In this document: positions 1 to 64,000 of the stretch, piece by piece
Position numbering within the stretch: the stretch's first letter is position 1
Layout of the letters: every line of letters starts with the position of its first letter
NCBI GenBank assembly: GCA_023701135.1
Contig: JAMPXP010000011.1
Span: 124,001 to 188,000 of the forward strand
Direction: 5' to 3'
Length of the DNA stretch: 64,000 bases
Source: Desulfobacula sp.
GTDB lineage: Bacteria > Desulfobacterota > Desulfobacteria > Desulfobacterales > Desulfobacteraceae
Notes under the pieces: model-generated
What the model was told of the DNA's origin: nothing
Databases searched by the model: none
The model's input: only the letters and a program-made list of their open reading frames with translations
Position numbers and translations under genes: made by a program

Positions 1-393
1 TCCCTGAAAAAAATACGGCAGAAGGCCCTCACGGACCTTCTCTCCTGGATGGCGGCTGAAGAAGCCGCCCACAGCCGCTGGTTCCTGGAACAAAAAAAAC
101 GTCTGGCCCTTCAGCCCGAAGAAAAAGCCTTAAAGGAAATGATCCCCGAGGTGCTTCAGGACATGATGGGAGAAAACGCCCTTTCCCTGGATGAGGTGGA
201 ATTTGACAAAATCAGCACCCCCCTGGAACTCCTGAACACCTTTATTGAATTTGAAAAGGAAACCATCCAGTTCTATGAATTGCTGGACATGTTCATTGAA
301 ACGGAGGAGGTTCGGAAAGGCCTGAAAACCATCATCCAAGAAGAAAACGCCCATGTGGAAAAGCTGGCTAATATGGCCGCCGCTTTGCGTTAG
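1..393 (+). CDS. Rubrerythrin/ferritin-like diiron protein (5' end cut by window edge)
   Basis: The reading frame is open from base 1, so the gene starts outside the window; the visible part is 130 residues. It is helix-rich and carries two E-x-x-H-type motifs, EEAAH near residue 20 and EENAH near residue 114, in the spacing expected of a four-helix ferritin/rubrerythrin fold that binds two irons. No rubredoxin-type Cys4 domain is present in the visible C-terminal half. Proteins of this family reduce peroxide or store iron in anaerobes. The internal ATG at 49 falls inside the first helix and is probably not the start. A hairpin at 413-452 separates it from the convergent gene. Confidence 0.7.
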   Translation, partial: SLKKIRQKALTDLLSWMAAEEAAHSRWFLEQKKRLALQPEEKALKEMIPEVLQDMMGENALSLDEVEFDKISTPLELLNTFIEFEKETIQFYELLDMFIETEEVRKGLKTIIQEENAHVEKLANMAAALR

Positions 394-412
394 TCCCCCT
401 CAAAAGAAAAAT

Positions 413-452
413 CCAGGCCCTTGAAAAACAGATCCGTTCTTCAAAGGCCTGG
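413..452. terminator. Probable bidirectional terminator hairpin
   Basis: An inverted repeat of 13 bases per arm (413-425 and 440-452) with one mismatch and a 14-base loop lies between two convergent genes. There is no long T-run, so efficiency on either strand is uncertain. Confidence 0.45.
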
Positions 453-464
453 ACATTATACTCC

Positions 465-2528
465 CTACTCCGTTGTTTCGTACTCTATCGTGATGATCAC
501 TGTCCGGTTAAAGGACCGTCCTTCGGGGCTGGCATTGTCATAGGGCGGATCATGGGGACCGTTGCCTTTAGACGTGACCCTCTCCGGCGATGAAATGCCG
601 CTGTCCATCACGGTCTGATAAACCGACTGGGCCCGGCGAACGGAAAGGGCGACATTATAATCTTCGGTGCCGATGATGTCGGTCTGTCCCAGAATGGTGA
701 CGGATGCATCGGGCAGCTCTTTGATCCTTGCCGTCACCCGGTCGATGACGGTTTTATTCCTTTCCTTGATGTCGGAACTGTCAAAATCAAACAGGATCAG
801 GGCATATTTTTCCACCACCTTGTATTCAAGCTTCTGGGCCTTTCGTTCTACCCTTGTGAGATATTTGACATTGGTCTTGAAGACATCTGTCTCAAAGGTC
901 TGGCCCGTGATATCGGTGAGGGTGGCGCTGGTGGAAAGGGTTTTAAAGGCGCCTATTTTGCTGAACCCGAATTCCGCAAGGCTGAAGGACGCATCCGGGA
1001 TCGTATTTCCCTGGCCTTCGATGGATTTTAAAAGAGTCCCGTCCCCCTTGATCTCAATCTTCCAGTCTTTTAAATCATATCCCGGCTTGATATTGGGCTG
1101 GATGGTGATCTCGCTGGAATCGGCCACTTCAAAGGTATAGGTGCTTTTTATGGAATCCAGGATCGCAGGCGAACCGGAGCGGATCTCCACCCTCTGATTT
1201 TCAACGATTCCTTCCTCAACCCGGCTGGTGCTGGGGATTTCAGGCAGCTTTCGGGCCGTGACAATGAGCCTGCCCGGATCAATATTCCATATATACTGGA
1301 GATAGGATTTGACGCTTTCCGCCCTGGCCCGGGAAAGGGACAGGTTATTTTTTTCTTCGCCCTTGTCACTGACGCATCCCACCAGTTCGACCATGGCTTC
1401 GGGATTTTCAACCAGCCGTTTGCCGATGATATTCAATACATCGTAATATTTGGTCATGGTGTCCCGCAGCATCTTTTCATCAAATTCTCCGGCCTCGGCC
1501 TGGGTTTTCAATAAATGGTAATGCTCGGGAATGGCGCTCTGGCCAGCCTCAAAGAAAATATAATTGAGCAGGGGAGAACTGTCGATGATGGTCAGTTCCT
1601 CAATGGTCACATCGGACGGATAAACCCCCAGGGAACCCTGGGGCGGATTCACAAAGGTATATTCAACCACATACTGGTAGAGCAGGGTCGTGGAAACCTC
1701 TTGAAATATGGGCAGCAGATTTGCGGCCGACGTAGCTTTCCAGCATTTTCCCCCGGCGGCTTCGGCAAAAGAGTTTAAAAAAGCGTCTTTTTCCTCGGTG
1801 GGCATAAAATCAATGCTGAAGGCCTTGAAATTCTTTAATCCCTTTGCCTTGGGCGCGATGATCTCTTTTTTGATCTCGCTGTTCAGGTCTTCCCCATCTG
1901 AAAAAACCACCAGGAATTTATTATTTTTTTCAGGCAGTTTTGAAACCAGGTCCAGCCCGCCCAGGATCCCTTCATATAAATAGGTCTGGCCGCTCATGCC
2001 CTCTTTAAAACTTCTCTGAAAAAAGCTTTGCAGCCCCTTGATATTGTCCGATTTAAAGGTGGCAAGCCTCAAACTGTGGCCGTCCACCTGAAAATTCTGT
2101 GTATTGTCAAACACCACCACCTGGACTTCATCAATGGGCCGGACGATTTTCAAGAATTCATCCAGGGCCGCCAGAAGAGGCTCTACAGCTTTGCGTTCCT
2201 TCATGGAATAGGAATTGTCCACCATGAGGACATAATTAATGGGAACGTCTTTCCTGCTTTTCAAGATTTCGGCATTGGTGACGATGGCATCTATGCCGCC
2301 CTTGATCACTTTAAAATCTTCCGTCATCAAATCCTTGACCGGGTTCTCCTGGGCATCCAGGACCGAAGCCAGGACTTTGTTGTCGTCAATCTCCTGAAAG
2401 GTGATTCTGGCGTCACGGCCCGGCACCAGAACCTGGAGCTTTCCTTCGGGCGTATAGGCAAGACCCGCACCGGCCGACAAAACCCAAATGGACAGCATCA
2501 TGAACAAAATGGATAGTTTTGATTTCAT
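465..2528 (-). CDS. Exported VWA-domain protein with OmpA-like C-terminus
   Basis: 687 residues. The start at 2528 is chosen because GGAGGAAAAAG precedes this ATG and the product then begins with a signal peptide (residues 1-25, cut near GLA-YT); an upstream in-frame extension has no such features. A von Willebrand A domain follows, with the metal-ion motif D104-N-S-Y-S108. A first OmpA-like segment lies near residues 380-470 and a second at about 575-687, with the family's FDFDSSDI and RSFNRTVIIT-type elements. Such proteins sit in the periplasm or outer membrane, bind peptidoglycan through OmpA and use the VWA domain for protein contacts. The exact role is unknown. It appears monocistronic. 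Confidence 0.75.
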   Translation of the reverse strand: MKSKLSILFMMLSIWVLSAGAGLAYTPEGKLQVLVPGRDARITFQEIDDNKVLASVLDAQENPVKDLMTEDFKVIKGGIDAIVTNAEILKSRKDVPINYVLMVDNSYSMKERKAVEPLLAALDEFLKIVRPIDEVQVVVFDNTQNFQVDGHSLRLATFKSDNIKGLQSFFQRSFKEGMSGQTYLYEGILGGLDLVSKLPEKNNKFLVVFSDGEDLNSEIKKEIIAPKAKGLKNFKAFSIDFMPTEEKDAFLNSFAEAAGGKCWKATSAANLLPIFQEVSTTLLYQYVVEYTFVNPPQGSLGVYPSDVTIEELTIIDSSPLLNYIFFEAGQSAIPEHYHLLKTQAEAGEFDEKMLRDTMTKYYDVLNIIGKRLVENPEAMVELVGCVSDKGEEKNNLSLSRARAESVKSYLQYIWNIDPGRLIVTARKLPEIPSTSRVEEGIVENQRVEIRSGSPAILDSIKSTYTFEVADSSEITIQPNIKPGYDLKDWKIEIKGDGTLLKSIEGQGNTIPDASFSLAEFGFSKIGAFKTLSTSATLTDITGQTFETDVFKTNVKYLTRVERKAQKLEYKVVEKYALILFDFDSSDIKERNKTVIDRVTARIKELPDASVTILGQTDIIGTEDYNVALSVRRAQSVYQTVMDSGISSPERVTSKGNGPHDPPYDNASPEGRSFNRTVIITIEYETTE

Positions 2529-2738
2529 CTTTTTCCTCCAATAAAAATTATCGATTATAAATGATGATACACACCCCCGTGAAAATGTCAAACACCATCC
2601 GAAGAACAGGCTGCCAAGACCTGAAAATATGCAGGCCCTGCTGTGACCACGGCAGCCGAACGGGAAGGATGCCCCGGAACGATTCAAGGACGCGGGCTGC
2701 CGCAGGCGCTTTATATCCGCTGTTCTGCCTCATTTCAC

Positions 2739-2766
2739 TTGACAAACATCTACGCTGTTGTACAAT
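2739..2766 (+). promoter_or_regulatory. Sigma-70-type promoter of the toxin-antitoxin pair
   Basis: TTGACA at 2739-2744 and TACAAT at 2761-2766 are separated by 16 bases and lie 28 bases upstream of the vapC-like start at 2795. Confidence 0.6.
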
Positions 2767-2777
2767 TGTCTAACAAT
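2758..2777. promoter_or_regulatory. Candidate autoregulatory operator
   Basis: Two overlapping palindromes cover the -10 region: TTGTACAA at 2758-2765 and ATTGT-CTA-ACAAT at 2765-2777. Type II toxin-antitoxin complexes usually repress their own promoter, so this is the likely operator. This is inferred from position and symmetry only. Confidence 0.4.
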
Positions 2778-2794
2778 AAAATGGAGGGCCAAAG

Positions 2795-3187
2795 ATGGAT
2801 ATTGTCGTTGATACCTCTGCATTTATCGCTGTCATTGTAAATGAGCCGGAAAGAAATAAAATTATTGAGGCAACAAAAGGCCATACACTCATTGGGCCAG
2901 GTTCTATTCCCTGGGAGATTGGGAATGCATTCTCGGCAATGTTCAAAAGGAACAGGTTGGGTCTTGAAGAAGCCATAAAAGGTCTTGAAATATTTAAAAG
3001 CATCCCGATTCGGTATATTGATCCTGATTTTGCAAATGCTGTGTCGATATCCAAACAAAGCGACATGTATGCATACGATGCATATTTTTTGGATTGTGCG
3101 TTGAGGCAAAAGGCCCCCATTTTGACATTGGATTCACGATTAAAAGAAACAGCACAAAGCCTTAACATATCAATACTGGAGGTATAA
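2795..3187 (+). CDS. vapC: PIN-domain toxin, VapC family
   Basis: 130 residues, the usual VapC length. Acidic residues of the PIN nuclease site are visible: D6 (VVDTSAF), E41 (PWEIGNAF), D95 (YDAYFLD) and D113 (LTLDSRL). Such enzymes cleave tRNA or rRNA at specific sites when freed from the antitoxin. The gene is preceded by an ATGGAGGGCC ribosome site and followed after one base by the antitoxin gene, so the toxin is first in the operon, the reverse of the usual vapBC order. It is AT-richer than the neighbouring genes, in line with horizontal gain. Sure of the family, not of the target. Confidence 0.85.
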   Translation: MDIVVDTSAFIAVIVNEPERNKIIEATKGHTLIGPGSIPWEIGNAFSAMFKRNRLGLEEAIKGLEIFKSIPIRYIDPDFANAVSISKQSDMYAYDAYFLDCALRQKAPILTLDSRLKETAQSLNISILEV

Positions 3188-3188
3188 A

Positions 3189-3407
3189 ATGCATGTCTAT
3201 ACATATTCCGAAGCTCGGCAAAAACTTTCGATTATCCTTGATCAAGCTGAAAATATGGGCAAAGTTTTAATTCGAAGAAAAGATGGGCGCACTTTTGCTT
3301 TGACTCCTGAAAAAGCAGCGGCTTCTCCCTTAGATGTTCCCACAATAAAGGCAGACATTTCAACGAAGGAACTTGTTGATATCATACGCGAGGGACGAGA
3401 GCGTTAG
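3189..3407 (+). CDS. Antitoxin of the Phd/YefM type
   Basis: 72 residues. The N-terminus (YTYSEARQKLSIILDQAE) resembles the Phd/YefM DNA-binding fold, where a SEAR-x-x-L motif is typical; the C-terminal third is charged and probably wraps around the toxin. Its ribosome site GGAGGTATAAA overlaps the last codons of the toxin gene, giving translational coupling. With the PIN toxin it forms a type II pair. It is expected to repress the promoter at 2739-2766. Confidence 0.8.
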   Translation: MHVYTYSEARQKLSIILDQAENMGKVLIRRKDGRTFALTPEKAAASPLDVPTIKADISTKELVDIIREGRER

Positions 3408-3605
3408 AACAACCGGTTTACCGGATTGCCGTTACACCGGCGCAGCATGTTGGACAATCCCTGACCCTGTGACAAAAATTCTTATAGCCCTGATTCCCCA
3501 AAAAAAATCAAAATACATATAAAAATAAGAGGAGTTACCTATTGTTTTCTCCCCTGCCCTGATATATGACTTGACCTAGGCCGTTTCCCTGTTCCGGAGC
3601 GTGAT

Positions 3606-6167
3606 TTGATCATGACAAATATTATACCCGCATCCATCGGCGCCGTCATTGTCGCATCAACAGCCGCTTTTCTCGGTGTTTTTCATGCGATCATGTCTGT
3701 CCGGCTGGAGCAGGATGCTTCGAATAAATGGGGATTTGCAGCCTCCTGTGTTGTTCTTTTTCACAGTGTTTCCGTTTTTTTGCAGTATAATCTCGGGGAA
3801 GGCGCTCTGAATCTGGTCTGCGAGCACATCCAGACGGCCTGCTTTGTTCTGCTGATCCATATCTGTTATCGCCTGTCCCTGCATTATCTGAACCTGAAAC
3901 CGTTACTTTTACCGAAAATAACGGTTGCCGTTACGATTTCCCTTTTAGGGCTTATATCCTGGCCCGGCCTTATCTTTCGCCGGGAATTTATTCACAGAAA
4001 ATTCTTATGGCTCGACCATCCCTATATCGAACCGTCTCCCACGGTTTGGGCAACCCTCATATGGATTTATGTCGGTATTTTTGCCCTGTATATCTTCAGC
4101 ATCTGGTATCGGAAAAAAAAGAATGCCGGACTGGAGGGCAGAATTTTTCTCTTTGGATTCGGGATCCTGACTTTGGTCTGCCTCCACGACCTGGTCTGCA
4201 CATTGGGGACCCAATCGATTCTGTATCTGAACATTTACGGTTTTTTTGCATTTCTGGCGGCCATCTTCGGAATAACGGGGGTCAACCATATCAAGATGTA
4301 TGATCAGGCCAAAGTCTCAACCAGGGCCCTTGCGCTGGCAAAAGAGGAACTGGAGATAAAGGTAAAGGAAAGAACCAAGGACCTTTTAGACGGGAACCGG
4401 AAACTTCAGGCCGCCGTTGACCAGCTCCGGGAAAGTGAAAACCGGATCTTCGTGCTTTCGGCCCAGACCGAACAATTCAGTAGGGCCGCAGCCTCCATGC
4501 TGCTCATTGAAAAGGAGCAGGATTTTTTTGATACGGTCAGTGCGGCCATTGTCAAATATTCCGACTATCAGCGCGTCTTGATCTCCCTGTTCAACGCCAC
4601 CCCCCCCTACCGTGAGATTATCGGCTTCGGCGGGGTGGACCGGGAAACCGTGGATCGTCTGAGACAGGTGGAAATGCCGGCACGCCAGTATGACCATGTC
4701 TTTGAGGCCGGTGAAAAAATCGGAAATCAAAGCTATTATATTCCCCATACCATGAAAGAAATTTTAAAGCAGGAAGCCACCGTGTACGGCCGGGCTCGGA
4801 TACCGGACAGGGAAGACGCCTGGCACCCGGAAGACAATCTGTTTGTCAAAATGATCAATGAAAGGGGGGAATTCATCGGGGTCATCTCGGTGGACGACTC
4901 GAAATCAGGATTAAAGCCCACGGATGATACGGTCAGGCCCCTGGAAATCTTTTCCAGTCTGATCTCCCAGATTATTGTATTGAAAAAGGAACAAAAAAGA
5001 TCCCTTGAACTTGAAGAGCAGTTGATGGCCGCCAGAAAAATGGAATCCATCGGCCGTCTGACCGGCGGCATCGCCCATGATTTCAACAATATTTTAGGGG
5101 TGATCATAGGGAATGCAGAGCTGGTCCTGGATAAATTGTCCAGGTCCGACAAAATTTATGCCGACATCGAATCCATTCAATTTGCAGGGAACAAGGCCTC
5201 GGAAATTGTAAATCAACTGCTGAGCTTCAGCAGGAATACCCAGATGGATTTAAAACCCGTCCGGCTGGCGGGCCTGCTTGAAGATATGATGCGGTTGATC
5301 AAGTCCACCACTCCGGCTACCATTCGAATTGAAACCAAATTTCAAAATACGGACTCGGTCATCATGGCGGACCAGGTTCAATTGAACCAGGTGTTTTTAA
5401 ATCTCTGTCTCAATGCGGCCCAGTCCATGGAAAACCGGGATGGGAAAATCTGTCTTTCCTGTCAGGCCATGGATATCAATGATGAAAATGCAGGCCGGTA
5501 CCCTGAATTAAAACCCGGCCGGCATATCCGGATATCTGTGACAGATGACGGGCCCGGCATTGAGCCGGATATCCTGGACAAAATTTTTGACCCCTATTTT
5601 ACCACCAAAGAATTCGGGAAAGGCTCCGGTATAGGGCTTGCCGTTGTCCACGGCATTGTAAAAAGCCATATGGGGGCGGTAACGGTGACCAGCCGGAAAG
5701 GGGAAGGCGCCAGATTTGACATCCTGTTTCCGGTGGCGGATCAAGCGCCCGAACCCGATGGGAAACAGGATCTTTCCATTGAACTGGGGCACCGGGAAAG
5801 GGTGTTGCTGGTGGATGATGATGCCATGATCCTGGATATGATGGACAAAATCTTAAAACAGCTTCAATACGAGGTCACACCCATAAGGGAACCGGAAAAG
5901 GCCCTTGAATTCTTCGAGCAGAACCCGGCTCAATTTGATCTGCTGATCACCGACATGACCATGCCGGATATGTCCGGACTGGAGCTGGCCCAGGGCATTT
6001 TTAAGATCAGGCCTCAACTTCCGGTGATCATTTGCACGGGGTATAATGACGTTGTGAATGGAAAAACCGCAACGGATTTGAATGTGTCTGCATTGCTGAT
6101 GAAACCGGTCCGACTGAACATGCTTGCCCGGGAGATCAGAATGGCGATCAAAGGTGGAAAACCATAA
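3606..6167 (+). CDS. Hybrid sensor histidine kinase with 7TM input, GAF and receiver domains
   Basis: 853 residues. Order: about seven hydrophobic segments (residues 1-230), a short coiled coil (240-285), a GAF-like region (about 285-460), a HisKA domain with phospho-acceptor His491 (LTGGIAHDFNN), a HATPase_c domain with N, G1 and G2 boxes (DDGPGI, GSGIGLAVV), and a C-terminal receiver with Asp783 (LLITDMTMP). It acts at the inner membrane; the signal is unknown. The start is TTG 3606, six bases after a GGAG; ATG 3612 is the alternative. The LOG-family gene follows after 11 bases, but no DNA-binding response regulator is adjacent, so the phosphorelay partner is elsewhere. Confidence 0.85.
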   Translation: MIMTNIIPASIGAVIVASTAAFLGVFHAIMSVRLEQDASNKWGFAASCVVLFHSVSVFLQYNLGEGALNLVCEHIQTACFVLLIHICYRLSLHYLNLKPLLLPKITVAVTISLLGLISWPGLIFRREFIHRKFLWLDHPYIEPSPTVWATLIWIYVGIFALYIFSIWYRKKKNAGLEGRIFLFGFGILTLVCLHDLVCTLGTQSILYLNIYGFFAFLAAIFGITGVNHIKMYDQAKVSTRALALAKEELEIKVKERTKDLLDGNRKLQAAVDQLRESENRIFVLSAQTEQFSRAAASMLLIEKEQDFFDTVSAAIVKYSDYQRVLISLFNATPPYREIIGFGGVDRETVDRLRQVEMPARQYDHVFEAGEKIGNQSYYIPHTMKEILKQEATVYGRARIPDREDAWHPEDNLFVKMINERGEFIGVISVDDSKSGLKPTDDTVRPLEIFSSLISQIIVLKKEQKRSLELEEQLMAARKMESIGRLTGGIAHDFNNILGVIIGNAELVLDKLSRSDKIYADIESIQFAGNKASEIVNQLLSFSRNTQMDLKPVRLAGLLEDMMRLIKSTTPATIRIETKFQNTDSVIMADQVQLNQVFLNLCLNAAQSMENRDGKICLSCQAMDINDENAGRYPELKPGRHIRISVTDDGPGIEPDILDKIFDPYFTTKEFGKGSGIGLAVVHGIVKSHMGAVTVTSRKGEGARFDILFPVADQAPEPDGKQDLSIELGHRERVLLVDDDAMILDMMDKILKQLQYEVTPIREPEKALEFFEQNPAQFDLLITDMTMPDMSGLELAQGIFKIRPQLPVIICTGYNDVVNGKTATDLNVSALLMKPVRLNMLAREIRMAIKGGKP

Positions 6168-6178
6168 AACTGGAAACC

Positions 6179-6718
6179 ATGACCTCCATTTGTATTTTCT
6201 TAGGCTCCAACCCCGGTGCTGACCCGGTTTATGCCCGGGCAGCCCGGGACATGGGCCGGGAACTGGCCGTGAACGGCCTCACCTGCGTATATGGGGGTTC
6301 CGACACGGGCCTGATGAAACTCCTGGCGGACAGCGCTCTGGAAGCAGGCGGCCGGGTGGTCGGGGTAACGGTCCAGGCTCTGCGGGATAAGGAAATTTTC
6401 CATCCTGGCCTCACGGAACTGCATGTGGTCACGACCATGAACGAAAGAAAGGCCCTGATGACGGAACTGTCCGACGGGTTTGTGGCCCTCCCCGGCGGGG
6501 TGGGGACCTTTGAGGAATTTTTTGAAATTTATACCCTGTCCCTGTTGGGCTTCCATTCCAAACCCTTCGGGCTGCTCAATATCAACAATTATTATGCGCC
6601 CCTGGACGCCCTGCTGGACCATGCGGAACGGGAAGGGTTTCTGAAGGCCCCCCACCGGAACGCCATCCTGCGGGCAGACACCCCTGCCGACATGGTGAAA
6701 CTCATGATGGACAGATGA
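6179..6718 (+). CDS. LOG-family nucleotide 5'-monophosphate phosphoribohydrolase
   Basis: 179 residues. A Rossmann-like fold with the family signature PGGVGTFEE near residue 103 and an N-terminal SNPGADPVY segment. LOG proteins release the base from cytokinin riboside 5'-monophosphates or from AMP-type nucleotides; many bacterial members act on AMP or have an unknown substrate. It lies 11 bases downstream of the sensor kinase and is probably cotranscribed. The ribosome site is weak. TIGR00730-like by eye; the physiological substrate cannot be read from sequence. Confidence 0.8.
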   Translation: MTSICIFLGSNPGADPVYARAARDMGRELAVNGLTCVYGGSDTGLMKLLADSALEAGGRVVGVTVQALRDKEIFHPGLTELHVVTTMNERKALMTELSDGFVALPGGVGTFEEFFEIYTLSLLGFHSKPFGLLNINNYYAPLDALLDHAEREGFLKAPHRNAILRADTPADMVKLMMDR

Positions 6719-6729
6719 ATTGACCGGCG

Positions 6730-7806
6730 TCAGGGTATGTTCTGACGAGTGTTCAGCACCAGGCCGATGATGAGGCCGCATTCAAGGCCGAAGGGCAGGT
6801 ACCCGGCATATCCCAGGGCCGGCATTTCAAACAGGTGAAGCACCTGCACATAGGGGATGGTATACTGCCATCTTGCAAGGCTGTAAAAATTAAACAGTTC
6901 CCAGAAAAACCCGCAGACAAGCGAGGCGACGGCATAGGCGACCACCAGGGTATAATCTCCATTTTTCACACCGGCAAAGGCATGGGCTTTTCCGGAAAAG
7001 ATCAGGCTTCCCAGGAAAATAAAAAAGGGGCAGATCCATATCAGAAAAAAAAACTGGTTCGGGAACACACTGGTCAAAAAAAGGAGGATGCAGGAGATGG
7101 AGACAAGACCGGCACCGGTCCATGGAGATTCCAGAGCCCTCAGGCAGGGCATCTGTCTGAACCCATCTGAAAACCGGGGAAAGGTCAAAAGATAGTCCTT
7201 CATACTTTCAACGGCGGGCAGCACCGTGGAAAAACTCAGGGTGGCCAGGACAAAATAGGTCCCTGCACCATATTGGCTGCCGGAATAATACCAGTTGCCC
7301 ACGAACCGGTTCAGGTATTCAAAGATCCACCAGAACCCGGCGCTGACCGCAAATAAGGCCGCAAACCGGAAAGGGGCGTCCAGCATCGGGTATCGCCCCG
7401 AAGCCCGGTAGGTCAGGGCATTTACACAGATGATCCAGCACAGCCACAAGGGAAAAAAGGTATGGGGCTGGAAAAAGGAAAACCAGGACCACCGGGTCCA
7501 GGCCAGGACCCAGAAACCGGCCAGGCCCAGGAAAGCGGCAAATCCCCATCCAGGCAGGGAACGGACCTTGGGAGAGGAGATGGAGCCCTTGAAGGCCATG
7601 GTTTTTCTCAAAAAAGGCAGCACACTGATGAGGATAAAGACCAGGAAGACAAAAAAAACAGGGGCTGAAAAAGACGGATGGGAGGTAATGACCGGCCGGG
7701 GCGGAAAATCCAGATAAGGGGCCAGGGTCCCACCGGTGAGAAGAATTCCGGCCGGGGGCATCAAGAGGATCAAGCCCACGGCTGAAACCAAAATCAATAC
7801 ATTCAC
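6730..7806 (-). CDS. Polytopic membrane protein of unknown function
   Basis: 358 residues with about ten hydrophobic segments and many Trp/Phe residues. A GTG start at 7806 is preceded by AAAAAGGAGATCC, a good ribosome site. Two aromatic motifs, FWWIFEYLNRF and FFWELFNFY, look like an internal repeat: each has W/F-W-x-F/L-F/E-x-x-N. I do not recognise the family. It is convergent with the LOG-family gene (11-base gap) and has no partner upstream. Confidence 0.6.
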   Translation of the reverse strand: MNVLILVSAVGLILLMPPAGILLTGGTLAPYLDFPPRPVITSHPSFSAPVFFVFLVFILISVLPFLRKTMAFKGSISSPKVRSLPGWGFAAFLGLAGFWVLAWTRWSWFSFFQPHTFFPLWLCWIICVNALTYRASGRYPMLDAPFRFAALFAVSAGFWWIFEYLNRFVGNWYYSGSQYGAGTYFVLATLSFSTVLPAVESMKDYLLTFPRFSDGFRQMPCLRALESPWTGAGLVSISCILLFLTSVFPNQFFFLIWICPFFIFLGSLIFSGKAHAFAGVKNGDYTLVVAYAVASLVCGFFWELFNFYSLARWQYTIPYVQVLHLFEMPALGYAGYLPFGLECGLIIGLVLNTRQNIP

Positions 7807-7942
7807 AGGATCTCCTTTTTTGAATCCGGCCAGACCTTTTCGTCAACATTAATGTTTTTTCCGCCTGGACATCAAGTTTTTTTTTCCGAAACAGGTTCCA
7901 TAAGAAATAAAAACCCATTATATTTCCACCTGAAACTATTGT

Positions 7943-8653
7943 ATGGATCCATTTGCATTAAAAATGAAATTACAATCCTTTGAACTGCCCTTTGATCGTT
8001 ACTTCCTAAAAGGAGACAGGCATGCAAACCCATGTCATACCCTGGTCCTTCACGGGGCAGGCCTGTCATCGCGGCAGCGGTTTTCAAAAATGCGGGCCGG
8101 CCTGAAGGATCGAGGCTTGCCTTCTGCCGGCTTTGATTTCATCGGGCACGGGGATACGGGCGGGGAAATGACGGAAACCAGTCTTTACAGCAGGACAGAG
8201 CAGGCGAAAGCCGTTATCCGGCAGACGTGCAGAGAGCCGCTGAACCTGATCGGCGCCAGCATGAGCGCCTATACGGCCATCCGGCTCACTGAAATATTTT
8301 CAGTCGAAAATCTGGTGCTGCTGGTTCCGGCGGTTTATACGCCCCTGGCCTATCATCTGCCGTTTGGACCGGCGTTTTCAGCCGCCATCCGGGTCCCGCG
8401 CAGTTGGAAGGCTTCGGATGCCTTCACTATCCTGGAACATTTTAAAGGCAATCTTCTCATCATTGCTGCGGAAAATGATCATGTAATTCCGGATGAGGTA
8501 ATAAAAATGCTTCATGAATCCGCAAAATATGCTAAAACCAATGAGATATATAAAGTGCCGGACTCTGAACACCAAAAGCTTTTTCCGAAAAGCCGGGACT
8601 TTGATCTGGCAATCCGCAGGATTGTTGAAATCTGCGGCATGAATCCGGTTTAA
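7943..8653 (+). CDS. Alpha/beta hydrolase
   Basis: 236 residues. The catalytic triad is visible: nucleophile serine in GASMS (near residue 116), aspartate in AAENDHVIP and histidine in SEHQKLF. The LHGAG motif near residue 37 provides the oxyanion hole. The substrate is unknown; size and motifs fit a serine aminopeptidase-like or esterase member. There is no clear ribosome site before ATG 7943 and ATG 7964 is an alternative. It precedes the cytochrome gene by 23 bases and may share its transcript. Confidence 0.75.
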   Translation: MDPFALKMKLQSFELPFDRYFLKGDRHANPCHTLVLHGAGLSSRQRFSKMRAGLKDRGLPSAGFDFIGHGDTGGEMTETSLYSRTEQAKAVIRQTCREPLNLIGASMSAYTAIRLTEIFSVENLVLLVPAVYTPLAYHLPFGPAFSAAIRVPRSWKASDAFTILEHFKGNLLIIAAENDHVIPDEVIKMLHESAKYAKTNEIYKVPDSEHQKLFPKSRDFDLAIRRIVEICGMNPV

Positions 8654-8676
8654 AACGCAAAAAACAGGGGAAATAA

Positions 8677-9378
8677 ATGATTCCTGAACATAAAGGCCAG
8701 TCTCTTATTCTGGCAACGATTCTTATCCTCATCCTTATTCTTTCCTATGGCGCCATCCCCGATAAATCAGGGAGCACCCCCCGTAAGGCCAAGACACAAG
8801 TCAGATCGGTTCTCCGGCCCTACCTGGCCGATTTACTAAACCGGAACCCGGAAAAGGCCCTGCCTGCCGAATCCGAAACCATTGTTCAGGAAACCGCTCC
8901 TCCGGAAGAAGCTGGACCGGCACCAAAAGCCCCGGAGCCCGGGCCCGCGGCCAAACCCGCCACCCCGCCAGGCCCGGAACCCAAACCCGTGACCGAAGAC
9001 AAAGCCCCACCCCCCTCTGAGGGAATCATTTTGATGAACACGCCCGGATATGCCTCTCATACCAAGCCCCTTGTCAAATTCACCCATCAAAAACATATGG
9101 ATGCATATTCAAAATCCTGCGGCGACTGCCATCACGACAATACGGGCAAGCCCCTGGACCTGAAACCGGGGGACCCTGTGGCCGGGTGCATCCAATGCCA
9201 CAAGGAAACCAAGAAGAAAAAAGGGGAAAAACTGGAAAAATCGGAAAAAATTCGTATCTATCATGATGAGGCCCTGCACGCCAATTGCGTGGGCTGCCAT
9301 AAGGCCTATAATATTGCAAAGGGGGACCCCAAGGGTCTGGAGCCTGCACCGGCATCATGCAAGGCCTGCCACCAATAG
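8677..9378 (+). CDS. Tetraheme class III cytochrome c with membrane anchor
   Basis: 233 residues. A hydrophobic segment at residues 8-24 is a signal anchor. A Pro/Ala/Glu-rich linker (residues 60-115) leads to a C-terminal domain with four CxxCH sites: CGDCH, CIQCH, CVGCH and CKACH. The FTHQKHMDAY element before the first site is typical of cytochrome c3, where its histidines act as distal heme ligands. The protein should carry electrons in the periplasm, tethered to the membrane through the linker. Class III cytochromes are characteristic of sulfate and metal reducers. A good AGGGGAAATAA ribosome site precedes ATG 8677. Confidence 0.85.
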   Translation: MIPEHKGQSLILATILILILILSYGAIPDKSGSTPRKAKTQVRSVLRPYLADLLNRNPEKALPAESETIVQETAPPEEAGPAPKAPEPGPAAKPATPPGPEPKPVTEDKAPPPSEGIILMNTPGYASHTKPLVKFTHQKHMDAYSKSCGDCHHDNTGKPLDLKPGDPVAGCIQCHKETKKKKGEKLEKSEKIRIYHDEALHANCVGCHKAYNIAKGDPKGLEPAPASCKACHQ

Positions 9379-9424
9379 GCCCGGGCCAGGTTGGAGGAGA
9401 AGCCGCACATATGGAAAAATTAAA

Positions 9425-11188
9425 ATGGGAGAGCAAATATTGAATCCGACTGATATTCAAGATCCCGAGTATTTTCACAAGGTCATCGACTGCCAGTTCG
9501 CCTGCCCGGCCCACACCCGGGTTCCGGAATACCTCAGGCTCATCTCGGAAGAAAAATATGATGACGCCTATATGATCAACTGGGAATCCAATGTTTTTCC
9601 GGGGATCCTGGGAAGGGTCTGCGACCGGCCCTGTGAACCGGCCTGCCGCAGGCGCCGGGTTGAAGACAAGGCCGTGGCCATCTGCCGCCTGAAAAGGGTC
9701 TGCGCCGACCACAAGGGGGACATCACAAAGCGCTTCCCAGCAATTCCCGGGCAGAAAAACGGCAAAAAAATCGCCCTCATCGGCGGCGGCCCCGCCTCTC
9801 TGACCGTGGCCAGGGATCTGCTGCCCCTGGGGTATGAGATCGATCTGTATGACGACCAGGCCGAAGCCGGCGGGTTCATCCGGAGCCAGGTCCCCTCCTT
9901 CCGGCTTCCCAAGAAGGTGCTGGATGAAGAGGTCTCCTATATCCTGGATATGGGGGTGAAGGCCCATTTCAATACCTATATCTCCAGCATGAAGGAATTC
10001 CTTAAAAAAGACTATGACGCCGTCTTCATCGGCACGGGCGCTCCAAGGGGCAAAGACCTGGACCTTCCGGGCCGGCAGGAGGGAAAAACGTTTATCCATA
10101 TCGGGATAAATTGGCTGGCCTCGGTTCAGTACGGCCATGTCAAAAAGAGCGGCAAGACCACCCTGGTCATCGGCGGCGGTAATACGGCCATGGACTGCTG
10201 CCGGACGGCCCGCAGGCTTGGCGGAGAAAAGGTCAAGGTCGTGGTTCGCGGGTCCCGCAAAAAAATGAAGGCGTCGGAATGGGAGATTGAAGATGCGCTG
10301 AGGGAAGACATCCCCATCCTGGAATACCTGTCCCCCCTGGCCTTTGTGGTGGAAAAAGGCAGGTTGACCGGCATGACCTTCCAGCCTTCCCCGGAGGGCC
10401 CGGCCCCGGATCAAAAAGAAATATTTATCCCCTGTGATGAGGTTCTCATTGCCGTGGGCCAGCAGAACGCCTTTCCCTGGATCGAGAAGGATATCGGACT
10501 GATTTTTAATGATTCGAACCGGCCCAAGGTGGATGAAATCACCTTTCAATCCAGTATCAAAAAAATCTTTTTCGGCGGCGACGCCGCCTTCGGACCAAAG
10601 AATGTCATCACAGCCGTGGCCCATGGCCATGAGGCCGCCATCTCCATTGATCTTTTCTGCCGGGGCGAGGATCTTTTAAACAGACCCCGGCCCGCCACAA
10701 CCCTGGCCGGCCAGAAAATGGGGCTCCACGACTGGATGTACCACAATGAGGTGTCGGAGCAGCAGAGACAGGCCGTTCCCATGGCGTCAAAGGTCAAATC
10801 CATCAAGGACCGGCTCATGGAGGTGGAACTGGGGTTTGACCGGAAGATCGGCCGGACCGAGGCCCTCCGGTGCCTCAACTGCGATATGCAGACGGTTTTC
10901 TCCCTGCCTTTGTGCATCGAATGCGATGCCTGTGTGGATGTCTGCCCCACCACCTGCATCAATTTTATCCAAAACGATGACGAGGAAAACCTGAGAGCAG
11001 GCCTTTCCATTCCGGCCGGCAACAAGTCCCAGGATCTTTATGTCTCGGGCCTGCTTCCCACGGGCCGGGTCATGGTCAAGGACGAAAATGTCTGCCTCCA
11101 TTGCGGGCTTTGCGCGGAACGGTGTCCGACCTCGGCCTGGGATATGCAGAAATATATGTACGAGACCGCAAAGGCAGGGGGAAAATAA
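9425..11188 (+). CDS. FAD/NAD(P)-binding Fe-S subunit of a 2-oxoacid:ferredoxin oxidoreductase (GltD-like)
   Basis: 587 residues from ATG 9425. Domains: an N-terminal Cys-rich region as in the glutamate synthase small chain (CQFACPAH, CDRPCEPACRR), an FAD site (IGGGPASL), an NAD(P) site (IGGGNTAMDCC), and two [4Fe-4S] motifs at the C-terminus (CIECDACVDVCP and CLHCGLCAERCP). It probably moves electrons between reduced ferredoxin and NAD(P). The start is uncertain: the best ribosome site (GGAGGAG, 9393-9399) belongs to a 10-codon frame at 9411-9443 that overlaps this start, and TTG 9440 is another option. It ends in a one-base overlap with the alpha subunit. Confidence 0.8.
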   Translation: MGEQILNPTDIQDPEYFHKVIDCQFACPAHTRVPEYLRLISEEKYDDAYMINWESNVFPGILGRVCDRPCEPACRRRRVEDKAVAICRLKRVCADHKGDITKRFPAIPGQKNGKKIALIGGGPASLTVARDLLPLGYEIDLYDDQAEAGGFIRSQVPSFRLPKKVLDEEVSYILDMGVKAHFNTYISSMKEFLKKDYDAVFIGTGAPRGKDLDLPGRQEGKTFIHIGINWLASVQYGHVKKSGKTTLVIGGGNTAMDCCRTARRLGGEKVKVVVRGSRKKMKASEWEIEDALREDIPILEYLSPLAFVVEKGRLTGMTFQPSPEGPAPDQKEIFIPCDEVLIAVGQQNAFPWIEKDIGLIFNDSNRPKVDEITFQSSIKKIFFGGDAAFGPKNVITAVAHGHEAAISIDLFCRGEDLLNRPRPATTLAGQKMGLHDWMYHNEVSEQQRQAVPMASKVKSIKDRLMEVELGFDRKIGRTEALRCLNCDMQTVFSLPLCIECDACVDVCPTTCINFIQNDDEENLRAGLSIPAGNKSQDLYVSGLLPTGRVMVKDENVCLHCGLCAERCPTSAWDMQKYMYETAKAGGK

Positions 11189-13014
11189 TGAAACTTCAAG
11201 GTGTCAATGATTTTGTGATCCGGTTTGCCAATGTGAACGGCTCGGGCTCGGCCAGCGCCAATGCCCTGTTTGCCAAATCCGTGTTCCGGCTGGGGGTGCC
11301 GGTGAGTCCCAAAAATATTTTTCCTTCCAATATCCAGGGCCTGCCGACCTGGTATGAGGTCAGGATCAATGAAAAAGGGAATCTGGGCCGCCGGGGGGGA
11401 TATGATGTTGTCGTTGCCATGAACGGGCAGACCTTGAAAAAGGATTATGAAGACCTTGCGCCGGGCGGGTATTTTATGTACGACTCGGCCCGGCAACTGC
11501 CGGCGGATTTTGCCCGGGACGATATCACCCTCATCGATATGCCCCTGACCCAGATCTGCAACCGGGAATTTGAGGACCCAAAGCTCCGGCAATTGCTGAA
11601 AAATATTGTCTATGTCGGGGCCCTGGCCCATTTGTTTGACATGGAATTCTCCATTCTGACCGATTCCATCCTCAGCCAATACAAAAAAAAGCCCAAACTG
11701 GGAGAGCCCAATATCAAAGCCCTGGAACTGGGATTTGAATATGCGGCCGCACATTTTCAGGACACCTGCCAACTGAAGGTGAAACGCAGCAACACGCTGA
11801 CCCGCCATATCCTCATGGACGGCAACACGGCCACGGCCCTGGGGGCCCTGTACGGGGGAGCCACCGTGGCGGGCTGGTATCCCATTACGCCTTCCACCTC
11901 CGTGGTCGAGGCCTTTGACCGGTTCACCGGCCAATACCGGAAGGATGAGTCCGGGAAAAAAAAGGTGGCCATTCTTCAGGCCGAAGACGAGCTGACGGCC
12001 CTAGGCATTGCCCTGGGCGCATCCTGGAACGGGGCCCGGGCCTTTACCGCCACATCGGGGCCCGGCATCTCCCTGATGAATGAATTCCTGGGCCTGGCTT
12101 ATTTTGCGGAAATCCCGGTGGTGCTCATCGATGTCCAGAGAACCGGGCCCAGCACGGGCATGCCCACACGGACCCAGCAATCGGACATTCTCCTCTGCGC
12201 CTATGCCTCCCACGGCGACACCCGGCATGTCCTGCTCTTTCCCTGTGACCCCAAAGAATGCTTTGACATGACGGCGGACGCCTTTGATCTGGCGGAACGG
12301 CTCCAAACCCCGGTCATCATCATGAGCGATCTGGACCTGGGCATGAATGACCATATCTGCCTGCCCCCGGAATGGGACGACGCCCGGACCTACGACAGGG
12401 GAAAGGTCCTTGACGGGAACCAGCTTGAATCCCTGACGGAAAAATGGGGACGGTATCTGGACAAGGACGGGGACGGTATCTGTTACCGGACAATTCCGGG
12501 AACCCACCCCAAACTGGGCTCCTATTTTACGCGGGGATCTTCCCATGATGAATTTGCGGCCTATACAGAGGACAGCGACACCTATCAGCGGATCATGCTG
12601 AGGCTGGGCAAGAAATGGCAGACGGCCAAAGGCCTTGTGCCGAAGCCGGAGATTCAAATTTCCGATGCCGGGAGCGGTTACGGGGCCGTCTTTTTCGGCA
12701 CCAGCACCCAGGCCTCCCGGGAAGCACTGGAAACGCTTCGCTCACAGGGGATCATCATCAATACCATGCGTCTCCGGGGCTTTCCCTTCCAGGACGAGGT
12801 CAGGGAGTTCATTGACCGGCACAACACCGTCTTTGTCATTGAGCAGAACCGGGACGGCCAGATGCGGACCCTCCTGATCAACGAATGCGCTATCCGGCCG
12901 GACAAACTGGTCTCCGTCACCCATTTCGACGGCCTGCCCATCACTGCCGGGCATATTTCGGCTTCCATACAACAGATACTGAAACCTCAAACACAGAAAG
13001 GAGGCGCCCAATGA
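11188..13014 (+). CDS. 2-oxoacid:ferredoxin oxidoreductase, fused gamma-alpha subunit
   Basis: 608 residues. ATG 11188 overlaps the TAA of the previous gene by one base and has AGGGGGAAA before it. Residues 1-190 form the gamma domain (NGSGSASANALFAKS), then the alpha pyrimidine-binding domain begins at DGNTATALGALYGG with the family WYPITPSTS motif. Together with the next gene it oxidatively decarboxylates a 2-oxoacid to its acyl-CoA with ferredoxin as acceptor. The gene set resembles 2-oxoglutarate (Kor-type) and phenylglyoxylate-type enzymes that carry an FAD subunit. 2-oxoglutarate is favoured because acetate-oxidising relatives need it for the citric acid cycle, but the substrate cannot be read directly. 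Confidence 0.82.
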   Translation: MKLQGVNDFVIRFANVNGSGSASANALFAKSVFRLGVPVSPKNIFPSNIQGLPTWYEVRINEKGNLGRRGGYDVVVAMNGQTLKKDYEDLAPGGYFMYDSARQLPADFARDDITLIDMPLTQICNREFEDPKLRQLLKNIVYVGALAHLFDMEFSILTDSILSQYKKKPKLGEPNIKALELGFEYAAAHFQDTCQLKVKRSNTLTRHILMDGNTATALGALYGGATVAGWYPITPSTSVVEAFDRFTGQYRKDESGKKKVAILQAEDELTALGIALGASWNGARAFTATSGPGISLMNEFLGLAYFAEIPVVLIDVQRTGPSTGMPTRTQQSDILLCAYASHGDTRHVLLFPCDPKECFDMTADAFDLAERLQTPVIIMSDLDLGMNDHICLPPEWDDARTYDRGKVLDGNQLESLTEKWGRYLDKDGDGICYRTIPGTHPKLGSYFTRGSSHDEFAAYTEDSDTYQRIMLRLGKKWQTAKGLVPKPEIQISDAGSGYGAVFFGTSTQASREALETLRSQGIIINTMRLRGFPFQDEVREFIDRHNTVFVIEQNRDGQMRTLLINECAIRPDKLVSVTHFDGLPITAGHISASIQQILKPQTQKGGAQ

Positions 13015-14063
13015 GTTCCCCCCGCCCGGGTTTCCGCCACCCCGACCTTCCCAAAAACGATCTGGGGTATACGCGCCGCGATTACGAAGGCGCCGCCTCC
13101 ACCCTCTGCGCCGGGTGCGGCCATGATTCCATCAGCAACGCCATTATCAACGCCTGCTTTGAGCTGTCCTTGGAACCCTCCGGGATTGCCAAGATGTCCG
13201 GCATCGGATGTTCTTCCAAGACCCCGGCCTATTTTCTCGGAAAATCCCACGGATTCAATTCGGTCCACGGCCGCATGCCCTCCATTGCCACCGGGGCCAA
13301 TATGGCCAACCGGGACCTGGTGTATATCGGCGTCTCCGGTGACGGGGACACAGCCTCCATCGGCATGGGGCAATTTGTTCATATTGTCCGGCGCAATCTC
13401 AACATGGTCTATATCGTTATGAACAACGGCTGCTACGGCCTGACCAAGGGACAGGATTCGGCCACGGCGGACCGGGGCTCCGCCGGCAAGAAAGGCCGGC
13501 CCAATCCCTTTGAATCCATTGATCTGTGCGAACTGGCCATTGCCCTGGGTGCGGGGTTCGTGGCCCGAGGATTTTCCGGGGACAAGGAACAGCTCGTTCC
13601 CCTTCTGAAAGCGGCCATCGGGCACAGGGGATTCGCCCTGGTGGATGTCATCTCCCCCTGTGTGACCTTTAACAATACGGCCGCTTCCACCAAAAGTTAC
13701 CAGTGGGTCCGGGATCATATGGAGGCCACGGCCACATTCGATTTTATCCCGCCCCGGAAGGAAATCACCACCCAATATGAAAAAGGAACCACCCAATCCG
13801 TGACCCTGCACGACGGCGGGGTGGTCCATCTTCACAAATGCGACGAATCCATTGACGTCACCCGGCGGCGGTGTGCCATTGATGCCTTGGAGCAGCATCG
13901 GGAAAAGGGCCGGCTCCTGACAGGCATCCTTCATATCAACGAGACCCTCAAAGACACCCATGAGATCCTTGAAACCACGGAAACCCGGCTGAATACGCTG
14001 ATGGAAAAGGATCTCTGCCCCGGAAACCGGGTGCTTCAGGATATGATGGAAAATTACAGATAG
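13011..14063 (+). CDS. 2-oxoacid:ferredoxin oxidoreductase, beta subunit (thiamine diphosphate binding)
   Basis: 350 residues. ATG 13011 overlaps the previous stop (ATGA) and has the site AAAGGAGGCGCCC. The thiamine diphosphate motif runs from GDGDTASIGMG to MNNGCYGLTKGQ, and CAGCGHDSISNA near residue 39 is the usual start of the beta domain. Cys residues here do not form a full ferredoxin motif; the clusters are probably on the FAD subunit. The three tightly coupled genes indicate a single heterotrimeric complex. Confidence 0.85.
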   Translation: MSSPRPGFRHPDLPKNDLGYTRRDYEGAASTLCAGCGHDSISNAIINACFELSLEPSGIAKMSGIGCSSKTPAYFLGKSHGFNSVHGRMPSIATGANMANRDLVYIGVSGDGDTASIGMGQFVHIVRRNLNMVYIVMNNGCYGLTKGQDSATADRGSAGKKGRPNPFESIDLCELAIALGAGFVARGFSGDKEQLVPLLKAAIGHRGFALVDVISPCVTFNNTAASTKSYQWVRDHMEATATFDFIPPRKEITTQYEKGTTQSVTLHDGGVVHLHKCDESIDVTRRRCAIDALEQHREKGRLLTGILHINETLKDTHEILETTETRLNTLMEKDLCPGNRVLQDMMENYR

Positions 14064-14073
14064 AAAGGGATCC

Positions 14074-14310
14074 ATGACGATTTTTGGAAAGAACGGATTT
14101 ATCCGGAAACAGGAAATTGCATTTGCAAAAAAACTGCTGATCTCGCAATATAAATCGTCCGGCGCCGCCCTGCCGGATGAAGCAGCCATCTCGGCCTATG
14201 CGGAAAAAATCGTGGACGAGGCCCACAGGATTGCGAAAAAAGGCGGCAGCTCCGTGCTGGAGATTTTAAAAACCAGGATCAGGGAGATCAAACATTCTCT
14301 GAACAAATGA
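14074..14310 (+). CDS. Small conserved-looking hypothetical protein
   Basis: 78 residues, basic and helix-rich (14 lysines), without Cys or a signal peptide. AAAGGGATCC lies just before ATG 14074 and the gene is 10 bases after the oxidoreductase beta subunit, so it is translated from the same transcript. I do not recognise the family. A role with the oxidoreductase is possible from position only. Confidence 0.6.
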   Translation: MTIFGKNGFIRKQEIAFAKKLLISQYKSSGAALPDEAAISAYAEKIVDEAHRIAKKGGSSVLEILKTRIREIKHSLNK

Positions 14311-14326
14311 TCCATGAAGGAGCCAA

Positions 14327-15331
14327 ATGAAATATCTTGTCATCCTCCTTGTATTTTTTATGAGCATGCCCCCTGCCCTTGCCCAGGTCATCCCCGTCAT
14401 GCGGATTTCCGTGGAAAACACGGAAACCCATTTTCAAACCAGGGCCGTCCAACGGTTTGCCGATGACATCAGAGAAAAACTCAAGGGACGGATTGATGTC
14501 CAGTTCTTTTCAAATGCCCAACTGCTGAGGGACAGCGACGTCATCCAGGCCCTGGGCCAGGGCAGGGTGGAGATGGCGGTTCCCGGGACCTGGAATATCA
14601 TGCAGTTTGAGCCGGATGTCGGAGTCTTTCTGCTCCCTGTGTTTTACGGGAGGGCTGCGGAGGATAATTACCGGATCATTGACGGTGAAATAGGACACAG
14701 CATCAATACAAAATTGGAAAAAAATCTGCACCTCAAGGTCCTGGGCCAATGGATGGACCTGGGCCATGCCCATCTCTTCGGGGTGAACAAAAAAATCCAA
14801 CGCCATGAGGATATACAGGGGCTCCGGATAAGGGTGGCCGGGGGAACGGCCAATAAACTCCGGATCCAGGCCCTGGGCGGGCGCCCGGTCATCATTCCCT
14901 GGCCGGATCTTCCCGAATACATGCGACAGGGAAAGGTGGACGGCATCCTGACCAGCTATGAAACCGTTAAAAGTGCAAAACTCTGGGAAAACGGGGTCAG
15001 GCACGTGTTTGAGGACCGGGAATATTTCCCCCAGTATATTCCCCTCATCCGGGCCTCCTTCTGGGAAAAACTGCCCCCTGATATTCAGGGCCTGCTGACG
15101 GATACATGGAAAGAAAACATTCATGCCGCCAGGCTTTCGGCGGCCGAAGCCCAGAAAGAGGCAAGGGAAACCCTGATTCAAAAGGGGGTTGACATCATTG
15201 TTCCGGAACCGGCCCAACTGGAAAAATGGAGAAACCAAATGCTTTCCCTTCAGGACGGTTTTATCCGGGAATTGAGGATCGACCCGGAACTTGCCGGGCA
15301 AATCAATGCCGTGCTTAAAGGAAACGGATAA
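14327..15331 (+). CDS. TRAP-type solute-binding protein (DctP family), solitary
   Basis: 334 residues with a signal peptide (residues 1-19, cut after ALA). The DctP fold is recognisable from LKGRIDVQFFSNAQL, the AVPGTWN segment, the LRIRVAGG-type motif at about residue 168 and QGKVDGILTSYE near residue 207. In TRAP systems the protein binds a carboxylate and delivers it to DctQM, but no DctQ or DctM gene is present. The next gene, two bases on, is a membrane sensor, so it may present a ligand for sensing rather than transport. AAGGAGCCAA precedes ATG 14327. Confidence 0.82.
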   Translation: MKYLVILLVFFMSMPPALAQVIPVMRISVENTETHFQTRAVQRFADDIREKLKGRIDVQFFSNAQLLRDSDVIQALGQGRVEMAVPGTWNIMQFEPDVGVFLLPVFYGRAAEDNYRIIDGEIGHSINTKLEKNLHLKVLGQWMDLGHAHLFGVNKKIQRHEDIQGLRIRVAGGTANKLRIQALGGRPVIIPWPDLPEYMRQGKVDGILTSYETVKSAKLWENGVRHVFEDREYFPQYIPLIRASFWEKLPPDIQGLLTDTWKENIHAARLSAAEAQKEARETLIQKGVDIIVPEPAQLEKWRNQMLSLQDGFIRELRIDPELAGQINAVLKGNG

Positions 15332-15332
15332 A

Positions 15333-16580
15333 TTGAAATCAGACCTCACACAAGACCGGTTTTATATTTCCATCATTGTGTTGATATTGTTTATTGCCGT
15401 TACCTTTCTGGGATTAAGCACAGCTTCCATTTTCAGAAGCCGGACCGCCTATATAAGCGAATCCCATATCAAATCCAAGGCCCAGGCCCAGCTCATGGGC
15501 GAAAACACCTCCGGCATTATTTATACCGTGGATTTCGCCCTCCTGTCCATTTGCTCACTGATCAAGAGCCAGGTGGATCAGCCCAGCCTCCCGCCTGCCA
15601 TATGGGAATTCATCAAAACGGAAACCAAATACCTGCCCCAGGTCCGGGATGTTTTTTTCCTGGATGAAACAGGAGAGGTCGCCTACAGCACCGGAGACTC
15701 CCCAAAGCCCGGGCCGGCGTCCTTTGAAAACCACAAAAATGCCTGGCTGGAATTTTCCATTGAAACTGCTTTTTACGGCCGGGACAAGGCCGTCATCCTT
15801 TTAAGCAGGCGGGTTGAAAACCGGAAGGGAGAATTCATCGGGGTGCTGTCGGCCGGGATCGATTCAAAATTCTTTTACGACCGCTATGACGACTATCTCA
15901 ATATCGACGCCAACGCCGTTGTCTTGTTCGACAACAGCGGCGCTGTCCTGACCGGCTGGTTCAACCCCCCCGAGTCCCGGGAAAACCCCATGGGGTCCCA
16001 CATCCAATCCCTTCCCCGGTTTTCATCCTTGTCCGGCAGCGGAATCATCAACGCCGGCTTCAGAAGCCATGAGAGCAGGGATGAAATTATCTCGACCTAC
16101 CAGATCCGGGGTCTGCCCTACCACATCGCCGTCATGCATACCAAGCGGAATATTCTCGAAAAATGGAACCGGGAAACCAAACGGGATATCTTCATCATCG
16201 GCATCACGTTTATCATCGCCCTTGGTACGATCCTCCTGGGTTTCCGGCAGATACAAAAACGGAAAAAAGCCGAATCCCGGCTTTTGCAGTATCAACTGAA
16301 TCTTGAAAACACCGTTGAAAAAAGGACGGAAGAACTGAACCTCACCAACAGGGACCTGGTTCAAAAAAACGAGGACCTGAAAAAGGCCCTGGCAAAGGTG
16401 AAAACCCTGAGCGGGCTTTTGCCCATCTGCTCCCACTGCAAAAAAATCAGGGATGACAAGGGCTATTGGAACCAGATCGAAAGCTATATACAGAAACATT
16501 CCGAGGCCGAATTCAGCCACGGCATCTGTCAGGAATGCGCCAAGAAATACTATCCCGGTTTTAATCTGTACAAGGATTGA
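15333..16580 (+). CDS. Membrane sensor with CACHE-like periplasmic domain and C-terminal Cys4 module
   Basis: 415 residues from TTG 15333, chosen because AAAGGA lies 10 bases upstream and the frame starts right after the previous stop. A first membrane helix (residues 12-34) is followed by about 250 periplasmic residues with a double-CACHE look, a second helix (about 290-312), a coiled coil (320-360) and a C-terminal module with PICSHCKKIRDD and FSHGICQEC. No kinase, GGDEF, methyl-accepting or HAMP output domain is present. The four Cys suggest a metal site. A very similar module ends the response regulator at 60215-61207. It is coupled to the TRAP-type binding protein upstream. Confidence 0.7.
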   Translation: MKSDLTQDRFYISIIVLILFIAVTFLGLSTASIFRSRTAYISESHIKSKAQAQLMGENTSGIIYTVDFALLSICSLIKSQVDQPSLPPAIWEFIKTETKYLPQVRDVFFLDETGEVAYSTGDSPKPGPASFENHKNAWLEFSIETAFYGRDKAVILLSRRVENRKGEFIGVLSAGIDSKFFYDRYDDYLNIDANAVVLFDNSGAVLTGWFNPPESRENPMGSHIQSLPRFSSLSGSGIINAGFRSHESRDEIISTYQIRGLPYHIAVMHTKRNILEKWNRETKRDIFIIGITFIIALGTILLGFRQIQKRKKAESRLLQYQLNLENTVEKRTEELNLTNRDLVQKNEDLKKALAKVKTLSGLLPICSHCKKIRDDKGYWNQIESYIQKHSEAEFSHGICQECAKKYYPGFNLYKD

Positions 16581-16870
16581 CCCGGCCTTCAGGGATGGGT
16601 CCGGAGCCCCCTTCCCTTTTGACTTACACCTGGCGGCTCTGGCCCGTCAGTTTTGATTCCGGGTCGGGCTTCAATTTTTGTTGTTTCTTTGTATTTTCCA
16701 TGTTATCGGACACCAACAGGGGAGCACGGAAATTTGAATGCGGAATTTTCCGTGTTTGCAGGGTCGATAGCAATATAGATGGAATATTTTCTATTGTATA
16801 TAGGCAATATATAGAAAGTTTCCCATCTATTTAAACTGATATGTGTAACAAAAATTACAAATGAGACTCA
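16581..16870. other. Intergenic region, left border of the accessory island
   Basis: No gene is supported here. Base composition turns AT-rich after about 16,700. The main structure is the long imperfect palindrome at 16775-16830, listed separately. Confidence 0.5.
16775..16830. repeat. Long imperfect inverted repeat
   Basis: The ends ATAGATGG (16775-16782) and CCATCTAT (16823-16830) pair exactly and the pairing continues inward with mismatches (TTTCTAT against ATAGAAA). The 56-base element lies 41 bases upstream of the unknown gene at 16871. It could be an operator, a transcript hairpin or a mobile-element end. Confidence 0.45.
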
Positions 16871-17554
16871 ATGCCTCGAACCCAAACAACATTTGTTGAT
16901 CTTTCGCGTTTACTTCCGAAAATGAAGGAAGCATCTTTAATCATACGCCTTATGATGGCCTGTAATGACATTGCTCTCGCAAACCAATGCCTCGCTCAAT
17001 ACAAAGAAGCGCAACCGTCAATTAGAAAGCACGTTCAAAAAGGTGCTTTAATGTATTTTGTTCGATTACAATGCGGCCATCTAAAAGAGGCTATGGATAT
17101 TATTAAAGAAATTTGTAATCACAAAAATCTTCTTAAAAGGGTTGATAATTGCTCGGAAGAAGCAAACGCCTCATTCAAAAAACTTAAAGACTGTCTAAAA
17201 GGCGGGGGAAATCATACAAACTATAAAAATTATGTATTAAAAGTTCGGCAGACTACAATTTTTCATTATGATCCTAAATTAGTCGAACGAGCATTAATTG
17301 ATCGAGCGAATAGAGCTGAGGCGAAAATATCAAAAATAACGAGAGGTGATCATATTTCACTTTGGCGATTTGATCTTTCCGATGATATTGTTGATAGCAT
17401 AATTTGCAGACAACTGTGGAAAATCCCTCGGGAAGAAAATCTTCGGGAAAAAGCTGATGAAATATCTGATTTTGGTTCAAACCTTTGTGTATCATTTTTA
17501 GATTTTTGTGGAGAATATATTTTTTCTTACATCAAAGAAAAGGCAGTTATATAG
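16871..17554 (+). CDS. Hypothetical protein in the accessory island
   Basis: 227 residues, AT-rich and unlike the flanking genes in codon use. Mostly helical with scattered Cys (CNDIALANQC, CGHLKEAM) and no signal peptide or membrane segment. I do not recognise a family. The ribosome site is poor; ATG 16871 follows another out-of-frame ATG at 16861. An attC-like structure begins shortly after its stop, as expected for an integron-cassette gene. Function unknown. Confidence 0.55.
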   Translation: MPRTQTTFVDLSRLLPKMKEASLIIRLMMACNDIALANQCLAQYKEAQPSIRKHVQKGALMYFVRLQCGHLKEAMDIIKEICNHKNLLKRVDNCSEEANASFKKLKDCLKGGGNHTNYKNYVLKVRQTTIFHYDPKLVERALIDRANRAEAKISKITRGDHISLWRFDLSDDIVDSIICRQLWKIPREENLREKADEISDFGSNLCVSFLDFCGEYIFSYIKEKAVI

Positions 17555-17574
17555 TTTGTTCCAAGTAGACACAT

Positions 17575-17665
17575 ATCAAGTCGTTGCAGCGGACCGCAAG
17601 GGGCGATGCCCCTTGTTCCATAGGCCTTTCAGGCCTTCGGCGGCCCCTGAACTCCGACGTTCGGT
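17575..17665 (+). repeat. attC-like recombination site or related folded element
   Basis: Outer arms GTTGCAGCGGACCGC (17583-17597) and the complement of GCGGCCCCTGAAC pair with extra unpaired bases on one strand, as in integron attC sites. Two perfect hairpins lie inside: CAAGGGG/CCCCTTG (17597-17603, 17609-17615) and AGGCCT/AGGCCT (17622-17627, 17631-17636). The right end ACTCCGACGTTCGGT (17651-17665) looks like an L-box followed by an R-box of GTTRRRY type with one departure. The left R-box is not convincing, so the site may be decayed. No integrase is visible. Confidence 0.4.
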
Positions 17666-17695
17666 ATATGACCATATGAATTTGGAGAGGTAATA

Positions 17696-18472
17696 ATGCC
17701 AATGAATCCGCTTATCACCAACTGCTTCATTGACTCATGCGCATTTGATCCAAAATATAAGCCCGAGGATGAGGCTTCTGCTGATATATTTAAACTTTAC
17801 AAAGATGCGGATTTTTTAATCCAAATTGCCCATTCAACTCAGAAAGAGATTCACCATCCCAATACACCCGCATGGGTTAAGCGCGAAGCCTTGAATCTAA
17901 TCTACACGTTGCCAGTTTCGCTCACTGAGAGCGAGGTTCGAAAACTTGGCGAGATTGAAATTATTTTGGCGGGGAACGGGAAAATCGAGAATATCATCCA
18001 AGACGCACGCCATGTGTTTGAGGCACAGAAGTACGGCTCCTACTTCATCACGACTGACTCCCGAATACTGGCCCGTGCAAGCAGGCTGCATTCTGTTTGT
18101 AACGTAACTATAATTAAACCCAGTGAATTCTTGAGCATCGTGAAACAGCACCTGGAGAAGAAAAGCTGTCAGCAAACGTTGCGCCCGTCAGCAGAGCCGG
18201 TTCTCAATCAAAAAATCCAGGAGAAGAAGATTATGGATTCAGCACCTTACAAAGGTTATTTCATTCAGGCAGCGCCATATCGGTTAGTCGATTCTGGTGA
18301 ATTTACCATAAACATCCACATATCGCGTGATACCAGAAATGCTGTCAATATTCGGAACTTCAATGCCGGGAACACCTTTAAGACAGAAGAAGAGGCGATT
18401 TATCATTGTATTGAGTTTGGGCGACAGGTTATTGATGGAAAGTTTGAGAATTGCAGCGTTAATGATCTATGA
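17696..18472 (+). CDS. PIN-like nuclease domain protein with a C-terminal CV_2116-like domain
   Basis: 258 residues. The N-terminal 155 residues look like a PIN fold, with acidic residues in FIDSCAFD (near residue 12) and FITTDSRILARA (near residue 120). After a linker, residues 180-250 (YKGYFIQAAPYRLVDSG onward) resemble small stand-alone proteins of the CV_2116 type; this is a tentative match from memory. The fusion is unusual. GGAGAGGTAATA is a good ribosome site for ATG 17696. The gene ends right at the 3' end of a group II intron remnant. It may be a cassette gene, since an attC-like element precedes it. Confidence 0.6.
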   Translation: MPMNPLITNCFIDSCAFDPKYKPEDEASADIFKLYKDADFLIQIAHSTQKEIHHPNTPAWVKREALNLIYTLPVSLTESEVRKLGEIEIILAGNGKIENIIQDARHVFEAQKYGSYFITTDSRILARASRLHSVCNVTIIKPSEFLSIVKQHLEKKSCQQTLRPSAEPVLNQKIQEKKIMDSAPYKGYFIQAAPYRLVDSGEFTINIHISRDTRNAVNIRNFNAGNTFKTEEEAIYHCIEFGRQVIDGKFENCSVNDL

Positions 18473-18850
18473 CCCAATCGGGTAGCCGGGGGTTTTAATC
18501 TCCCAGCCCCCACAACACCCTGCGTGCGGGTCCGCACAGGGCGTTTCACCAAGATTACCTGGCCTTAGCCGGGTAATGAATTCTCACCCACTGTTCTTTG
18601 ACAGATATTAACCCTTGTTCTGATAGCCACTTATTGGTCATGCTGCTTTGTGTAGCCAGGGTCCTGGCAAGATTGCCAAAGCCCTTTTCGGCTGATCGCC
18701 GTCATAATGGCTTGTCTTTTAAAAGTACCCGGTTTTAGGAGGTTGCGGACTTTGGTCCATAGCGCCACTGTTTCCAGCAGCACATCCTTAACCGGCGACG
18801 GAGCCATTCATCTATCAACGGAATGGAGCGATAATATTCGCTTGACATGA
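18473..18850 (-). mobile_element. 3' remnant of a group II intron (class C-like)
   Basis: Read on the minus strand, this stretch has the C-terminal part of an intron-encoded reverse transcriptase/maturase followed by the ribozyme 3' end. The hairpin GTGCGG/CCGCAC within 18518-18541 fits domain V, the GGGGGCTGGGAGATTAAAAC stretch fits domain VI, and the intron ends in GGCTACCCGAT (boundary near 18477). The 5' part of the ribozyme and most of the maturase are missing, and the hicAB promoter starts where the fragment stops. The intron cannot be active. Class C is suggested by the 3' end sequence and the nearby attC-like site. Confidence 0.75.
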
Positions 18851-18851
18851 T
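18555..18851 (-). pseudogene. Group II intron maturase C-terminus, frameshifted fragment
   Basis: Translated on the minus strand, one frame gives EYYRSIPLIDEWLRRRLRMC and then CWKQWRY, a near-exact match to the LtrA-type C-terminal region. After one or more frameshifts the next pieces are KVRNLLK, TAISRKGLW, and finally TNKWLSEQGLISVKEQWVRI followed by HYPAKAR and a TAA at 18555-18557. All three are signature pieces of group II maturases in the right order. The reverse transcriptase core is absent. Confidence 0.8.
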
Positions 18852-18869
18852 ATCATAGCGTAGTATCAT
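18842..18869 (+). promoter_or_regulatory. hicAB promoter with overlapping palindromic operator
   Basis: TTGACA (18842-18847) and TATCAT (18864-18869) are 16 bases apart. The perfect palindrome ATGATATCAT (18847-18856) and a second TATCAT lie in the spacer and -10. HicB proteins with a ribbon-helix-helix tail usually repress such sites. Confidence 0.55.
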
Positions 18870-18876
18870 ATATGCA

Positions 18877-19131
18877 ATGAACAATAAACAGAGGCAAACC
18901 CTCGATAAAATACTTGAGAAACCTAAGCGGTCAGATATCCCTTGGTCTAATATTGAATCCTTAATTATTGCTCTTGGTGGAGAAATATCTGAAGGACGAG
19001 GCTCACGAGTCAGAATCGTTTTAAACGATGTAAAGGCAATTTTTCATCGGCCGCATCCCGGGCGAGTTACAGAAAAGGGTGCGGTAAAATCAGTAAGAAG
19101 ATTTTTACAGGAAGCAGGAGTAATATCATGA
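18877..19131 (+). CDS. hicA: HicA-type mRNA interferase toxin
   Basis: 84 residues. HicA features are clear: SDIPWSNIESLIIALGG, the GRGSRVRI strand, the active-site histidine in AIFHRPHPG and a C-terminal GAVKSVRRFLQEAGV helix. The double-stranded-RNA-binding-like fold cleaves mRNA. The gene overlaps hicB by four bases and is AT-rich. Its N-terminal 20 residues extend a little beyond the minimal HicA. Confidence 0.88.
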   Translation: MNNKQRQTLDKILEKPKRSDIPWSNIESLIIALGGEISEGRGSRVRIVLNDVKAIFHRPHPGRVTEKGAVKSVRRFLQEAGVIS

Positions 19132-19472
19132 TGGAATATAACGGATATTTTGGTAAAGTCGAATTTGATGATGAGGCAAATATTTTTTACGGTGAGGTTA
19201 TAAACTTACGAGATGTTGTAACCTTTCAAGGTGAAACCGTTACAGAATTACGGAACGCTTTTCGTGACTCTATTGACGATTATCTTGATTTTTGTGCGTC
19301 TCGTGGCGAAGAACCTGAAAAGCCATATTCTGGTAAATTCGTTGTACGTGTTGACCCTGAACTTCATAAAACCATCTTTATAGAAGCAAAAAAGACTGGA
19401 AAAAGTATCAATGCATGGGTCTCTGACAATCTATCCAAAATACTTCAAGAAAACACACAACCATCGCATTAA
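19128..19472 (+). CDS. hicB: HicB-type antitoxin
   Basis: 114 residues. An N-terminal partially degraded RNase H-like fold (YFGKVEFDDEANIFYGEVIN) is followed by a C-terminal ribbon-helix-helix (FVVRVDPELHKTIFIEAKKT), which binds DNA. It neutralises HicA and is expected to repress the promoter at 18842-18869. The ATG overlaps the toxin stop; ATG 19131 is also possible. Confidence 0.88.
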   Translation: MMEYNGYFGKVEFDDEANIFYGEVINLRDVVTFQGETVTELRNAFRDSIDDYLDFCASRGEEPEKPYSGKFVVRVDPELHKTIFIEAKKTGKSINAWVSDNLSKILQENTQPSH

Positions 19473-19547
19473 CTCAGACAAGGCTGCCGACTTGCCGGTT
19501 ATGCATACCGGCCGAACCTATTCACACCCGAAAGGAGATTTTCTACA

Positions 19548-20294
19548 TTGGATATTCCACGGATCTTTACTATCGCTGAAAGCGCTCACCGCATCCATAA
19601 CCCGTTCACACCCGAAAAGCTCACTATTCTCGGCGAGGCCCTGCGTCTGGAAAGGGGGGCCCGGGTGCTGGATCTGGGCAGCGGTTCGGGGGAGATGCTC
19701 TGCACCTGGGCCCGGGACCACGGTGTCACCGGCACCGGCATCGACATGAGCCGGCTGTTCACGGAGCAAGCGGCACTCCGCGCCGAAGAACTCGGCGTGG
19801 CCCATCACGTCCGGTTCATCCATGGGGATGCCGCCGGCCATGTCTCCGAGGAGAAAGTCGATGTGGCAGCCTGTGTCGGCGCCACCTGGATCGCCGGGGG
19901 AGTCACGGGCACCATCGAACTTCTGGCGCGGAGCCTGGGCGCCGGAGGGATCATCCTCATCGGCGAGCCCTACTGGCGGCAGTTACCGCCGACGGAAGAG
20001 GTTGCCAAAGGGTGTCTGGCCGGCGCCATCTCGGACTTTCTCATGCTTCCCGAACTTCTCGGGTCCTTCGGCCGCCTTGGCTATGACGTCGTTGAAATGG
20101 TCCTGGCCGACCAGGACGGCTGGGACAGATACGAGGCGGCCAAATGGCTCACCATGCGCCGGTGGCTTGAAGCCAATCCCGATGACGAGTTTGCGAAAGA
20201 GGTCCGTGACCGGCTGACCTCTGAACCCGGGCGCTATGCCGCTTACACGCGAGAATACCAGGGCTGGGGCGTTTTTGCGCTCATGCCGCGGTGA
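19548..20294 (+). CDS. SAM-dependent methyltransferase
   Basis: 248 residues. The class I SAM-binding motif VLDLGSGSGEM is near residue 41, followed by GIDMS and the HGDAAG acidic loop near residue 86. TTG 19548 is the start, supported by AAAGGAGA at 19531-19538. GC content returns to the level of the core genes here, marking the right border of the accessory island. The substrate is unknown. It may be cotranscribed with the ABM-domain gene 12 bases downstream. Confidence 0.75.
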   Translation: MDIPRIFTIAESAHRIHNPFTPEKLTILGEALRLERGARVLDLGSGSGEMLCTWARDHGVTGTGIDMSRLFTEQAALRAEELGVAHHVRFIHGDAAGHVSEEKVDVAACVGATWIAGGVTGTIELLARSLGAGGIILIGEPYWRQLPPTEEVAKGCLAGAISDFLMLPELLGSFGRLGYDVVEMVLADQDGWDRYEAAKWLTMRRWLEANPDDEFAKEVRDRLTSEPGRYAAYTREYQGWGVFALMPR

Positions 20295-20306
20295 GGAGAG
20301 GATAAA

Positions 20307-20612
20307 ATGATACATGTGATTGCTTCCATACAGGTTAAAGAAGGACAGTTGAACGCTTTTCTTGAGATTTTCAAAGCCAATGTGCCAAAGGTACTTGAAG
20401 AAAAGGGATGCCTGGCGTACGCGCCCACCGTTGACGTCCCCACGGGCCTGCCTCCCCAGGAGGTGAATCCCAGTATTGTTACCATCATCGAGAAATGGAA
20501 CAGCCTGGAAGATTTAAAGGCCCATCTGTCATCCCCCCATATGCTGGCATACCGGGAAAAGACAAAGGCCCTGGTTGAAAAAATGTCCGTCAAAATCCTG
20601 AAAGAAGCCTAA
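20307..20612 (+). CDS. Antibiotic biosynthesis monooxygenase (ABM) domain protein
   Basis: 101 residues, the usual length of single-domain ABM/YgiN-like proteins. The pattern IHVIASIQVKEGQLNAFLEI, CLAYAPTVD and a late EKWNSLEDLKAHLSSPHM matches the ferredoxin-like dimer fold, whose members include quinol monooxygenases and many of unknown role. GAGGAGAGGATAAA precedes ATG 20307. Confidence 0.78.
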   Translation: MIHVIASIQVKEGQLNAFLEIFKANVPKVLEEKGCLAYAPTVDVPTGLPPQEVNPSIVTIIEKWNSLEDLKAHLSSPHMLAYREKTKALVEKMSVKILKEA

Positions 20613-20622
20613 CCCTGTCATT

Positions 20623-21117
20623 ATGAAAAACGACATTGAAGAGAAAAGCAAAACCCGGATCAAAAAGGAGGCTGAAGCACTCCAGGACCTTGGCATGGAA
20701 CTCCTGAAACTGCCTGTCCGGCGCCTGGAAGGCATGGCGCTTCCCGATGATCTGCGAAAGGCGTTGATAGACGCCCGGTCCATCACATCAAAGATTGCAG
20801 GCAAAAGACAGCGGCAATTCATCGGCGCCCTCATGCGGGATGTGGACCCGGACCTCATCCGCCGCGCCTTGCTGGAACCCGATACCGGCCTTGCCGTTGA
20901 ATCGGAACCGGTGAAGGAAGCCCGGATGTGGATGGACCGGCTGTTATCCAATGACCCGGCCGGGCTGGAAGCCTTTGTCCGAGCCTGCCCGGGATTGGAG
21001 CACCAGAGACTGAGGCAGCTCTTGAGAAATATACAAAAGGAAAAAACCACCGGCAAGGCTTCCAGATCCCTAAAAACCCTGGAGCAGCTCATTATAGAAA
21101 ATCTGGCCGAAAAATAG
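20623..21117 (+). CDS. darP: Ribosome-associated protein DarP/YjgA family (DUF615)
   Basis: 164 residues. The family signature KTRIKKEAEALQDLGMEL at residue 11 and KRQRQFIGALMRDVDPDLI near residue 62 are conserved in DarP, which assists maturation of the large ribosomal subunit in gammaproteobacteria. It lies 10 bases after the ABM gene. No ribosome site is evident, so it may be translationally coupled. The family is firm, the role by analogy. Confidence 0.82.
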   Translation: MKNDIEEKSKTRIKKEAEALQDLGMELLKLPVRRLEGMALPDDLRKALIDARSITSKIAGKRQRQFIGALMRDVDPDLIRRALLEPDTGLAVESEPVKEARMWMDRLLSNDPAGLEAFVRACPGLEHQRLRQLLRNIQKEKTTGKASRSLKTLEQLIIENLAEK

Positions 21118-21397
21118 GCTGGATTACAAACCAAAGATAAAAAATAGGCAGCCGATTTTTTTTGCACTTTGGAAAAAATCCTGACGCCATTTCACTTCCA
21201 TTCAAAATCTTTTTATCTCTTAAAAAGCGCCGAAACAGGTCCTGTGATTCCATCTTTCCAAGCGTTCATGGTTTTCCTCGGTATTGGCATAGGAATTGCT
21301 GTGCAAATCCTCAATGTATTCAGTCTGTTTTGGATATTCTAAGTGGAAAGGCAGACTGAAACAGCCCGATACCAAAACAATAAAAATGAGGTGGCTT
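21118..21397. other. Intergenic region
   Basis: No gene or RNA is recognisable. It has an AT-rich run near 21,150-21,160 (eight T after a CAGCCG), possibly a weak terminator for darP, and the leader of the stress-protein gene. Confidence 0.4.
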
Positions 21398-21817
21398 ATG
21401 AAAATTCTATTGGCTCTCGACCCATTCGGAAGTTCGGGTAAAGTGATTGAAGAAGCAATCTTGATTGCAAAACAACGGGAAGCGGAACTTGTTATGATTG
21501 CAGTTGCGGAAACATTCCAGGATACGGAACTCACCGATGTCGGCGTAGAAGGAGGCAGAGAGGCTTTAATGCCTCTGGTGGAAAAAAGTGCGGAAAAAGC
21601 AAAAAATATCGCTGTGCAAGAAGGGCTGACACCAAAAGTCATCATTAAAAAAGGAACCTCTCCTGATACGGGAATTCTCAAATGCGCTGAAGAGGAAAAA
21701 GCGGACCTCATCGTCATGGGCCACAGGCAGAGAAAAGGGCTTGATCTTTTTATCCTTGGAAGTGTGACCAGCAAGGTTGTGAACAACGCCCACTGTTCCG
21801 TCCTCGTGGTTCGGTAA
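21398..21817 (+). CDS. Universal stress protein (UspA family)
   Basis: 139 residues. The ATP-binding motif G-x2-G-x9-G(S/T) appears as GHRQRKGLDLFILGS near residue 108, and the N-terminus KILLALDPFGSS carries the usual first strand and Asp. The start at 21398 follows GAGGTGGCTT. Such proteins dimerise in the cytoplasm and bind ATP, with stress-related roles. Confidence 0.85.
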   Translation: MKILLALDPFGSSGKVIEEAILIAKQREAELVMIAVAETFQDTELTDVGVEGGREALMPLVEKSAEKAKNIAVQEGLTPKVIIKKGTSPDTGILKCAEEEKADLIVMGHRQRKGLDLFILGSVTSKVVNNAHCSVLVVR

Positions 21818-21925
21818 GCATTTCTCCTGTGCCGGTCCGGATGGGCCCTGTTCACAATGCATGGTTCATCCGGATGACGGCCCACCCAAGGGATATTAAG
21901 CCGCGGTCCAACCAAGATGATACGC

Positions 21926-22279
21926 TTAAGACCGGGGATGGGGCAGGATTGCCTTGAACCTCTCGCCCAGGTATCGGCAGATCAGGTCGGGGTCGTCGAT
22001 AAAGACCCGTCCAGTGGAAATGCTTTTCTTGGCCCCTTCCGGACGCTTCGCCCCATCCTCCAGCACCAGGACCGGGCAGCTCTGATTCTCCATGCCCAGG
22101 GATTCAACAACCTTTTTACGGGGCCGTTGAAAATCCACGGAAATGATCTCGACCTGGTCCCTTACGGCCGGGGTATAGACAAAAAATCCTTCCACCAGAG
22201 CGCAATCCGGGCAATAAAAGGGTCCCTGGTCATTTCCCTCAACCCAGGGGGTCAGCATGAACAGCATCGGTTTTGCCAT
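21926..22279 (-). CDS. DUF3088 family thioredoxin-like protein
   Basis: 117 residues. A CxxC motif in FYCPDCALVEG near residue 25 and a cis-proline-like segment SCPVLVLEDG near residue 68 fit a thioredoxin fold; the overall pattern matches DUF3088. CAAGGAGACTATAA precedes the ATG at 22279. It is convergent with the stress-protein gene. The redox partner is unknown. Confidence 0.7.
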   Translation of the reverse strand: MAKPMLFMLTPWVEGNDQGPFYCPDCALVEGFFVYTPAVRDQVEIISVDFQRPRKKVVESLGMENQSCPVLVLEDGAKRPEGAKKSISTGRVFIDDPDLICRYLGERFKAILPHPRS

Positions 22280-22359
22280 TTATAGTCTCCTTGGTATTTA
22301 TTCTGAAAAATGAAAATATCCGGCAAATAAACCTGTGTCAAGAAAAACAAAACCCGCGG

Positions 22360-22575
22360 TTGACAGGATTCCTTTTTTTATGCACAATGCAGACCTATTT
22401 ATAAAAGGACAGGATACAAAACATGCGTCAAAAATATATCAACCGGTTCCACGTTCACTTCCTGAACCGCTTCAGCGGTCTCTGATACGCCTTTTGGGAA
22501 GGGTATCCTCCCTTTCCCTGGGCAGGCAATCGTTTTTTTAAACAAAAAATCTAAATCATGAATTGAGGCAATGAT
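22360..22575 (+). promoter_or_regulatory. Promoter and long structured leader of the saccharopine dehydrogenase-like gene
   Basis: TTGACA at 22360-22365 and CACAAT at 22383-22388 are 17 bases apart and would give a leader of about 180 bases. It can fold into ACCGCTTCAGCGGT (about 22466-22479), GATACGCC with GGGTATC, and GGGAAGGG with CCCTTTCCC, with a T-run near 22,533-22,539. A known riboswitch class was not recognised. Confidence 0.3.
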
Positions 22576-23712
22576 ATGAAAATTATTGTTCTTGGCGGCG
22601 GTCTTGTGGGCGGCCCCATGGCCCTTGATCTGGCAGAAGACAAGGATATACAGGTCAGTGTGGCCGATGTCAGCGAAAAGACATTGGCAAAATTTAAATC
22701 CCATCCCGGAATCCAGACGGTTCAGCAGGACCTTTCCGACAGGGAAAAACTGAACACCCTGGTATCGGGTTTTGATATGGTCATCAGCGCGGTCCCCGGA
22801 TTCCTGGGCTATAAGACCCTTGAAACCATTATCAAAGCCGGCAAAAATGTGGTGGACATCGCCTTTTTCCCGGAGGATGCCCTGACCCTGGACAGCCTTG
22901 CCAAGGAAAAAAACGTCACCGCCATTGTGGATTGCGGGGTGGCGCCGGGCATGAGCAATATGCTCACCGGCTATGGCCGGCATTTGCTGGACAAGGCCGA
23001 AACCGCCGTCATCTATGTAGGCGGCCTGCCGGAAATCCGGACCCAGCCCTGGGAGTACAAGGCCGTGTTCTCTCCCATTGATGTGATTGAAGAATACCTC
23101 CGACCCGCCTTTTATGTGGAAAACAGTCGGGTCATTGAAAGGCCCGCCTTGAGCGAACCCGAATTCATCGATTTTCCAGAGGTCGGCACCCTGGAAGTAT
23201 TTAATACCGATGGGCTCCGCTCCCTCATCAAAACCCTGGATATCCCCAATATGAAGGAAAAGACCATGCGGTATCCGGGGCATATCGAAAAGGTGAAGCT
23301 CCTTCGCCAGGCCGGATTTTTCAGCGAAACCCCGGTCTCGATAAAGGGGCAGATGATCCGGCCCATCGATGTCACGGCCAAGCTGCTCTTTCCCCAGTGG
23401 GAACTCAAACCCGGGGAAAAGGACCTCACCATCATGCGCGTATCCGTGGCCGGCACCAAGGACGGCCAAAAAACGGCCTATACCTGGGATCTGTTTGACC
23501 GGTATGACCCGGAAACAAAGGTCCATTCCATGGCCAGAACCACGGGATATACGGCCACGGCCGCCTTAAGGCTTTTAAAGGAAGGGCTCTTTGACCGGAA
23601 GGGCATCATCGTGCCCGAATATATCGGACAGAACGATGCCTGTGTCCAATTTATCCTGGACACCCTGAAAAAGAAAAATATCGTCTACAACGAAACCATT
23701 ACCCATCCGTAA
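22576..23712 (+). CDS. Saccharopine dehydrogenase-like NAD(P)-dependent oxidoreductase
   Basis: 378 residues. The N-terminal Rossmann motif GGGLVGGP is intact, with an acidic VADVS at the end of the second strand that suggests NAD preference. FEYKAVFSPIDV-like and DCGVAPGMSNM segments are typical of the saccharopine dehydrogenase/lysine 6-dehydrogenase family. It may oxidise lysine or a related amino acid, but the family is broad. GAGGCAATGAT precedes ATG 22576, and a strong terminator follows. Confidence 0.72.
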   Translation: MKIIVLGGGLVGGPMALDLAEDKDIQVSVADVSEKTLAKFKSHPGIQTVQQDLSDREKLNTLVSGFDMVISAVPGFLGYKTLETIIKAGKNVVDIAFFPEDALTLDSLAKEKNVTAIVDCGVAPGMSNMLTGYGRHLLDKAETAVIYVGGLPEIRTQPWEYKAVFSPIDVIEEYLRPAFYVENSRVIERPALSEPEFIDFPEVGTLEVFNTDGLRSLIKTLDIPNMKEKTMRYPGHIEKVKLLRQAGFFSETPVSIKGQMIRPIDVTAKLLFPQWELKPGEKDLTIMRVSVAGTKDGQKTAYTWDLFDRYDPETKVHSMARTTGYTATAALRLLKEGLFDRKGIIVPEYIGQNDACVQFILDTLKKKNIVYNETITHP

Positions 23713-23718
23713 AAACAA

Positions 23719-23748
23719 CAGCGGCACACAGATCTCTGTGTGCCGCTG
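23719..23748. terminator. Bidirectional terminator
   Basis: A perfect 14-base inverted repeat (23719-23732 and 23735-23748) lies between two convergent genes. T-runs are short on both sides. Confidence 0.65.
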
Positions 23749-23775
23749 ATACATCTTCGTTGTTTGCTATGGGGA

Positions 23776-24954
23776 CTATTTCTGATTTTCCACGATCAAT
23801 GCAAGACCCTGGCCGCCACCGATGCACAGGGTGACAAGGCCATACCTCAGGTTTCTTGCTTTTAATTCGTAGACCAGTTTGGTCACCAGCGCGCCGCCGG
23901 AAGCCGATACCGGGTGGCCCAAGGCAATGGCGCCGCCGTTGACATTGACTTTTTCAAGATCCATGCCCAGTTCGCGCATGCAGGCCAGGGCCTGGGAGGC
24001 AAAGGCTTCGTTCAGCTCGATGAGATCGATGTCCGCCATGGTCAGGCCTGCTTTTTCAAGGGCCAGCCGGGTGGCCGGGATGGGGCCGATGCCCATGAGG
24101 GCCGGGTCAACACCGGCGGAAGCATAGGCCACAATGGAAGCCATGGGCTTGATTCCCAGGCCATCGGCTTTTTCCCTGGACATCATCAATATGGCGGAAG
24201 CGCCGTCGTTCATGCCGGAGGCATTGCCCGCCGTGACGGTTCCGCCGTTTTTGACAAAGGCGGGTTTCAGTTTCTGAAGGCTTTCCATGGTGGTTCCGAA
24301 CCTGGGGTGTTCGTCCGTGTCAAAAATGACAGGGCCCTTTTTCCCCGGAATCTCCACCGGAACAATCTGTTCCTTGAATTTTCCTTCCTTGATGGCTTTT
24401 TCCGCCAGTTGCTGGCTTCTGAGGGCAAAGGCGTCCTGGTCTTCCCTGGATACATTGTATTTTACCGCCACGTTTTCCGCAGTCTCGCCCATGGTGTTCC
24501 CGCTCAGGGGATCAAAGAGGATCAACTGGTCCTGGAGCTGGCCATGGCCCAGGCGATAGCCCCACCGGGCCTGTTTCAGCATAAAGGTGGCATTGCTCAT
24601 GCTCTCCATACCGCCGGCAATAATGATGTCGGCATCCCCGGATTTGATGACCTGGGCGGCCAGGGTAACGGCTTTGACGCTGCCGGCGCAGGCCTTGCTG
24701 ATGGTGAACTGGGGCTTTTCAATGGGAATCCCGGCCTTGACCGCCACAACCCGGGCGGAATTGATGGGAAGGTCCCCGGTCCTGTAACCGGATGCATAGA
24801 TGACTTCATCCACCTGGTCCCCGGTGATCCCTCCGCGTTTCATGACTTCTTTGATGGGAATGGGCCCGAAATCTATATCGCTCAATGGCTGGAGCGTTCC
24901 TCCGAATTTGCCGATGGCCGTTCTGCAGGCTGCAACAATAACAACTTCTCTCAT
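23776..24954 (-). CDS. Acetyl-CoA acetyltransferase (thiolase)
   Basis: 392 residues. The catalytic cysteine lies in [12 protein letters not shown] near residue 89, the histidine in [15 protein letters not shown] near residue 350 and the second cysteine in CIGGGQG near residue 381. ACAGS replaces the more common VCGSG at the first site. The enzyme condenses or cleaves acetoacetyl-CoA; together with the ETF genes it fits beta-oxidation of fatty or aromatic acid intermediates. AGGAGGAAAA precedes the ATG. It stands alone on its transcript. Confidence 0.88.
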
Positions 24955-25128
24955 TTTTCCTCCTGAAAATATGGTAATTATATTTTATTCTTAAATTAGC
25001 TTCAATATAGCTGTAATATAATTGACAGCCCCTGTCAATCAAAAACTGGGTTGACGCCCTCCTTTGACCACGGACCGGCCCATCCCAATTTCTAGCCCAG
25101 GCAAAGGATTCAAGCTTGGATATAAAAA

Positions 25129-25157
25129 CCCCCCTGTCATGGCCTCTGGCAGGGGGG
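25129..25157 (-). terminator. Rho-independent terminator of the rhodanese gene
   Basis: On the minus strand, an 11-bp stem (25157-25147 with 25139-25129, one G-T pair) with a 7-base loop is followed directly by TTTTTATA. It lies 18 bases after the stop at 25175, which supports translation continuing past the in-frame TGA at 25292-25294. Confidence 0.8.
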
Positions 25158-25174
25158 TGAAACTCAGTCAGCCG

Positions 25175-25489
25175 TTAAAGCGGAAAACCTGCTCTTTTCC
25201 AGGCCTCCACGCCTCCGTCCAGGATTTTGACGTTCTTGAATCCAAGATCCCTGTAGTGTGCCGCCGCACCTGCGGCAGTACCGCCGGACTTTCAGTTGCA
25301 ATAGAAAAAGATCTCCTGATCTTTATTCAGTTCCCCAATTTTTGATTGAAATTCAGTAAATGAAATCGCGCCTTCCAAGGGGAAGGTCTTAAATTTCTCC
25401 TCATCCTCATAGGCACATACCAGCAGTGCTGATTTTTGCCTTATTTTTTCCCTGATTTCAGGGGCTGAAACACTTTCAACGTCCATCAT
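25175..25489 (-). CDS. Selenocysteine-containing rhodanese-like sulfurtransferase
   Basis: 104 residues if the in-frame TGA at 25292-25294 (codon 66) is read as selenocysteine. Before it lie the N-terminal rhodanese strands and IFFYCN; after it, the same frame continues with SGGTAAGAAAHYRDLGF, NVKILDGG and VEAWKRAGFPL and ends at TAA. This is the C-terminal half of a rhodanese. The active-site loop thus reads YCNU, matching CNC-type relatives. A hairpin with loop AGGT starts 13 bases after the TGA. AGGAGATCATA precedes ATG 25489, and the gene lies 9 bases downstream of a 139-residue partner gene. Confidence 0.82.
25261..25278 (-). promoter_or_regulatory. Candidate SECIS hairpin of the rhodanese gene
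   Basis: On the minus strand, CTGCCGC and GCGGCGG pair over seven bases (one T-G) around an AGGT loop, starting 13 bases after the TGA. Position and loop fit a bacterial selenocysteine insertion element. Confidence 0.55.
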
Positions 25490-25498
25490 TATGATCTC

Positions 25499-25918
25499 CT
25501 AAGGAAATTTAATGGATATTTTCCGGTTGCCGTTTTTATTTTTGATGCTGATGCTCAGGTCAAGGCTTGAATCCCGGATGCCCATGGCAAATCGGGTTTT
25601 TCCGTCATCGCCGTCAATATGGGTCATCTCCCTGACGGCTTCAAAAATATTGGCCCCAACCGCGGGACCGGGTGAAGGCAGTTCGGTATCCCGGTATTCC
25701 GCCATTACGGATACGGTTCCATGATCATCCTGCCGGATGGATATTTCCTTTGCATTATTGTTTACGCCGTGAAGCACGCTTAATGCCAGCCATTTCAAAG
25801 CAGCATCAAGGCGGTTTCCATCATTTTTAAGTTCCGACATTTCCTTGAGCGGATCTGTGGTTGAAAAGCAATCACAGAGTTCCTGCACTTTTAAATGTAA
25901 ATTTTCAGTATCTTTCAT
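25499..25918 (-). CDS. Hypothetical protein, partner of the selenocysteine rhodanese
   Basis: 139 residues from ATG 25918, which follows ACAAGGAGACAAAGAC. It contains no Cys at the C-terminus, only a CDCF motif near residue 14, and has an all-beta C-terminal half (TRFAMGIRDSSLDLSISI). I recall similar hypothetical proteins in Desulfobacteraceae but no named domain. The stop TAG overlaps the rhodanese ribosome site, so the two genes are translated together. Function unknown. Confidence 0.6.
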   Translation of the reverse strand: MKDTENLHLKVQELCDCFSTTDPLKEMSELKNDGNRLDAALKWLALSVLHGVNNNAKEISIRQDDHGTVSVMAEYRDTELPSPGPAVGANIFEAVREMTHIDGDDGKTRFAMGIRDSSLDLSISIKNKNGNRKISIKFP

Positions 25919-25997
25919 GTCTTTGTCTCCTTGTTGAAAAAGGATGGGGAACCCATGAAGAGAAAATAAGCAGGAATCGGAGCTATGCAATATTCCG

Positions 25998-26657
25998 TCA
26001 GTCGAATTCCAATGTCCCGAAAAATTCAGGCCGGTGGAAATCAGGCCGTGGAAGATCCACCGCCGACCAGGTCAGCCAGTGCGGATGGGATGTCTTGTCT
26101 CCGCATTTGTAGAAATTGGCCCGCCACTGAACCCCTGGACCCGGCGGAGTCACACGGGTATAGGGGTCCAGCAGGTGTAAGGGAAGCCGGTAAGACACCG
26201 TCCAGGTTAAAGGCTCCTGTATTTCAGGGTCAACAAGGGGCGGAAGCGAAGACCGGCGGGAAATTTTTTGGCATTCCTCCTCCGGAATGATGACCCGGTT
26301 TTTCCCCCTTGCCGTCTGGAAATGAAAGAGCAGGAGCCCCCCGCAGTTCATTTCAAGATTGAAATATCCCTTGGACACCTCCGTGCCCGGCACAAAAAAA
26401 AATTCCACGCAACTGTCTTCAAACACCTTGTCCTGGTCATGCCCGGCCAGGGCCCGGACATATCGGTCTTCAACCCGGAACATGACGCAGACGGCTTGGC
26501 CGTCAAAAAACAGTCTGGCCTCCGTCCGGGGAAAATGGTCCGGCAGCGGTCCCATGTGATGGTTCAGCACCAGCGGGGAGATGGTATTCCACGGGGCCTT
26601 ATCCCAGTTGCCAGCCTCACTGAAAAGCGTTTTAATTGTTTTGACCCGGTATTTCAT
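25998..26657 (-). CDS. CBM9-like carbohydrate-binding domain protein
   Basis: 219 residues from ATG 26657; TTG 26663 is an alternative and neither has a strong ribosome site. The fold is recognisable from ARLFFDGQAVCVMFRVED, FEDSCVEFFF and YFNLEMNCGG, the pattern of family 9-like carbohydrate-binding proteins found without a catalytic domain. No signal peptide is apparent. The ligand is unknown. Its 3' end is 79 bases from the hypothetical gene start at 25918. Confidence 0.7.
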   Translation of the reverse strand: MKYRVKTIKTLFSEAGNWDKAPWNTISPLVLNHHMGPLPDHFPRTEARLFFDGQAVCVMFRVEDRYVRALAGHDQDKVFEDSCVEFFFVPGTEVSKGYFNLEMNCGGLLLFHFQTARGKNRVIIPEEECQKISRRSSLPPLVDPEIQEPLTWTVSYRLPLHLLDPYTRVTPPGPGVQWRANFYKCGDKTSHPHWLTWSAVDLPRPDFHRPEFFGTLEFD

Positions 26658-26738
26658 TTCCAAATCTTGAAATATATTATAAATCCTAGAGATCTGTTAT
26701 AAATAGGCCCCTGATAAAAAGCAAGAGGAGGAAGAAAG

Positions 26739-27677
26739 GTGATCCCCACCATTAAAAAAGGGTTCAGCGTAAGGGCGGCTTTGCTTCTGGCCATGATGAT
26801 CCTTGTTGCGCCCTGGCTCCGGACAGCCGGGGCCCAGGACCAGCCCTACCACCGCCTGGTCATCCTGGGAGACCCGCATCTGCCGGGCCGGTTTATTGAA
26901 AAAAAGGAAGCCGTCCTAAAGACCATCAATTCTTGGGAAGATGTGGATATGGTCATTGCCGTGGGGGATATCTGTTCCGACTGGGGCAGCGACGAAGAAT
27001 ACCGGGCCGCTGGAGATTTTTTCAGCCGGTTGAAAAAATCCTTTTTCCCCATTGCCGGAAATCATGACTATATTTACGAAACTCCGGCCAGGCCGGAAGG
27101 CGGGCTTGTGGTGGCCCCAAGGCCGGTCCAGGAGGCAAAGCTCCAAAAATTCCGGGAGACCTTTAATCTGCCGGATTATTTTTATGCAAAACCCGTGGGC
27201 GGCTTTCGCCTGATCTTTCTTTCCTCCGATCATATTGATTTTCTGTCCGGCATGTCGGAACGGCAATTGGCCTTTTTCCGCTCCGAACTGGAGGCCAACC
27301 GGCAAACCCCCACCATTGTGGTTTTCCACGGCCCCCTGAAGGACACCCTCAAAAATTACCGGAGGTGGATCAATACTCCGGGCTTTATTGCCCAGCCCCA
27401 TGAAGAGATTCATGAGCTTCTGAAACAAAACCCCCAGGTCTTTCTATGGGTGTCCGGCCACACCCATACCCCGCCCCTTGAGGAAAGCTTTGCCTCACCC
27501 GTCAATGTTTACCAGGGACAGGTCACCAATATCCACAACAAGGACATGAACCGCGGGGACATCTGGACCAATTCGATTTTCCTGTATCCGGACAAGGTTG
27601 TCGTCAAAACCTGGGACCACCAGACCAACGACTGGCTGCCCCTTCTTGAACGGGTCATCCCGGTACCGAAACTCTGA
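26739..27677 (+). CDS. Exported calcineurin-like metallophosphoesterase
   Basis: 312 residues. A signal peptide or anchor (residues 12-31, ending AGA) precedes the phosphoesterase motifs GDPHLPG, GDICSDWG, GNHDYI, FHGPL and SGHTHTPP, which bind a two-metal centre. The enzyme is probably periplasmic and hydrolyses a phosphoester of unknown nature. GTG 26739 is preceded by AGAGGAGGAAGAAAG. Confidence 0.82.
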   Translation: MIPTIKKGFSVRAALLLAMMILVAPWLRTAGAQDQPYHRLVILGDPHLPGRFIEKKEAVLKTINSWEDVDMVIAVGDICSDWGSDEEYRAAGDFFSRLKKSFFPIAGNHDYIYETPARPEGGLVVAPRPVQEAKLQKFRETFNLPDYFYAKPVGGFRLIFLSSDHIDFLSGMSERQLAFFRSELEANRQTPTIVVFHGPLKDTLKNYRRWINTPGFIAQPHEEIHELLKQNPQVFLWVSGHTHTPPLEESFASPVNVYQGQVTNIHNKDMNRGDIWTNSIFLYPDKVVVKTWDHQTNDWLPLLERVIPVPKL

Positions 27678-27884
27678 TCAAGAATACACATTCTTTGAGT
27701 GAAGGAAAATGCAATACAGTCTCACCTGTTTTTTCCCATGGAACCGGATATCTCTTTACACCCGTCATTTCTCCTTGTATCCTTGAAAAAAACGCGGCCG
27801 GACTATTTTACGAAAGGATTAAATCAAACCGGGAAAAGGGCCATTAACAAAAGGGGTTCCCCGGCAGAAAAAGATTTAATAGGC

Positions 27885-28859
27885 ATGATGACATTGGCTT
27901 TTCTCGCTATTATTTTTGGCCTGGCGCTCCTGGTCTGGAGCGCCGACCTTTTTGTGGAAGGTTCGGCCTCCGTAGCACACCATTTCGGCATGCCTCCGCT
28001 CTTGATCGGCATTGTCATTGTCGGTTTCGGCACTTCCGCACCGGAAATGGTGGTATCCGCCATCTCCTCATACCAGGGAAATCCCGGCATTGCCCTGGGC
28101 AACGCCTATGGATCAAACATCACCAATATAGGCCTCATTCTAGGTCTGACTGCATTGATCGGCCCCATCACTGTCCATTCCCAGGTATTGCGCAAAGAAC
28201 TCCCCATCCTTATCTGTATCACGGCCCTGGCCGCCTGGCAGATCTGGGACGGACAGATCACCCGTGTCGATGCACTGGTCTTGCTTGGGGTATTCGGCGG
28301 GCTTATGGCCTGGACCATCCGGGAAGGCCTTCAAAAAAGGATTGATCCCCTGGGAACAGACATAGAACAGGAACTGAATGCCCATGCCATGCCCTTGCAA
28401 CGGGCGATTCTGTGGCTGTTCCTGGGACTGATCCTGTTGATTGTCAGTTCCCGCATCCTGGTCTGGGGAGCGGTGGAAATTGCCCATGGCTTTGGTGTCA
28501 GCGACCTGATCATCGGCCTGACCATAGTGGCCACCGGCACATCACTGCCGGAAATGGCCTCATCCATCATTGCCATCCGAAAGGGGGAAGATGACATTGC
28601 CCTGGGAAACATTCTCGGGTCCAACCTATTTAATACCCTGGCCGTAGTGGGTATTGCAGGAATTATTCATCCCATGTCCGTGGGGCCGGATGTTTTCTCC
28701 CGGGACATTCTCGTCATGGCCTTGCTGACCGTCTCCCTGTTTGTTTTCAGCTATGGGTTCCGAAATCCGGGACGCGTTAACCGGGCTGAAGGCGCTGTTT
28801 TGCTGGCCTGTTATATCGGGTACACGGCCTACCTTGTCAACACGGCCTTTCATCATTGA
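27885..28859 (+). CDS. Sodium/calcium exchanger family membrane protein (CaCA, YrbG-like)
   Basis: 324 residues from ATG 27885, which gives the family's usual length (YrbG 325). The two alpha repeats carry GFGTSAPEMVVS (near residue 47) and ATGTSLPEMASS (near residue 216), the acidic ion-binding sites. About ten membrane helices. It exchanges cations across the inner membrane. A longer in-frame extension from 27699 lacks features of a membrane protein and is rejected. Confidence 0.82.
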   Translation: MMTLAFLAIIFGLALLVWSADLFVEGSASVAHHFGMPPLLIGIVIVGFGTSAPEMVVSAISSYQGNPGIALGNAYGSNITNIGLILGLTALIGPITVHSQVLRKELPILICITALAAWQIWDGQITRVDALVLLGVFGGLMAWTIREGLQKRIDPLGTDIEQELNAHAMPLQRAILWLFLGLILLIVSSRILVWGAVEIAHGFGVSDLIIGLTIVATGTSLPEMASSIIAIRKGEDDIALGNILGSNLFNTLAVVGIAGIIHPMSVGPDVFSRDILVMALLTVSLFVFSYGFRNPGRVNRAEGAVLLACYIGYTAYLVNTAFHH

Positions 28860-28908
28860 CACGAGACAAGCCGATCTGACCTGAAGGGCCTTATTGAAAC
28901 GTATCGGG

Positions 28909-30531
28909 TCATTCCTTCCGGGCCTCCAGTATTCGTAAAACCCTTTTGCAGCTTTTCTCCGCCCTTTTTTTCATATCTTCGGCCAGTTTCAGGGTTTTGT
29001 TTCGATAGGCCTCATCCCGGATGCCCGCCATATTGATGTTAACATTTTTATAGGCCCCCCAGATCCCGGTTTCCATGGCTCTTGCCCCGACTTCGATATC
29101 CGACTTTGAGGCGATATTGGCGTATTTGGCCGTTTCGATCATGGCATCCCAGGCCCCATCGGCCAAGGCCATGGTGGCAAGGGGCACCTCAATGGCCTTT
29201 TTCAGGCCTTCCTGGAGTCTTGCCTGCTTTTCCTTTCTTTCTTTCTCTGTCTCCTCCGGCAGGCGCAACGCCTCCACATAATCCTTAAAGGCATTGGTAT
29301 CGGCGTCGATCATGGGGATGAGGGCCCTGGACGCCTCATGGAGGGGAGGAATGATCTTTCTCATTTTCCCGTCCAGGGCTTCGAATTTGCGGACCCCCTG
29401 GGTCAGTTTGGCGGCCATGGACCCCAGGCCGGCGCCCATGGCCGCCATGGCTGCCGCTACGGACCCGCCGCCGGGGGCCGTGCTTCTGGACGCCACTTCA
29501 TCAATGAACTGCCGGACGGTGAGGCCTGCCAGGGGTTCTGTTTTTTCCTCGGCAATGATGTATTCAATGATCTTTTCCCCCGGAATAAAGGGCGCCACGG
29601 AATTGAGGCCCAGGCGGTCAATGGCCAGCCTGACCTTCTGGTCCTCGTCCAGGATGAAGAGATTTTCCTTTTCCATATAATATTCGGCGGCCATGAGGAC
29701 GGCGTCAAGGGGGATAACCCCAACGATTTCAGACCCGGCCGGGGCCACCTTGAGTTTTTTGGCCTCTTTTTTGACCTCCTCATACAGGATATGGGGCGGG
29801 GTGACATGATAATGGGTCAGATTCACCGTGACCTGGGAAAGGTTGTAATCCTTGACATACCATCCCATGCCCTTGACCTCTTTCAATTTCCCGGGATCCT
29901 CGGGCCCCCGGCCCGCCTCCCTGAGATTCAGGGCGATCCTGTGGGCCTGGTTGGCGGTGCACAGAAGATTGACATTATAGGCAATGAGAAAAAACCTTGC
30001 CCCTGTAACCGTTGCTCCCCATTCCGGGATAAATTGGGCCGGGCCGAAATCCGGGACCCATTCCTTTTTCATGATTTTCTGTGGCAGCCCCTCATACTGG
30101 CCTTCCCGGATCTGGGGCAGGGTTTTGCGGTATTCCCGGCCTGCCGAGGCTTCATAGAGATACACCGGTACGCCCAGTTCTTCAGCGAGCCGCCGTCCGA
30201 AAACCGTTGAAACGGCCACGCAGTCTTCCATACTCACCCCGGCCACGGGGATAAAGGGGCAGACGTCCAAGGCACCCATGCGGTGGTGCTCGCCTGTATG
30301 GGTTCTCATGTCAATCTTCCGCCGGGCTATCCTGGCTGCGGCCAGTGCCCCTTCCACCACGGATTCCGGGTCTCCCACAAAGGTATAGACCGTCCTGTTG
30401 GTGGACATTCCCGGATCCACATCCAGGAGGCGGCAGCCTTTGGTATTCCGGATGGCGGCAGCAATGGCCTCTATGGTTTCCCTGTTCCGGCCTTCACTGA
30501 AATTGGGCACACATTCGACTATTTTTCTCAT
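28909..30531 (-). CDS. ftcD: Glutamate formimidoyltransferase / formimidoyl-THF cyclodeaminase fusion
   Basis: 540 residues. The N-terminal 330 residues are the formimidoyltransferase (ECVPNFSEGRN at residue 6, TNRTVYTFVG and MRTHTGEHHRMGALDV). The C-terminal part from about residue 340 (TVRQFIDEVASRSTAPGGGS) is the cyclodeaminase. Together they move the formimino group from formiminoglutamate to tetrahydrofolate and release ammonia, yielding methenyl-THF, in histidine breakdown. AAGGAACCTGCC precedes ATG 30531. No hut genes are close. The fusion is common but not universal in bacteria. Confidence 0.9.
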   Translation of the reverse strand: MRKIVECVPNFSEGRNRETIEAIAAAIRNTKGCRLLDVDPGMSTNRTVYTFVGDPESVVEGALAAARIARRKIDMRTHTGEHHRMGALDVCPFIPVAGVSMEDCVAVSTVFGRRLAEELGVPVYLYEASAGREYRKTLPQIREGQYEGLPQKIMKKEWVPDFGPAQFIPEWGATVTGARFFLIAYNVNLLCTANQAHRIALNLREAGRGPEDPGKLKEVKGMGWYVKDYNLSQVTVNLTHYHVTPPHILYEEVKKEAKKLKVAPAGSEIVGVIPLDAVLMAAEYYMEKENLFILDEDQKVRLAIDRLGLNSVAPFIPGEKIIEYIIAEEKTEPLAGLTVRQFIDEVASRSTAPGGGSVAAAMAAMGAGLGSMAAKLTQGVRKFEALDGKMRKIIPPLHEASRALIPMIDADTNAFKDYVEALRLPEETEKERKEKQARLQEGLKKAIEVPLATMALADGAWDAMIETAKYANIASKSDIEVGARAMETGIWGAYKNVNINMAGIRDEAYRNKTLKLAEDMKKRAEKSCKRVLRILEARKE

Positions 30532-30545
30532 GGCAGGTTCCTTTT

Positions 30546-33401
30546 TTATGACATATCCTCAAGATAGAGGATCAAATCTTTCAGCGGCATGGGTTTGGCA
30601 TAATAATACCCCTGAATCAGATCACATTTATATTTGGCAAGCAGCTCAAATTGTTCTTTTGTTTCCACACCCTCGGCAACGACTTCTATTCCTAAATTCT
30701 TAGCCATCAGAATGATGGTTTCCACAATATTGGCATCGTTCTGATCGGTTGTCATATCGTCAATAAAGGATTTGTCTATTTTCAGGGTACTGATGGGCAG
30801 TTTCTTCAAATAATACAAAGACGAATACCCGGTCCCGAAATCGTCTATGGCAATGGAAACCCCTTCTGTTTTCAGGACGTTTAATTTTTCTACGGTGGAT
30901 TTAAGATCGGTTATCATGGTGGTTTCGGTGATCTCGATCTCTATGGATGAGGCGGCAAGCAGATGGGAGCTGACCACCTTAAGGATATTGTCCGCAAAAT
31001 CAGGCTGTTTAAATTCCAGGGGGGAGATATTGACTGAAAGCGTCAGGGGAAAGGCAAACCGTTCTTTAAGAATTTTCAGGCCCTTGCAGGCTTCTTCCAG
31101 GACGTACCGGCTCAATTGCAGAATCAGTCCGGTTTCCTCGGCCATGGGAATAAACTCGCCCGGACTGACGGGGGCGCCGTCCTGTTTTTGCCAGCGGACC
31201 AGGGCTTCCAGGCCCAGCACGCAATTTGTGGCCGGGTCTACCTTGGGTTGATAATAGACCCTGAATTCTTTTTGGGTGAGGGCCGTCCTGAATTCCTTCA
31301 CCATCTCCATCTTGTACAGAGCCAGACGGTTCAACTCCGGCGTGAACATATGATACCGGTTCTTTCCGCTGATTTTAGACTGGTACATGGCCATATCCGC
31401 ATTTTTCATCAACAGGTCAGCATCGGCCCCGTCTTCCGGATAAAGGGTGATTCCGACACTGAGGGAAATCAGGAGTTCATGTCCGTCTATGACAAAAGGC
31501 GCTTTCATGGCTTCGAATAACCGGTCGGCCAGTTCCAGAACCTCCTTTTGAAATTTAATATCCCCGGCAATCACAAGGAACTCATCACCGCCCAGCCGCG
31601 CAACGGTATCCTGCTCCCGGATGATCTTCCTCAAACGGTCCCCCAGCGTTTGCAGAAGAACATCACCGCTTGCATGGCCCAGGCTGTCATTGAAAAATTT
31701 AAAATTATCCATATCCAAAAAGATGACGGCAACCATGGTGTGCTGCCTTCTGGCGGCTTTCAGGGCCATGGAAAGCCTATCCCGGACAAGATACCGGTTG
31801 GGAAGGCCGGTTAATTCATCATGGTAGGCCTGATGTTGGATTTTCTCCTGCTGAAGCTTCATCTCCGAAATATCATGAAACACGGCCACATAATGGGATA
31901 TTTCCCCGTCATCCTGCTTTATGGAATTGATGCTGAGAATTTCCGGATAGGCTTCCCCGTTTTTCCTTCTGTTCCAGATTTCTCCGGCCCAGTATCCCCT
32001 GGTCTTTAACTGGTCCCACATCTCTTTATAAAAAGCGTCATCATGCCGGTTGGATTTGAGAATTCTCGGGTTCTGCCCGGCCGCCTCTTCCCGGCTGTAT
32101 CCCGTGATATCCGTAAAGGCCTGGTTTACATCAAGAATATGGCCATCGGCATCGGTGATGCTGATGCCTTCCAGGGCATTTTCAAACACTTTTTTAAAAA
32201 TGTTTAATTGTGCGGCCGCCTTGATCCTTTCCTCGATTTCCCGGTTCAATTCATGATGGACGGTTTTCAGCCTGGCCATATAGGCATTAAAATGGGCCGC
32301 CAGCCGACCGATTTCACCACTGGCGGTTTCTTCAGCCCGGATGTCGAACACGCCTGAATCCGCCTGCTCCATTTCCCGGGCGAGTCTGACCAGGGGCCGG
32401 GTGATGGATCGGCCCAGGTAAAGGCTGAAGGGAAGGAGAATCAGAAGGATCATGAGGATGGCGGCCAGGATAATCTGGTGGATCCGGTTGAGCTGCTGCC
32501 GGATCTCATCGGAATATACCGAGGACACCACAAACCAGTCCAGGGATGGGATATGATGGGAGAAAAACAATCTTTCCCTTGGGGCTTCCCCCTGTTTTTC
32601 ATGCCATTCCATCCGGATTGTCCCGGTCCCGGCCCGCTTCATTTCAGCGAGAAGGGCTGCCCAGGATTCAGAATCCTTTAAAAGGGAAAGATTTCCCGTT
32701 AATTGCCGGTGCACCAGGAAATTACCCTCACCGTCCATGATAAAGGAAGAACCGGATTGGCCGAACTGGAAAGACAGGATAGCGGCTTGAATATCCCGGA
32801 TATCGAACAGGGCAATGAATTCTTCCCGGTAGCTGGAAACTGATACAATCCAGTCCCAGGGTTCAAAATAGGCCATATAAAGGACCTTCTCCCGCTCCTT
32901 GTCTTCTCCGGGATTTTTCCAGGTATACGCCACATAGCCTTTTTTTTCGAGGATCTGCTTCTGGGATAATTCATATTCGGATACATTCCTATTTTTCATG
33001 CCTTCAACGGGATGAACGGCAAGGGTGGCGTCGCTGGTCAAGGCATAGATATATCCTGTTTTCCCTATGGGCTGGTTCAGAAGGATTTTTTCACCCATTT
33101 CTTTGGCCTCGGCAAGATCCATCTTCCCTGCGGCCGCCTCCTTATGGAGTTGATCCAGCATGTCCACGTTTTTTTCGCCTATGCCCCGCAAATAATTATG
33201 AATAGAGGCATTAACCGTGGTATCGATCATTTTCTGGATGGAAACGACGGAAGCCGTCAGATCCTTGACCATGTTTTTTTCCACGGTATTTTTCACCAGT
33301 GAATTGATGGCCCAGCCCGTGGTGATAAGGGCAAACAGGATCAGGAAGGTGTTCCACAGCATCAATTGATATCGCAGGGACAGTTTTTTTAGAATTTTCA
33401 T
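30546..33401 (-). CDS. Membrane Cache-HAMP-PAS-GGDEF-EAL protein
   Basis: 951 residues. A first membrane helix at residues 15-35, a periplasmic double-Cache-type sensor, a second helix near 310-330, HAMP (about 335-385), PAS (about 405-515) with SITDADGHILDVN, a GGDEF domain with intact LGGDEF and an EAL domain with LEALVRW and DDFGTGYSS. Both cyclase and phosphodiesterase sites look intact, so it may make or break cyclic di-GMP depending on the signal. It lies four bases after mtnN and lacks its own ribosome site, so translation is coupled. Confidence 0.88.
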   Translation of the reverse strand: MKILKKLSLRYQLMLWNTFLILFALITTGWAINSLVKNTVEKNMVKDLTASVVSIQKMIDTTVNASIHNYLRGIGEKNVDMLDQLHKEAAAGKMDLAEAKEMGEKILLNQPIGKTGYIYALTSDATLAVHPVEGMKNRNVSEYELSQKQILEKKGYVAYTWKNPGEDKEREKVLYMAYFEPWDWIVSVSSYREEFIALFDIRDIQAAILSFQFGQSGSSFIMDGEGNFLVHRQLTGNLSLLKDSESWAALLAEMKRAGTGTIRMEWHEKQGEAPRERLFFSHHIPSLDWFVVSSVYSDEIRQQLNRIHQIILAAILMILLILLPFSLYLGRSITRPLVRLAREMEQADSGVFDIRAEETASGEIGRLAAHFNAYMARLKTVHHELNREIEERIKAAAQLNIFKKVFENALEGISITDADGHILDVNQAFTDITGYSREEAAGQNPRILKSNRHDDAFYKEMWDQLKTRGYWAGEIWNRRKNGEAYPEILSINSIKQDDGEISHYVAVFHDISEMKLQQEKIQHQAYHDELTGLPNRYLVRDRLSMALKAARRQHTMVAVIFLDMDNFKFFNDSLGHASGDVLLQTLGDRLRKIIREQDTVARLGGDEFLVIAGDIKFQKEVLELADRLFEAMKAPFVIDGHELLISLSVGITLYPEDGADADLLMKNADMAMYQSKISGKNRYHMFTPELNRLALYKMEMVKEFRTALTQKEFRVYYQPKVDPATNCVLGLEALVRWQKQDGAPVSPGEFIPMAEETGLILQLSRYVLEEACKGLKILKERFAFPLTLSVNISPLEFKQPDFADNILKVVSSHLLAASSIEIEITETTMITDLKSTVEKLNVLKTEGVSIAIDDFGTGYSSLYYLKKLPISTLKIDKSFIDDMTTDQNDANIVETIILMAKNLGIEVVAEGVETKEQFELLAKYKCDLIQGYYYAKPMPLKDLILYLEDMS

Positions 33402-33405
33402 AACA

Positions 33406-34107
33406 TTAAAGCCGGCGAAGGGTTCCTAATATGAGCTTGCAAAGCATTTCAGAGCTTTTGGACAGAAACGCATCAAATTCTTCAACGGCTTTATCCCCGG
33501 CCTTATCGGACATGATCCGGATGATGACAAAGGGAATCCCGTTTATCTTACACGTATAGCCCACGGAGCCGCCTTCCATTTCGGTACAGGCGGCTCCGAA
33601 TTCCCGCTGAAGCCATTTGATGGTGGCCGGGTCGGAAATAAAACTGTCTCCCGATACAATGGTTCCCACCATCAGGGCCGGAGGGTTCTGCATTTCCTCG
33701 GACAATTGATCAAAGGCCCTGGTCGCGGCTTCTATCAAGCCGGGGTCGGCGGCGATGAGGCGGTCCTGATTCGCGAGTTCCCCGTGGCGCCGGCCAAAGG
33801 CCGTCAAATCGATATCAAACTGGACGACATGGGAGGAGATCACCACATCCCCCTGTCCAAGACCCATGAGCAACGCCCCGGCCACTCCGCCGAAAATGAT
33901 TTTTTCGCACTGGAACCGGTCGATCAGGATCTGGGTGCAGATGGCGGCGTTGACCTTGCCGATGCCGCACCGGATGACGGAGACCTCCATCTTCCCCAGT
34001 TTTCCGCAATGGAACAGATTCCCGGCTTTTTCCACGGTTATGCGATCCGTTAATGCCTCCCGGATCAAGTTCACCTCTTCGTCCAGGGCGCCAAGGATTC
34101 CTATCAT
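33406..34107 (-). CDS. mtnN: 5'-methylthioadenosine/S-adenosylhomocysteine nucleosidase
   Basis: 233 residues. IGILGALDEEVNLIREAL at residue 2, VRCGIGKVNAA-like VIRCGIGKVNAA, FGGVAGAL, TEMEGGSVGY and RIMSDKAGDKAV are the family landmarks, including the catalytic glutamate and aspartate. The enzyme removes adenine from S-adenosylhomocysteine and methylthioadenosine. GGGGTAATC precedes ATG 34107. It is coupled to the cyclic di-GMP gene downstream. Confidence 0.9.
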   Translation of the reverse strand: MIGILGALDEEVNLIREALTDRITVEKAGNLFHCGKLGKMEVSVIRCGIGKVNAAICTQILIDRFQCEKIIFGGVAGALLMGLGQGDVVISSHVVQFDIDLTAFGRRHGELANQDRLIAADPGLIEAATRAFDQLSEEMQNPPALMVGTIVSGDSFISDPATIKWLQREFGAACTEMEGGSVGYTCKINGIPFVIIRIMSDKAGDKAVEEFDAFLSKSSEMLCKLILGTLRRL

Positions 34108-34404
34108 GATTACCCCTTTAATGGATTTTGGGTTCTATAAAAATTTGGCTTTATTTATTTACCGCTTATTCATTTCAGGTCATCAACAGTCCTGATAATA
34201 ACACCTTTTAAAAGGGCATTCAATGGCTCCATCGGCAACATTTTCAAAAGCAGATGATATTGCAGATATTCTTAAGACATATGAGGAACATTGCTTTTGT
34301 TTCAAACAAAATACCGTTCCATGATTGATTAGTGCCCAGCCATGTGGCATATAGTTTCTGGATACTGACAAACCTACCCTATATAAAATGAAATAAAAGG
34401 CTTT
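34108..34404. other. Intergenic region
   Basis: An AT-rich divergent gap between mtnN and the diguanylate cyclase gene. No RNA gene, promoter or operator stands out. Confidence 0.4.
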
Positions 34405-35520
34405 ATGGATAAATCAAATTTTAAAATCACTAAAGAAATGGCGCTTCAAGCTAATGAGGATATTGCCAAACGATCCATTACAGGCAGCTATATTTATCTG
34501 GTGATATGGTTTTCTATTATTATCCCTCACAAGTTTTATGAGAGAAGTCCTCAACTCTGTTTATGGTTGACATTAACATTGATAATACTCGCAGCCGCAA
34601 GGATTGGTTTGATTATCAATTTTAACCGGATCTATCAGAAAAACCCAAAGGTGTGGAAGATTGTATTCTTCACGGTTATTTGGTCAATTGCCTTGATCTG
34701 GGGGATGTTTTGTGCAATGACTTTCCTCTTTCCTGAGATAGGTTACATGTCTTTGTCATTTATCGTGGCTACTGCCGGGTTAACAGGTGGGGGCGTTTCT
34801 GCATTGGTTCCGAGCAGAGCATTAACTTTGGGGCTGCTTACGGCGCTTCTTGCCCCTGGAGGATTTGTAATACTTATCTCTGATACCTATAACGTCTCTG
34901 TTAGTATCATATTTTTGGTCTACTGGATTGGAATGTATGCTGTTACAAAGAACCAACACCGTGAATATTGGCAGGGCCTTGAAGCTTCTTTTTTACTTAA
35001 AGAATACGCTGTTGAGCTTGAGCAGTTGAATACCCTGGATGGACTGACAGGTTTAAAAAACAGGGTGTTTTTTGATCAGACTTTGAAACAAGAGATGAAG
35101 AGGGCTTTGAGAATTCAGTCTCATCTTTCTTTGCTGTTTATTGATATTGATTATTTCAAAAAAATTAATGATGTTCATGGCCATCTTGTAGGCGATGAAT
35201 GTTTACGTCGTATATCGTCTCTGCTTAAAGAACTTATCAGAAGGGATACAGATACAGTAGCTCGTTATGGCGGAGAGGAATTTGCCATAATACTCCCGAA
35301 TAATAATAAGGAACAGGCGATTATTATGGCTGAGAAAATCAGGCACAAGGTAGAAGTGATGAAGCTACCATATGGAGAAACCCATATTGCTTTGACAATC
35401 AGTATCGGTGTTTCAAGCATGGTGCCAGAACTTGGCATGTCTGAAGAGGCCTTCATTGAAAGGGCTGATAATAATCTTTATAAAGCAAAACATAATGGCC
35501 GAAATCAGACAGTAGGATAA
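34405..35520 (+). CDS. Membrane diguanylate cyclase
   Basis: 371 residues. Six hydrophobic segments (residues 28-195) precede a GGDEF domain with GGEEF at 289-293 and an RxxD inhibitory site just before it (RDTD). The sequence DGLTGLKNR starts the domain. The enzyme makes cyclic di-GMP at the inner membrane and should be product-inhibited. AT-richer than the neighbours, in line with later acquisition. AAAGGCTTT precedes ATG 34405. Confidence 0.87.
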   Translation: MDKSNFKITKEMALQANEDIAKRSITGSYIYLVIWFSIIIPHKFYERSPQLCLWLTLTLIILAAARIGLIINFNRIYQKNPKVWKIVFFTVIWSIALIWGMFCAMTFLFPEIGYMSLSFIVATAGLTGGGVSALVPSRALTLGLLTALLAPGGFVILISDTYNVSVSIIFLVYWIGMYAVTKNQHREYWQGLEASFLLKEYAVELEQLNTLDGLTGLKNRVFFDQTLKQEMKRALRIQSHLSLLFIDIDYFKKINDVHGHLVGDECLRRISSLLKELIRRDTDTVARYGGEEFAIILPNNNKEQAIIMAEKIRHKVEVMKLPYGETHIALTISIGVSSMVPELGMSEEAFIERADNNLYKAKHNGRNQTVG

Positions 35521-35730
35521 TTAATTAATCTTCCAGCAATCAGTATTAGGGCTCACTAACAGTAACACTTACTTGCATTATCATTCAGAGGCCCAAAACT
35601 AAAGATGCACCTATCTGAACCTCATGAACAATCAAAAAGACCGGCATTACCAAGTCTCCCGCGCCCAAATGTTCCGGCCGCCGGTTAAAAAGAAGCTGTT
35701 CAGGAATGAGAATTCAGGGAAGGATAGCCC

Positions 35731-36243
35731 ATGAAAACAGAACCCGGAACCTATGCCCTGATTCTTGAATGCGCGGTGCGGGCCGAACTGCGTATCGGCT
35801 GCAGGCTGCGGATGGAGACGGAACCGGGCTATTATATTTATGTGGGCAGCGCCTTTGGGCCGGGCGGGGTCAGGGCACGGGTATCCCGGCATTTGCAAAG
35901 GAAAAAGGCAAAACGCTGGCATATTGATTTTCTGAGGGAATCCGTCACCTTCCGGGAAGTCTGGTACAGTCATGCGCCGAAACATCTGGAGCATGAGTGG
36001 GCCCGGATCTTCCAGGATATGGCCGGGGTTCTTCCCGTTGAAAGGTTTGGATGCACGGATTGCAAATGCCGGTCCCATCTGTTCCGGACCCCGGAACACC
36101 CTGATTTAGACGTATTTTCCAGGAGGGCGGGCGGGAAAATGGAAGTCTGCGGGGTTACCGGGGCGGGATTACCGGAGCCGGGCGGCTTTCCAATGCCTCG
36201 GGGCAGAGCATCTCTGTGTCGAGACGTGTTTTATAATTTTTGA
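35731..36243 (+). CDS. DUF123 / GIY-YIG nuclease-like protein
   Basis: 170 residues. GYYIYVGSAFGPGGVRARVSRH (near residue 33) is the GIY-YIG-like core of DUF123, with KRWHIDFL and the Cys set GCTDCKCRSHLF typical of the family. The last 45 residues do not look like the family, so the gene may be extended by a point change past the usual stop. The role is unknown; relatives are sometimes fused to endonuclease III. GGGAAGGATAGCCC precedes ATG 35731. Confidence 0.78.
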   Translation: MKTEPGTYALILECAVRAELRIGCRLRMETEPGYYIYVGSAFGPGGVRARVSRHLQRKKAKRWHIDFLRESVTFREVWYSHAPKHLEHEWARIFQDMAGVLPVERFGCTDCKCRSHLFRTPEHPDLDVFSRRAGGKMEVCGVTGAGLPEPGGFPMPRGRASLCRDVFYNF

Positions 36244-36331
36244 GACAGTCTGATACAGGTGTGATACACATGTGCTGAATCCGATTATTCAAGAAACGCG
36301 GATAAACTGACTGTTATCGTAAAAAAACCGA

Positions 36332-36346
36332 TGGCATGCTTCATGC
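36332..36346 (+). promoter_or_regulatory. Candidate sigma-54 promoter upstream of the flavodoxin gene
   Basis: TGGCATG at 36332-36338 with GG and GC separated by 10 bases (36333-36334 and 36345-36346) fits the -24/-12 layout. The -12 element is ATGC rather than TTGC, so confidence is modest. Confidence 0.35.
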
Positions 36347-36423
36347 TATATTACGCCGTATTGACATCAATGGGTTTTCAGAACCCGTCAATGGCGATTT
36401 TAACCGATAACAGGAGACAAAAG

Positions 36424-36870
36424 ATGAAAAAAATTTTGATCGCGTATACCAGCAGGGCCGGCACGACTGAAAAAATGGCAGATTATCTGGCCGAGGGCGT
36501 CCGGATGACCGGACATGAGACTGAAGTTAAAAAAATATCGTCCATCACATCGGAAAAAGACCTGGCCGGATTTGACGGATATCTTTTCGGATGCCCCACC
36601 TACCATAAAGATCTGACCAGCGGCATGAAACAATTTCTCTTTCTGGCTGAAAAAGCCAATCTGACCGGAAAAATGGGGGGCGCCTTCGGGTCCCATACCC
36701 ACAGCGGCGAGGCGGCCCCCATGATTTATGAAACCATGCAGCATGTGTTTAAAATGGATGTGACGGAACTGGGGCCCTTGAATCTGACGGAAGCCATGAT
36801 GAAAACCAGTGAAGGCCCTAAGGCGTGTCAGCAATACGGCAAGGCCCTAGGCCATAAATTTAAAAACTAG
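36424..36870 (+). CDS. Flavodoxin-like FMN protein
   Basis: 148 residues from ATG 36424, which has AACAGGAGACAAAG before it. The FMN phosphate loop is TSRAGTTEKMA near residue 10; later LFGCPTYHKDL and GAFGSHTHSGEA mark the isoalloxazine loops. It carries electrons at low potential or has a related reductase role. It precedes the selenocysteine peroxiredoxin by 57 bases and may be its reducing partner, which is inference from position. Confidence 0.82.
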   Translation: MKKILIAYTSRAGTTEKMADYLAEGVRMTGHETEVKKISSITSEKDLAGFDGYLFGCPTYHKDLTSGMKQFLFLAEKANLTGKMGGAFGSHTHSGEAAPMIYETMQHVFKMDVTELGPLNLTEAMMKTSEGPKACQQYGKALGHKFKN

Positions 36871-36871
36871 T

Positions 36872-36891
36872 GCGGCGGATCATACCGCCGC
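36872..36891 (+). other. GC-rich hairpin between flavodoxin and peroxiredoxin genes
   Basis: GCGGCGG (36872-36878) and CCGCCGC (36885-36891) form a 7-bp stem with a 6-base loop. There is no T-run, so it is more likely a processing or stabilising hairpin than a terminator. Confidence 0.45.
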
Positions 36892-36927
36892 ATGAACATA
36901 TCAACCATCTACCATCAAGGAGGGCCT

Positions 36928-37647
36928 ATGGCGGAAGAAGTCAAGGCCGGGTGCGCCCGGCCGACGGGCGGGCCGGTGGGCGAACCCGCGCCTGAGACAA
37001 CAGAAGACATTCAAATGGAGAAAAAGGAGGCAAAAAGCATGATTCAAGTGGGGAAAAAAGCACCGGATTTCAGCGCACCCGGATACCAGAAGGGTGGTTT
37101 CATCAACGTTAAGCTTTCGGATTATCTGGGGAAATGGGTTCTGCTGTGTTTCTATCCTGGTGATTTCACCTTTGTCTGAGCGACTGAAATTTCAGCAGTT
37201 GCTGAAAAATACAATGAATATCAGAAATTGGGCGTGGAAGTATTGTCCATGAGCATTGACAGCATGTTTGTCCATAAAATGTGGGATGACCATGAGCTGT
37301 CCAAAATGGTCGAGGGCGGGGTGCCCTTCCCCATGCTGTCGGATGCCGGCGGGAGAGTTGGAAAGGTCTATGGCGTTTATGATGAAGATGCCGGGGTGGA
37401 AACCAGGGGACGGTTTATCATTGACCCGGACGGCATCGTTCAAGGGTTTGAAGTGCTGACTCCTCCGGTGGGAAGAAGTGTGAATGAAACCCTGCGGCAG
37501 GTTCAGGCCTTCCAATTTGTAAGGGCGTCAAAAGGCACGGAAGCCACCCCATCGGGATGGAAGCCGGGAAAGAAAACCCTTAAACCCGGACCCGGACTGG
37601 TGGGTAACGTGTGGAAGGAATGGAAAACACAAATGGCCTTTGATTAA
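36928..37647 (+). CDS. Selenocysteine-containing peroxiredoxin
   Basis: 239 residues if the in-frame TGA at 37177-37179 (codon 84) is read as selenocysteine. The sequence reads [13 protein letters not shown], so Sec replaces the peroxidatic cysteine of AhpC-type peroxiredoxins (usually FTFVCPTE). The same frame continues for 155 codons through [12 protein letters not shown] and [10 protein letters not shown] to the C-terminus. The resolving cysteine of typical 2-Cys enzymes (VCP before GWKPG) is missing; here the segment is [11 protein letters not shown]. The start at 36928 has the site AAGGAGGGCCT. A hairpin with loop AGTT follows the TGA by 10 bases. The enzyme should reduce peroxides in the cytoplasm. 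Confidence 0.87.
37190..37207 (+). promoter_or_regulatory. Candidate SECIS hairpin of the peroxiredoxin gene
   Basis: TTTCAGC and GCTGAAA form a perfect 7-bp stem around AGTT, beginning 10 bases after the TGA. Position and loop fit a bacterial selenocysteine insertion element. Confidence 0.6.
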
Positions 37648-37664
37648 GGCTTGCCCGAAATTAC

Positions 37665-37681
37665 CCGGTGCCCTTCACCGG
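37665..37681. terminator. Hairpin between convergent genes
   Basis: CCGGTG and CACCGG pair around CCCTT just after the peroxiredoxin stop, within a larger ACCCGG/CCGGGT repeat. No T-run follows. Confidence 0.4.
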
Positions 37682-37700
37682 CGCCGGGTTGCATTCTGGC

Positions 37701-39245
37701 TCAGGGGACGTTGACGGACGGGAACCGGGCCGCATCGGTGTGGGGATAGAATTTGGCCCCGGAAAACATATTCATGAATTCCTGGTTTACGTTTAGCTCC
37801 ATATAGGTGATGGACTGCCGGATCTTGAGAATCCGGTCAAAGGCGTCGGGATTGGTCAAGAGCAGTTTGGCCCCGCCAAGGGAGCTGTTGCCCAGGACTT
37901 CAAAGGCGGATAGGGGGATGTCCGGGAGCATGCCGATGGAAATAGCGGACACCGGGTTGATGAAAGACCCGAAGGTTCCGGCCACATAGAATTTTTTCAG
38001 GTCCGTGAATTCCAGGCCTGCCGTATTTTTCACAATGACTTCCAGGATGGTGTACATGGCGGCTTTGGAACTGGTGAGGGAATTCAGGTCCACCTGGCTG
38101 AGAAGGATGGGTTCCCCGGTTCCGGAAAGACCGGCCTCCACCAGCACAAAGGAATTGATCCCATCCCTTTGGATCAGGTTTTGGCCGCAGGCTGTTTCTG
38201 AAAATTTACCCCGGATATCGATACGGCCCGATACAAACAGGGCCGCGGCCAGGTCAATCATGCCGGAGCCGCAGATGCCCACGGGTTTTTGGTCTTCAAT
38301 GGCATGAAACCGGATCTCCCGGGTGTCCGGGTCCACCCAGACCCGGTCGATGACGCCTGGTTTGGCGGTCATGCCCATTTTGCTCATGCCGCCTTCCAGG
38401 GCCGGGCCGGCAGCACCTGCACAGGCAATGAGGATATCACCGTAGCCCACCACAATCTCGGCATTGGTGCCCACATCCACCATGAGGCAGGGTTCTTCTT
38501 TCTGGTCCAGGTCGGAAAACAGGATGCCTGCGATCAAATCCCCGCCAAAATAGGACCCGATATTGGGAAACAGATAGACCAGGGCGTTCGCATGGATATC
38601 CAGGTTGAGACTTCGGGCCGTCAGGGTGTCCGGGATATTGGTGCAGGGGATATAGGGTTCCCGGATGAGGTCAAAGGATTCAATGCCCAGGAAAAGATGG
38701 GTCATGGCCGTATTGCCCGCAGCCGTGACAATGTAAATGTCCTCTGCCGCATAACCCTTGGCCGTGCAGAGCAGGGACAGATTCTGGTTTACGGCCTCCG
38801 TGACCAGGCGGTTCAGTTCCCTGAGGCCGCCGGGTCTGGCCGAATAATGGATCCGGGTCAGGACATCGGGGCCGATGAGCGCCTGGGGATTGTCAAAGCC
38901 CATCTTGGCGATCTCGGCGCCGGTCTCAAGATTCAGGATAGACATTTCAATCCGGGTGGTGCCGATGTCAATGGCGGCCCCCAGGACGGGCTTTTCCGAG
39001 TCCGGCGGAAGCAAATCCACGACCCTCCAGGCCTCCCGGTCCCGGAACACCACCACCTTGGCCCTGAACCCCCAGGATCTCAGCCGGGACGGCAGGGTCT
39101 GAACCAAGGACAGGGGAATCCAGACCTGGCCGGTTTCCAGTTCGTCCATCAGGCTTTTTTCCAGCCTCTGGACATCGGCGGTATTATTGCTCAGGCTGGG
39201 TTTTTCAACCTCTATCCAACGAACCCATCCCTTCCCGGGCTTCAT
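37701..39245 (-). CDS. RACo-like ASKHA protein lacking the ferredoxin domain
   Basis: 514 residues from ATG 39245, which overlaps the stop of the upstream gene (ATGA). The ASKHA/DUF4445 core is complete (GAAIDIGTTRIEM near residue 88, TAAGNTAMTHLFLG, MVDVGTNAEIV, GICGSGMIDL and VAGTFGSFINP). The first 80 residues show no CxxxxCxxC ferredoxin motif, unlike its neighbour. RACo proteins use ATP to drive reduction of the cobalt in corrinoid proteins. This copy may work on the same target or act as a partner subunit. No corrinoid protein or methyltransferase gene is nearby. Confidence 0.78.
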   Translation of the reverse strand: MKPGKGWVRWIEVEKPSLSNNTADVQRLEKSLMDELETGQVWIPLSLVQTLPSRLRSWGFRAKVVVFRDREAWRVVDLLPPDSEKPVLGAAIDIGTTRIEMSILNLETGAEIAKMGFDNPQALIGPDVLTRIHYSARPGGLRELNRLVTEAVNQNLSLLCTAKGYAAEDIYIVTAAGNTAMTHLFLGIESFDLIREPYIPCTNIPDTLTARSLNLDIHANALVYLFPNIGSYFGGDLIAGILFSDLDQKEEPCLMVDVGTNAEIVVGYGDILIACAGAAGPALEGGMSKMGMTAKPGVIDRVWVDPDTREIRFHAIEDQKPVGICGSGMIDLAAALFVSGRIDIRGKFSETACGQNLIQRDGINSFVLVEAGLSGTGEPILLSQVDLNSLTSSKAAMYTILEVIVKNTAGLEFTDLKKFYVAGTFGSFINPVSAISIGMLPDIPLSAFEVLGNSSLGGAKLLLTNPDAFDRILKIRQSITYMELNVNQEFMNMFSGAKFYPHTDAARFPSVNVP

Positions 39246-41179
39246 TTTCTCAGCTTCTCCAGGCGGGCCTTGACCTTGGGGAAATAATTCATTTCCGTGT
39301 GGGGCAGAAAAAGGGCGCCCATATAATGATCCATATAGGACCGGGTGGAAGCCAGCTCGAAATTGGTCATCATATTGACCACCTTCATGACATCCCGGCG
39401 AAGGGCATTGGTCAGGGCATTGATCTTGCACCCGAGAAGGGAGCCGTTGCCGAGATAAATGACCTTTTCCGGTTCGATTTCCGGCAAAAGGCCGATGGTG
39501 ATGGCGCTCTGGAGGTCCACATAGCTCCCGAAACCGCCGGCCAGGATGATCCGCTCAATATCGGTGATGGACATCCCGATTTCTTCCAGCAGGGTCAGGG
39601 CCGCGCTGTACATGGCGCCCTTGGCCCGGATCAGATTGTCCAGGTCCGGTTCGGTAATGGTGATATCCCGGTCAATGGCGGTATTTTCCCGGAACACCAG
39701 GACATATTCCCAGATCTCATCGGTCTGCCGGATTCTGGGCGTGTCCAGGGTCCGGTTGAATTTTCCCCGGGAATCGATGACCCCGGTTTCCAGGAGTTTG
39801 GCCGCCAGGGTGATGAGGCCGGACCCGCAGATGCCCTTGGCCTTTTTATTGCCCACGGTGATGATCATGGGTTCAAAGGTTACAGGATCGATGGAAAAAT
39901 CCTCAATGGCCCCCTTGGTGGCCCTCATGCCGAATTTCACCCCCCCGCCCTCAAAGGCCGGGCCTGCCGAGGCTGCCGTGCATACCATCCAGTCCTTATG
40001 GCCTATGGCGATTTCCGCATTGGTCCCGATGTCCATATACAGGGTCAGCTCGCTGCTCCGGTAGAGGCCCGAGGCCATGATCCCGGAGATGATATCCCCG
40101 CCCACATAGCTGGAAACGCCGGGATAGATGAGGGCAATGGTATGGTCTGCCAGTTCGATATCAATTTCCCGGGCCCGGAAGGGCGGATACATGACCGAGG
40201 CCGGCACATAGGGATCACGGCGGATATAGGCCGGGTTTATTTTCAGGAGGAGCTGGGTCATGGTGGAATTGCCCGCCAGGGTGATGGTGGTGACCTCCTG
40301 TTTACCCACCTTGCCTTCGCTAAGGATGTCCCGGATGATCGTATTGATGGTTTCAATGATTTTCCCGTGGAGGATATCGAGGCCGTCCCCTTTTTCCGCA
40401 AACATGATCCTGGAAATCACATCCTCCCCATAACTCATCTGGCTGTTGAATTCGCCGTGCTGGGCCAGGACTTCTCCGGTATGCAGGTCCAGGAGCTGGC
40501 CATAGATCGTGGTGGTGCCCACATCAACGGCAATGCCGTAATTCCGGGCCGTGGTGTCAAAGGGTTCGATATTGACGATTTCATTTTTGCCGTCTTCCCG
40601 GACGGGCCTTATAATGGTGGCGGTGACCTTGAAATCTCCCTGCCGGATCAGGTCAGGGATCTTCCGGATGAGATCCAGGTTCATGGTGAGCCGGTGCTCA
40701 TTGTGATGGAACCTTAAATGGTTGATGATGCGGGCCATGTCAGCCTGGTTATCCCCGGCCGTGGCCGGGGGAAGCTCCAGATAAATCTTTTCCACGGGCG
40801 GGATAAAGAGGCCGTCCTGCCGGAGTTCATTCACATCCGAGTAAACGGCTTTGGCTGTATGGCGGCCCCCGGCCCGGGCATTGAGGCGGCTGGTGTCCAC
40901 CTGGGACTCCACCGGTATCCGGATGACGACATCCGAGGTGACCTGGGATAGGCAGGCCAGCCGGTAGCCTTTCTCCCGGTCTTCAGCGGAAAGATGCTCT
41001 GAAACCCCGCCTTCCAGGGTCCCCGCTTCCAGGAGAATCCTGCATTTGCCGCAGACGCCGGTGCCGCCGCAGGAGGCGTTGATATGAACCCCGGCCTCCA
41101 TGGCGGCCCGGATCAGGCTTTCATTTTGCTCAACAGCAACACTGATATTATGAGGTAGAAATTTTACCGTACAGGTCAT
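39242..41179 (-). CDS. RACo-type corrinoid activator with N-terminal [2Fe-2S] ferredoxin domain
   Basis: 645 residues. The ferredoxin domain has CGGTGVCGKCR near residue 38 and a last Cys in RLACLSQ. The ASKHA core has GIAVDVGTTTIYG, TLAGNSTMTQLLL, YMDIGTNAEIAIG, GICGSGLITL and LAGGFGSYVD. By analogy with RACo and RamA it reactivates Co(II) corrinoid proteins by ATP-driven reduction, with the ferredoxin domain as electron donor. It is translated just ahead of its ferredoxin-less paralogue. The corrinoid target is not in the window. Confidence 0.83.
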   Translation of the reverse strand: MTCTVKFLPHNISVAVEQNESLIRAAMEAGVHINASCGGTGVCGKCRILLEAGTLEGGVSEHLSAEDREKGYRLACLSQVTSDVVIRIPVESQVDTSRLNARAGGRHTAKAVYSDVNELRQDGLFIPPVEKIYLELPPATAGDNQADMARIINHLRFHHNEHRLTMNLDLIRKIPDLIRQGDFKVTATIIRPVREDGKNEIVNIEPFDTTARNYGIAVDVGTTTIYGQLLDLHTGEVLAQHGEFNSQMSYGEDVISRIMFAEKGDGLDILHGKIIETINTIIRDILSEGKVGKQEVTTITLAGNSTMTQLLLKINPAYIRRDPYVPASVMYPPFRAREIDIELADHTIALIYPGVSSYVGGDIISGIMASGLYRSSELTLYMDIGTNAEIAIGHKDWMVCTAASAGPAFEGGGVKFGMRATKGAIEDFSIDPVTFEPMIITVGNKKAKGICGSGLITLAAKLLETGVIDSRGKFNRTLDTPRIRQTDEIWEYVLVFRENTAIDRDITITEPDLDNLIRAKGAMYSAALTLLEEIGMSITDIERIILAGGFGSYVDLQSAITIGLLPEIEPEKVIYLGNGSLLGCKINALTNALRRDVMKVVNMMTNFELASTRSYMDHYMGALFLPHTEMNYFPKVKARLEKLRK

Positions 41180-41406
41180 GGTTTGATCCTTATATTTAAA
41201 TTCTTTTAAAACCCGTTAAAACGTAAGGAAAAGTATAAGCATTCTCCTGCGGGTTTGGCAAGTTAAGACTCCCGGAGAAAGCCAAATAATTATTTAAAAA
41301 TCATGAATTTGAATTGAAATTTTCAGATCTTTATGGAAGGATGAGGCGTTTATCACTAAAACGGATTTAGTAAATACAACCGATTCATCAAAAAAGGGGA
41401 TTTTCG
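41180..41406. other. Divergent intergenic region
   Basis: This gap separates the RACo operon from the lactate module. It is AT-rich from 41281 and probably holds promoters on both strands, but no clear -35/-10 pair or strong operator can be named. Confidence 0.35.
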
Positions 41407-42840
41407 ATGAAGACTATTGATGAAGAACGATTAAGGGCCATTGTCGGCGAGGCCAATATCAAGACCGACCCTTCCGACCTCTATATCTACGGCTCGGACT
41501 CATCGGTCCACCATGCCATGCCCTGGGCCGTGGTCCGGCCCAAAACCACGGCCCAGGTCCAGGCCGTCCTGCGCTATGCCAACGAAGCCCTCATCCCGGT
41601 CATTGCCAGGGGCGGGGGATCGGGCATGTGCGGCCAGACCGTCCCGGTAATGGGCGGCATTATCCTGGACATGAAAGGAATGAACAAAATCCTTGAAATC
41701 AATCTTGCCGATGTCTATTGCCGGGTTGAACCCGGAGTGGTGGACGATGATTTGAACCTGGCCCTGAAGCCCCACGGCATGTTTTTCCCGCCCACCCCGG
41801 CCTCCAGCCGGATTGCCACCATCGGCGGTGAAATTGCCAACAATGCCAGCGGGGTCAGGTCCGTCAAATACGGGGCCACCCGGGACGCCGTCCTGGGCAT
41901 GAAAGTGGTCCTGCCCAACGGAGACCTGGTAAACCTGGGGGCCCGGACCCGGGTTGAGGCCTCGGGCTATCAGCTCCATAAACTTATGGTGGGCTCCGAA
42001 GGCACCCTGGGCATTGTGGTGGAAGCCACCTTAAGCTTTGTGCCCATCCCGGAATTCCGGTGCATGGGGATTGCCAATTTCAACACCCTGAAAGATGCCG
42101 GGGATGCCATCAGTTCCATCATGGCCTCGGGCGCTATTCCCTCCATGCTGGAACTGGTGGATGACGTGGCCATCAAGGCCGTCAACAAGACCATGAACCT
42201 GGGTTTGAAAGAAGTGGCCGCAGCCCTTATTTTTGAAGCCGACGGCATGGTCCGGGAAGCCGTGGATTATGAAATCAATAAGATGAAGGTCATCTGTCAG
42301 AAACATAACGGCGAGGATATTTACGCCAGTTATGATCCCAAGGAAAGGGACAAGATCTTCCTGGGCCGCAAATCCCTTTTCCCGGCCCTGTCCAAATATG
42401 ACGACAACCTGGCCTCCACCTCCCTGGCCGACGACATGGCCGTCCCCTATTCCAAGATGGCGGAAATGGCCGGGAAAATCCATGAAATTGCAGACAAATA
42501 CAATATCGTCATGACCGCTTACGGTCATTGCGGGTCCGGGTGCATGCACACCAAAATCCTCATGGACACCAAGCGCAAAGACCAGTGGGAATCGGCCAGG
42601 AAGGCCATCACCGAGGTCTATGACTATGTCCGGTCCGTTAACGGCACCACCAGCGCCGAGCACGGCATCGGGCTGTCCAAGGCGGAATCCTTTAAAATTG
42701 AAAAAGCCGATTCCCTGCATCTTCTGAGCCTCATCAAAAAAGCCGTGGACCCCAACAATATCCTGAATCCGGGCAAGCTTTCCCAGGCCCCGGAAGACTG
42801 GGTCACGGCAACCAATCTGAGATATTCCGTGAACAGCTAA
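41407..42840 (+). CDS. FAD-dependent 2-hydroxyacid (lactate/glycolate) dehydrogenase, GlcD family
   Basis: 477 residues. The FAD-binding PCMH domain has VVRPKTTAQVQAVLRYANE, ARGGGSGMCGQTV and GGEIANNASG; the C-terminal domain ends with AYGHCGSGCMHTKIL and GTTSAEHGIGLSK, typical of GlcD/D-lactate dehydrogenases. It should oxidise D-lactate or another D-2-hydroxyacid to the 2-oxoacid. It is the first gene of a compact operon with an HdrC-MvhD-like Fe-S protein and LarA. AAGGGGATTTTCG precedes ATG 41407. No ETF genes are in this operon, unlike bifurcating lactate dehydrogenases. Confidence 0.85.
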   Translation: MKTIDEERLRAIVGEANIKTDPSDLYIYGSDSSVHHAMPWAVVRPKTTAQVQAVLRYANEALIPVIARGGGSGMCGQTVPVMGGIILDMKGMNKILEINLADVYCRVEPGVVDDDLNLALKPHGMFFPPTPASSRIATIGGEIANNASGVRSVKYGATRDAVLGMKVVLPNGDLVNLGARTRVEASGYQLHKLMVGSEGTLGIVVEATLSFVPIPEFRCMGIANFNTLKDAGDAISSIMASGAIPSMLELVDDVAIKAVNKTMNLGLKEVAAALIFEADGMVREAVDYEINKMKVICQKHNGEDIYASYDPKERDKIFLGRKSLFPALSKYDDNLASTSLADDMAVPYSKMAEMAGKIHEIADKYNIVMTAYGHCGSGCMHTKILMDTKRKDQWESARKAITEVYDYVRSVNGTTSAEHGIGLSKAESFKIEKADSLHLLSLIKKAVDPNNILNPGKLSQAPEDWVTATNLRYSVNS

Positions 42841-42857
42841 ATATAAAGGGCATGCCA

Positions 42858-43808
42858 ATGAAAAATAAAACAAAAGCATTCAAACATCTTGAAAAATGGG
42901 AGGGGACTCTGGCCAATTGCATCCGGTGCGGATACTGCTTTGAGCATTGCCCCCTGTTTAAATATACAGGCTGGGAATCGGACGCCCCCCGGGCCAAAAT
43001 CATCACCGCCTTCGGACTTTTGTCCGGGGAGATGGGTCCTTCCGAATCCGCCGCCCATAAACTCTTCTCTTGTTTTTACTGCAAACGGTGTGAGGCGGCC
43101 TGTTCTTCCGGGGTAAAGCTCACGGAAGTGTTTACGGATGCCAAAAAAGATCTGATTGAAATGGGGTTTAACGGTCCCGGGACCACCTCCACCACCCAGA
43201 TGAATTGCGCCCGCTGCCTCATTTGTCTGGGGGCCTGTCCCCATGAGGCCAGGTCCCATGAAAAGGGCCGGGGCATTGTGGTTGATCCTGTCAAATGCAA
43301 GGGATGCGGTATCTGCATCGAAGTCTGCCCGGCCGGGGCCGCCAAGATCCAAAACAGCTTCGGGACCAATCGAAAAGACTTGATGGAACGGGCATCTCTC
43401 TTTATGACCACCCACACATCCGCCAAGGCCATTGTCTTTGCCTGCAACTGGTCCTATTATCCCGATCTTCAGGCCTCTGCCCTGCCCGATGCTGAGACCC
43501 GGGACAAAAGCTATGAAATCCTGGTCAATATGTGCGGCGGCCGCCTTGAACGCCAATTGCTCATGGCCCCCTTTATTCATAATGCCTGGGGGGTCATGGT
43601 GGCCGTATGCCCGGATGAAAAATGCGAACATAATGGGAACCTGAGGGCAAAGGAACGGGTTGAAGATCTGCGCAATACGCTGAAAAGTATCCGTATAGAC
43701 CCGGAAAGGCTTCAGCTTGTCCAGATACCGGCCGGAGACAAGACCAAATTCCAGGCGGAAATTGATACCTTTGTGGACCGGCTCAACGTCCTGGGTCCCA
43801 TCCGGTAA
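42858..43808 (+). CDS. Fe-S protein with HdrC-like and MvhD-like domains
   Basis: 316 residues from ATG 42858, seven bases after AAAGGG. Four [4Fe-4S] motifs are visible: CIRCGYCFEHCP, CFYCKRCEAAC, CARCLICLGACP and CKGCGICIEVCP. The last 120 residues (ACNWSYYPD, MCGGRLERQLL, CPDEKCEH) match the MvhD-type [2Fe-2S] subunit that links hydrogenases and heterodisulfide reductases, although the first MvhD CC pair is reduced to one Cys. It probably takes electrons from the FAD dehydrogenase upstream and passes them to an Hdr-type acceptor. The domain order in one chain is unusual. Confidence 0.75.
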   Translation: MKNKTKAFKHLEKWEGTLANCIRCGYCFEHCPLFKYTGWESDAPRAKIITAFGLLSGEMGPSESAAHKLFSCFYCKRCEAACSSGVKLTEVFTDAKKDLIEMGFNGPGTTSTTQMNCARCLICLGACPHEARSHEKGRGIVVDPVKCKGCGICIEVCPAGAAKIQNSFGTNRKDLMERASLFMTTHTSAKAIVFACNWSYYPDLQASALPDAETRDKSYEILVNMCGGRLERQLLMAPFIHNAWGVMVAVCPDEKCEHNGNLRAKERVEDLRNTLKSIRIDPERLQLVQIPAGDKTKFQAEIDTFVDRLNVLGPIR

Positions 43809-43820
43809 AGGAGAGCGTTC

Positions 43821-45071
43821 ATGAAGATTGATGTCCCCTACGGAAAAGACGGGGCCTTGTCGGCAGTCCTTCCGGATAGCACCAGGGTCCGGTTCCTTGA
43901 GGCCAATGATGTGGAAATCGGTGATGAAGACCAAAACATCCGGGATGCCCTGCTTCATCCCATCAACAGCAAAAATTTTCAGGATTTTCTCAAGGGCGCA
44001 AAAAACGTCCTGGTGATTGTCAACGACGCCACCCGGCCCACACCCACAAAAAAAATCCTTGAATTCATCTATGATGATTTAGCCAAAACAAATTTCCATT
44101 TCATCATTGCCACCGGCGCCCACCGGGGGCCTACTGAAGAGGAATTTTTTCAGATTTTCGGGTCTTTTTATGAAAAGGTGAAAAACAGGATCATTGTCCA
44201 TGACGCCAGGGCCGATCAGGACATGGTGTTTCTGGGCGCCTCCACCAACGGCACCCCCATGCATGTCCACAGGGCCGGGGTGGAAGCGGACCGGATCATC
44301 ATCATCTCCTCGGTGGAACCCCATTATTTCGCCGGGTATACCGGCGGCAGGAAATCCTTTCTGCCGGGCATCGCCGGTTATAAAACCATCGAACAGAACC
44401 ACAAGATAGCCCTTTCGCCGGCAGCCAAAGCCCTGGCCCTGGAGGGCAACCCGGTCCATGCCGATATGATGGACGCCATCAAAACCGTCAAACAGGACAT
44501 CTTTTCCATCATGACGGTCCTTGATAAGCACCACCGGGTCTATGCCGCCTGCTGCGGTCATATCCACGATTCCTTTCATGCGGCCATTGAACGGGCCAAC
44601 GAGGTCTTTGCCGCACCCCTGGAAGAAAAGAGCGATATTGTCGTGTCTGTGGTGAAATTCCCCCAGGACATTGATCTGTACCAGGCCCAGAAAGGCATTG
44701 ACAATGCCAAGCTGGCCCTGAAAAAAAGCGGGATATTGATTCTGACGGCAAAATGCCGGCACGGCATCGGCGGAAAGGCCTTTGCCGATCTTCTGGGGTC
44801 CAGCGATACGCCCAAAGCCGCCCTTGAAACCATTGAAAAGGGCTATGTCCTCGGGTATCACAAGGCCGCCAAAATGGCGGAGATCGGTCTCTGGGCGGAA
44901 ATGTGGGGGGTCACCGACGTGGCGCCGGACATCATTTCAAAGCTGTTTATCCGGCCCTTCGGCAGTCTTCAGGAGGCCCTGGATGCGGCCCTTGAAAAAA
45001 AGGGGCCCGATGCGACGGTCCTGTTTCTCATGGACGGCGGGTTGACGGTTCCCCTGGTTCAAGAAAAATGA
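43821..45071 (+). CDS. larA: Nickel-dependent lactate racemase-family protein (LarA)
   Basis: 416 residues. Family landmarks are VNDATRPTP near residue 67, ATGAHRGPTEEE near residue 94, the HDARADQD segment and SSVEPHYFAGYTGGRKSFLPGI near residue 172, which contains the lysine that carries the nickel pincer cofactor. LarA interconverts L- and D-lactate; relatives act on other 2-hydroxyacids. Together with the D-specific FAD dehydrogenase it would allow growth on both enantiomers. No larB, larC or larE cofactor genes are in the window. AAAGGAGAGCGTTC precedes ATG 43821. Confidence 0.85.
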   Translation: MKIDVPYGKDGALSAVLPDSTRVRFLEANDVEIGDEDQNIRDALLHPINSKNFQDFLKGAKNVLVIVNDATRPTPTKKILEFIYDDLAKTNFHFIIATGAHRGPTEEEFFQIFGSFYEKVKNRIIVHDARADQDMVFLGASTNGTPMHVHRAGVEADRIIIISSVEPHYFAGYTGGRKSFLPGIAGYKTIEQNHKIALSPAAKALALEGNPVHADMMDAIKTVKQDIFSIMTVLDKHHRVYAACCGHIHDSFHAAIERANEVFAAPLEEKSDIVVSVVKFPQDIDLYQAQKGIDNAKLALKKSGILILTAKCRHGIGGKAFADLLGSSDTPKAALETIEKGYVLGYHKAAKMAEIGLWAEMWGVTDVAPDIISKLFIRPFGSLQEALDAALEKKGPDATVLFLMDGGLTVPLVQEK

Positions 45072-45120
45072 ACCCGGCCTCTCTTGAAAATCCGGCGGCC
45101 TGACTGCCCGAGGCTGGAGC

Positions 45121-46506
45121 CTAATTGAGCATATATTTTTTTAGCTTGGAATACATCCGGGATCTGGATATCCCGGAAATACGGCAGGCTTCTTTCAGGT
45201 TTTGTCCTGTATGGGATAAGACGGCATTGAGATAGTCCTTTTCCGTGGTTTCCAAAACGTGGCTCAACAGCGGGAAATTCCCCCGGTCATCATCATCCAA
45301 AGGGTAGGTTTTGCTTTTCGAATCCGGCATCAAGGATTTTTTGATTTCCCTTGTCCGGATATACGACGGCAGATGGACGGAATAAAGGGTGGGCTCTTTT
45401 TTTGCCGAGGCAACGGCCTTATCCATGGCTTCGGCCAATTCCGCGATATTTCCCGGCCATTTGTAGGCAGTCAGGATATCGAGACATTCGGGAGAAATTC
45501 CCTTGGGATCAATTTTATATTTCATACAGTACTGATCCAGATAATACAGGGCCATTTTGATAATATCTCCCTGGATCCGGCGTAAGGGCGGCAGATGGAT
45601 GCAGATCCCCCTTAATCTGGACAAAAGGTGTTTGTGAAATTTCCTTTTTCCGCTCAACGTCTCAAGATCTTTGGTGGTCGATGCGATCACCCTGAAATTG
45701 CTGGTTTCCTCTGTTTTAGCACCGGCCGGGGTAAAGGCCCGGCTCTCCATGACCCGGAGCAGGGACCTTTGAACCGGCAGGGGAAGTTCCGAGATTTGAT
45801 CCAGAAAGAGCGTGCCCTGGTCAGCCCGTTTGATAAGCCCTGTTTTGTTCTCTCCGGCTCCGGGTCTATCCCCTTTTTTATGGCCAAAGAGCATCCCTTG
45901 GAAAATGGCCTCGGTAACGGTACAAGAGTCCACAACCACAAAATTTTTTTCGCTCCGGCCGCTGTTCAGGTGAATGGTTTTTGCAAAAAGCCCCTTGCCT
46001 GTGCCCGGTTCCCCGGAAATCAGAACAGGGGTATCTGAATAGGCTGCTGCAGAGGCCAGCTCAAGACAAGGCTGGATTTCCTTTGATTCGCCGATAAGTC
46101 CGTTTCGTTTCAAAATACCCGGAGTGGAGACATTTCCTTTTTCTTTTCGAAACTGCAGGGCCCGGCTCACCTGGAGATTCAGTTCCTGCCGCAGAAAGGG
46201 CTTGCCGAGATAATTCCATGCCCCGCTGTTGATGGCCATTTCCGCCCCATCCGGACTGCTGTCGCCGGTAATGATGATGACTTCCGGTGAAGACGGGGTT
46301 GCCTTGATTGTTTTTATGAGATCAAGGCCGTTGGCATCCGGAAGCTTGACATCCAGAAAGACAATATCAAACCCGCCGTTTTTCACCAGTTCCAGACCTT
46401 CTTTCCCGGTCAAGGCAAAACGGCTCTCATGGCCGAGGTGGCCCATCATCTTGACCAGGATATCGCATATGAGCCGATCATCATCAACGATCAGTATATC
46501 TGCCAT
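45121..46506 (-). CDS. NtrC-family response regulator with degenerate sigma-54 interaction motif
   Basis: 461 residues. Receiver domain with phospho-acceptor Asp52 (IVFLDVKLP), AAA+ domain with Walker A GEPGTGKG (near residue 165) and a C-terminal Fis-type helix-turn-helix (ACRISGISRSRMYSKLKKY). Two essential features differ from the family: the GAFTGA loop is replaced by GDRPGA (in GHKKGDRPGAGEN), and Walker B reads FLDQI instead of FLDEI. It probably cannot activate sigma-54 polymerase in the normal way and may be a repressor or sigma-70 regulator. No cognate kinase is adjacent. GGGGAAAAGAAA precedes ATG 46506. Confidence 0.8.
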   Translation of the reverse strand: MADILIVDDDRLICDILVKMMGHLGHESRFALTGKEGLELVKNGGFDIVFLDVKLPDANGLDLIKTIKATPSSPEVIIITGDSSPDGAEMAINSGAWNYLGKPFLRQELNLQVSRALQFRKEKGNVSTPGILKRNGLIGESKEIQPCLELASAAAYSDTPVLISGEPGTGKGLFAKTIHLNSGRSEKNFVVVDSCTVTEAIFQGMLFGHKKGDRPGAGENKTGLIKRADQGTLFLDQISELPLPVQRSLLRVMESRAFTPAGAKTEETSNFRVIASTTKDLETLSGKRKFHKHLLSRLRGICIHLPPLRRIQGDIIKMALYYLDQYCMKYKIDPKGISPECLDILTAYKWPGNIAELAEAMDKAVASAKKEPTLYSVHLPSYIRTREIKKSLMPDSKSKTYPLDDDDRGNFPLLSHVLETTEKDYLNAVLSHTGQNLKEACRISGISRSRMYSKLKKYMLN

Positions 46507-46705
46507 TTTCTTTTCCCCGACATATCGTGTGACGGCAATCCTTCTTCAAAACCAGGACTGGGACCCTTGGGAAGACGAATATGAAATTCACCGGAAATGG
46601 AATTAAGCGCAAAGTCCCTGAAACGAACCGACTATTACATGATCCGAAAAACTTGTCAAACCCAATATAAAGCAGCGGGAAAACCGGCAAGAAAGGCAGA
46701 AACAA

Positions 46706-46740
46706 AAAAGGGGCCTTCCGGTTAACGGCAGGCCCCTTTT
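46706..46740 (-). terminator. Rho-independent terminator of etfBA
   Basis: An 11-bp perfect stem (46706-46716 with 46730-46740) and a 13-base loop. Read on the minus strand it is followed by TTTT after the stem and lies 20 bases beyond the etfA stop. Confidence 0.75.
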
Positions 46741-46760
46741 ATATTGTTACTGTATGTTAA

Positions 46761-47729
46761 TTATAAATCATTAATGGCGCTGGTCAGCTCGGGCATGAAT
46801 TCAATGATATTGGCCACGATTCCCACATCCGCCACCTGGAAGATGGGGGCCTTGGGGTTTTTGTTCACGGCAACGATAAAGGGATTGCCCTTGAGTCCGC
46901 CCAGATGCTGGAAAGAACCGGAGATACCCATGGCCATATAGACTTTGGGCTTGACGGTCTTACCGGAGGTGCCGACCTGTCTGCCCTTTTCCAGCCATTT
47001 GGCATCCACAATGGGTCTTGAGCAGGAGACCACTGTCTTCATGGCCTTGGCAAGCTCTTCTGCAATTTCAATGTTTTCCTGTTCCTCAATCCCGCGGCCG
47101 ATGGAGACCAGGACGTCGGCCTTGGTGATATCCACATCACCGACTTCGGCCTGAACAACTTCCAGGAATTTCCGTTTTGCGGAAAGATCCCCGGCATTGG
47201 CGGATTTGTCCACCACGGCGCCGGAAGCTGTTTTCCCTTCCACCGGGGCAAATGACCCGGGCCGGATGGTGATGACGGCGCCGGAAGCGATATCAATTGC
47301 CACATGGGTGCTGACGGCTCCGCCCAGTTCCTGGCGGGAAGCCTTCAGGACGGTTCCCTCGACACCTGCAAAATCGACGATATCGGCTGCATAGGACGCA
47401 TTCATCTTGACGGAAAGGCCGGGAGCCAGATCCATGCCAAAGGTATTATGGGGGGCCAGAACAATTGACCCTGCCGGGATAACGTTCACCAGGGCTTTGC
47501 GGACCACCTCTGCATTGGGGTAAGCAAGGTCGTTGTGATTGATCTTGATGACTTCGGCATAGAGGCCGGTCATATCATTGGCCACCTTGTCCAGGTCCGC
47601 TCCGGACCCGGTGAGAACAGCCGTCAGGGATGCACCTTTGTCAATTTTTGCCGCGGCCGTAGGAAATTCCATGGCCACATCCTCGGCAACGCCGTTTGAA
47701 AATGGAATATATGCGAAAATCTGTGTCAT
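46761..47729 (-). CDS. etfA: Electron transfer flavoprotein alpha subunit
   Basis: 322 residues. The FAD-binding C-terminal signature is complete: SIGRGIEEQENIEIAEELA, then SRPIVDAKWLEKGRQVGTSG, GISGSFQHLGGLKG and VAVNKNPKAPIFQVADVGI. With EtfB it accepts electrons from acyl-CoA dehydrogenases. AGGAGGGCTC overlaps the end of etfB and the start is two bases after its stop. The protein should serve the membrane oxidoreductase encoded upstream. Confidence 0.92.
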   Translation of the reverse strand: MTQIFAYIPFSNGVAEDVAMEFPTAAAKIDKGASLTAVLTGSGADLDKVANDMTGLYAEVIKINHNDLAYPNAEVVRKALVNVIPAGSIVLAPHNTFGMDLAPGLSVKMNASYAADIVDFAGVEGTVLKASRQELGGAVSTHVAIDIASGAVITIRPGSFAPVEGKTASGAVVDKSANAGDLSAKRKFLEVVQAEVGDVDITKADVLVSIGRGIEEQENIEIAEELAKAMKTVVSCSRPIVDAKWLEKGRQVGTSGKTVKPKVYMAMGISGSFQHLGGLKGNPFIVAVNKNPKAPIFQVADVGIVANIIEFMPELTSAINDL

Positions 47730-47731
47730 GA

Positions 47732-48517
47732 TTAGAGCCCTCCTTTTGCTTTCAGCTTCTCAATCAGTTTTGCAATGATCTCGTCCGTGGAGCCTTCAAG
47801 CATTTCAGCGCCTGCACCCAGATCCGGTACAAAATAATCGATCCGTTTTGTTTTGGCACCGGCTTTGCCGATGCTGTCTGCTGCAATGCCAAGATCGGAT
47901 GCGCTTTTCACGGGGATTTCAACGCCGGCCACTTTTCTGATGCCGCGGATCCCCACATACCTGGGCTCATTGATACCGGTCTGAATGGAAAGAACACAGG
48001 GAAGTGAGATTTCATTCATTTCCTGGTTCCCGCCTTCGATTTCCCGGCCTACTTTGATTTTGCCTTCACCCACTTCAATCTTGTTGACCAGGGATGCATA
48101 GGGCAGATCCAGCATGGCGGCCAGCATGCCGCCGACCTGGCCGGCCCCTTCATCGGCCTGGGCACCGGTGAGGATGAGATCGTATTTCCCTTTTTCGATT
48201 TCCGCCTTGAGGATGGCGGCGATGCCTTTTCCGTCGGAGCCTTCAAAAGCGTCGTCGGACAGCAGGATACCATTGTTGGCGCCCATGGCCATTTCACGTC
48301 TCAGGACTTCTTCGGACTCACTGTCACCCACGGTGATCACGGTGACATTTCCACCCACTTTATCCACGATCTGAATCGCCTCTTCAACGGCGTAGTTATC
48401 CCATTCATTCACGGAATAGACCAGATCATCACGATCAAGATCATTGCCGGCGCCATTGAGTTCAAATTCATTCTCAGCAGTATCCGGTACTCTCTTGACA
48501 CATACCAAAATTTCCAT
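47732..48517 (-). CDS. etfB: Electron transfer flavoprotein beta subunit
   Basis: 261 residues. CVKRVPDTAEN at residue 6, YSVNEWDNYAVEEA, VGDSESEEVLRREMAMGAN, TGAQADEGAGQVGG and CVLSIQTGINEPRYVGIRGI are standard EtfB features including the AMP/FAD site. TAAAGGAGGCAATA precedes the ATG at 48517. It is followed by etfA and preceded by the ETF oxidoreductase in the same orientation. Confidence 0.93.
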   Translation of the reverse strand: MEILVCVKRVPDTAENEFELNGAGNDLDRDDLVYSVNEWDNYAVEEAIQIVDKVGGNVTVITVGDSESEEVLRREMAMGANNGILLSDDAFEGSDGKGIAAILKAEIEKGKYDLILTGAQADEGAGQVGGMLAAMLDLPYASLVNKIEVGEGKIKVGREIEGGNQEMNEISLPCVLSIQTGINEPRYVGIRGIRKVAGVEIPVKSASDLGIAADSIGKAGAKTKRIDYFVPDLGAGAEMLEGSTDEIIAKLIEKLKAKGGL

Positions 48518-48587
48518 TATTGCCTCCTTTAAATCAATTATCCGTTACAGGCCTTAAGCTTATTCGGAAACCTGTAACCCGTTTATT

Positions 48588-50654
48588 CTAAACAAGGTGC
48601 TGCTCGATCAGTTCCGTAAAATCCAGGGCTTCCATCTGACCTTCTTTTCCGGCCACCTTGATGGCATCCTGGATATTGACCAGGCAGAAAGGACAGGCCG
48701 TTACAATGACGGTTGCTCCGGCTTCAGCAGCCATATTTACCCTTAACACACCCATTCTTGTTTCTTCTTCCGGCTCATAAAACAACATGAGCCCTCCGCC
48801 GCCGCAGCAGAAGGACCGGTCACGGCTTTTTTCAAGTTCCACCCGGTTCAATCCCTCAATGGCATCCAGGGCCTGCCGTGGATCTTCATAAATGCCATTG
48901 TGACGCCCCAGATAACAGGGGTCATGATACACATAGACCTTTTCAGGATTCAGGCAGGGTTTCAGATCCAGCTCGCCCGTCCTGATTTTCTGGGCCACCA
49001 CCTGGCTGATATGCTTCACCGGGGGAAGGCCTTTGTAATCATTTTTCAAGGCATTATAGGCATGGGGGTCCGACGTGATGATCTGCTTTACCCCGGTTTC
49101 CAGGATGGCTTCCGTATTCTGTGATTTCAGATCCTGGTAGAGCATTTCCTCGCCAAACCGCAAGACCTCGTTCCCGCTGTCTTTTTCAAGTTTCCCCAGA
49201 ATTCCGAAATCCACTCCCGCTTTTTTCAGGATCAGAGAGGTTTTTCTGGCAATATTCTGGATATTATCATCATAGGACGTAATGCTGTCCACAAAATACA
49301 GGGTGTCTGCGGTTTCCCCGTCCAGGTCCTTGACCTGGCAAAGGGCGCTGAATTCCTTGTCTTCGGCCCATTCCGCCCTTTTCTTTTCCATTTTCCCATA
49401 AGGGTTCCCGCGTTTTTCAAGGGCCTTCATGGGTTTCTGGAGGGATTGGGGCACAAGGCCTTCATCCACCATGCCGCGTCTCAGATCCACCATCTTATCG
49501 ATGTATTCGATCCCCAGGGGACATTCTTCCTCGCAGGCCCCGCAGGTGGTGCAGGACCAGATCTCGTCTTCGGTATAGATATCCTGAACCAGGAGCTTGC
49601 CGCTGTCGTAAATTTCTCCGGACATGGGATAATTTTTAAAGATCAGATCCCTGGCCTTAATGGTGATAAACCGGGGAGACAAGGGGCGTCCCACGGCATT
49701 GGCCGGGCACTGGTCTGAACACCGGCCGCAGTCTGCGCAGGAATAAAAATCCAGCATATGCTTCCAGGTGAAGTCTTCCAGTTTTTTGACCCCGAATGAT
49801 GTCAGGTCATCCAGCTTATCGTCGGCAATCCCATATTTGACCGGCTTGATATTGCCTTTTTGGACCCGCATGAAAAACACATTGAAAATCGAGGTGATGA
49901 CATGAAAATGTTTGCCCATGGGCAGGAAGCAGAGGAAAAAGAAAAACGCCAGGTCATGGACATAATAAAAGAAAATGTGAAGCCCCTGGAGAACATTCGG
50001 GGATACCGAAGAAAGCATGGCCCTGAATATCCAGACCAGGGTCAGGGGGGCCAGGAAATGGGTTTCGCCCGTCTTCTGAAATTCAAAGGCAGCTTCCGTG
50101 GCTTCAAAAAGGCTTTCGGAAATCATGAGGGTTGAAATAATCCCCAGGACAAACACCGCTTCAGCAGTATGATCCTTCCCGTATTTTTCCGGAACGGCGT
50201 AGCGTTTGGGTTTGTAGATTCCTCTGCGAACGGCCGCCACAATACAGGCGATGAGAACAAAGGTGGCGGCATAATCCTTGATAAAATTATAGACCAAGCC
50301 CAGGCCGCCGCCCAATCCGGGAAAGACAAAGCCGTCGGAAAAACCGATAATGACAAGGGAAACCGACCGTATGGACAGGATCAGGAAACCGGCAAAAATA
50401 ACGATATGCAGCACCCCGGCCAGCATATAACGGGGCTGGCGCATCTGGCCCAGCCAGATCACGATGAGGTTCTGAATGCGTTTGCCGATATGATCAAACC
50501 GGTTGTCCGGATTTGCCCGCACAAGAGGGGCAATCCTTCTTGCCATGATATAGGTAAAACATCCTATGCCGATGATGGGCAATATAAATGATAATAGAGC
50601 CGCGGGAAATACCCCGAAAAATTTATAACTTGCAGGACCAATGATTGAAGTCAT
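48588..50654 (-). CDS. Membrane Fe-S ETF:menaquinone-type oxidoreductase (EMO-like)
   Basis: 688 residues. An N-terminal membrane part of about six helices (residues 10-260), NarI-like, is followed by two [4Fe-4S] motifs (CADCGRCSDQCP and CTTCGACEEECP) and by a HdrD-like domain with CCG motifs (DPCYLGRHNG and FCCGGGGLM). Proteins of this build pass electrons from ETF to the quinone pool in Geobacter and fatty-acid or aromatic degraders. Gene order oxidoreductase-etfB-etfA on one strand supports the role. GGAGGTAAGAAAGG precedes ATG 50654. Confidence 0.87.
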   Translation of the reverse strand: MTSIIGPASYKFFGVFPAALLSFILPIIGIGCFTYIMARRIAPLVRANPDNRFDHIGKRIQNLIVIWLGQMRQPRYMLAGVLHIVIFAGFLILSIRSVSLVIIGFSDGFVFPGLGGGLGLVYNFIKDYAATFVLIACIVAAVRRGIYKPKRYAVPEKYGKDHTAEAVFVLGIISTLMISESLFEATEAAFEFQKTGETHFLAPLTLVWIFRAMLSSVSPNVLQGLHIFFYYVHDLAFFFFLCFLPMGKHFHVITSIFNVFFMRVQKGNIKPVKYGIADDKLDDLTSFGVKKLEDFTWKHMLDFYSCADCGRCSDQCPANAVGRPLSPRFITIKARDLIFKNYPMSGEIYDSGKLLVQDIYTEDEIWSCTTCGACEEECPLGIEYIDKMVDLRRGMVDEGLVPQSLQKPMKALEKRGNPYGKMEKKRAEWAEDKEFSALCQVKDLDGETADTLYFVDSITSYDDNIQNIARKTSLILKKAGVDFGILGKLEKDSGNEVLRFGEEMLYQDLKSQNTEAILETGVKQIITSDPHAYNALKNDYKGLPPVKHISQVVAQKIRTGELDLKPCLNPEKVYVYHDPCYLGRHNGIYEDPRQALDAIEGLNRVELEKSRDRSFCCGGGGLMLFYEPEEETRMGVLRVNMAAEAGATVIVTACPFCLVNIQDAIKVAGKEGQMEALDFTELIEQHLV

Positions 50655-50687
50655 CCTTTCTTACCTCCAAAACAATTTCTTTAACTC

Positions 50688-50703
50688 ATGAATACAGACT
50701 CAA
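50688..50703. promoter_or_regulatory. Weak copy of the TetR palindrome
   Basis: ATGAATACAGACTCAA keeps the ATGAAT left arm and the TGA-N8-TCA core of the palindromes near tetR, but the right arm matches in four of six bases. It lies 34 bases upstream of the ETF oxidoreductase start. Confidence 0.35.
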
Positions 50704-50785
50704 AAAGCTTTAATAAACATGCAGGAACACGTCAAGCAAAAAGCTTTATTCAGCAAAATTATATGATTCAGCGAATATATGGTAT

Positions 50786-51367
50786 TTATCCCTTCACCCC
50801 CGTCAGATACAGATCCACCAGGGGATCGGCCATGGAAACCAAATCATACCGCCCTTCGGCCGTCACCCAGGTGCTGATGACCCCTTCCACAGCCCCGAGG
50901 ATAAACCGCTTCACAAGACCCACAAAAAGATCCTGGCGCATGGCTCCTTCGATCTGGCCCTGTTCGATAATGTCGGATAGAAGATCCAGATACATTTTTG
51001 AAATATCCTTGATCTGAGATTGAATATCCCTTAAATACCTTGCTTCGGACTGAAAAATGACGGCCATGTGTTTGTCGTTCTGGAATTCTTCAAGGTGACA
51101 TCGGATGAGCAGTCTTAATTTTTCTTCAGCATTCTTGCCCTTTTCAACGGCGGCCCTCATTTTTTCAAACACAATTTCAGTCTTGTAGCTGATATACTGA
51201 TAGAGAATATCATCCTTATTCTTAAAATACAGGTACAGGGTTCCATCTGCCACACCTGCCTTTGCAGCGATCAGGGAAATGGTGGCCTTGTAGAATCCGT
51301 ACTCGGCAAACACGGCACCCGCGCTGTCCAATATGATCTGATATTTTTCCGATTTATTTTTCTGCAA
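50786..51367 (-). CDS. TetR-family transcriptional regulator (FadR-like)
   Basis: 193 residues. The N-terminal helix-turn-helix is standard (FAEYGFYKATISLIAAKAGV, then ADGTLYLYFKNKDDILY). The ligand domain is typical in length and its pattern recalls acyl-CoA-sensing TetR proteins of beta-oxidation genes. TTG 51367 is the start, with AAGAGGAAG 10 bases upstream. Palindromes at 51395-51410 and 51566-51581 are likely operators, so it probably represses itself and its neighbours. An acyl-CoA ligand is inferred from context only. Confidence 0.83.
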   Translation of the reverse strand: MQKNKSEKYQIILDSAGAVFAEYGFYKATISLIAAKAGVADGTLYLYFKNKDDILYQYISYKTEIVFEKMRAAVEKGKNAEEKLRLLIRCHLEEFQNDKHMAVIFQSEARYLRDIQSQIKDISKMYLDLLSDIIEQGQIEGAMRQDLFVGLVKRFILGAVEGVISTWVTAEGRYDLVSMADPLVDLYLTGVKG

Positions 51368-51394
51368 TCTTTGATCTTCCTCTTTTAATTAGCA

Positions 51395-51410
51395 ATGAAT
51401 AAAGATTCAT
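51395..51410. promoter_or_regulatory. TetR operator candidate 1
   Basis: ATGAAT-AAAG-ATTCAT: a perfect 6-4-6 palindrome 28 bases upstream of the TetR start codon. Confidence 0.65.
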
Positions 51411-51565
51411 TATCTAACAAAAGATTATACAAAATGTCAAGCCAATAATACCCATATTCAAGCATAAGATAACCATACATTATATCCTTAATTTACAGAA
51501 TGTTATAAATTATCATGGTTTTTCGAACCCAACATAAATCCGAATTCGATCCTGTTCGGATAGCC

Positions 51566-51581
51566 ATGAATGAAAATTCAT
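51566..51581. promoter_or_regulatory. TetR operator candidate 2
   Basis: ATGAAT-GAAA-ATTCAT: identical arms and spacing to the site at 51395, located 88 bases upstream of the aldolase start. Confidence 0.65.
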
Positions 51582-51668
51582 TAATTAATATCCCTCTTGA
51601 TTTTAAGATCATTTCATGTAAAAAAAAGAACAAAACTGAATTCCATTTTACAAAACAGGGAGGGTGAC

Positions 51669-52961
51669 ATGACAAAACCATTTACTTACTCTTCAGATTT
51701 TGAACGCGCCCTTGCCGTCGGTCGGCCTCCGAATATCAAACAGCTTTTCCCGAATTCCAAAGCGCTCCTGGTCAGCGGGAAATATATCGATTATGCCATG
51801 CTGGCAAAGGGCAATTGCATGACCATTGCCGCCAACGGCCGGAATTCTTTTATTATTAGGGGCGCTCTTGCCGCTGCGCAACGGGCCGATGCAGCCGTCA
51901 TCATTGAAATTGCGAGGTCCGAGGGGGGAACGGAGGGCTATTGCGCCGTCAGCCTGTGGAATATTGCAAGACAGACCGATGCCTTTATGAACGAAATGGG
52001 CATCACCATTCCGGTAGCCATCCATGCCGATCATTTCGGCTTGAAAAAGCCCGCAGACATTGATCCTGCAAAAACGGAAATTCAATCCTTGTTTGAAGCC
52101 GGAATTACCTCCATTGCCATTGACGCTTCCCACATGCCCGATGATCAGAATCTTCTGGCCAATATCGAATTATTCCCCTTTATTCCCGATTGGGCCGGAC
52201 TGGAGACCGAAGTCGGAGAAATAAAAGGCAAATCAGGCCTGTCCACTCCCCAGGAGGCCCTGTTCCTGATCCGGGGGCTCAATGCCCACAGTATTTTTCC
52301 CAACTGGATCGCCTTGAACAACGGCACTACCCACGGTATTGAGTCCAGTGACGCCGGGATTCAAGTGGAACTCACCGCAGAAATTCATCAAGCCCTTGAT
52401 CAATATAAGGTATCGGGGGCCCAGCATGGCACCTCGGGCAATAATTCCGACCGGCTACGGGCCATTGCCTCAAAAACCCGGACAACCAAAGCCAACGTGG
52501 CCACAGCCCTTCAGATGATTTCCTGGGGGCTTCAGGTCAATGATTACGGCAATGCCCTCCTGGATGACAACGGCAATTTTATCAAGCAGAAAAACGCCGG
52601 TGTTTCGGAAAGCATGTGGGAACAGATGACGGCCTATGCAAAAAGCAAGGGGCTGAAAGGCGGAGATTATAAGAAACTGAATCTTCCCTTTGAAAACAAA
52701 CTGCTGGCCCAGCCCAAAGAGATCCGGGAAAGGATGGCCAAGGCTGTTGAAGCTTTTGTGTATACGCTTCTGACGACCGTGTTTAATGCACAAAACACAG
52801 CCCCCATTGTTATGGATGCGATCCTGGCCCGAAAATCCCATGACCCCGGTCCCAAGGCACAGAAAATTGAACCTGAAAAAAACTGGACCCGGGAAAAAAT
52901 AATTGAGAATGCTCTGAAAATCTCTTCAGACAAAGGCCCAAAAGGAAATTTTGAGGACTAA
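51669..52961 (+). CDS. Class II fructose-bisphosphate aldolase-like protein
   Basis: 430 residues. Zinc-ligand histidines appear in AIHADHFGLK near residue 118, ALNNGTTHGIE near residue 218 and the phosphate loop SGAQHGTSGNNSDRL. The chain is longer than the usual 300-360 residues and deviates at SHG (THG) and HGGSG (HGTSG). It cleaves or forms a ketose 1-phosphate or 1,6-bisphosphate, but the divergence leaves the substrate open. A TetR palindrome lies upstream, which would tie it to the ETF regulon. AGGGAGGGTGAC precedes ATG 51669. Confidence 0.78.
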   Translation: MTKPFTYSSDFERALAVGRPPNIKQLFPNSKALLVSGKYIDYAMLAKGNCMTIAANGRNSFIIRGALAAAQRADAAVIIEIARSEGGTEGYCAVSLWNIARQTDAFMNEMGITIPVAIHADHFGLKKPADIDPAKTEIQSLFEAGITSIAIDASHMPDDQNLLANIELFPFIPDWAGLETEVGEIKGKSGLSTPQEALFLIRGLNAHSIFPNWIALNNGTTHGIESSDAGIQVELTAEIHQALDQYKVSGAQHGTSGNNSDRLRAIASKTRTTKANVATALQMISWGLQVNDYGNALLDDNGNFIKQKNAGVSESMWEQMTAYAKSKGLKGGDYKKLNLPFENKLLAQPKEIRERMAKAVEAFVYTLLTTVFNAQNTAPIVMDAILARKSHDPGPKAQKIEPEKNWTREKIIENALKISSDKGPKGNFED

Positions 52962-52969
52962 AAAAAAAC

Positions 52970-52997
52970 TTAAGTTTTAAATTTCCCGGACCGATAA
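52970..52997 (+). promoter_or_regulatory. Sigma-28 (FliA)-type promoter of the flgM operon
   Basis: TTAAGTTT (52970-52977) and ACCGATAA (52990-52997) are 12 bases apart and each match the flagellar sigma-28 consensus (TAAAGTTT, GCCGATAA) in seven of eight positions. The start codon at 53020 follows closely. Confidence 0.65.
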
Positions 52998-53019
52998 CAC
53001 TGTCTAAGGGGAGAAATAA

Positions 53020-53442
53020 ATGCAAATACCTTCATACCAGATACAGAATGTCCTGAAAGTCTATTCCAGACAATTGAGTCAGGGCAAAATTATGGCCAGG
53101 AACAAATTCGGCGATGCCAACACAAACTCTGCCGACAGCGTGACCCTCTCCTCTGAAGGAAAACGACAGGCCATTATCGATAAAGTCGCTGCCAATATAG
53201 TGGATCGGATTATCACTGAAGGGCCTAAAGAAAAAACCGAAGAGAAAATCACCTCCCAGATTGAACAGGAACTGGGGAAAAAAATCAATTTCACAAAAGA
53301 CAGAAATCAGTTCACCTATACCGTGATTGACGAGAACAATCAAAAAAGCACCCGGACTCTGTCTGTTGAGGATTCAAAATTTATTGTGAAACGAATGACG
53401 GAACTGGCACGGCAGGTCGCGGACAGCAATATGGAACAATAA
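53020..53442 (+). CDS. DVU0524-family FlgM-associated protein
   Basis: 140 residues. Helix-rich with a flagellar-type N-terminus (QIQNVLKVYSRQLSQGK), DSVTLSSEGKRQAII and a C-terminal KRMTELARQVADSN. Such proteins sit directly upstream of flgM in sulfate reducers; their role is not defined. It lies 13 bases before flgM. AGGGGAGAAATAA precedes ATG 53020, and a sigma-28-like promoter precedes both genes. Confidence 0.78.
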   Translation: MQIPSYQIQNVLKVYSRQLSQGKIMARNKFGDANTNSADSVTLSSEGKRQAIIDKVAANIVDRIITEGPKEKTEEKITSQIEQELGKKINFTKDRNQFTYTVIDENNQKSTRTLSVEDSKFIVKRMTELARQVADSNMEQ

Positions 53443-53455
53443 GGAGAGATACATC

Positions 53456-53746
53456 ATGAAAATATCCAATACGACTCCCAATTATATCAACCAGGCTTAT
53501 GCCGGCCAAGTCGCCAATCAGAACCTGAAATCTCAAAAACCGGCGGATGAAAAAACAGACAGCATTAATTTTTCAGATCAGACAAAAACTTTGCAGAAAA
53601 TAGACAAAGCCATGGAAACGGAGCCCGCAGACCGGAAAAAATATGTGGCCGATATCAAGCAGAAAGTTGATACCAATCAATATAATATCAATGCAGAAGC
53701 TGTTGCCGAAAAAATAGTGGGATCTTTCATGAACCAATTCGGATAA
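53456..53746 (+). CDS. flgM: Flagellar anti-sigma-28 factor FlgM
   Basis: 96 residues, the usual FlgM size. The C-terminal half (IDKAMETEPADRKKYVADIK followed by QKVDTNQYNI) matches the sigma-binding helices, while the N-terminal half is unstructured. FlgM holds back sigma-28 until the hook is complete and is then exported. Being made from a sigma-28 promoter gives negative feedback. AAGGAGAGATACATC precedes ATG 53456. Confidence 0.85.
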   Translation: MKISNTTPNYINQAYAGQVANQNLKSQKPADEKTDSINFSDQTKTLQKIDKAMETEPADRKKYVADIKQKVDTNQYNINAEAVAEKIVGSFMNQFG

Positions 53747-53856
53747 GAGCAATTATTGCCCGGCATTTTTTTCTTTGCACCCCTTCCAACCCTTTGAATG
53801 ATAAGCAACTGATTGATTTTAAATCCTTTTTGAGAATACAAACGACACCAAACTTC

Positions 53857-53871
53857 TGGCATACCTTTTGC
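53857..53871 (+). promoter_or_regulatory. Sigma-54 promoter of the flagellar-associated gene
   Basis: TGGC at 53857-53860 and TTGC at 53868-53871 give a perfect GG-N10-GC layout (TGGCATACCTTTTGC). It is 33 bases upstream of the start at 53904, as expected for RpoN-dependent flagellar genes. Confidence 0.7.
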
Positions 53872-53903
53872 TTAATGTTCTATTAAGCAAAAAGGAGATT
53901 CTT

Positions 53904-54359
53904 ATGACAAACATAAACCCGATCCATGACACACCCCCGGCTTTCGGGGTCTCAAACGCCAAACCTTTAAAAACCGGGGAAACGGACGCGTTTGGGATTG
54001 CCCTTAACAAAGCCCTGGATAAACCGCGGGAAACAGAGACAAAAGGAACATCGGCCAGTGCTCTGACGGAAATCGCTTCCAAAGAATTGAACATTGTCAG
54101 TACGTCCGATATTGTTTCAGGAAAAACCAGCGCTCTTCTGGAAATGCTGGACGTTTATGCGTCGAAATTAGATGACCCCGGTGTTTCCTTAAAAAACATT
54201 GCCCCGGTTCTGGAAGAAATCAACACCGAGGCCGGTGCCCTGCTGAAAGACACCCAGCTCCTGGCCGAAACAGATTCAGCCTTGAAAAAAATCGCCACTC
54301 AGACCGTTGTGACGGCCCAGACCGAATATCTGAAATTCCAGAGGGGGGACTATCTTTGA
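53904..54359 (+). CDS. Hypothetical, probably flagellum-associated protein
   Basis: 151 residues from ATG 53904 with AAAAAGGAGATTCTT before it. It has a disordered, Pro/Thr-rich N-terminal part and a helical C-terminus (DTQLLAETDSALKKIATQTV). I do not recognise the domain; size and position after flgM recall FlgN-like chaperones, but the similarity is weak. Its sigma-54-type promoter supports a flagellar role. The last 10 bases overlap the convergent mazG. Confidence 0.6.
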   Translation: MTNINPIHDTPPAFGVSNAKPLKTGETDAFGIALNKALDKPRETETKGTSASALTEIASKELNIVSTSDIVSGKTSALLEMLDVYASKLDDPGVSLKNIAPVLEEINTEAGALLKDTQLLAETDSALKKIATQTVVTAQTEYLKFQRGDYL

Positions 54360-55135
54360 TAAGATTGCTTTGCCCGGTCCCAGAGCTGTTCCTTTTCATC
54401 CCTTGAAAGGCTTTGAAGATCAAGATGGCTTTCTTGTAATTCTTTTTCCATGAGCCGGAACCGGCCTTCAAATTTTGCCGTTGCCCGGGCCAGAGCGGTT
54501 TCAGGATGAAACCGGGCGGCCCTGGCCACATTGACCAGAGAAAAAAGGATATCCCCGAATTCCATGATCGCCCCATCCTGATCCTTTGATTTTAAAGCCG
54601 ATTCAAATTCTCCCATCTCGCTTCTGGCCGTGTCCAGTATCTGGTCCGGATGATCCCAGTCAAACCCCTCTTTTACAACCGCCTGGGAGACCTTCAAGGC
54701 CCGGATGAGAGAAGGCATTCCCATGGGAACGGAATCCAGCACGGATGCCGGTTTCAGGTCCTTGCGCCCCTTTTCTTGGGCCTTGATGGCGTCCCACTGG
54801 CGATTCAACTCGGTTTCGCTTGAAATAACGGCATCCTCATAGACATGGGGATGCCTGCGGATCATTTTCCGGGCAACCGTATCAACCACTTCCGCCAGGC
54901 TGATTTCCTGCTTTTCCCGGAAAATCTCAAGGATGAACAAAAGCTGAAACAATACATCCCCGATTTCTTCACATATATGTCCAAGGTTTTGTTTTACAAT
55001 GGCTTCTTCCAGCTCATAGACCTCTTCCACAAGGCATTGCCACATGGTTTCAGGGGTTTGCTTCCTGTCCCAGGCACACCCTTTATCACTTCTTAATGTT
55101 CTGATAATGTCAAACAGCCTGTCCAGCGTTTCCAA
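54350..55135 (-). CDS. mazG: Nucleoside triphosphate pyrophosphohydrolase MazG
   Basis: 261 residues from TTG 55135, chosen because the first residues (ETLDRLFDIIRTLR) then align with the start of E. coli MazG. Two MazG domains are visible: CAWDRKQTPETM, EEVYELEEAI and EEIGDVLFQLLF in the first, EMGEFESALKSKD and EFGDILFSLVNVARA in the second. The enzyme removes pyrophosphate from NTPs and dNTPs. It begins four bases after the cvpA-like stop in the same direction. Confidence 0.85.
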   Translation of the reverse strand: METLDRLFDIIRTLRSDKGCAWDRKQTPETMWQCLVEEVYELEEAIVKQNLGHICEEIGDVLFQLLFILEIFREKQEISLAEVVDTVARKMIRRHPHVYEDAVISSETELNRQWDAIKAQEKGRKDLKPASVLDSVPMGMPSLIRALKVSQAVVKEGFDWDHPDQILDTARSEMGEFESALKSKDQDGAIMEFGDILFSLVNVARAARFHPETALARATAKFEGRFRLMEKELQESHLDLQSLSRDEKEQLWDRAKQSYQR

Positions 55136-55139
55136 AATA

Positions 55140-55646
55140 TTACAGGAGACCCTCCAGTTTTTTTGCAAAATCCTTTCTGGCATTCTTAGAAACAAACAGG
55201 GTCAAGGATTTGGATATTTTAGCAACATGGGGGGATAATTTTGATCCGCTGACAAGGGTGGAATTGTTCGGAAGAAAATGGGTGACCATGATAAAAATCA
55301 CGGACACGATGAGAAGCCCTTTGGCCGCTCCGAAAATGAGACCAAAGGTTCTGTCCACCCATCCAAGAAATACAAGATTTAGAAATTTCCGGATGAGGAT
55401 GGAAATCAGGGTTACAACGATCAGGATGATGCAGAATAAAAGAAAAAATGCTGCCAGATTCCTGATCCCCGGGTTTTGAATCCATTTTTCAGCATGGACC
55501 GTGATCAGGGGATAATAGGTATAGGCTCCATAGAACCCTGCCACAACCCCAATGATTCCGGATAGTTCTCCAATCAGACCCTTGAAGAGACCCCGTATCA
55601 GACAGAATGCAATGATCACGATTGCTGCGACATCAAAAACGTTCAT
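55140..55646 (-). CDS. CvpA-family membrane protein
   Basis: 168 residues with four hydrophobic helices. The N-terminus FDVAAIVIIAFCLIRGLFKG and the GWVDRTFGLIFGAAKGLLIV motif are typical of CvpA/colicin V production-like proteins of the inner membrane. AACAGGGGAAAT precedes ATG 55646. It is cotranscribed with mazG. The molecular role is not well defined. Confidence 0.83.
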   Translation of the reverse strand: MNVFDVAAIVIIAFCLIRGLFKGLIGELSGIIGVVAGFYGAYTYYPLITVHAEKWIQNPGIRNLAAFFLLFCIILIVVTLISILIRKFLNLVFLGWVDRTFGLIFGAAKGLLIVSVIFIMVTHFLPNNSTLVSGSKLSPHVAKISKSLTLFVSKNARKDFAKKLEGLL

Positions 55647-55755
55647 ATTTCCCCTGTTCTTTTTCTATGAAAAACCCTTTCTCAATAACAATGAACACGA
55701 TTTTTAGTCAAGATTTTTATTGACCTTTAAGCAAATAAAATGCACCCTATAGGCC

Positions 55756-56706
55756 ATGAAGACTGTAGAATTTCAAAACCTGGGACTTACCCGTGATCTC
55801 TTTGGACAGCAGAATATCAATCTCAATAAAATCAGCGAAGCCTTTGATGTTAAGATCAATTCAAGGGGAAATTCTCTTTTGATCCATGGGGATTCCCGGA
55901 ATGTCAGCCTGGCTGAAAAATTGCTTCATCAGTTCTATCACCTCATGGAAAACAATTTTTGTTTCAACGAGGCTGATTTTGATTCCGCCATCAACACCAT
56001 CAAGCTGAACAACCAGACCCATTTGAAAGATATCTTTCTTACCACTATCTATAAAACCGTAAAAAACAAACCCATTACCCCGAGAAATCCGGCCCAGCAG
56101 AAATATACCGAGGCCATTGCCAAGAACGACATCCTTTTTTCCATCGGCCCTGCAGGAACCGGAAAAACCTATATTGCCATGGCCCTTGCCATGGCTGCCT
56201 TTTCAAGGGGAGAGATCAAAAAAATAGTCCTGACAAGACCTGCAGTGGAAGCGGGAGAAGCCCTGGGCTTTCTTCCCGGAGATCTTGCCCAGAAGATTAA
56301 CCCTTACCTGAGGCCCCTGTATGATGCCTTGTATGATATGATGGACATCGAAAAAGCAAAATCCTTGATGGAACAGGATATCATTGAAATCGCCCCCCTT
56401 GCCTTTATGCGGGGAAGAACCTTGAACAATGCCTTTATCATTCTGGATGAAGCCCAGAATACCACTTCCGAGCAGATGAAAATGTTTTTGACCCGGATCG
56501 GCTATGGGTCAAAGGCCATTATCACTGGTGATATTACCCAGACGGACCTTCCCTCAAAAATCCAATCCGGCCTTGTTGAAGCCAAAAATATTCTGACCCG
56601 GATCAAGGGGATTGAATTCATCTATTTCTCAAAGGATGACGTAGTACGGCACAAACTCGTATCCAACATCATTGACGCCTATGAAAAAAAACAAGACCGA
56701 AAATAG
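55756..56706 (+). CDS. PhoH-family ATPase (YbeZ-like)
   Basis: 316 residues. Walker A GPAGTGKT near residue 130, LTRPAVEAGEALGFLPGD, Walker B FIILDEAQNTT and TGDITQTDLP near residue 260 are PhoH landmarks. PhoH/YbeZ proteins are nucleotide-binding and act together with YbeY in RNA and ribosome maturation. The order phoH-pgpH-ybeY is conserved in many bacteria. The 3' end overlaps the next gene start. No ribosome site is clear before ATG 55756. Confidence 0.88.
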   Translation: MKTVEFQNLGLTRDLFGQQNINLNKISEAFDVKINSRGNSLLIHGDSRNVSLAEKLLHQFYHLMENNFCFNEADFDSAINTIKLNNQTHLKDIFLTTIYKTVKNKPITPRNPAQQKYTEAIAKNDILFSIGPAGTGKTYIAMALAMAAFSRGEIKKIVLTRPAVEAGEALGFLPGDLAQKINPYLRPLYDALYDMMDIEKAKSLMEQDIIEIAPLAFMRGRTLNNAFIILDEAQNTTSEQMKMFLTRIGYGSKAIITGDITQTDLPSKIQSGLVEAKNILTRIKGIEFIYFSKDDVVRHKLVSNIIDAYEKKQDRK

Positions 56707-59050
56707 CATTGACCAATTTAAAAATTTTTTTCTGACTTCCCCTTCGGTCCTCTGGCTCCTGCTTTTTATCATTACCCTTGCCTTTACCGTCACCCACTAT
56801 CCGGGCCGGAGCAATCTCTCTTATTCCTATAATATCGGAGATGTGGCAAAAAGAGATATCAAGGCTCCGAAAAATTTCTTTGTTGAAGACAAGGCTGCCA
56901 CAAATCAAAAAAAAAATGAGGTCCGTGAATCCATCCGATCGGTATATGATTTTGATGCCGGCCTCATGGACAGGATATCCGCCAATATTGACAATGCCAT
57001 GAAAATCCCCCGGGATCTCTTTACCAAAGCCAACGAAGAAGACCCGGAACCCACCTTCGCCATTGTTCTGGAAACAAAACCGGCCTTTGAAGAAAAGCTG
57101 GGAATTGAGATCAGCAAAAATGCCTATTCTGTTTTGCACAAGCACCAGTTTTCCCCGGATATTTCCGTGAAGATGAAAACCATACTGGAAAAAATCCTGA
57201 CCATTGGAGTGGTGGCCAATAAAGAGCTTTTATTAAAAGAAGAAAACAAGGGGATTATTCTCAGGACCATCGGCACCCGGGATGAAAAAATCGTTAATAT
57301 CTTGAAGCCCTTTTACAGCCCGGAACAGGCCAAGGTCATGGTGCGGATCGAAGGGCAACCGGTCCTCAAGGATATGAATTACAACCTGTCCAACCTCATC
57401 GTTGACCTTTGCCAGAGACTGTTGCAGCCCAATGTCTCCCTGAACAAGAATGAAACGGAAAGAAGAAGCCGGGAGGCGGAGGATCAGATCAAGCCCATCC
57501 TATACCAGATCGTCGCCGGTGAGATGATTCTCAGGGAAGGCGAAAGGGTTGACAAAATTCAACTGGTGAAGCTGAATGCCCTCCAGGAACAGGTGGAAGA
57601 AAAGAATATTTTCCTTTCCAGCACAGGCCTTGCCCTGATCACGTTTTTTTCGATTCTGACCATTTACCTCTTTTTTTTAAAAGACCATAAAAAATTAAAG
57701 GCCCTTCACAATAAACATATCCTCTTTCTTGCGCTGGGGCTTGCGCTTTATCTGACCTTTGCCAAATTTGCAGTCTATATGGCCCAGTCTGCCGACCCGG
57801 ATCTGTCCTGGGATCTTTCTTCCGTATCCTTTTTCATGATTATTCCCATCCCGGCCGCGGCCATGGTCGTCTGTCTCTTTCTCGGATTCGATATCGCGGT
57901 CTTTTTTACCTTTATCCTTGCCCTGCTCACCAGCCTTTCCTTTTCCGGCAACATAGAGGTCTTTATCTTCTTTTTCCTGTCCAGTATTGCCGCCGCCTAC
58001 TGGATAAAAGAACGGCAGGAAAGAAAAAATTTCATCATTGCAGGCTTCAAACTTGCTATATTTAACACGGCATTGGCTCTTTCCCTCTCGTTTTATTCTC
58101 TTTCCCAGTCGCCGGACGTCATTGTTCTTTCCAAAGAGATGGCCTTTGCTTTCTGCGGCGGTCTTTTCTCCGCCACCTTCACCATCGGCTTCACCCCGCT
58201 CATCGAGATTCTCTTCAATTATTCAACGGATTCCAAGCTCCTGGAATTTTCGAACCTGGATCAGCCCCTGATGAAACAGTTGATGATAGAAGCGCCCGGC
58301 ACTTATAACCACAGCGTCATTGTGGCCACCCTGGCCGAAGCGGCGGCGTCCGCCATTGATGCCGGCACCCTGAAGGCAAAAGTCATGGGCTATTACCACG
58401 ATATCGGAAAGCTGGATAAAACCTTGTATTTCATCGAAAACCAGACCGACGGCAAGAATAAACACGACAAGCTCTCTCCTTCCATGTCTGCCCTGATCCT
58501 CATCCAGCATGTGAAAAAAGGAATTGAATTTGCAAAACAGCATAAACTCCCGGAAGAGATACTCGAAGGCATTACCCAGCATCACGGCACCTCCCTCATA
58601 AAATTTTTCTATCAGAAAAGCCTGAACTCCGGGAATGACACCGTCAAAGAAGAAGATTTCAGGTATCCGGGACCCAAACCCCAGACCCGGGAAGCTGCCA
58701 TCGTCATGCTGGCGGATGTGGTGGAGGCTGCCATCCGGGCCCTTGACCGTCCGACACCGGCCCGGATTCAAGGCCGGGTCAAAGAGCTGATCAATGATAT
58801 CTTTGCCGACGGCCAGCTTGAAGAATGTGAATTGACCTTAAAGGACCTTCATCAGATTGCCAAAAGCTTTAACAACATATTGACCAGCATTTACCACAGC
58901 CGCATAGAATATCCGGAAAAATCCCAGGAAAAGAAAAAAGAAAAAAATGGCATCGCTAAAGATACTGATCGACAATCAGCAAAAAAAGAAATTCCCAACG
59001 GACAAAATCCGGCAAAAGACAAAACTGATCTTAAACGCCTTGGGCTGTAA
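56681..59050 (+). CDS. 7TM-HD phosphohydrolase, PgpH-like cyclic di-AMP phosphodiesterase family
   Basis: 789 residues from ATG 56681. A first helix (residues 17-36), an extracytoplasmic 7TMR-HDED region (about 40-300), seven membrane helices (about 310-520) and a cytoplasmic HD domain with HSVIVATLAEAAA, the HD pair in GYYHDIGK near residue 572 and QHHGTS. Firmicute PgpH degrades cyclic di-AMP; the delta-type homologues are inferred to do so. The tail after the HD domain (KKKEKNGIAKDTDRQSAKKE) is basic and overlaps ybeY by 104 bases. TTG 56672 is an alternative start. Confidence 0.84.
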   Translation: MKKNKTENSIDQFKNFFLTSPSVLWLLLFIITLAFTVTHYPGRSNLSYSYNIGDVAKRDIKAPKNFFVEDKAATNQKKNEVRESIRSVYDFDAGLMDRISANIDNAMKIPRDLFTKANEEDPEPTFAIVLETKPAFEEKLGIEISKNAYSVLHKHQFSPDISVKMKTILEKILTIGVVANKELLLKEENKGIILRTIGTRDEKIVNILKPFYSPEQAKVMVRIEGQPVLKDMNYNLSNLIVDLCQRLLQPNVSLNKNETERRSREAEDQIKPILYQIVAGEMILREGERVDKIQLVKLNALQEQVEEKNIFLSSTGLALITFFSILTIYLFFLKDHKKLKALHNKHILFLALGLALYLTFAKFAVYMAQSADPDLSWDLSSVSFFMIIPIPAAAMVVCLFLGFDIAVFFTFILALLTSLSFSGNIEVFIFFFLSSIAAAYWIKERQERKNFIIAGFKLAIFNTALALSLSFYSLSQSPDVIVLSKEMAFAFCGGLFSATFTIGFTPLIEILFNYSTDSKLLEFSNLDQPLMKQLMIEAPGTYNHSVIVATLAEAAASAIDAGTLKAKVMGYYHDIGKLDKTLYFIENQTDGKNKHDKLSPSMSALILIQHVKKGIEFAKQHKLPEEILEGITQHHGTSLIKFFYQKSLNSGNDTVKEEDFRYPGPKPQTREAAIVMLADVVEAAIRALDRPTPARIQGRVKELINDIFADGQLEECELTLKDLHQIAKSFNNILTSIYHSRIEYPEKSQEKKKEKNGIAKDTDRQSAKKEIPNGQNPAKDKTDLKRLGL

Positions 59051-59411
59051 AGCCCATGAAATTTCCATCCTGATGACGGATGATGCGCAGATCCGGGACC
59101 TGAACCAGACCTACAGGGGAATGGATACCCCCACCAATGTTCTTTCCTTTCCCATGCAGGAGGGAGCGTTTTCAGACCTTACACCGGGTCTTCTCGGGGA
59201 TGTGGTCATTTCCTGCGAGACGGCTCAAAGAGAGGCGGATGAAGCCGGAATCGACCTTTCGGAAAGAATATCCCAGCTTTTAATCCACGGCATTCTCCAC
59301 CTTGTCGGATATGACCATGAACGGGGAGACTCAGACGAATCGGCCATGGAAGACAAAAGCCGTGAATTGATGCAGATAGTGGAACCGGATAAGGATTTAC
59401 CCATATTTTAA
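58947..59411 (+). CDS. ybeY: Endoribonuclease YbeY
   Basis: 154 residues. The zinc site HGILHLVGYDHE near residue 114 and GMDTPTNVLSFPM near residue 56 are conserved. YbeY takes part in 16S rRNA maturation and ribosome quality control. The start at 58947 lies 104 bases inside the end of the upstream 7TM-HD gene, in another frame; the N-terminal residues line up with known YbeY, so the overlap is accepted. Confidence 0.9.
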   Translation: MASLKILIDNQQKKKFPTDKIRQKTKLILNALGCKAHEISILMTDDAQIRDLNQTYRGMDTPTNVLSFPMQEGAFSDLTPGLLGDVVISCETAQREADEAGIDLSERISQLLIHGILHLVGYDHERGDSDESAMEDKSRELMQIVEPDKDLPIF

Positions 59412-59432
59412 ATTTCATATCATGGAGGAGTC

Positions 59433-60152
59433 ATGGCCCAACTGGCTGTAAATGTAGATCATGTGGCAACCCTGCGGGAAGCGCGGGGGGTGAACTATCC
59501 CGACCCGATTGGGGCTGCTGTTGCAGCGGAAACAGCCGGGGCCGACGGCATTGTCGTTCATCTGAGAGAAGACCGCCGCCATATCAAGGAAAGGGATGTC
59601 CGGTTGCTGAGAAAAATCGTTCAGTCCAAACTCATCCTGGAAATGGCATCCACCAATGAAATGCTGGGCATTGCCCTGGATATCAAACCCGACACGGTCA
59701 CCCTTGTGCCGGAGAAAAGAGAAGAGCTGACCACCGAGGGGGGGCTGGATCTTATCACCCACCAGGATCATATCCGGCAAGCCGTCACAACTTTAAAGAA
59801 CGCCGGAATAGCGGTCTGCATCTTTATTGATCCGGATCTGGACCAGATCAAAATCGCCCACAAAATCGATGCAGACATGATCGAAATTCACACCGGCGCC
59901 TTTTGTGACGCCGTCACCAAATTGCAGAAACAAAAAGAATTCCTAAGAATCGTGGATGCCGCCAAGATCGGCACCAAATTAAAGCTGGAAGTCAATGCCG
60001 GCCACGGCATTTCCTACAATACCATCAAAGCCTTTAAGGGGCTTTCGGAAATCAGCGAATTCAGTATCGGCCACAGCATCGTCTCAAGGGCCATTCTCAC
60101 CGGCATGGAACAGGCGGTGAGGGATATGAAACAATTGATTTTAGCCCTTTAA
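59433..60152 (+). CDS. pdxJ: Pyridoxine 5'-phosphate synthase
   Basis: 239 residues. NVDHVATLREARGVNYPDP at residue 7, HLREDRRHI near residue 43, LVPEKREELTTEGG and NAGHGISYNT are the PdxJ motifs. The enzyme joins 1-deoxy-D-xylulose 5-phosphate and 3-amino-2-oxopropyl phosphate to pyridoxine phosphate. GGAGGAGTC precedes ATG 59433. It ends the phoH-ybeY gene cluster. Confidence 0.93.
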   Translation: MAQLAVNVDHVATLREARGVNYPDPIGAAVAAETAGADGIVVHLREDRRHIKERDVRLLRKIVQSKLILEMASTNEMLGIALDIKPDTVTLVPEKREELTTEGGLDLITHQDHIRQAVTTLKNAGIAVCIFIDPDLDQIKIAHKIDADMIEIHTGAFCDAVTKLQKQKEFLRIVDAAKIGTKLKLEVNAGHGISYNTIKAFKGLSEISEFSIGHSIVSRAILTGMEQAVRDMKQLILAL

Positions 60153-60214
60153 CAAAGTAAAAAAGAATGGTATGGTAGACCTACTCTTAACCGGAATTGT
60201 TTTCAACCTCCGCC

Positions 60215-61207
60215 ATGGCGAACAAAAAAACGATTTTGATCATTGATGATGAATTTTTCATACGGGAAAGCCTGAACGCATTTTTTGAAGACGAAGGCTA
60301 TCGTGTTTTTACGGCTGAAGATGGCGATAAAGGCCTTGATACCTATTTTAATGAAAAAATAGACCTGGTCCTGACGGATCTGCGAATGCCTAAAAAGGAC
60401 GGTATTGAGGTCATGAGGCGCATCCATGACCTGGAGCCCGAGGCCCCCATGATCGTGGTATCCGGGGCCGGAGAACGGGAAGACATTATCAATGCCCTGC
60501 GGATGGGGGCCAAAGACTATATCACAAAGCCCATTGATGATCTGGATAAAATCGGTCATACCGTCCGGCAGGTTCTTGAAAACAAGCGGTTGAACGATGA
60601 AAACAAAAGATACCGGATACGGCTTGAAAAAAGTGAGGCCAAATACAGAGCCATTGCCGAAAATATCGCCGAAGGGGTATTTACGGTGGACGAGCAGGAG
60701 AATTTCAAATATACCAACCAGGCCTTCTCCATCATGACCGGATACACCCATAAAGAACTCCTGAAAAAAAATCTAAAGGATGTGTCCACGGAAAAAAGCT
60801 TTCGCCTCATCCGGCAGCAGACATTCAATCGAAAAGCGGGCGCCATCACCACCTATGAAATCGAAATACTGAATGCAGAAAACAGCCTCATACACGCAGA
60901 GCTTTCATGCAGCCCTGTTTTCAATGAAAAAAATATTTACCAGGGCGCCATTGCCGTGGCAAGGGATATCACGAAACTGGTGGAACTCAGGAAAAAATTT
61001 CAGAAATTCCTTATCCGGGAGGGCACCGCGCCAAAAGGCGTGATTCCCATCTGCGCGAGCTGCAAAAGCATCAGAATAGAAAACGATACCTGGGTGCCGG
61101 TGGAAGAATATTTTTCCCATATTGTTTTTTCCCACGGCATCTGCCCTGCCTGCTGCACCAGGCTCTACCCTGAATTGGACCTGCAGGACCCGGAATCCCC
61201 GTATTAA
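60215..61207 (+). CDS. Response regulator with PAS domain and C-terminal Cys4 module
   Basis: 330 residues from ATG 60215; TTG 60197 is an alternative. Receiver domain with DDEFF and phospho-acceptor Asp in LVLTDLRMP near residue 51, PAS domain about residues 145-255 (EGVFTVDEQENFKYTN), and a C-terminal module with PICASCKSIRIEN, W-x-PVEEYF and FSHGICPACC. No DNA-binding or enzymatic output domain is present. The module matches the end of the sensor at 15333-16580. It ends in a four-base convergent overlap with the HAD gene. Confidence 0.78.
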   Translation: MANKKTILIIDDEFFIRESLNAFFEDEGYRVFTAEDGDKGLDTYFNEKIDLVLTDLRMPKKDGIEVMRRIHDLEPEAPMIVVSGAGEREDIINALRMGAKDYITKPIDDLDKIGHTVRQVLENKRLNDENKRYRIRLEKSEAKYRAIAENIAEGVFTVDEQENFKYTNQAFSIMTGYTHKELLKKNLKDVSTEKSFRLIRQQTFNRKAGAITTYEIEILNAENSLIHAELSCSPVFNEKNIYQGAIAVARDITKLVELRKKFQKFLIREGTAPKGVIPICASCKSIRIENDTWVPVEEYFSHIVFSHGICPACCTRLYPELDLQDPESPY

Positions 61208-62061
61208 TTTCTGATCCAGCCCGACCTTTCCGCGGCCATGGTAATGCCGCATGCATTGTTGGACCCCACTGTTTCATAGGCCCGCCTCAAGCTTTCCGGT
61301 GCATTTTCAACCACATATCCTTTGCCGGACCAGGCCAGGAGATCCTCGTCATTATAATCGTTTCCGATGGAAATACTGTCCCGGCGATGAATGGACAATC
61401 TTTGGGCAAGAAAATCGGCCGCCTTGGATTTGGACACATCCTTATGAAAAACCTCTATCCAGACGGATTGGTGGTCCAGGGGGGAAGTGGCCTGAATCAC
61501 GCTGAAATCAGGCAAATTCCGTCTTATGGTATCAAGCTTCGGTGCGTCGGACCCCGCCGGAATAACCGCCAGGACCTGGGTTGCCGGTTCCGCATTCCGG
61601 ATAGGGCCTTTCAGGGGGAGCCCGTCTCCCGGATGAAAAGCCAGCCGGGCCTCAAAATCCGGATTGGGATGGCCATGGGACCGGTATAAAAACTCCCGGG
61701 TATGGGGGATGGCCCTGTGAACCATATAATCCAATTGATGAAGATCAAAATAAGCCATAATTTCCATCACATCGGAGCCGGCCAAAGCCCTCTGAAAAAT
61801 GATCTCACGGCCCGGCAAGACCATGATGCCGGAACCGGTGGAAAAAAGAACATAGTCAATGGGAAAAAAATCCTGGCCCTTTCCAAAGCCGATGGCCTTC
61901 AGGGCTTTTTCCAGTGAATGAACGGACCGGCCCGTGGCCACGGCCGTAACAACGCCGTTGCGTTGGAGTCTCTCAAGGGTGGCCAGATCCTGCGGGGAGA
62001 TGGTTTTGGCGTCGGTCATCAAGGTTCCGTCAAGATCTGTAATAAATAGCCTTTTTCCCAT
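61204..62061 (-). CDS. HAD-family hydrolase, Cof type
   Basis: 285 residues from ATG 62061. The nucleophile motif FITDLDGTLM at residue 6, the second motif TAVATGRS near residue 42 and the C-terminal SIGNDYNDEDLLAWSG with metal-binding aspartates identify a Cof/type IIB HAD phosphatase. Sugar phosphates are typical substrates. AAGGAAATT lies 12-20 bases upstream of the start. Confidence 0.85.
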   Translation of the reverse strand: MGKRLFITDLDGTLMTDAKTISPQDLATLERLQRNGVVTAVATGRSVHSLEKALKAIGFGKGQDFFPIDYVLFSTGSGIMVLPGREIIFQRALAGSDVMEIMAYFDLHQLDYMVHRAIPHTREFLYRSHGHPNPDFEARLAFHPGDGLPLKGPIRNAEPATQVLAVIPAGSDAPKLDTIRRNLPDFSVIQATSPLDHQSVWIEVFHKDVSKSKAADFLAQRLSIHRRDSISIGNDYNDEDLLAWSGKGYVVENAPESLRRAYETVGSNNACGITMAAERSGWIRN

Positions 62062-62141
62062 CCGGCACAAATTTCCTTAAAAACCCTTTGGTTTTAGGTT
62101 AAACTGTGATACCTTTTTTTAACGGATCCACAATTTTATCC

Positions 62142-63047
62142 ATGAGCAAAACAACATCACACATACTGGCGGCTCTCTTCCGGCATTTAAAATCCCACCC
62201 GACCATTGACCAGGTCGGTGTCCAGCCTTACAGGACCCTTCTTGAAAAAAGTGCGGCCGCCTTCAAACCCGATAAATCGGTTCAGGCAGAGCCCTTCATG
62301 ATCGATTCCATGGAGGCCCGATGGCTTATTCCCGAAACCAACGGGGACCGGAGGGTCATCCTTTATGTCCATGGGGGCGGGTTTATCGCAGGATCAATCC
62401 ATTCCCACCAGGATCTTGCCTCCAGGATCGCCAAGGCCTGCGATGCCAAGGCCTTGATTTTCAACTACCGGCTGGCCCCTGAGCATCCTTTTCCTGAAGG
62501 GCTCACCGACGTCAGAACCGCTTACGAATGGCTGACCCGCAAATATGAAAACACTCACGATATCGTCCTGGTGGGGGATTCGGCCGGGGCAGGCCTCGCC
62601 CTTTCCCTTTTATCAACGCTCCTATCGGACCGATATCCTCTTCCGGTCTGTTCGGTCCTGATTTCACCCTGGATCAACCTTGACTGTGATCGTTTATCCC
62701 GTTCCGAAAACAAAGATAAAGATCCCATGCTCAGCATGGATATCCTTAAAAAAACAGCCGACCTGTATACGGATAAACCCCTGTCCCATCCTTTAATCTC
62801 TCCCGTCCGCAATGATTTTACCGGGATAACCCCTGTCCTGATCCAGGCAGGGGAAAATGAAATTCTGCTGGATGATTCAAAGCTGCTTGCAGAAAAACTG
62901 AGGGCAGCCGGAGCCGTTGCAGACCTCGAAATCTGGGAAGATATGTTCCATGTCTGGCATTATTTTGCAAGATATCTGTCAGAGGCCCGGCAGGCCATCC
63001 AGGGGATTGGAACCTTTGTCCGCCGGCACGCCCGGCTGCCGGGATAG
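62142..63047 (+). CDS. Alpha/beta hydrolase of the hormone-sensitive lipase family
   Basis: 301 residues from ATG 62142; GTG 62106 is an alternative. HGGGF (oxyanion hole), RLAPEHPFPEG, nucleophile GDSAGAG, acidic residue in ENEILLDDS and catalytic His in MFHVWHYF are all in order. The enzyme probably hydrolyses short-chain esters. Its 3' end overlaps the opposing response regulator by 69 bases. Confidence 0.87.
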   Translation: MSKTTSHILAALFRHLKSHPTIDQVGVQPYRTLLEKSAAAFKPDKSVQAEPFMIDSMEARWLIPETNGDRRVILYVHGGGFIAGSIHSHQDLASRIAKACDAKALIFNYRLAPEHPFPEGLTDVRTAYEWLTRKYENTHDIVLVGDSAGAGLALSLLSTLLSDRYPLPVCSVLISPWINLDCDRLSRSENKDKDPMLSMDILKKTADLYTDKPLSHPLISPVRNDFTGITPVLIQAGENEILLDDSKLLAEKLRAAGAVADLEIWEDMFHVWHYFARYLSEARQAIQGIGTFVRRHARLPG

Positions 63048-63470
63048 GGGATGATCCAGAACCGTTCTGACCAGTTGCAAAAAACCTTCCATATCCAGCG
63101 GTTTCAAGAGGATCTGTTCAAGCCTCAGCCCCTTTGTGATTTCCGGATCAAGAGGGATCCCGGTACACATGATAATGGGGATCCCGGGTCTGATTTTCCG
63201 GATTTTTTCAGCAAGCAGGTCCCCCATCATCCCCGGCATGGTATAATCCGTAATCACCAGGTCAAATTTATCAGGGGACTGAACAAAGGCCTCCAGAGCA
63301 TCTATGGAGCTGGTCATGGATTCGACATGATAGCCGTAATCTTCCAGCATTTCCTTTCCGACCTCGGCAAGATAAGCCTCGTCATCCACAAAAAGAATGG
63401 TTTCACCCAGCCCTTGACCGGACATCTCACCGGCCGGGATCCCGCCTGCTTCGCCCCTTACATCACCCAT
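62979..63470 (-). CDS. Single-domain response regulator
   Basis: 163 residues. A receiver domain at about residues 23-140 with VDDE, phospho-acceptor Asp in LVITDYTMPG near residue 74, and a conserved KPLD near 123. There is no output domain, so it acts by phosphotransfer or protein contact. The ATG at 63470 follows AAAGGAGGCGCC. The overlap with the lipase gene is convergent and 69 bases long. Confidence 0.85.
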   Translation of the reverse strand: MGDVRGEAGGIPAGEMSGQGLGETILFVDDEAYLAEVGKEMLEDYGYHVESMTSSIDALEAFVQSPDKFDLVITDYTMPGMMGDLLAEKIRKIRPGIPIIMCTGIPLDPEITKGLRLEQILLKPLDMEGFLQLVRTVLDHPLSRQPGVPADKGSNPLDGLPGL

Positions 63471-63505
63471 GGCGCCTCCTTTGTCCGGAACGGATCTTCA
63501 TCAGC

Positions 63506-64000
63506 CTATTTCTTCTTGTTCATGGCTTCCAGGAATAGACTTTCCATGGTACTGCCGGATTTTGACGCTTTACTTGCGGCAAACTGTTTCCAATTGTCCG
63601 GATCTTTCTGATCCGGTGAGGTCAGAGTGATTCTCCGTTTTTCCTCGTCGGTTTCCTGGATCATGACCAGGATGGTGTCACCGGGCTTAAGCCGTTCATA
63701 ATCCGAAGGATTTGCCGCATGGCTGACATTGGACGAGGGCATGAGGCCGGTCACTCCCGGTTCAAGGGTGATGAACAGACCGAATTTCTCTTTTTTCTCA
63801 AGGCGGCCTTCATGGGTTGATCCGGGCTCATACCGGGTCGATGCCCCTGTCCACGGATCACCCAGGGCGTCCTTGATGCTCAGGGAAATCCTTTTGCTGT
63901 TCATATCAATGGATTTGATGACCACATGGACCTGGTCTCCCTGCTTTACGACATCGTCGGGTCTGAGGATTCTTTTGGTATGGCTCATTTCACTGATATG
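63506..64000 (-). CDS. S1 RNA-binding domain protein, ribosomal protein S1-like (5' end cut by window edge)
   Basis: 165 codons are visible and the frame is open to base 64000, so the start lies outside. The segment HISEMSHTKRILRPDDVV, GDQVHVVIKSIDMNSKRISL and the second unit EGRLEKKEKFGLFITL with GVTGLMP and KRRITLTSP show two S1 folds. Ribosomal protein S1 has four to six such units; the tail QFAASKASKSGSTMESLF is typical of shorter S1-like proteins in delta-type bacteria. An internal ATG at 63988 lies within an S1 fold and is not the start. Confidence 0.8.
   Translation of the reverse strand, partial: HISEMSHTKRILRPDDVVKQGDQVHVVIKSIDMNSKRISLSIKDALGDPWTGASTRYEPGSTHEGRLEKKEKFGLFITLEPGVTGLMPSSNVSHAANPSDYERLKPGDTILVMIQETDEEKRRITLTSPDQKDPDNWKQFAASKASKSGSTMESLFLEAMNKKK

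Follow-up and report, generated by a model that had tools for sequence, protein, structure and literature searches.

The closest described kind of protein to the one considered here is the rhodanese-like selenoprotein of form 3 with the pattern CxU, which is listed in Table 1 of PMC13188914 and represented by the family model NF041203 (rhodanese_LYCAU). The locus at hand is a minus-strand gene within a 64,000-nt stretch of DNA that was analysed as a whole (the window). Like the members of NF041203, its predicted product has a rhodanese domain with a Cys-x-Sec active-site loop, here C64-N-U66. Members of NF041203 have kept the motif D[VIL]R and possess an N-terminal hydrophobic stretch (20 loci), whereas the window family carries VC[AI]Y instead and, in all members seen except for L161, is without the hydrophobic start.

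Two further kinds of described selenoproteins resemble predicted relatives of the window protein that read FYUGU and contain more than one Sec. TsoB (NF045694, form 5) is likewise rhodanese-related with more than one Sec, but it is similar to a rhodanese/DsbD fusion with the spacing UxxxxU, and its model of 572 positions is much longer than the window protein, which reaches 18.9 bits against a cut-off of 805. Prx-like selenoproteins of the UxxU type, as presented in PMC2398784 and PMC13188914, also combine two Sec in one redox motif, but differ in fold and spacing from the FYUGU relatives, which would carry UxU in a rhodanese loop. Among rhodaneses without Sec, GlpE of E. coli (1gmx) agrees with the window protein in fold (TM 0.80) and in its length of about 105 residues, but has one loop cysteine, Cys65, together with Asp-Ile-Arg, and neither CxC nor CxU in place of the Cys-x-Sec of the window protein.

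Against NF041203 the window protein scores 51.4 bits, below the curated cut-off of 115, and 14 relatives from the window family range from 38.9 to 70.7 bits. Furthermore, both families form separate clades at 100/100 (9 NF041203 rows). Due to this score and the separate clade, the window protein is placed, as judged from sequence, in a sister family of NF041203 with a similar Cys-x-Sec loop and not within NF041203 as drawn by NCBI. NF041203 was found over its cut-off in 67 of the 389 genomes of the class, 19 of which are also among the 45 holders of the window family.

Gene structure and predicted fold

Starting from the ATG at 25489 on the minus strand, the frame comprises 65 codons, a TGA at 25294-25292 (codon 66), 38 further codons, and a TAA at 25177-25175 (Table 1). 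The preliminary description had noted this single interruption of a rhodanese frame, and the same frame was recovered here. If the TGA is read as C, the read-through protein matches the Pfam family Rhodanese (PF00581) with 43.6 bits (gathering score 22.2), and the match covers residues 33-99 on both sides of the TGA. In the ORF list based on the standard code, the window rhodanese appears with 65 residues. Annotation by the standard code ends the protein at this point, and the forms with two Sec would presumably be cut likewise.

Table 1. Positions of features in the window and loci of the double-selenocysteine relatives.
Feature	Position	Strand	Basis
Coding region of the predicted selenocysteine rhodanese (104 residues including Sec66)	25178..25489; stop TAA 25175-25177	minus	frame, Pfam match, relatives, dN/dS
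In-frame TGA, predicted Sec residue 66	25292..25294	minus	TGA at the same column in relatives
Cys64 codon (CNU motif, two residues before Sec66); TGA in FYUGU relatives	25298..25300	minus	translation, relatives
Cys25 codon (VCAY); column of Asp in GlpE Asp-Ile-Arg	25415..25417	minus	alignment
SECIS-like hairpin CTGCCGC-AGGT-GCGGCGG	25261..25278	minus	7-bp stem, covariation, model conditions
Likely intrinsic terminator 3' of the rhodanese	25128..25158	minus	GC-rich hairpin and T tail, folding
AGGAG, similar to a Shine-Dalgarno site and overlapping the upstream stop codon	25496..25500	minus	read from sequence
Upstream 139-residue gene, P0002	25499..25918, stop included	minus	no known family; adjacency in 4 genomes only
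Predicted double-Sec FYUGU rhodaneses	L088-L101 and L026-L045		one conserved hairpin

The active-site motif of the window rhodanese reads FFYC64-N-U66. An AlphaFold2 model built from 37 relatives, with Sec written as Cys, has a mean pLDDT of 88.6. Its best PDB matches in Foldseek are largely rhodanese-domain proteins, with 3tp9 and 6mxv first, and the TM value of 0.80 for GlpE stems from the same comparison. In the profile alignment Sec66 falls on Cys65 of GlpE, which we take to be the catalytic residue of that enzyme, whereas in the alignment with 6mxv the YC falls on column 64; the classical catalytic position is thus assigned to column 66 by GlpE and to column 64 by 6mxv. V24, C25, and Y27 are invariant in the 37 aligned rows of the window family. 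The Asp-x-Arg stretch of GlpE is absent from the window protein, where Cys25-x-Tyr27 aligns with it. This motif matters for sulfurtransferases; membership in Pfam Rhodanese does not depend on it. Since an N-terminal extension is not visible in the window rhodanese, the protein is probably cytosolic.

Downstream of the gene, a strong terminator had been pointed out before, and a GC-rich hairpin followed by a run of T was indeed located there (−19.8 kcal/mol, z −2.98). It is absent from the list of a simple terminator scan, most likely because its loop exceeds the limit of the scan.

Decoding of the in-frame TGA

The TGA is very probably read as selenocysteine, because the required machinery is present in the host, the TGA and the sequence downstream of it are conserved, and a SECIS-like hairpin covaries among the relatives. 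All four genes that had been suggested as a check, selA, selB, selC, and selD, occur in the host assembly (4.8 Mb in 42 contigs; completeness 98.87%) with scores over the curated cut-offs, namely 612.9 bits for selA, 352.9 bits for selB, 369.8 for selD, and 76.8 for tRNA-Sec (selC). Contig C18 carries selB at 11962-13857 and the rhodanese at 149178-149489, and selA, selD, and the tRNA-Sec gene are situated on other contigs. The host selD gene (L017, G000:C39:8198-9124) contains an in-frame TGA itself.

Co-occurrence with SelB was considered and rejected as evidence, since SelB is too common in the class and discriminates little: selB exceeds its cut-off in 323 of the 389 class genomes, and 45 of the 389 hold the window rhodanese family (E 1e-12). 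SelB was found in 24 of 24 good genomes with this family, but likewise in 189 of 201, and 6 of the 45 holders (G079, G216, G250, G315, G363, and G383) are without SelB at the threshold used.

Considering the 86 genomes of the host's family, homologues with a single TGA were observed in G034, G032, G081, and G041 with 86%, 77%, 58%, and 53% identity, respectively, and in all of them the TGA occupies the same column. A homologue in G035 (L025, G035:C170) changes frame in its middle part, either as a pseudogene or through an assembly error, and was excluded from alignments and counts. The 37 loci from named genomes comprise 21 with C-x-TGA, 14 with TGA-GGN-TGA, one all-Cys form (CAC; L085, from a Planctomycetota MAG), and one that ends before the site (L102). 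Of the two search patterns, one extended across the site and had Cys in place of Sec, a bias that is directed, if anything, against the Sec forms. L102 was excluded from alignments and trees, and L085 from SECIS counts and the codon test. In the comparison of 43 family rows, 22 CxU, 20 UGU, and one CAC were counted, i.e., the in-frame UGA falls on a conserved redox position that is occupied by Cys or Sec in the homologues. The earlier statement that many relatives have CNC was not borne out, as CNC occurs in none of these 43 rows.

For the stretch after the TGA, dN/dS of the three pairs formed by the window gene, L066 (Desulfobacula sp. S20.Bin121), and L067 ranges from 0.08 to 0.16, and from 0.06 to 0.10 if the hairpin is omitted. 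Such values imply that this predicted part of the protein is still selected as protein and is under purifying selection. If the TGA were a true stop, the gene would be either a decayed rhodanese (pseudogene) or would encode a truncated protein of 65 residues, in agreement with the length of the standard-code ORF and with the frame shift in the middle of the G035 homologue. This is very improbable in view of the purifying selection past the TGA (0.06-0.16), the presence of TGA in 21 CxU and 14 UGU of the 37 named loci as opposed to one all-Cys form, and the covariation of the hairpin behind it. A sequencing or assembly error has a practically negligible probability: the window represents one assembly, but the same codon is TGA in the other assemblies L066 and L067 and in 19 further CxU loci. 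Recoding of the TGA as tryptophan was rejected, since the column holds Cys or Sec, with Cys in L085. We consider it highly likely that the window protein is a single-domain rhodanese selenoprotein of a Desulfobacula-like bacterium of the Desulfobacteraceae.

A conserved hairpin downstream of the TGA

According to the bacterial SECIS model as given in PMC13188914, a loop of 3-9 nt is expected 16-37 nt after the UGA on a stem of 4-16 bp, with a G in the first two loop positions and with an additional free-energy condition. The hairpin with the loop AGGT that had been described 13 bases past the TGA was located at 25278-25261. Its loop (AGGU) is situated 20 nt past the TGA, and its spacing, loop, stem, and G position agree with the PMC13188914 model. 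An alternative register, pairing 25277-25272 with 25264-25259, is the one common to the relatives.

Across the 22 CxU sequences, 82.5% of the hairpin cells are paired, compared to 76.2% after shuffling, and 1 of 500 shuffles was as high. Including the 14 UGU sequences (36 in total), 92.1% are paired versus 75.4% in the shuffled sets, with 0 of 500 shuffles reaching this value, and covariation amounts to 0.406 versus 0.129; these shuffles ignore kinship. Registers that were slid along the same 36 sequences reach at most 68.1% pairing and a covariation of 0.219. The central pair of columns, 30-42, at which both partners are third codon positions, is occupied in the 22 CxU sequences by UA (12), CG (7), GC (1), UG (1), and another combination (1). 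The predicted RNA hairpin behind the TGA is thus kept by compensatory changes.

Folding-energy tests do not clearly set the hairpin apart, whereas covariation does, as does synonymous conservation among the UGU genes. Compared to dinucleotide shuffles, the folding energy of the window hairpin is unremarkable (z −1.37), and for the window an equally good fold resulted from synonymous recoding in 57% of the trials, with 5 of the 43 rows reaching ≤0.05. Synonymous conservation of the 22 CxU genes is slightly raised at codons +4 to +10 (0.53 versus 0.43).

Relatives with two predicted selenocysteines

The FYUGU form, encoded by TGA-GGN-TGA, occurs in 22 of the 86 genomes of the host's family and is absent from the window's own genome. 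Trees and codon test included 20 of these 22 genes (L088-L101, L027, L028, L029, L031, L033, and L038), the others being L032 (G065) and L045 (G072, partial). The 20 genes form one clade (100/99), which is the sister form to CxU. One of them, L091, comes from the cultured Desulfospira joergensenii DSM 10085.

In these 20 genes, codons +6 to +10 past the second TGA display 0 synonymous differences between rows with the same residue, compared to a mean synonymous identity of 0.51 (sd 0.165) in the 78 columns outside +4 to +10. This stretch was chosen after looking at the data (+4 = 0.30, +5 = 0.38) and is still the best window of the gene. The hairpin loop of the UGU genes is located 21 nt after the second UGA and 27 nt after the first, both within 16-37 nt, and a second run of invariant codons was not seen in the 20 genes beyond +6 to +10. 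Because the loop is in range of both UGAs and no other invariant run was observed, a single hairpin seems to serve both UGAs, which start six bases apart. FYUGU genes would represent a natural case for one SECIS and SelB decoding two UGAs at this distance.

Two in-frame TGAs are also found outside the FYUGU clade. Of 15 further places with two TGAs, 11 were fetched, including 10 of the 14 listed over the NF041203 cut-off. The latter 10 genes (L152-L160 and L162) read YUAU, YUDU, or YUTU. L160, a UxU member of NF041203, continues into a CxxCH-rich, multihaem-like stretch. L161 is of the window type, reads FYUAU, and has a hydrophobic extension at its N-terminus. To account for Cys or Sec at the first position, a tree of 74 rows built with both site columns masked requires six changes, five of which are forced by well-supported branches; the rows of this tree were chosen, not sampled, its columns are few, and gains are not told from losses.

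A rhodanese with UxU or with two Sec was not found in the papers searched, although the O. algarvensis selenoproteome paper or a database annotation may mention one, and UxU is not among the rhodanese forms 1 to 5 listed in Table 1 of PMC13188914 (2026 inventory). The UxU relatives are a small but real extension of the known Sec rhodaneses. Taken together, we lean towards the interpretation that the VCxY/CxU proteins constitute an undescribed selenoprotein family in which the active-site pair has alternated repeatedly between Cys-Sec and Sec-Sec, and that in the Sec-Sec forms one SECIS would recode two UGAs to yield a diselenide rhodanese. Interchange of Cys and Sec in one fold and within one bacterial class would offer a direct test of the chemical effect of a second selenium.

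Proposed function

In the mechanism envisaged for the window protein, SelB would bind the hairpin and bring Sec-tRNA to the UGA at 25292-25294. Sec66 or Cys64 would then take up sulfane sulfur (from persulfide, polysulfide, or thiosulfate) or react with peroxide, and the Cys64/Sec66 pair would resolve the loaded or oxidised state as a selenenylsulfide. Cys25, which is invariant, may take part as well, and a diselenide would form from the corresponding pair of the FYUGU relatives. It is tempting to speculate that the protein is an enzyme of sulfur transfer or redox chemistry that works fast and can be re-reduced, acting via Cys64/Sec66, and not a classical one-cysteine rhodanese, a proposal that we put forward tentatively and at somewhat less than even confidence. 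The gene neighbourhoods of the rhodaneses contain no cluster common to the family and none pointing to a substrate. Besides the upstream gene, the window locus, L066, and L067 have in common two genes of 392 and 378 residues, which appear thiolase-like and dehydrogenase-like by eye.

The main rival on function is the delivery of selenium to SelD, in which the Cys64-Sec66 loop would carry Se as perselenide or selenopersulfide instead of handling sulfur. PMC10298544, citing Ogasawara 2001, mentions rhodanese as forming a protein selenopersulfide with selenite and GSH, and a Sec-type SelD is encoded in the host genome. Selenium delivery is nevertheless unlikely, considering that the rhodanese is unlinked to the sel genes and that the family occurs in 45 of the 389 class genomes, compared to 323 with selB, so that the rhodanese is not generally needed. 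For the window rhodanese, a possible partner protein had been suggested in the preliminary description, namely the product of the upstream gene.

The upstream gene

The upstream gene terminates with a stop codon at 25499-25501, 9 nt before the ATG of the rhodanese, so the tight spacing is real. Its 139-residue product has no match in Pfam and NCBIfam at E values up to 1. Members of this protein family (window 25502-25918, minus strand) mostly display CDC[FY] followed by DPLxEMS near the N-terminus, and a structure model from 3 sequences has a pLDDT of 59.4. Homologues were identified in 16 of the 86 genomes of the host's family and in 90 of the 389 class genomes.

A dedicated system of the rhodanese and the 139-residue protein would be consistent with the 9-nt spacing, the Shine-Dalgarno-like site overlapping the stop codon, and the adjacency of both genes in G000, G032, G034, and G035. 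Both genes also co-occur, with the 139-residue gene in 26 of the 45 rhodanese holders versus 64 of the 344 other genomes (odds ratio 6.0, kinship ignored). Its co-occurrence with NF041203 is as strong, with an odds ratio of 7.4, likewise without kinship correction. Furthermore, 26 genomes of the class contain both genes, but adjacency was observed in only 4 of them; in the remaining 22 they are located on different contigs or far apart, although contig breaks could hide a link in fragmented assemblies. In 12 of the 16 host-family genomes with the 139-residue gene, it is not situated beside a window-type rhodanese. With these distributions a two-protein system is improbable, the proposed functional partnership is not upheld, and the 139-residue gene is judged to be a lineage-specific neighbour.

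The neighbours of the 139-residue gene were compared for 22 loci (16 of the host's family and 6 more of the class) and are varied, being common only to some close pairs. Neighbouring ORFs were included from at least 70 residues, a procedure blind to the TGA-cut rhodanese, and adjacency was judged from the gene places instead. Elsewhere in the window, the minus strand at 18477-18546 matches a group II intron model of Rfam (50.2 bits, gathering score 40).
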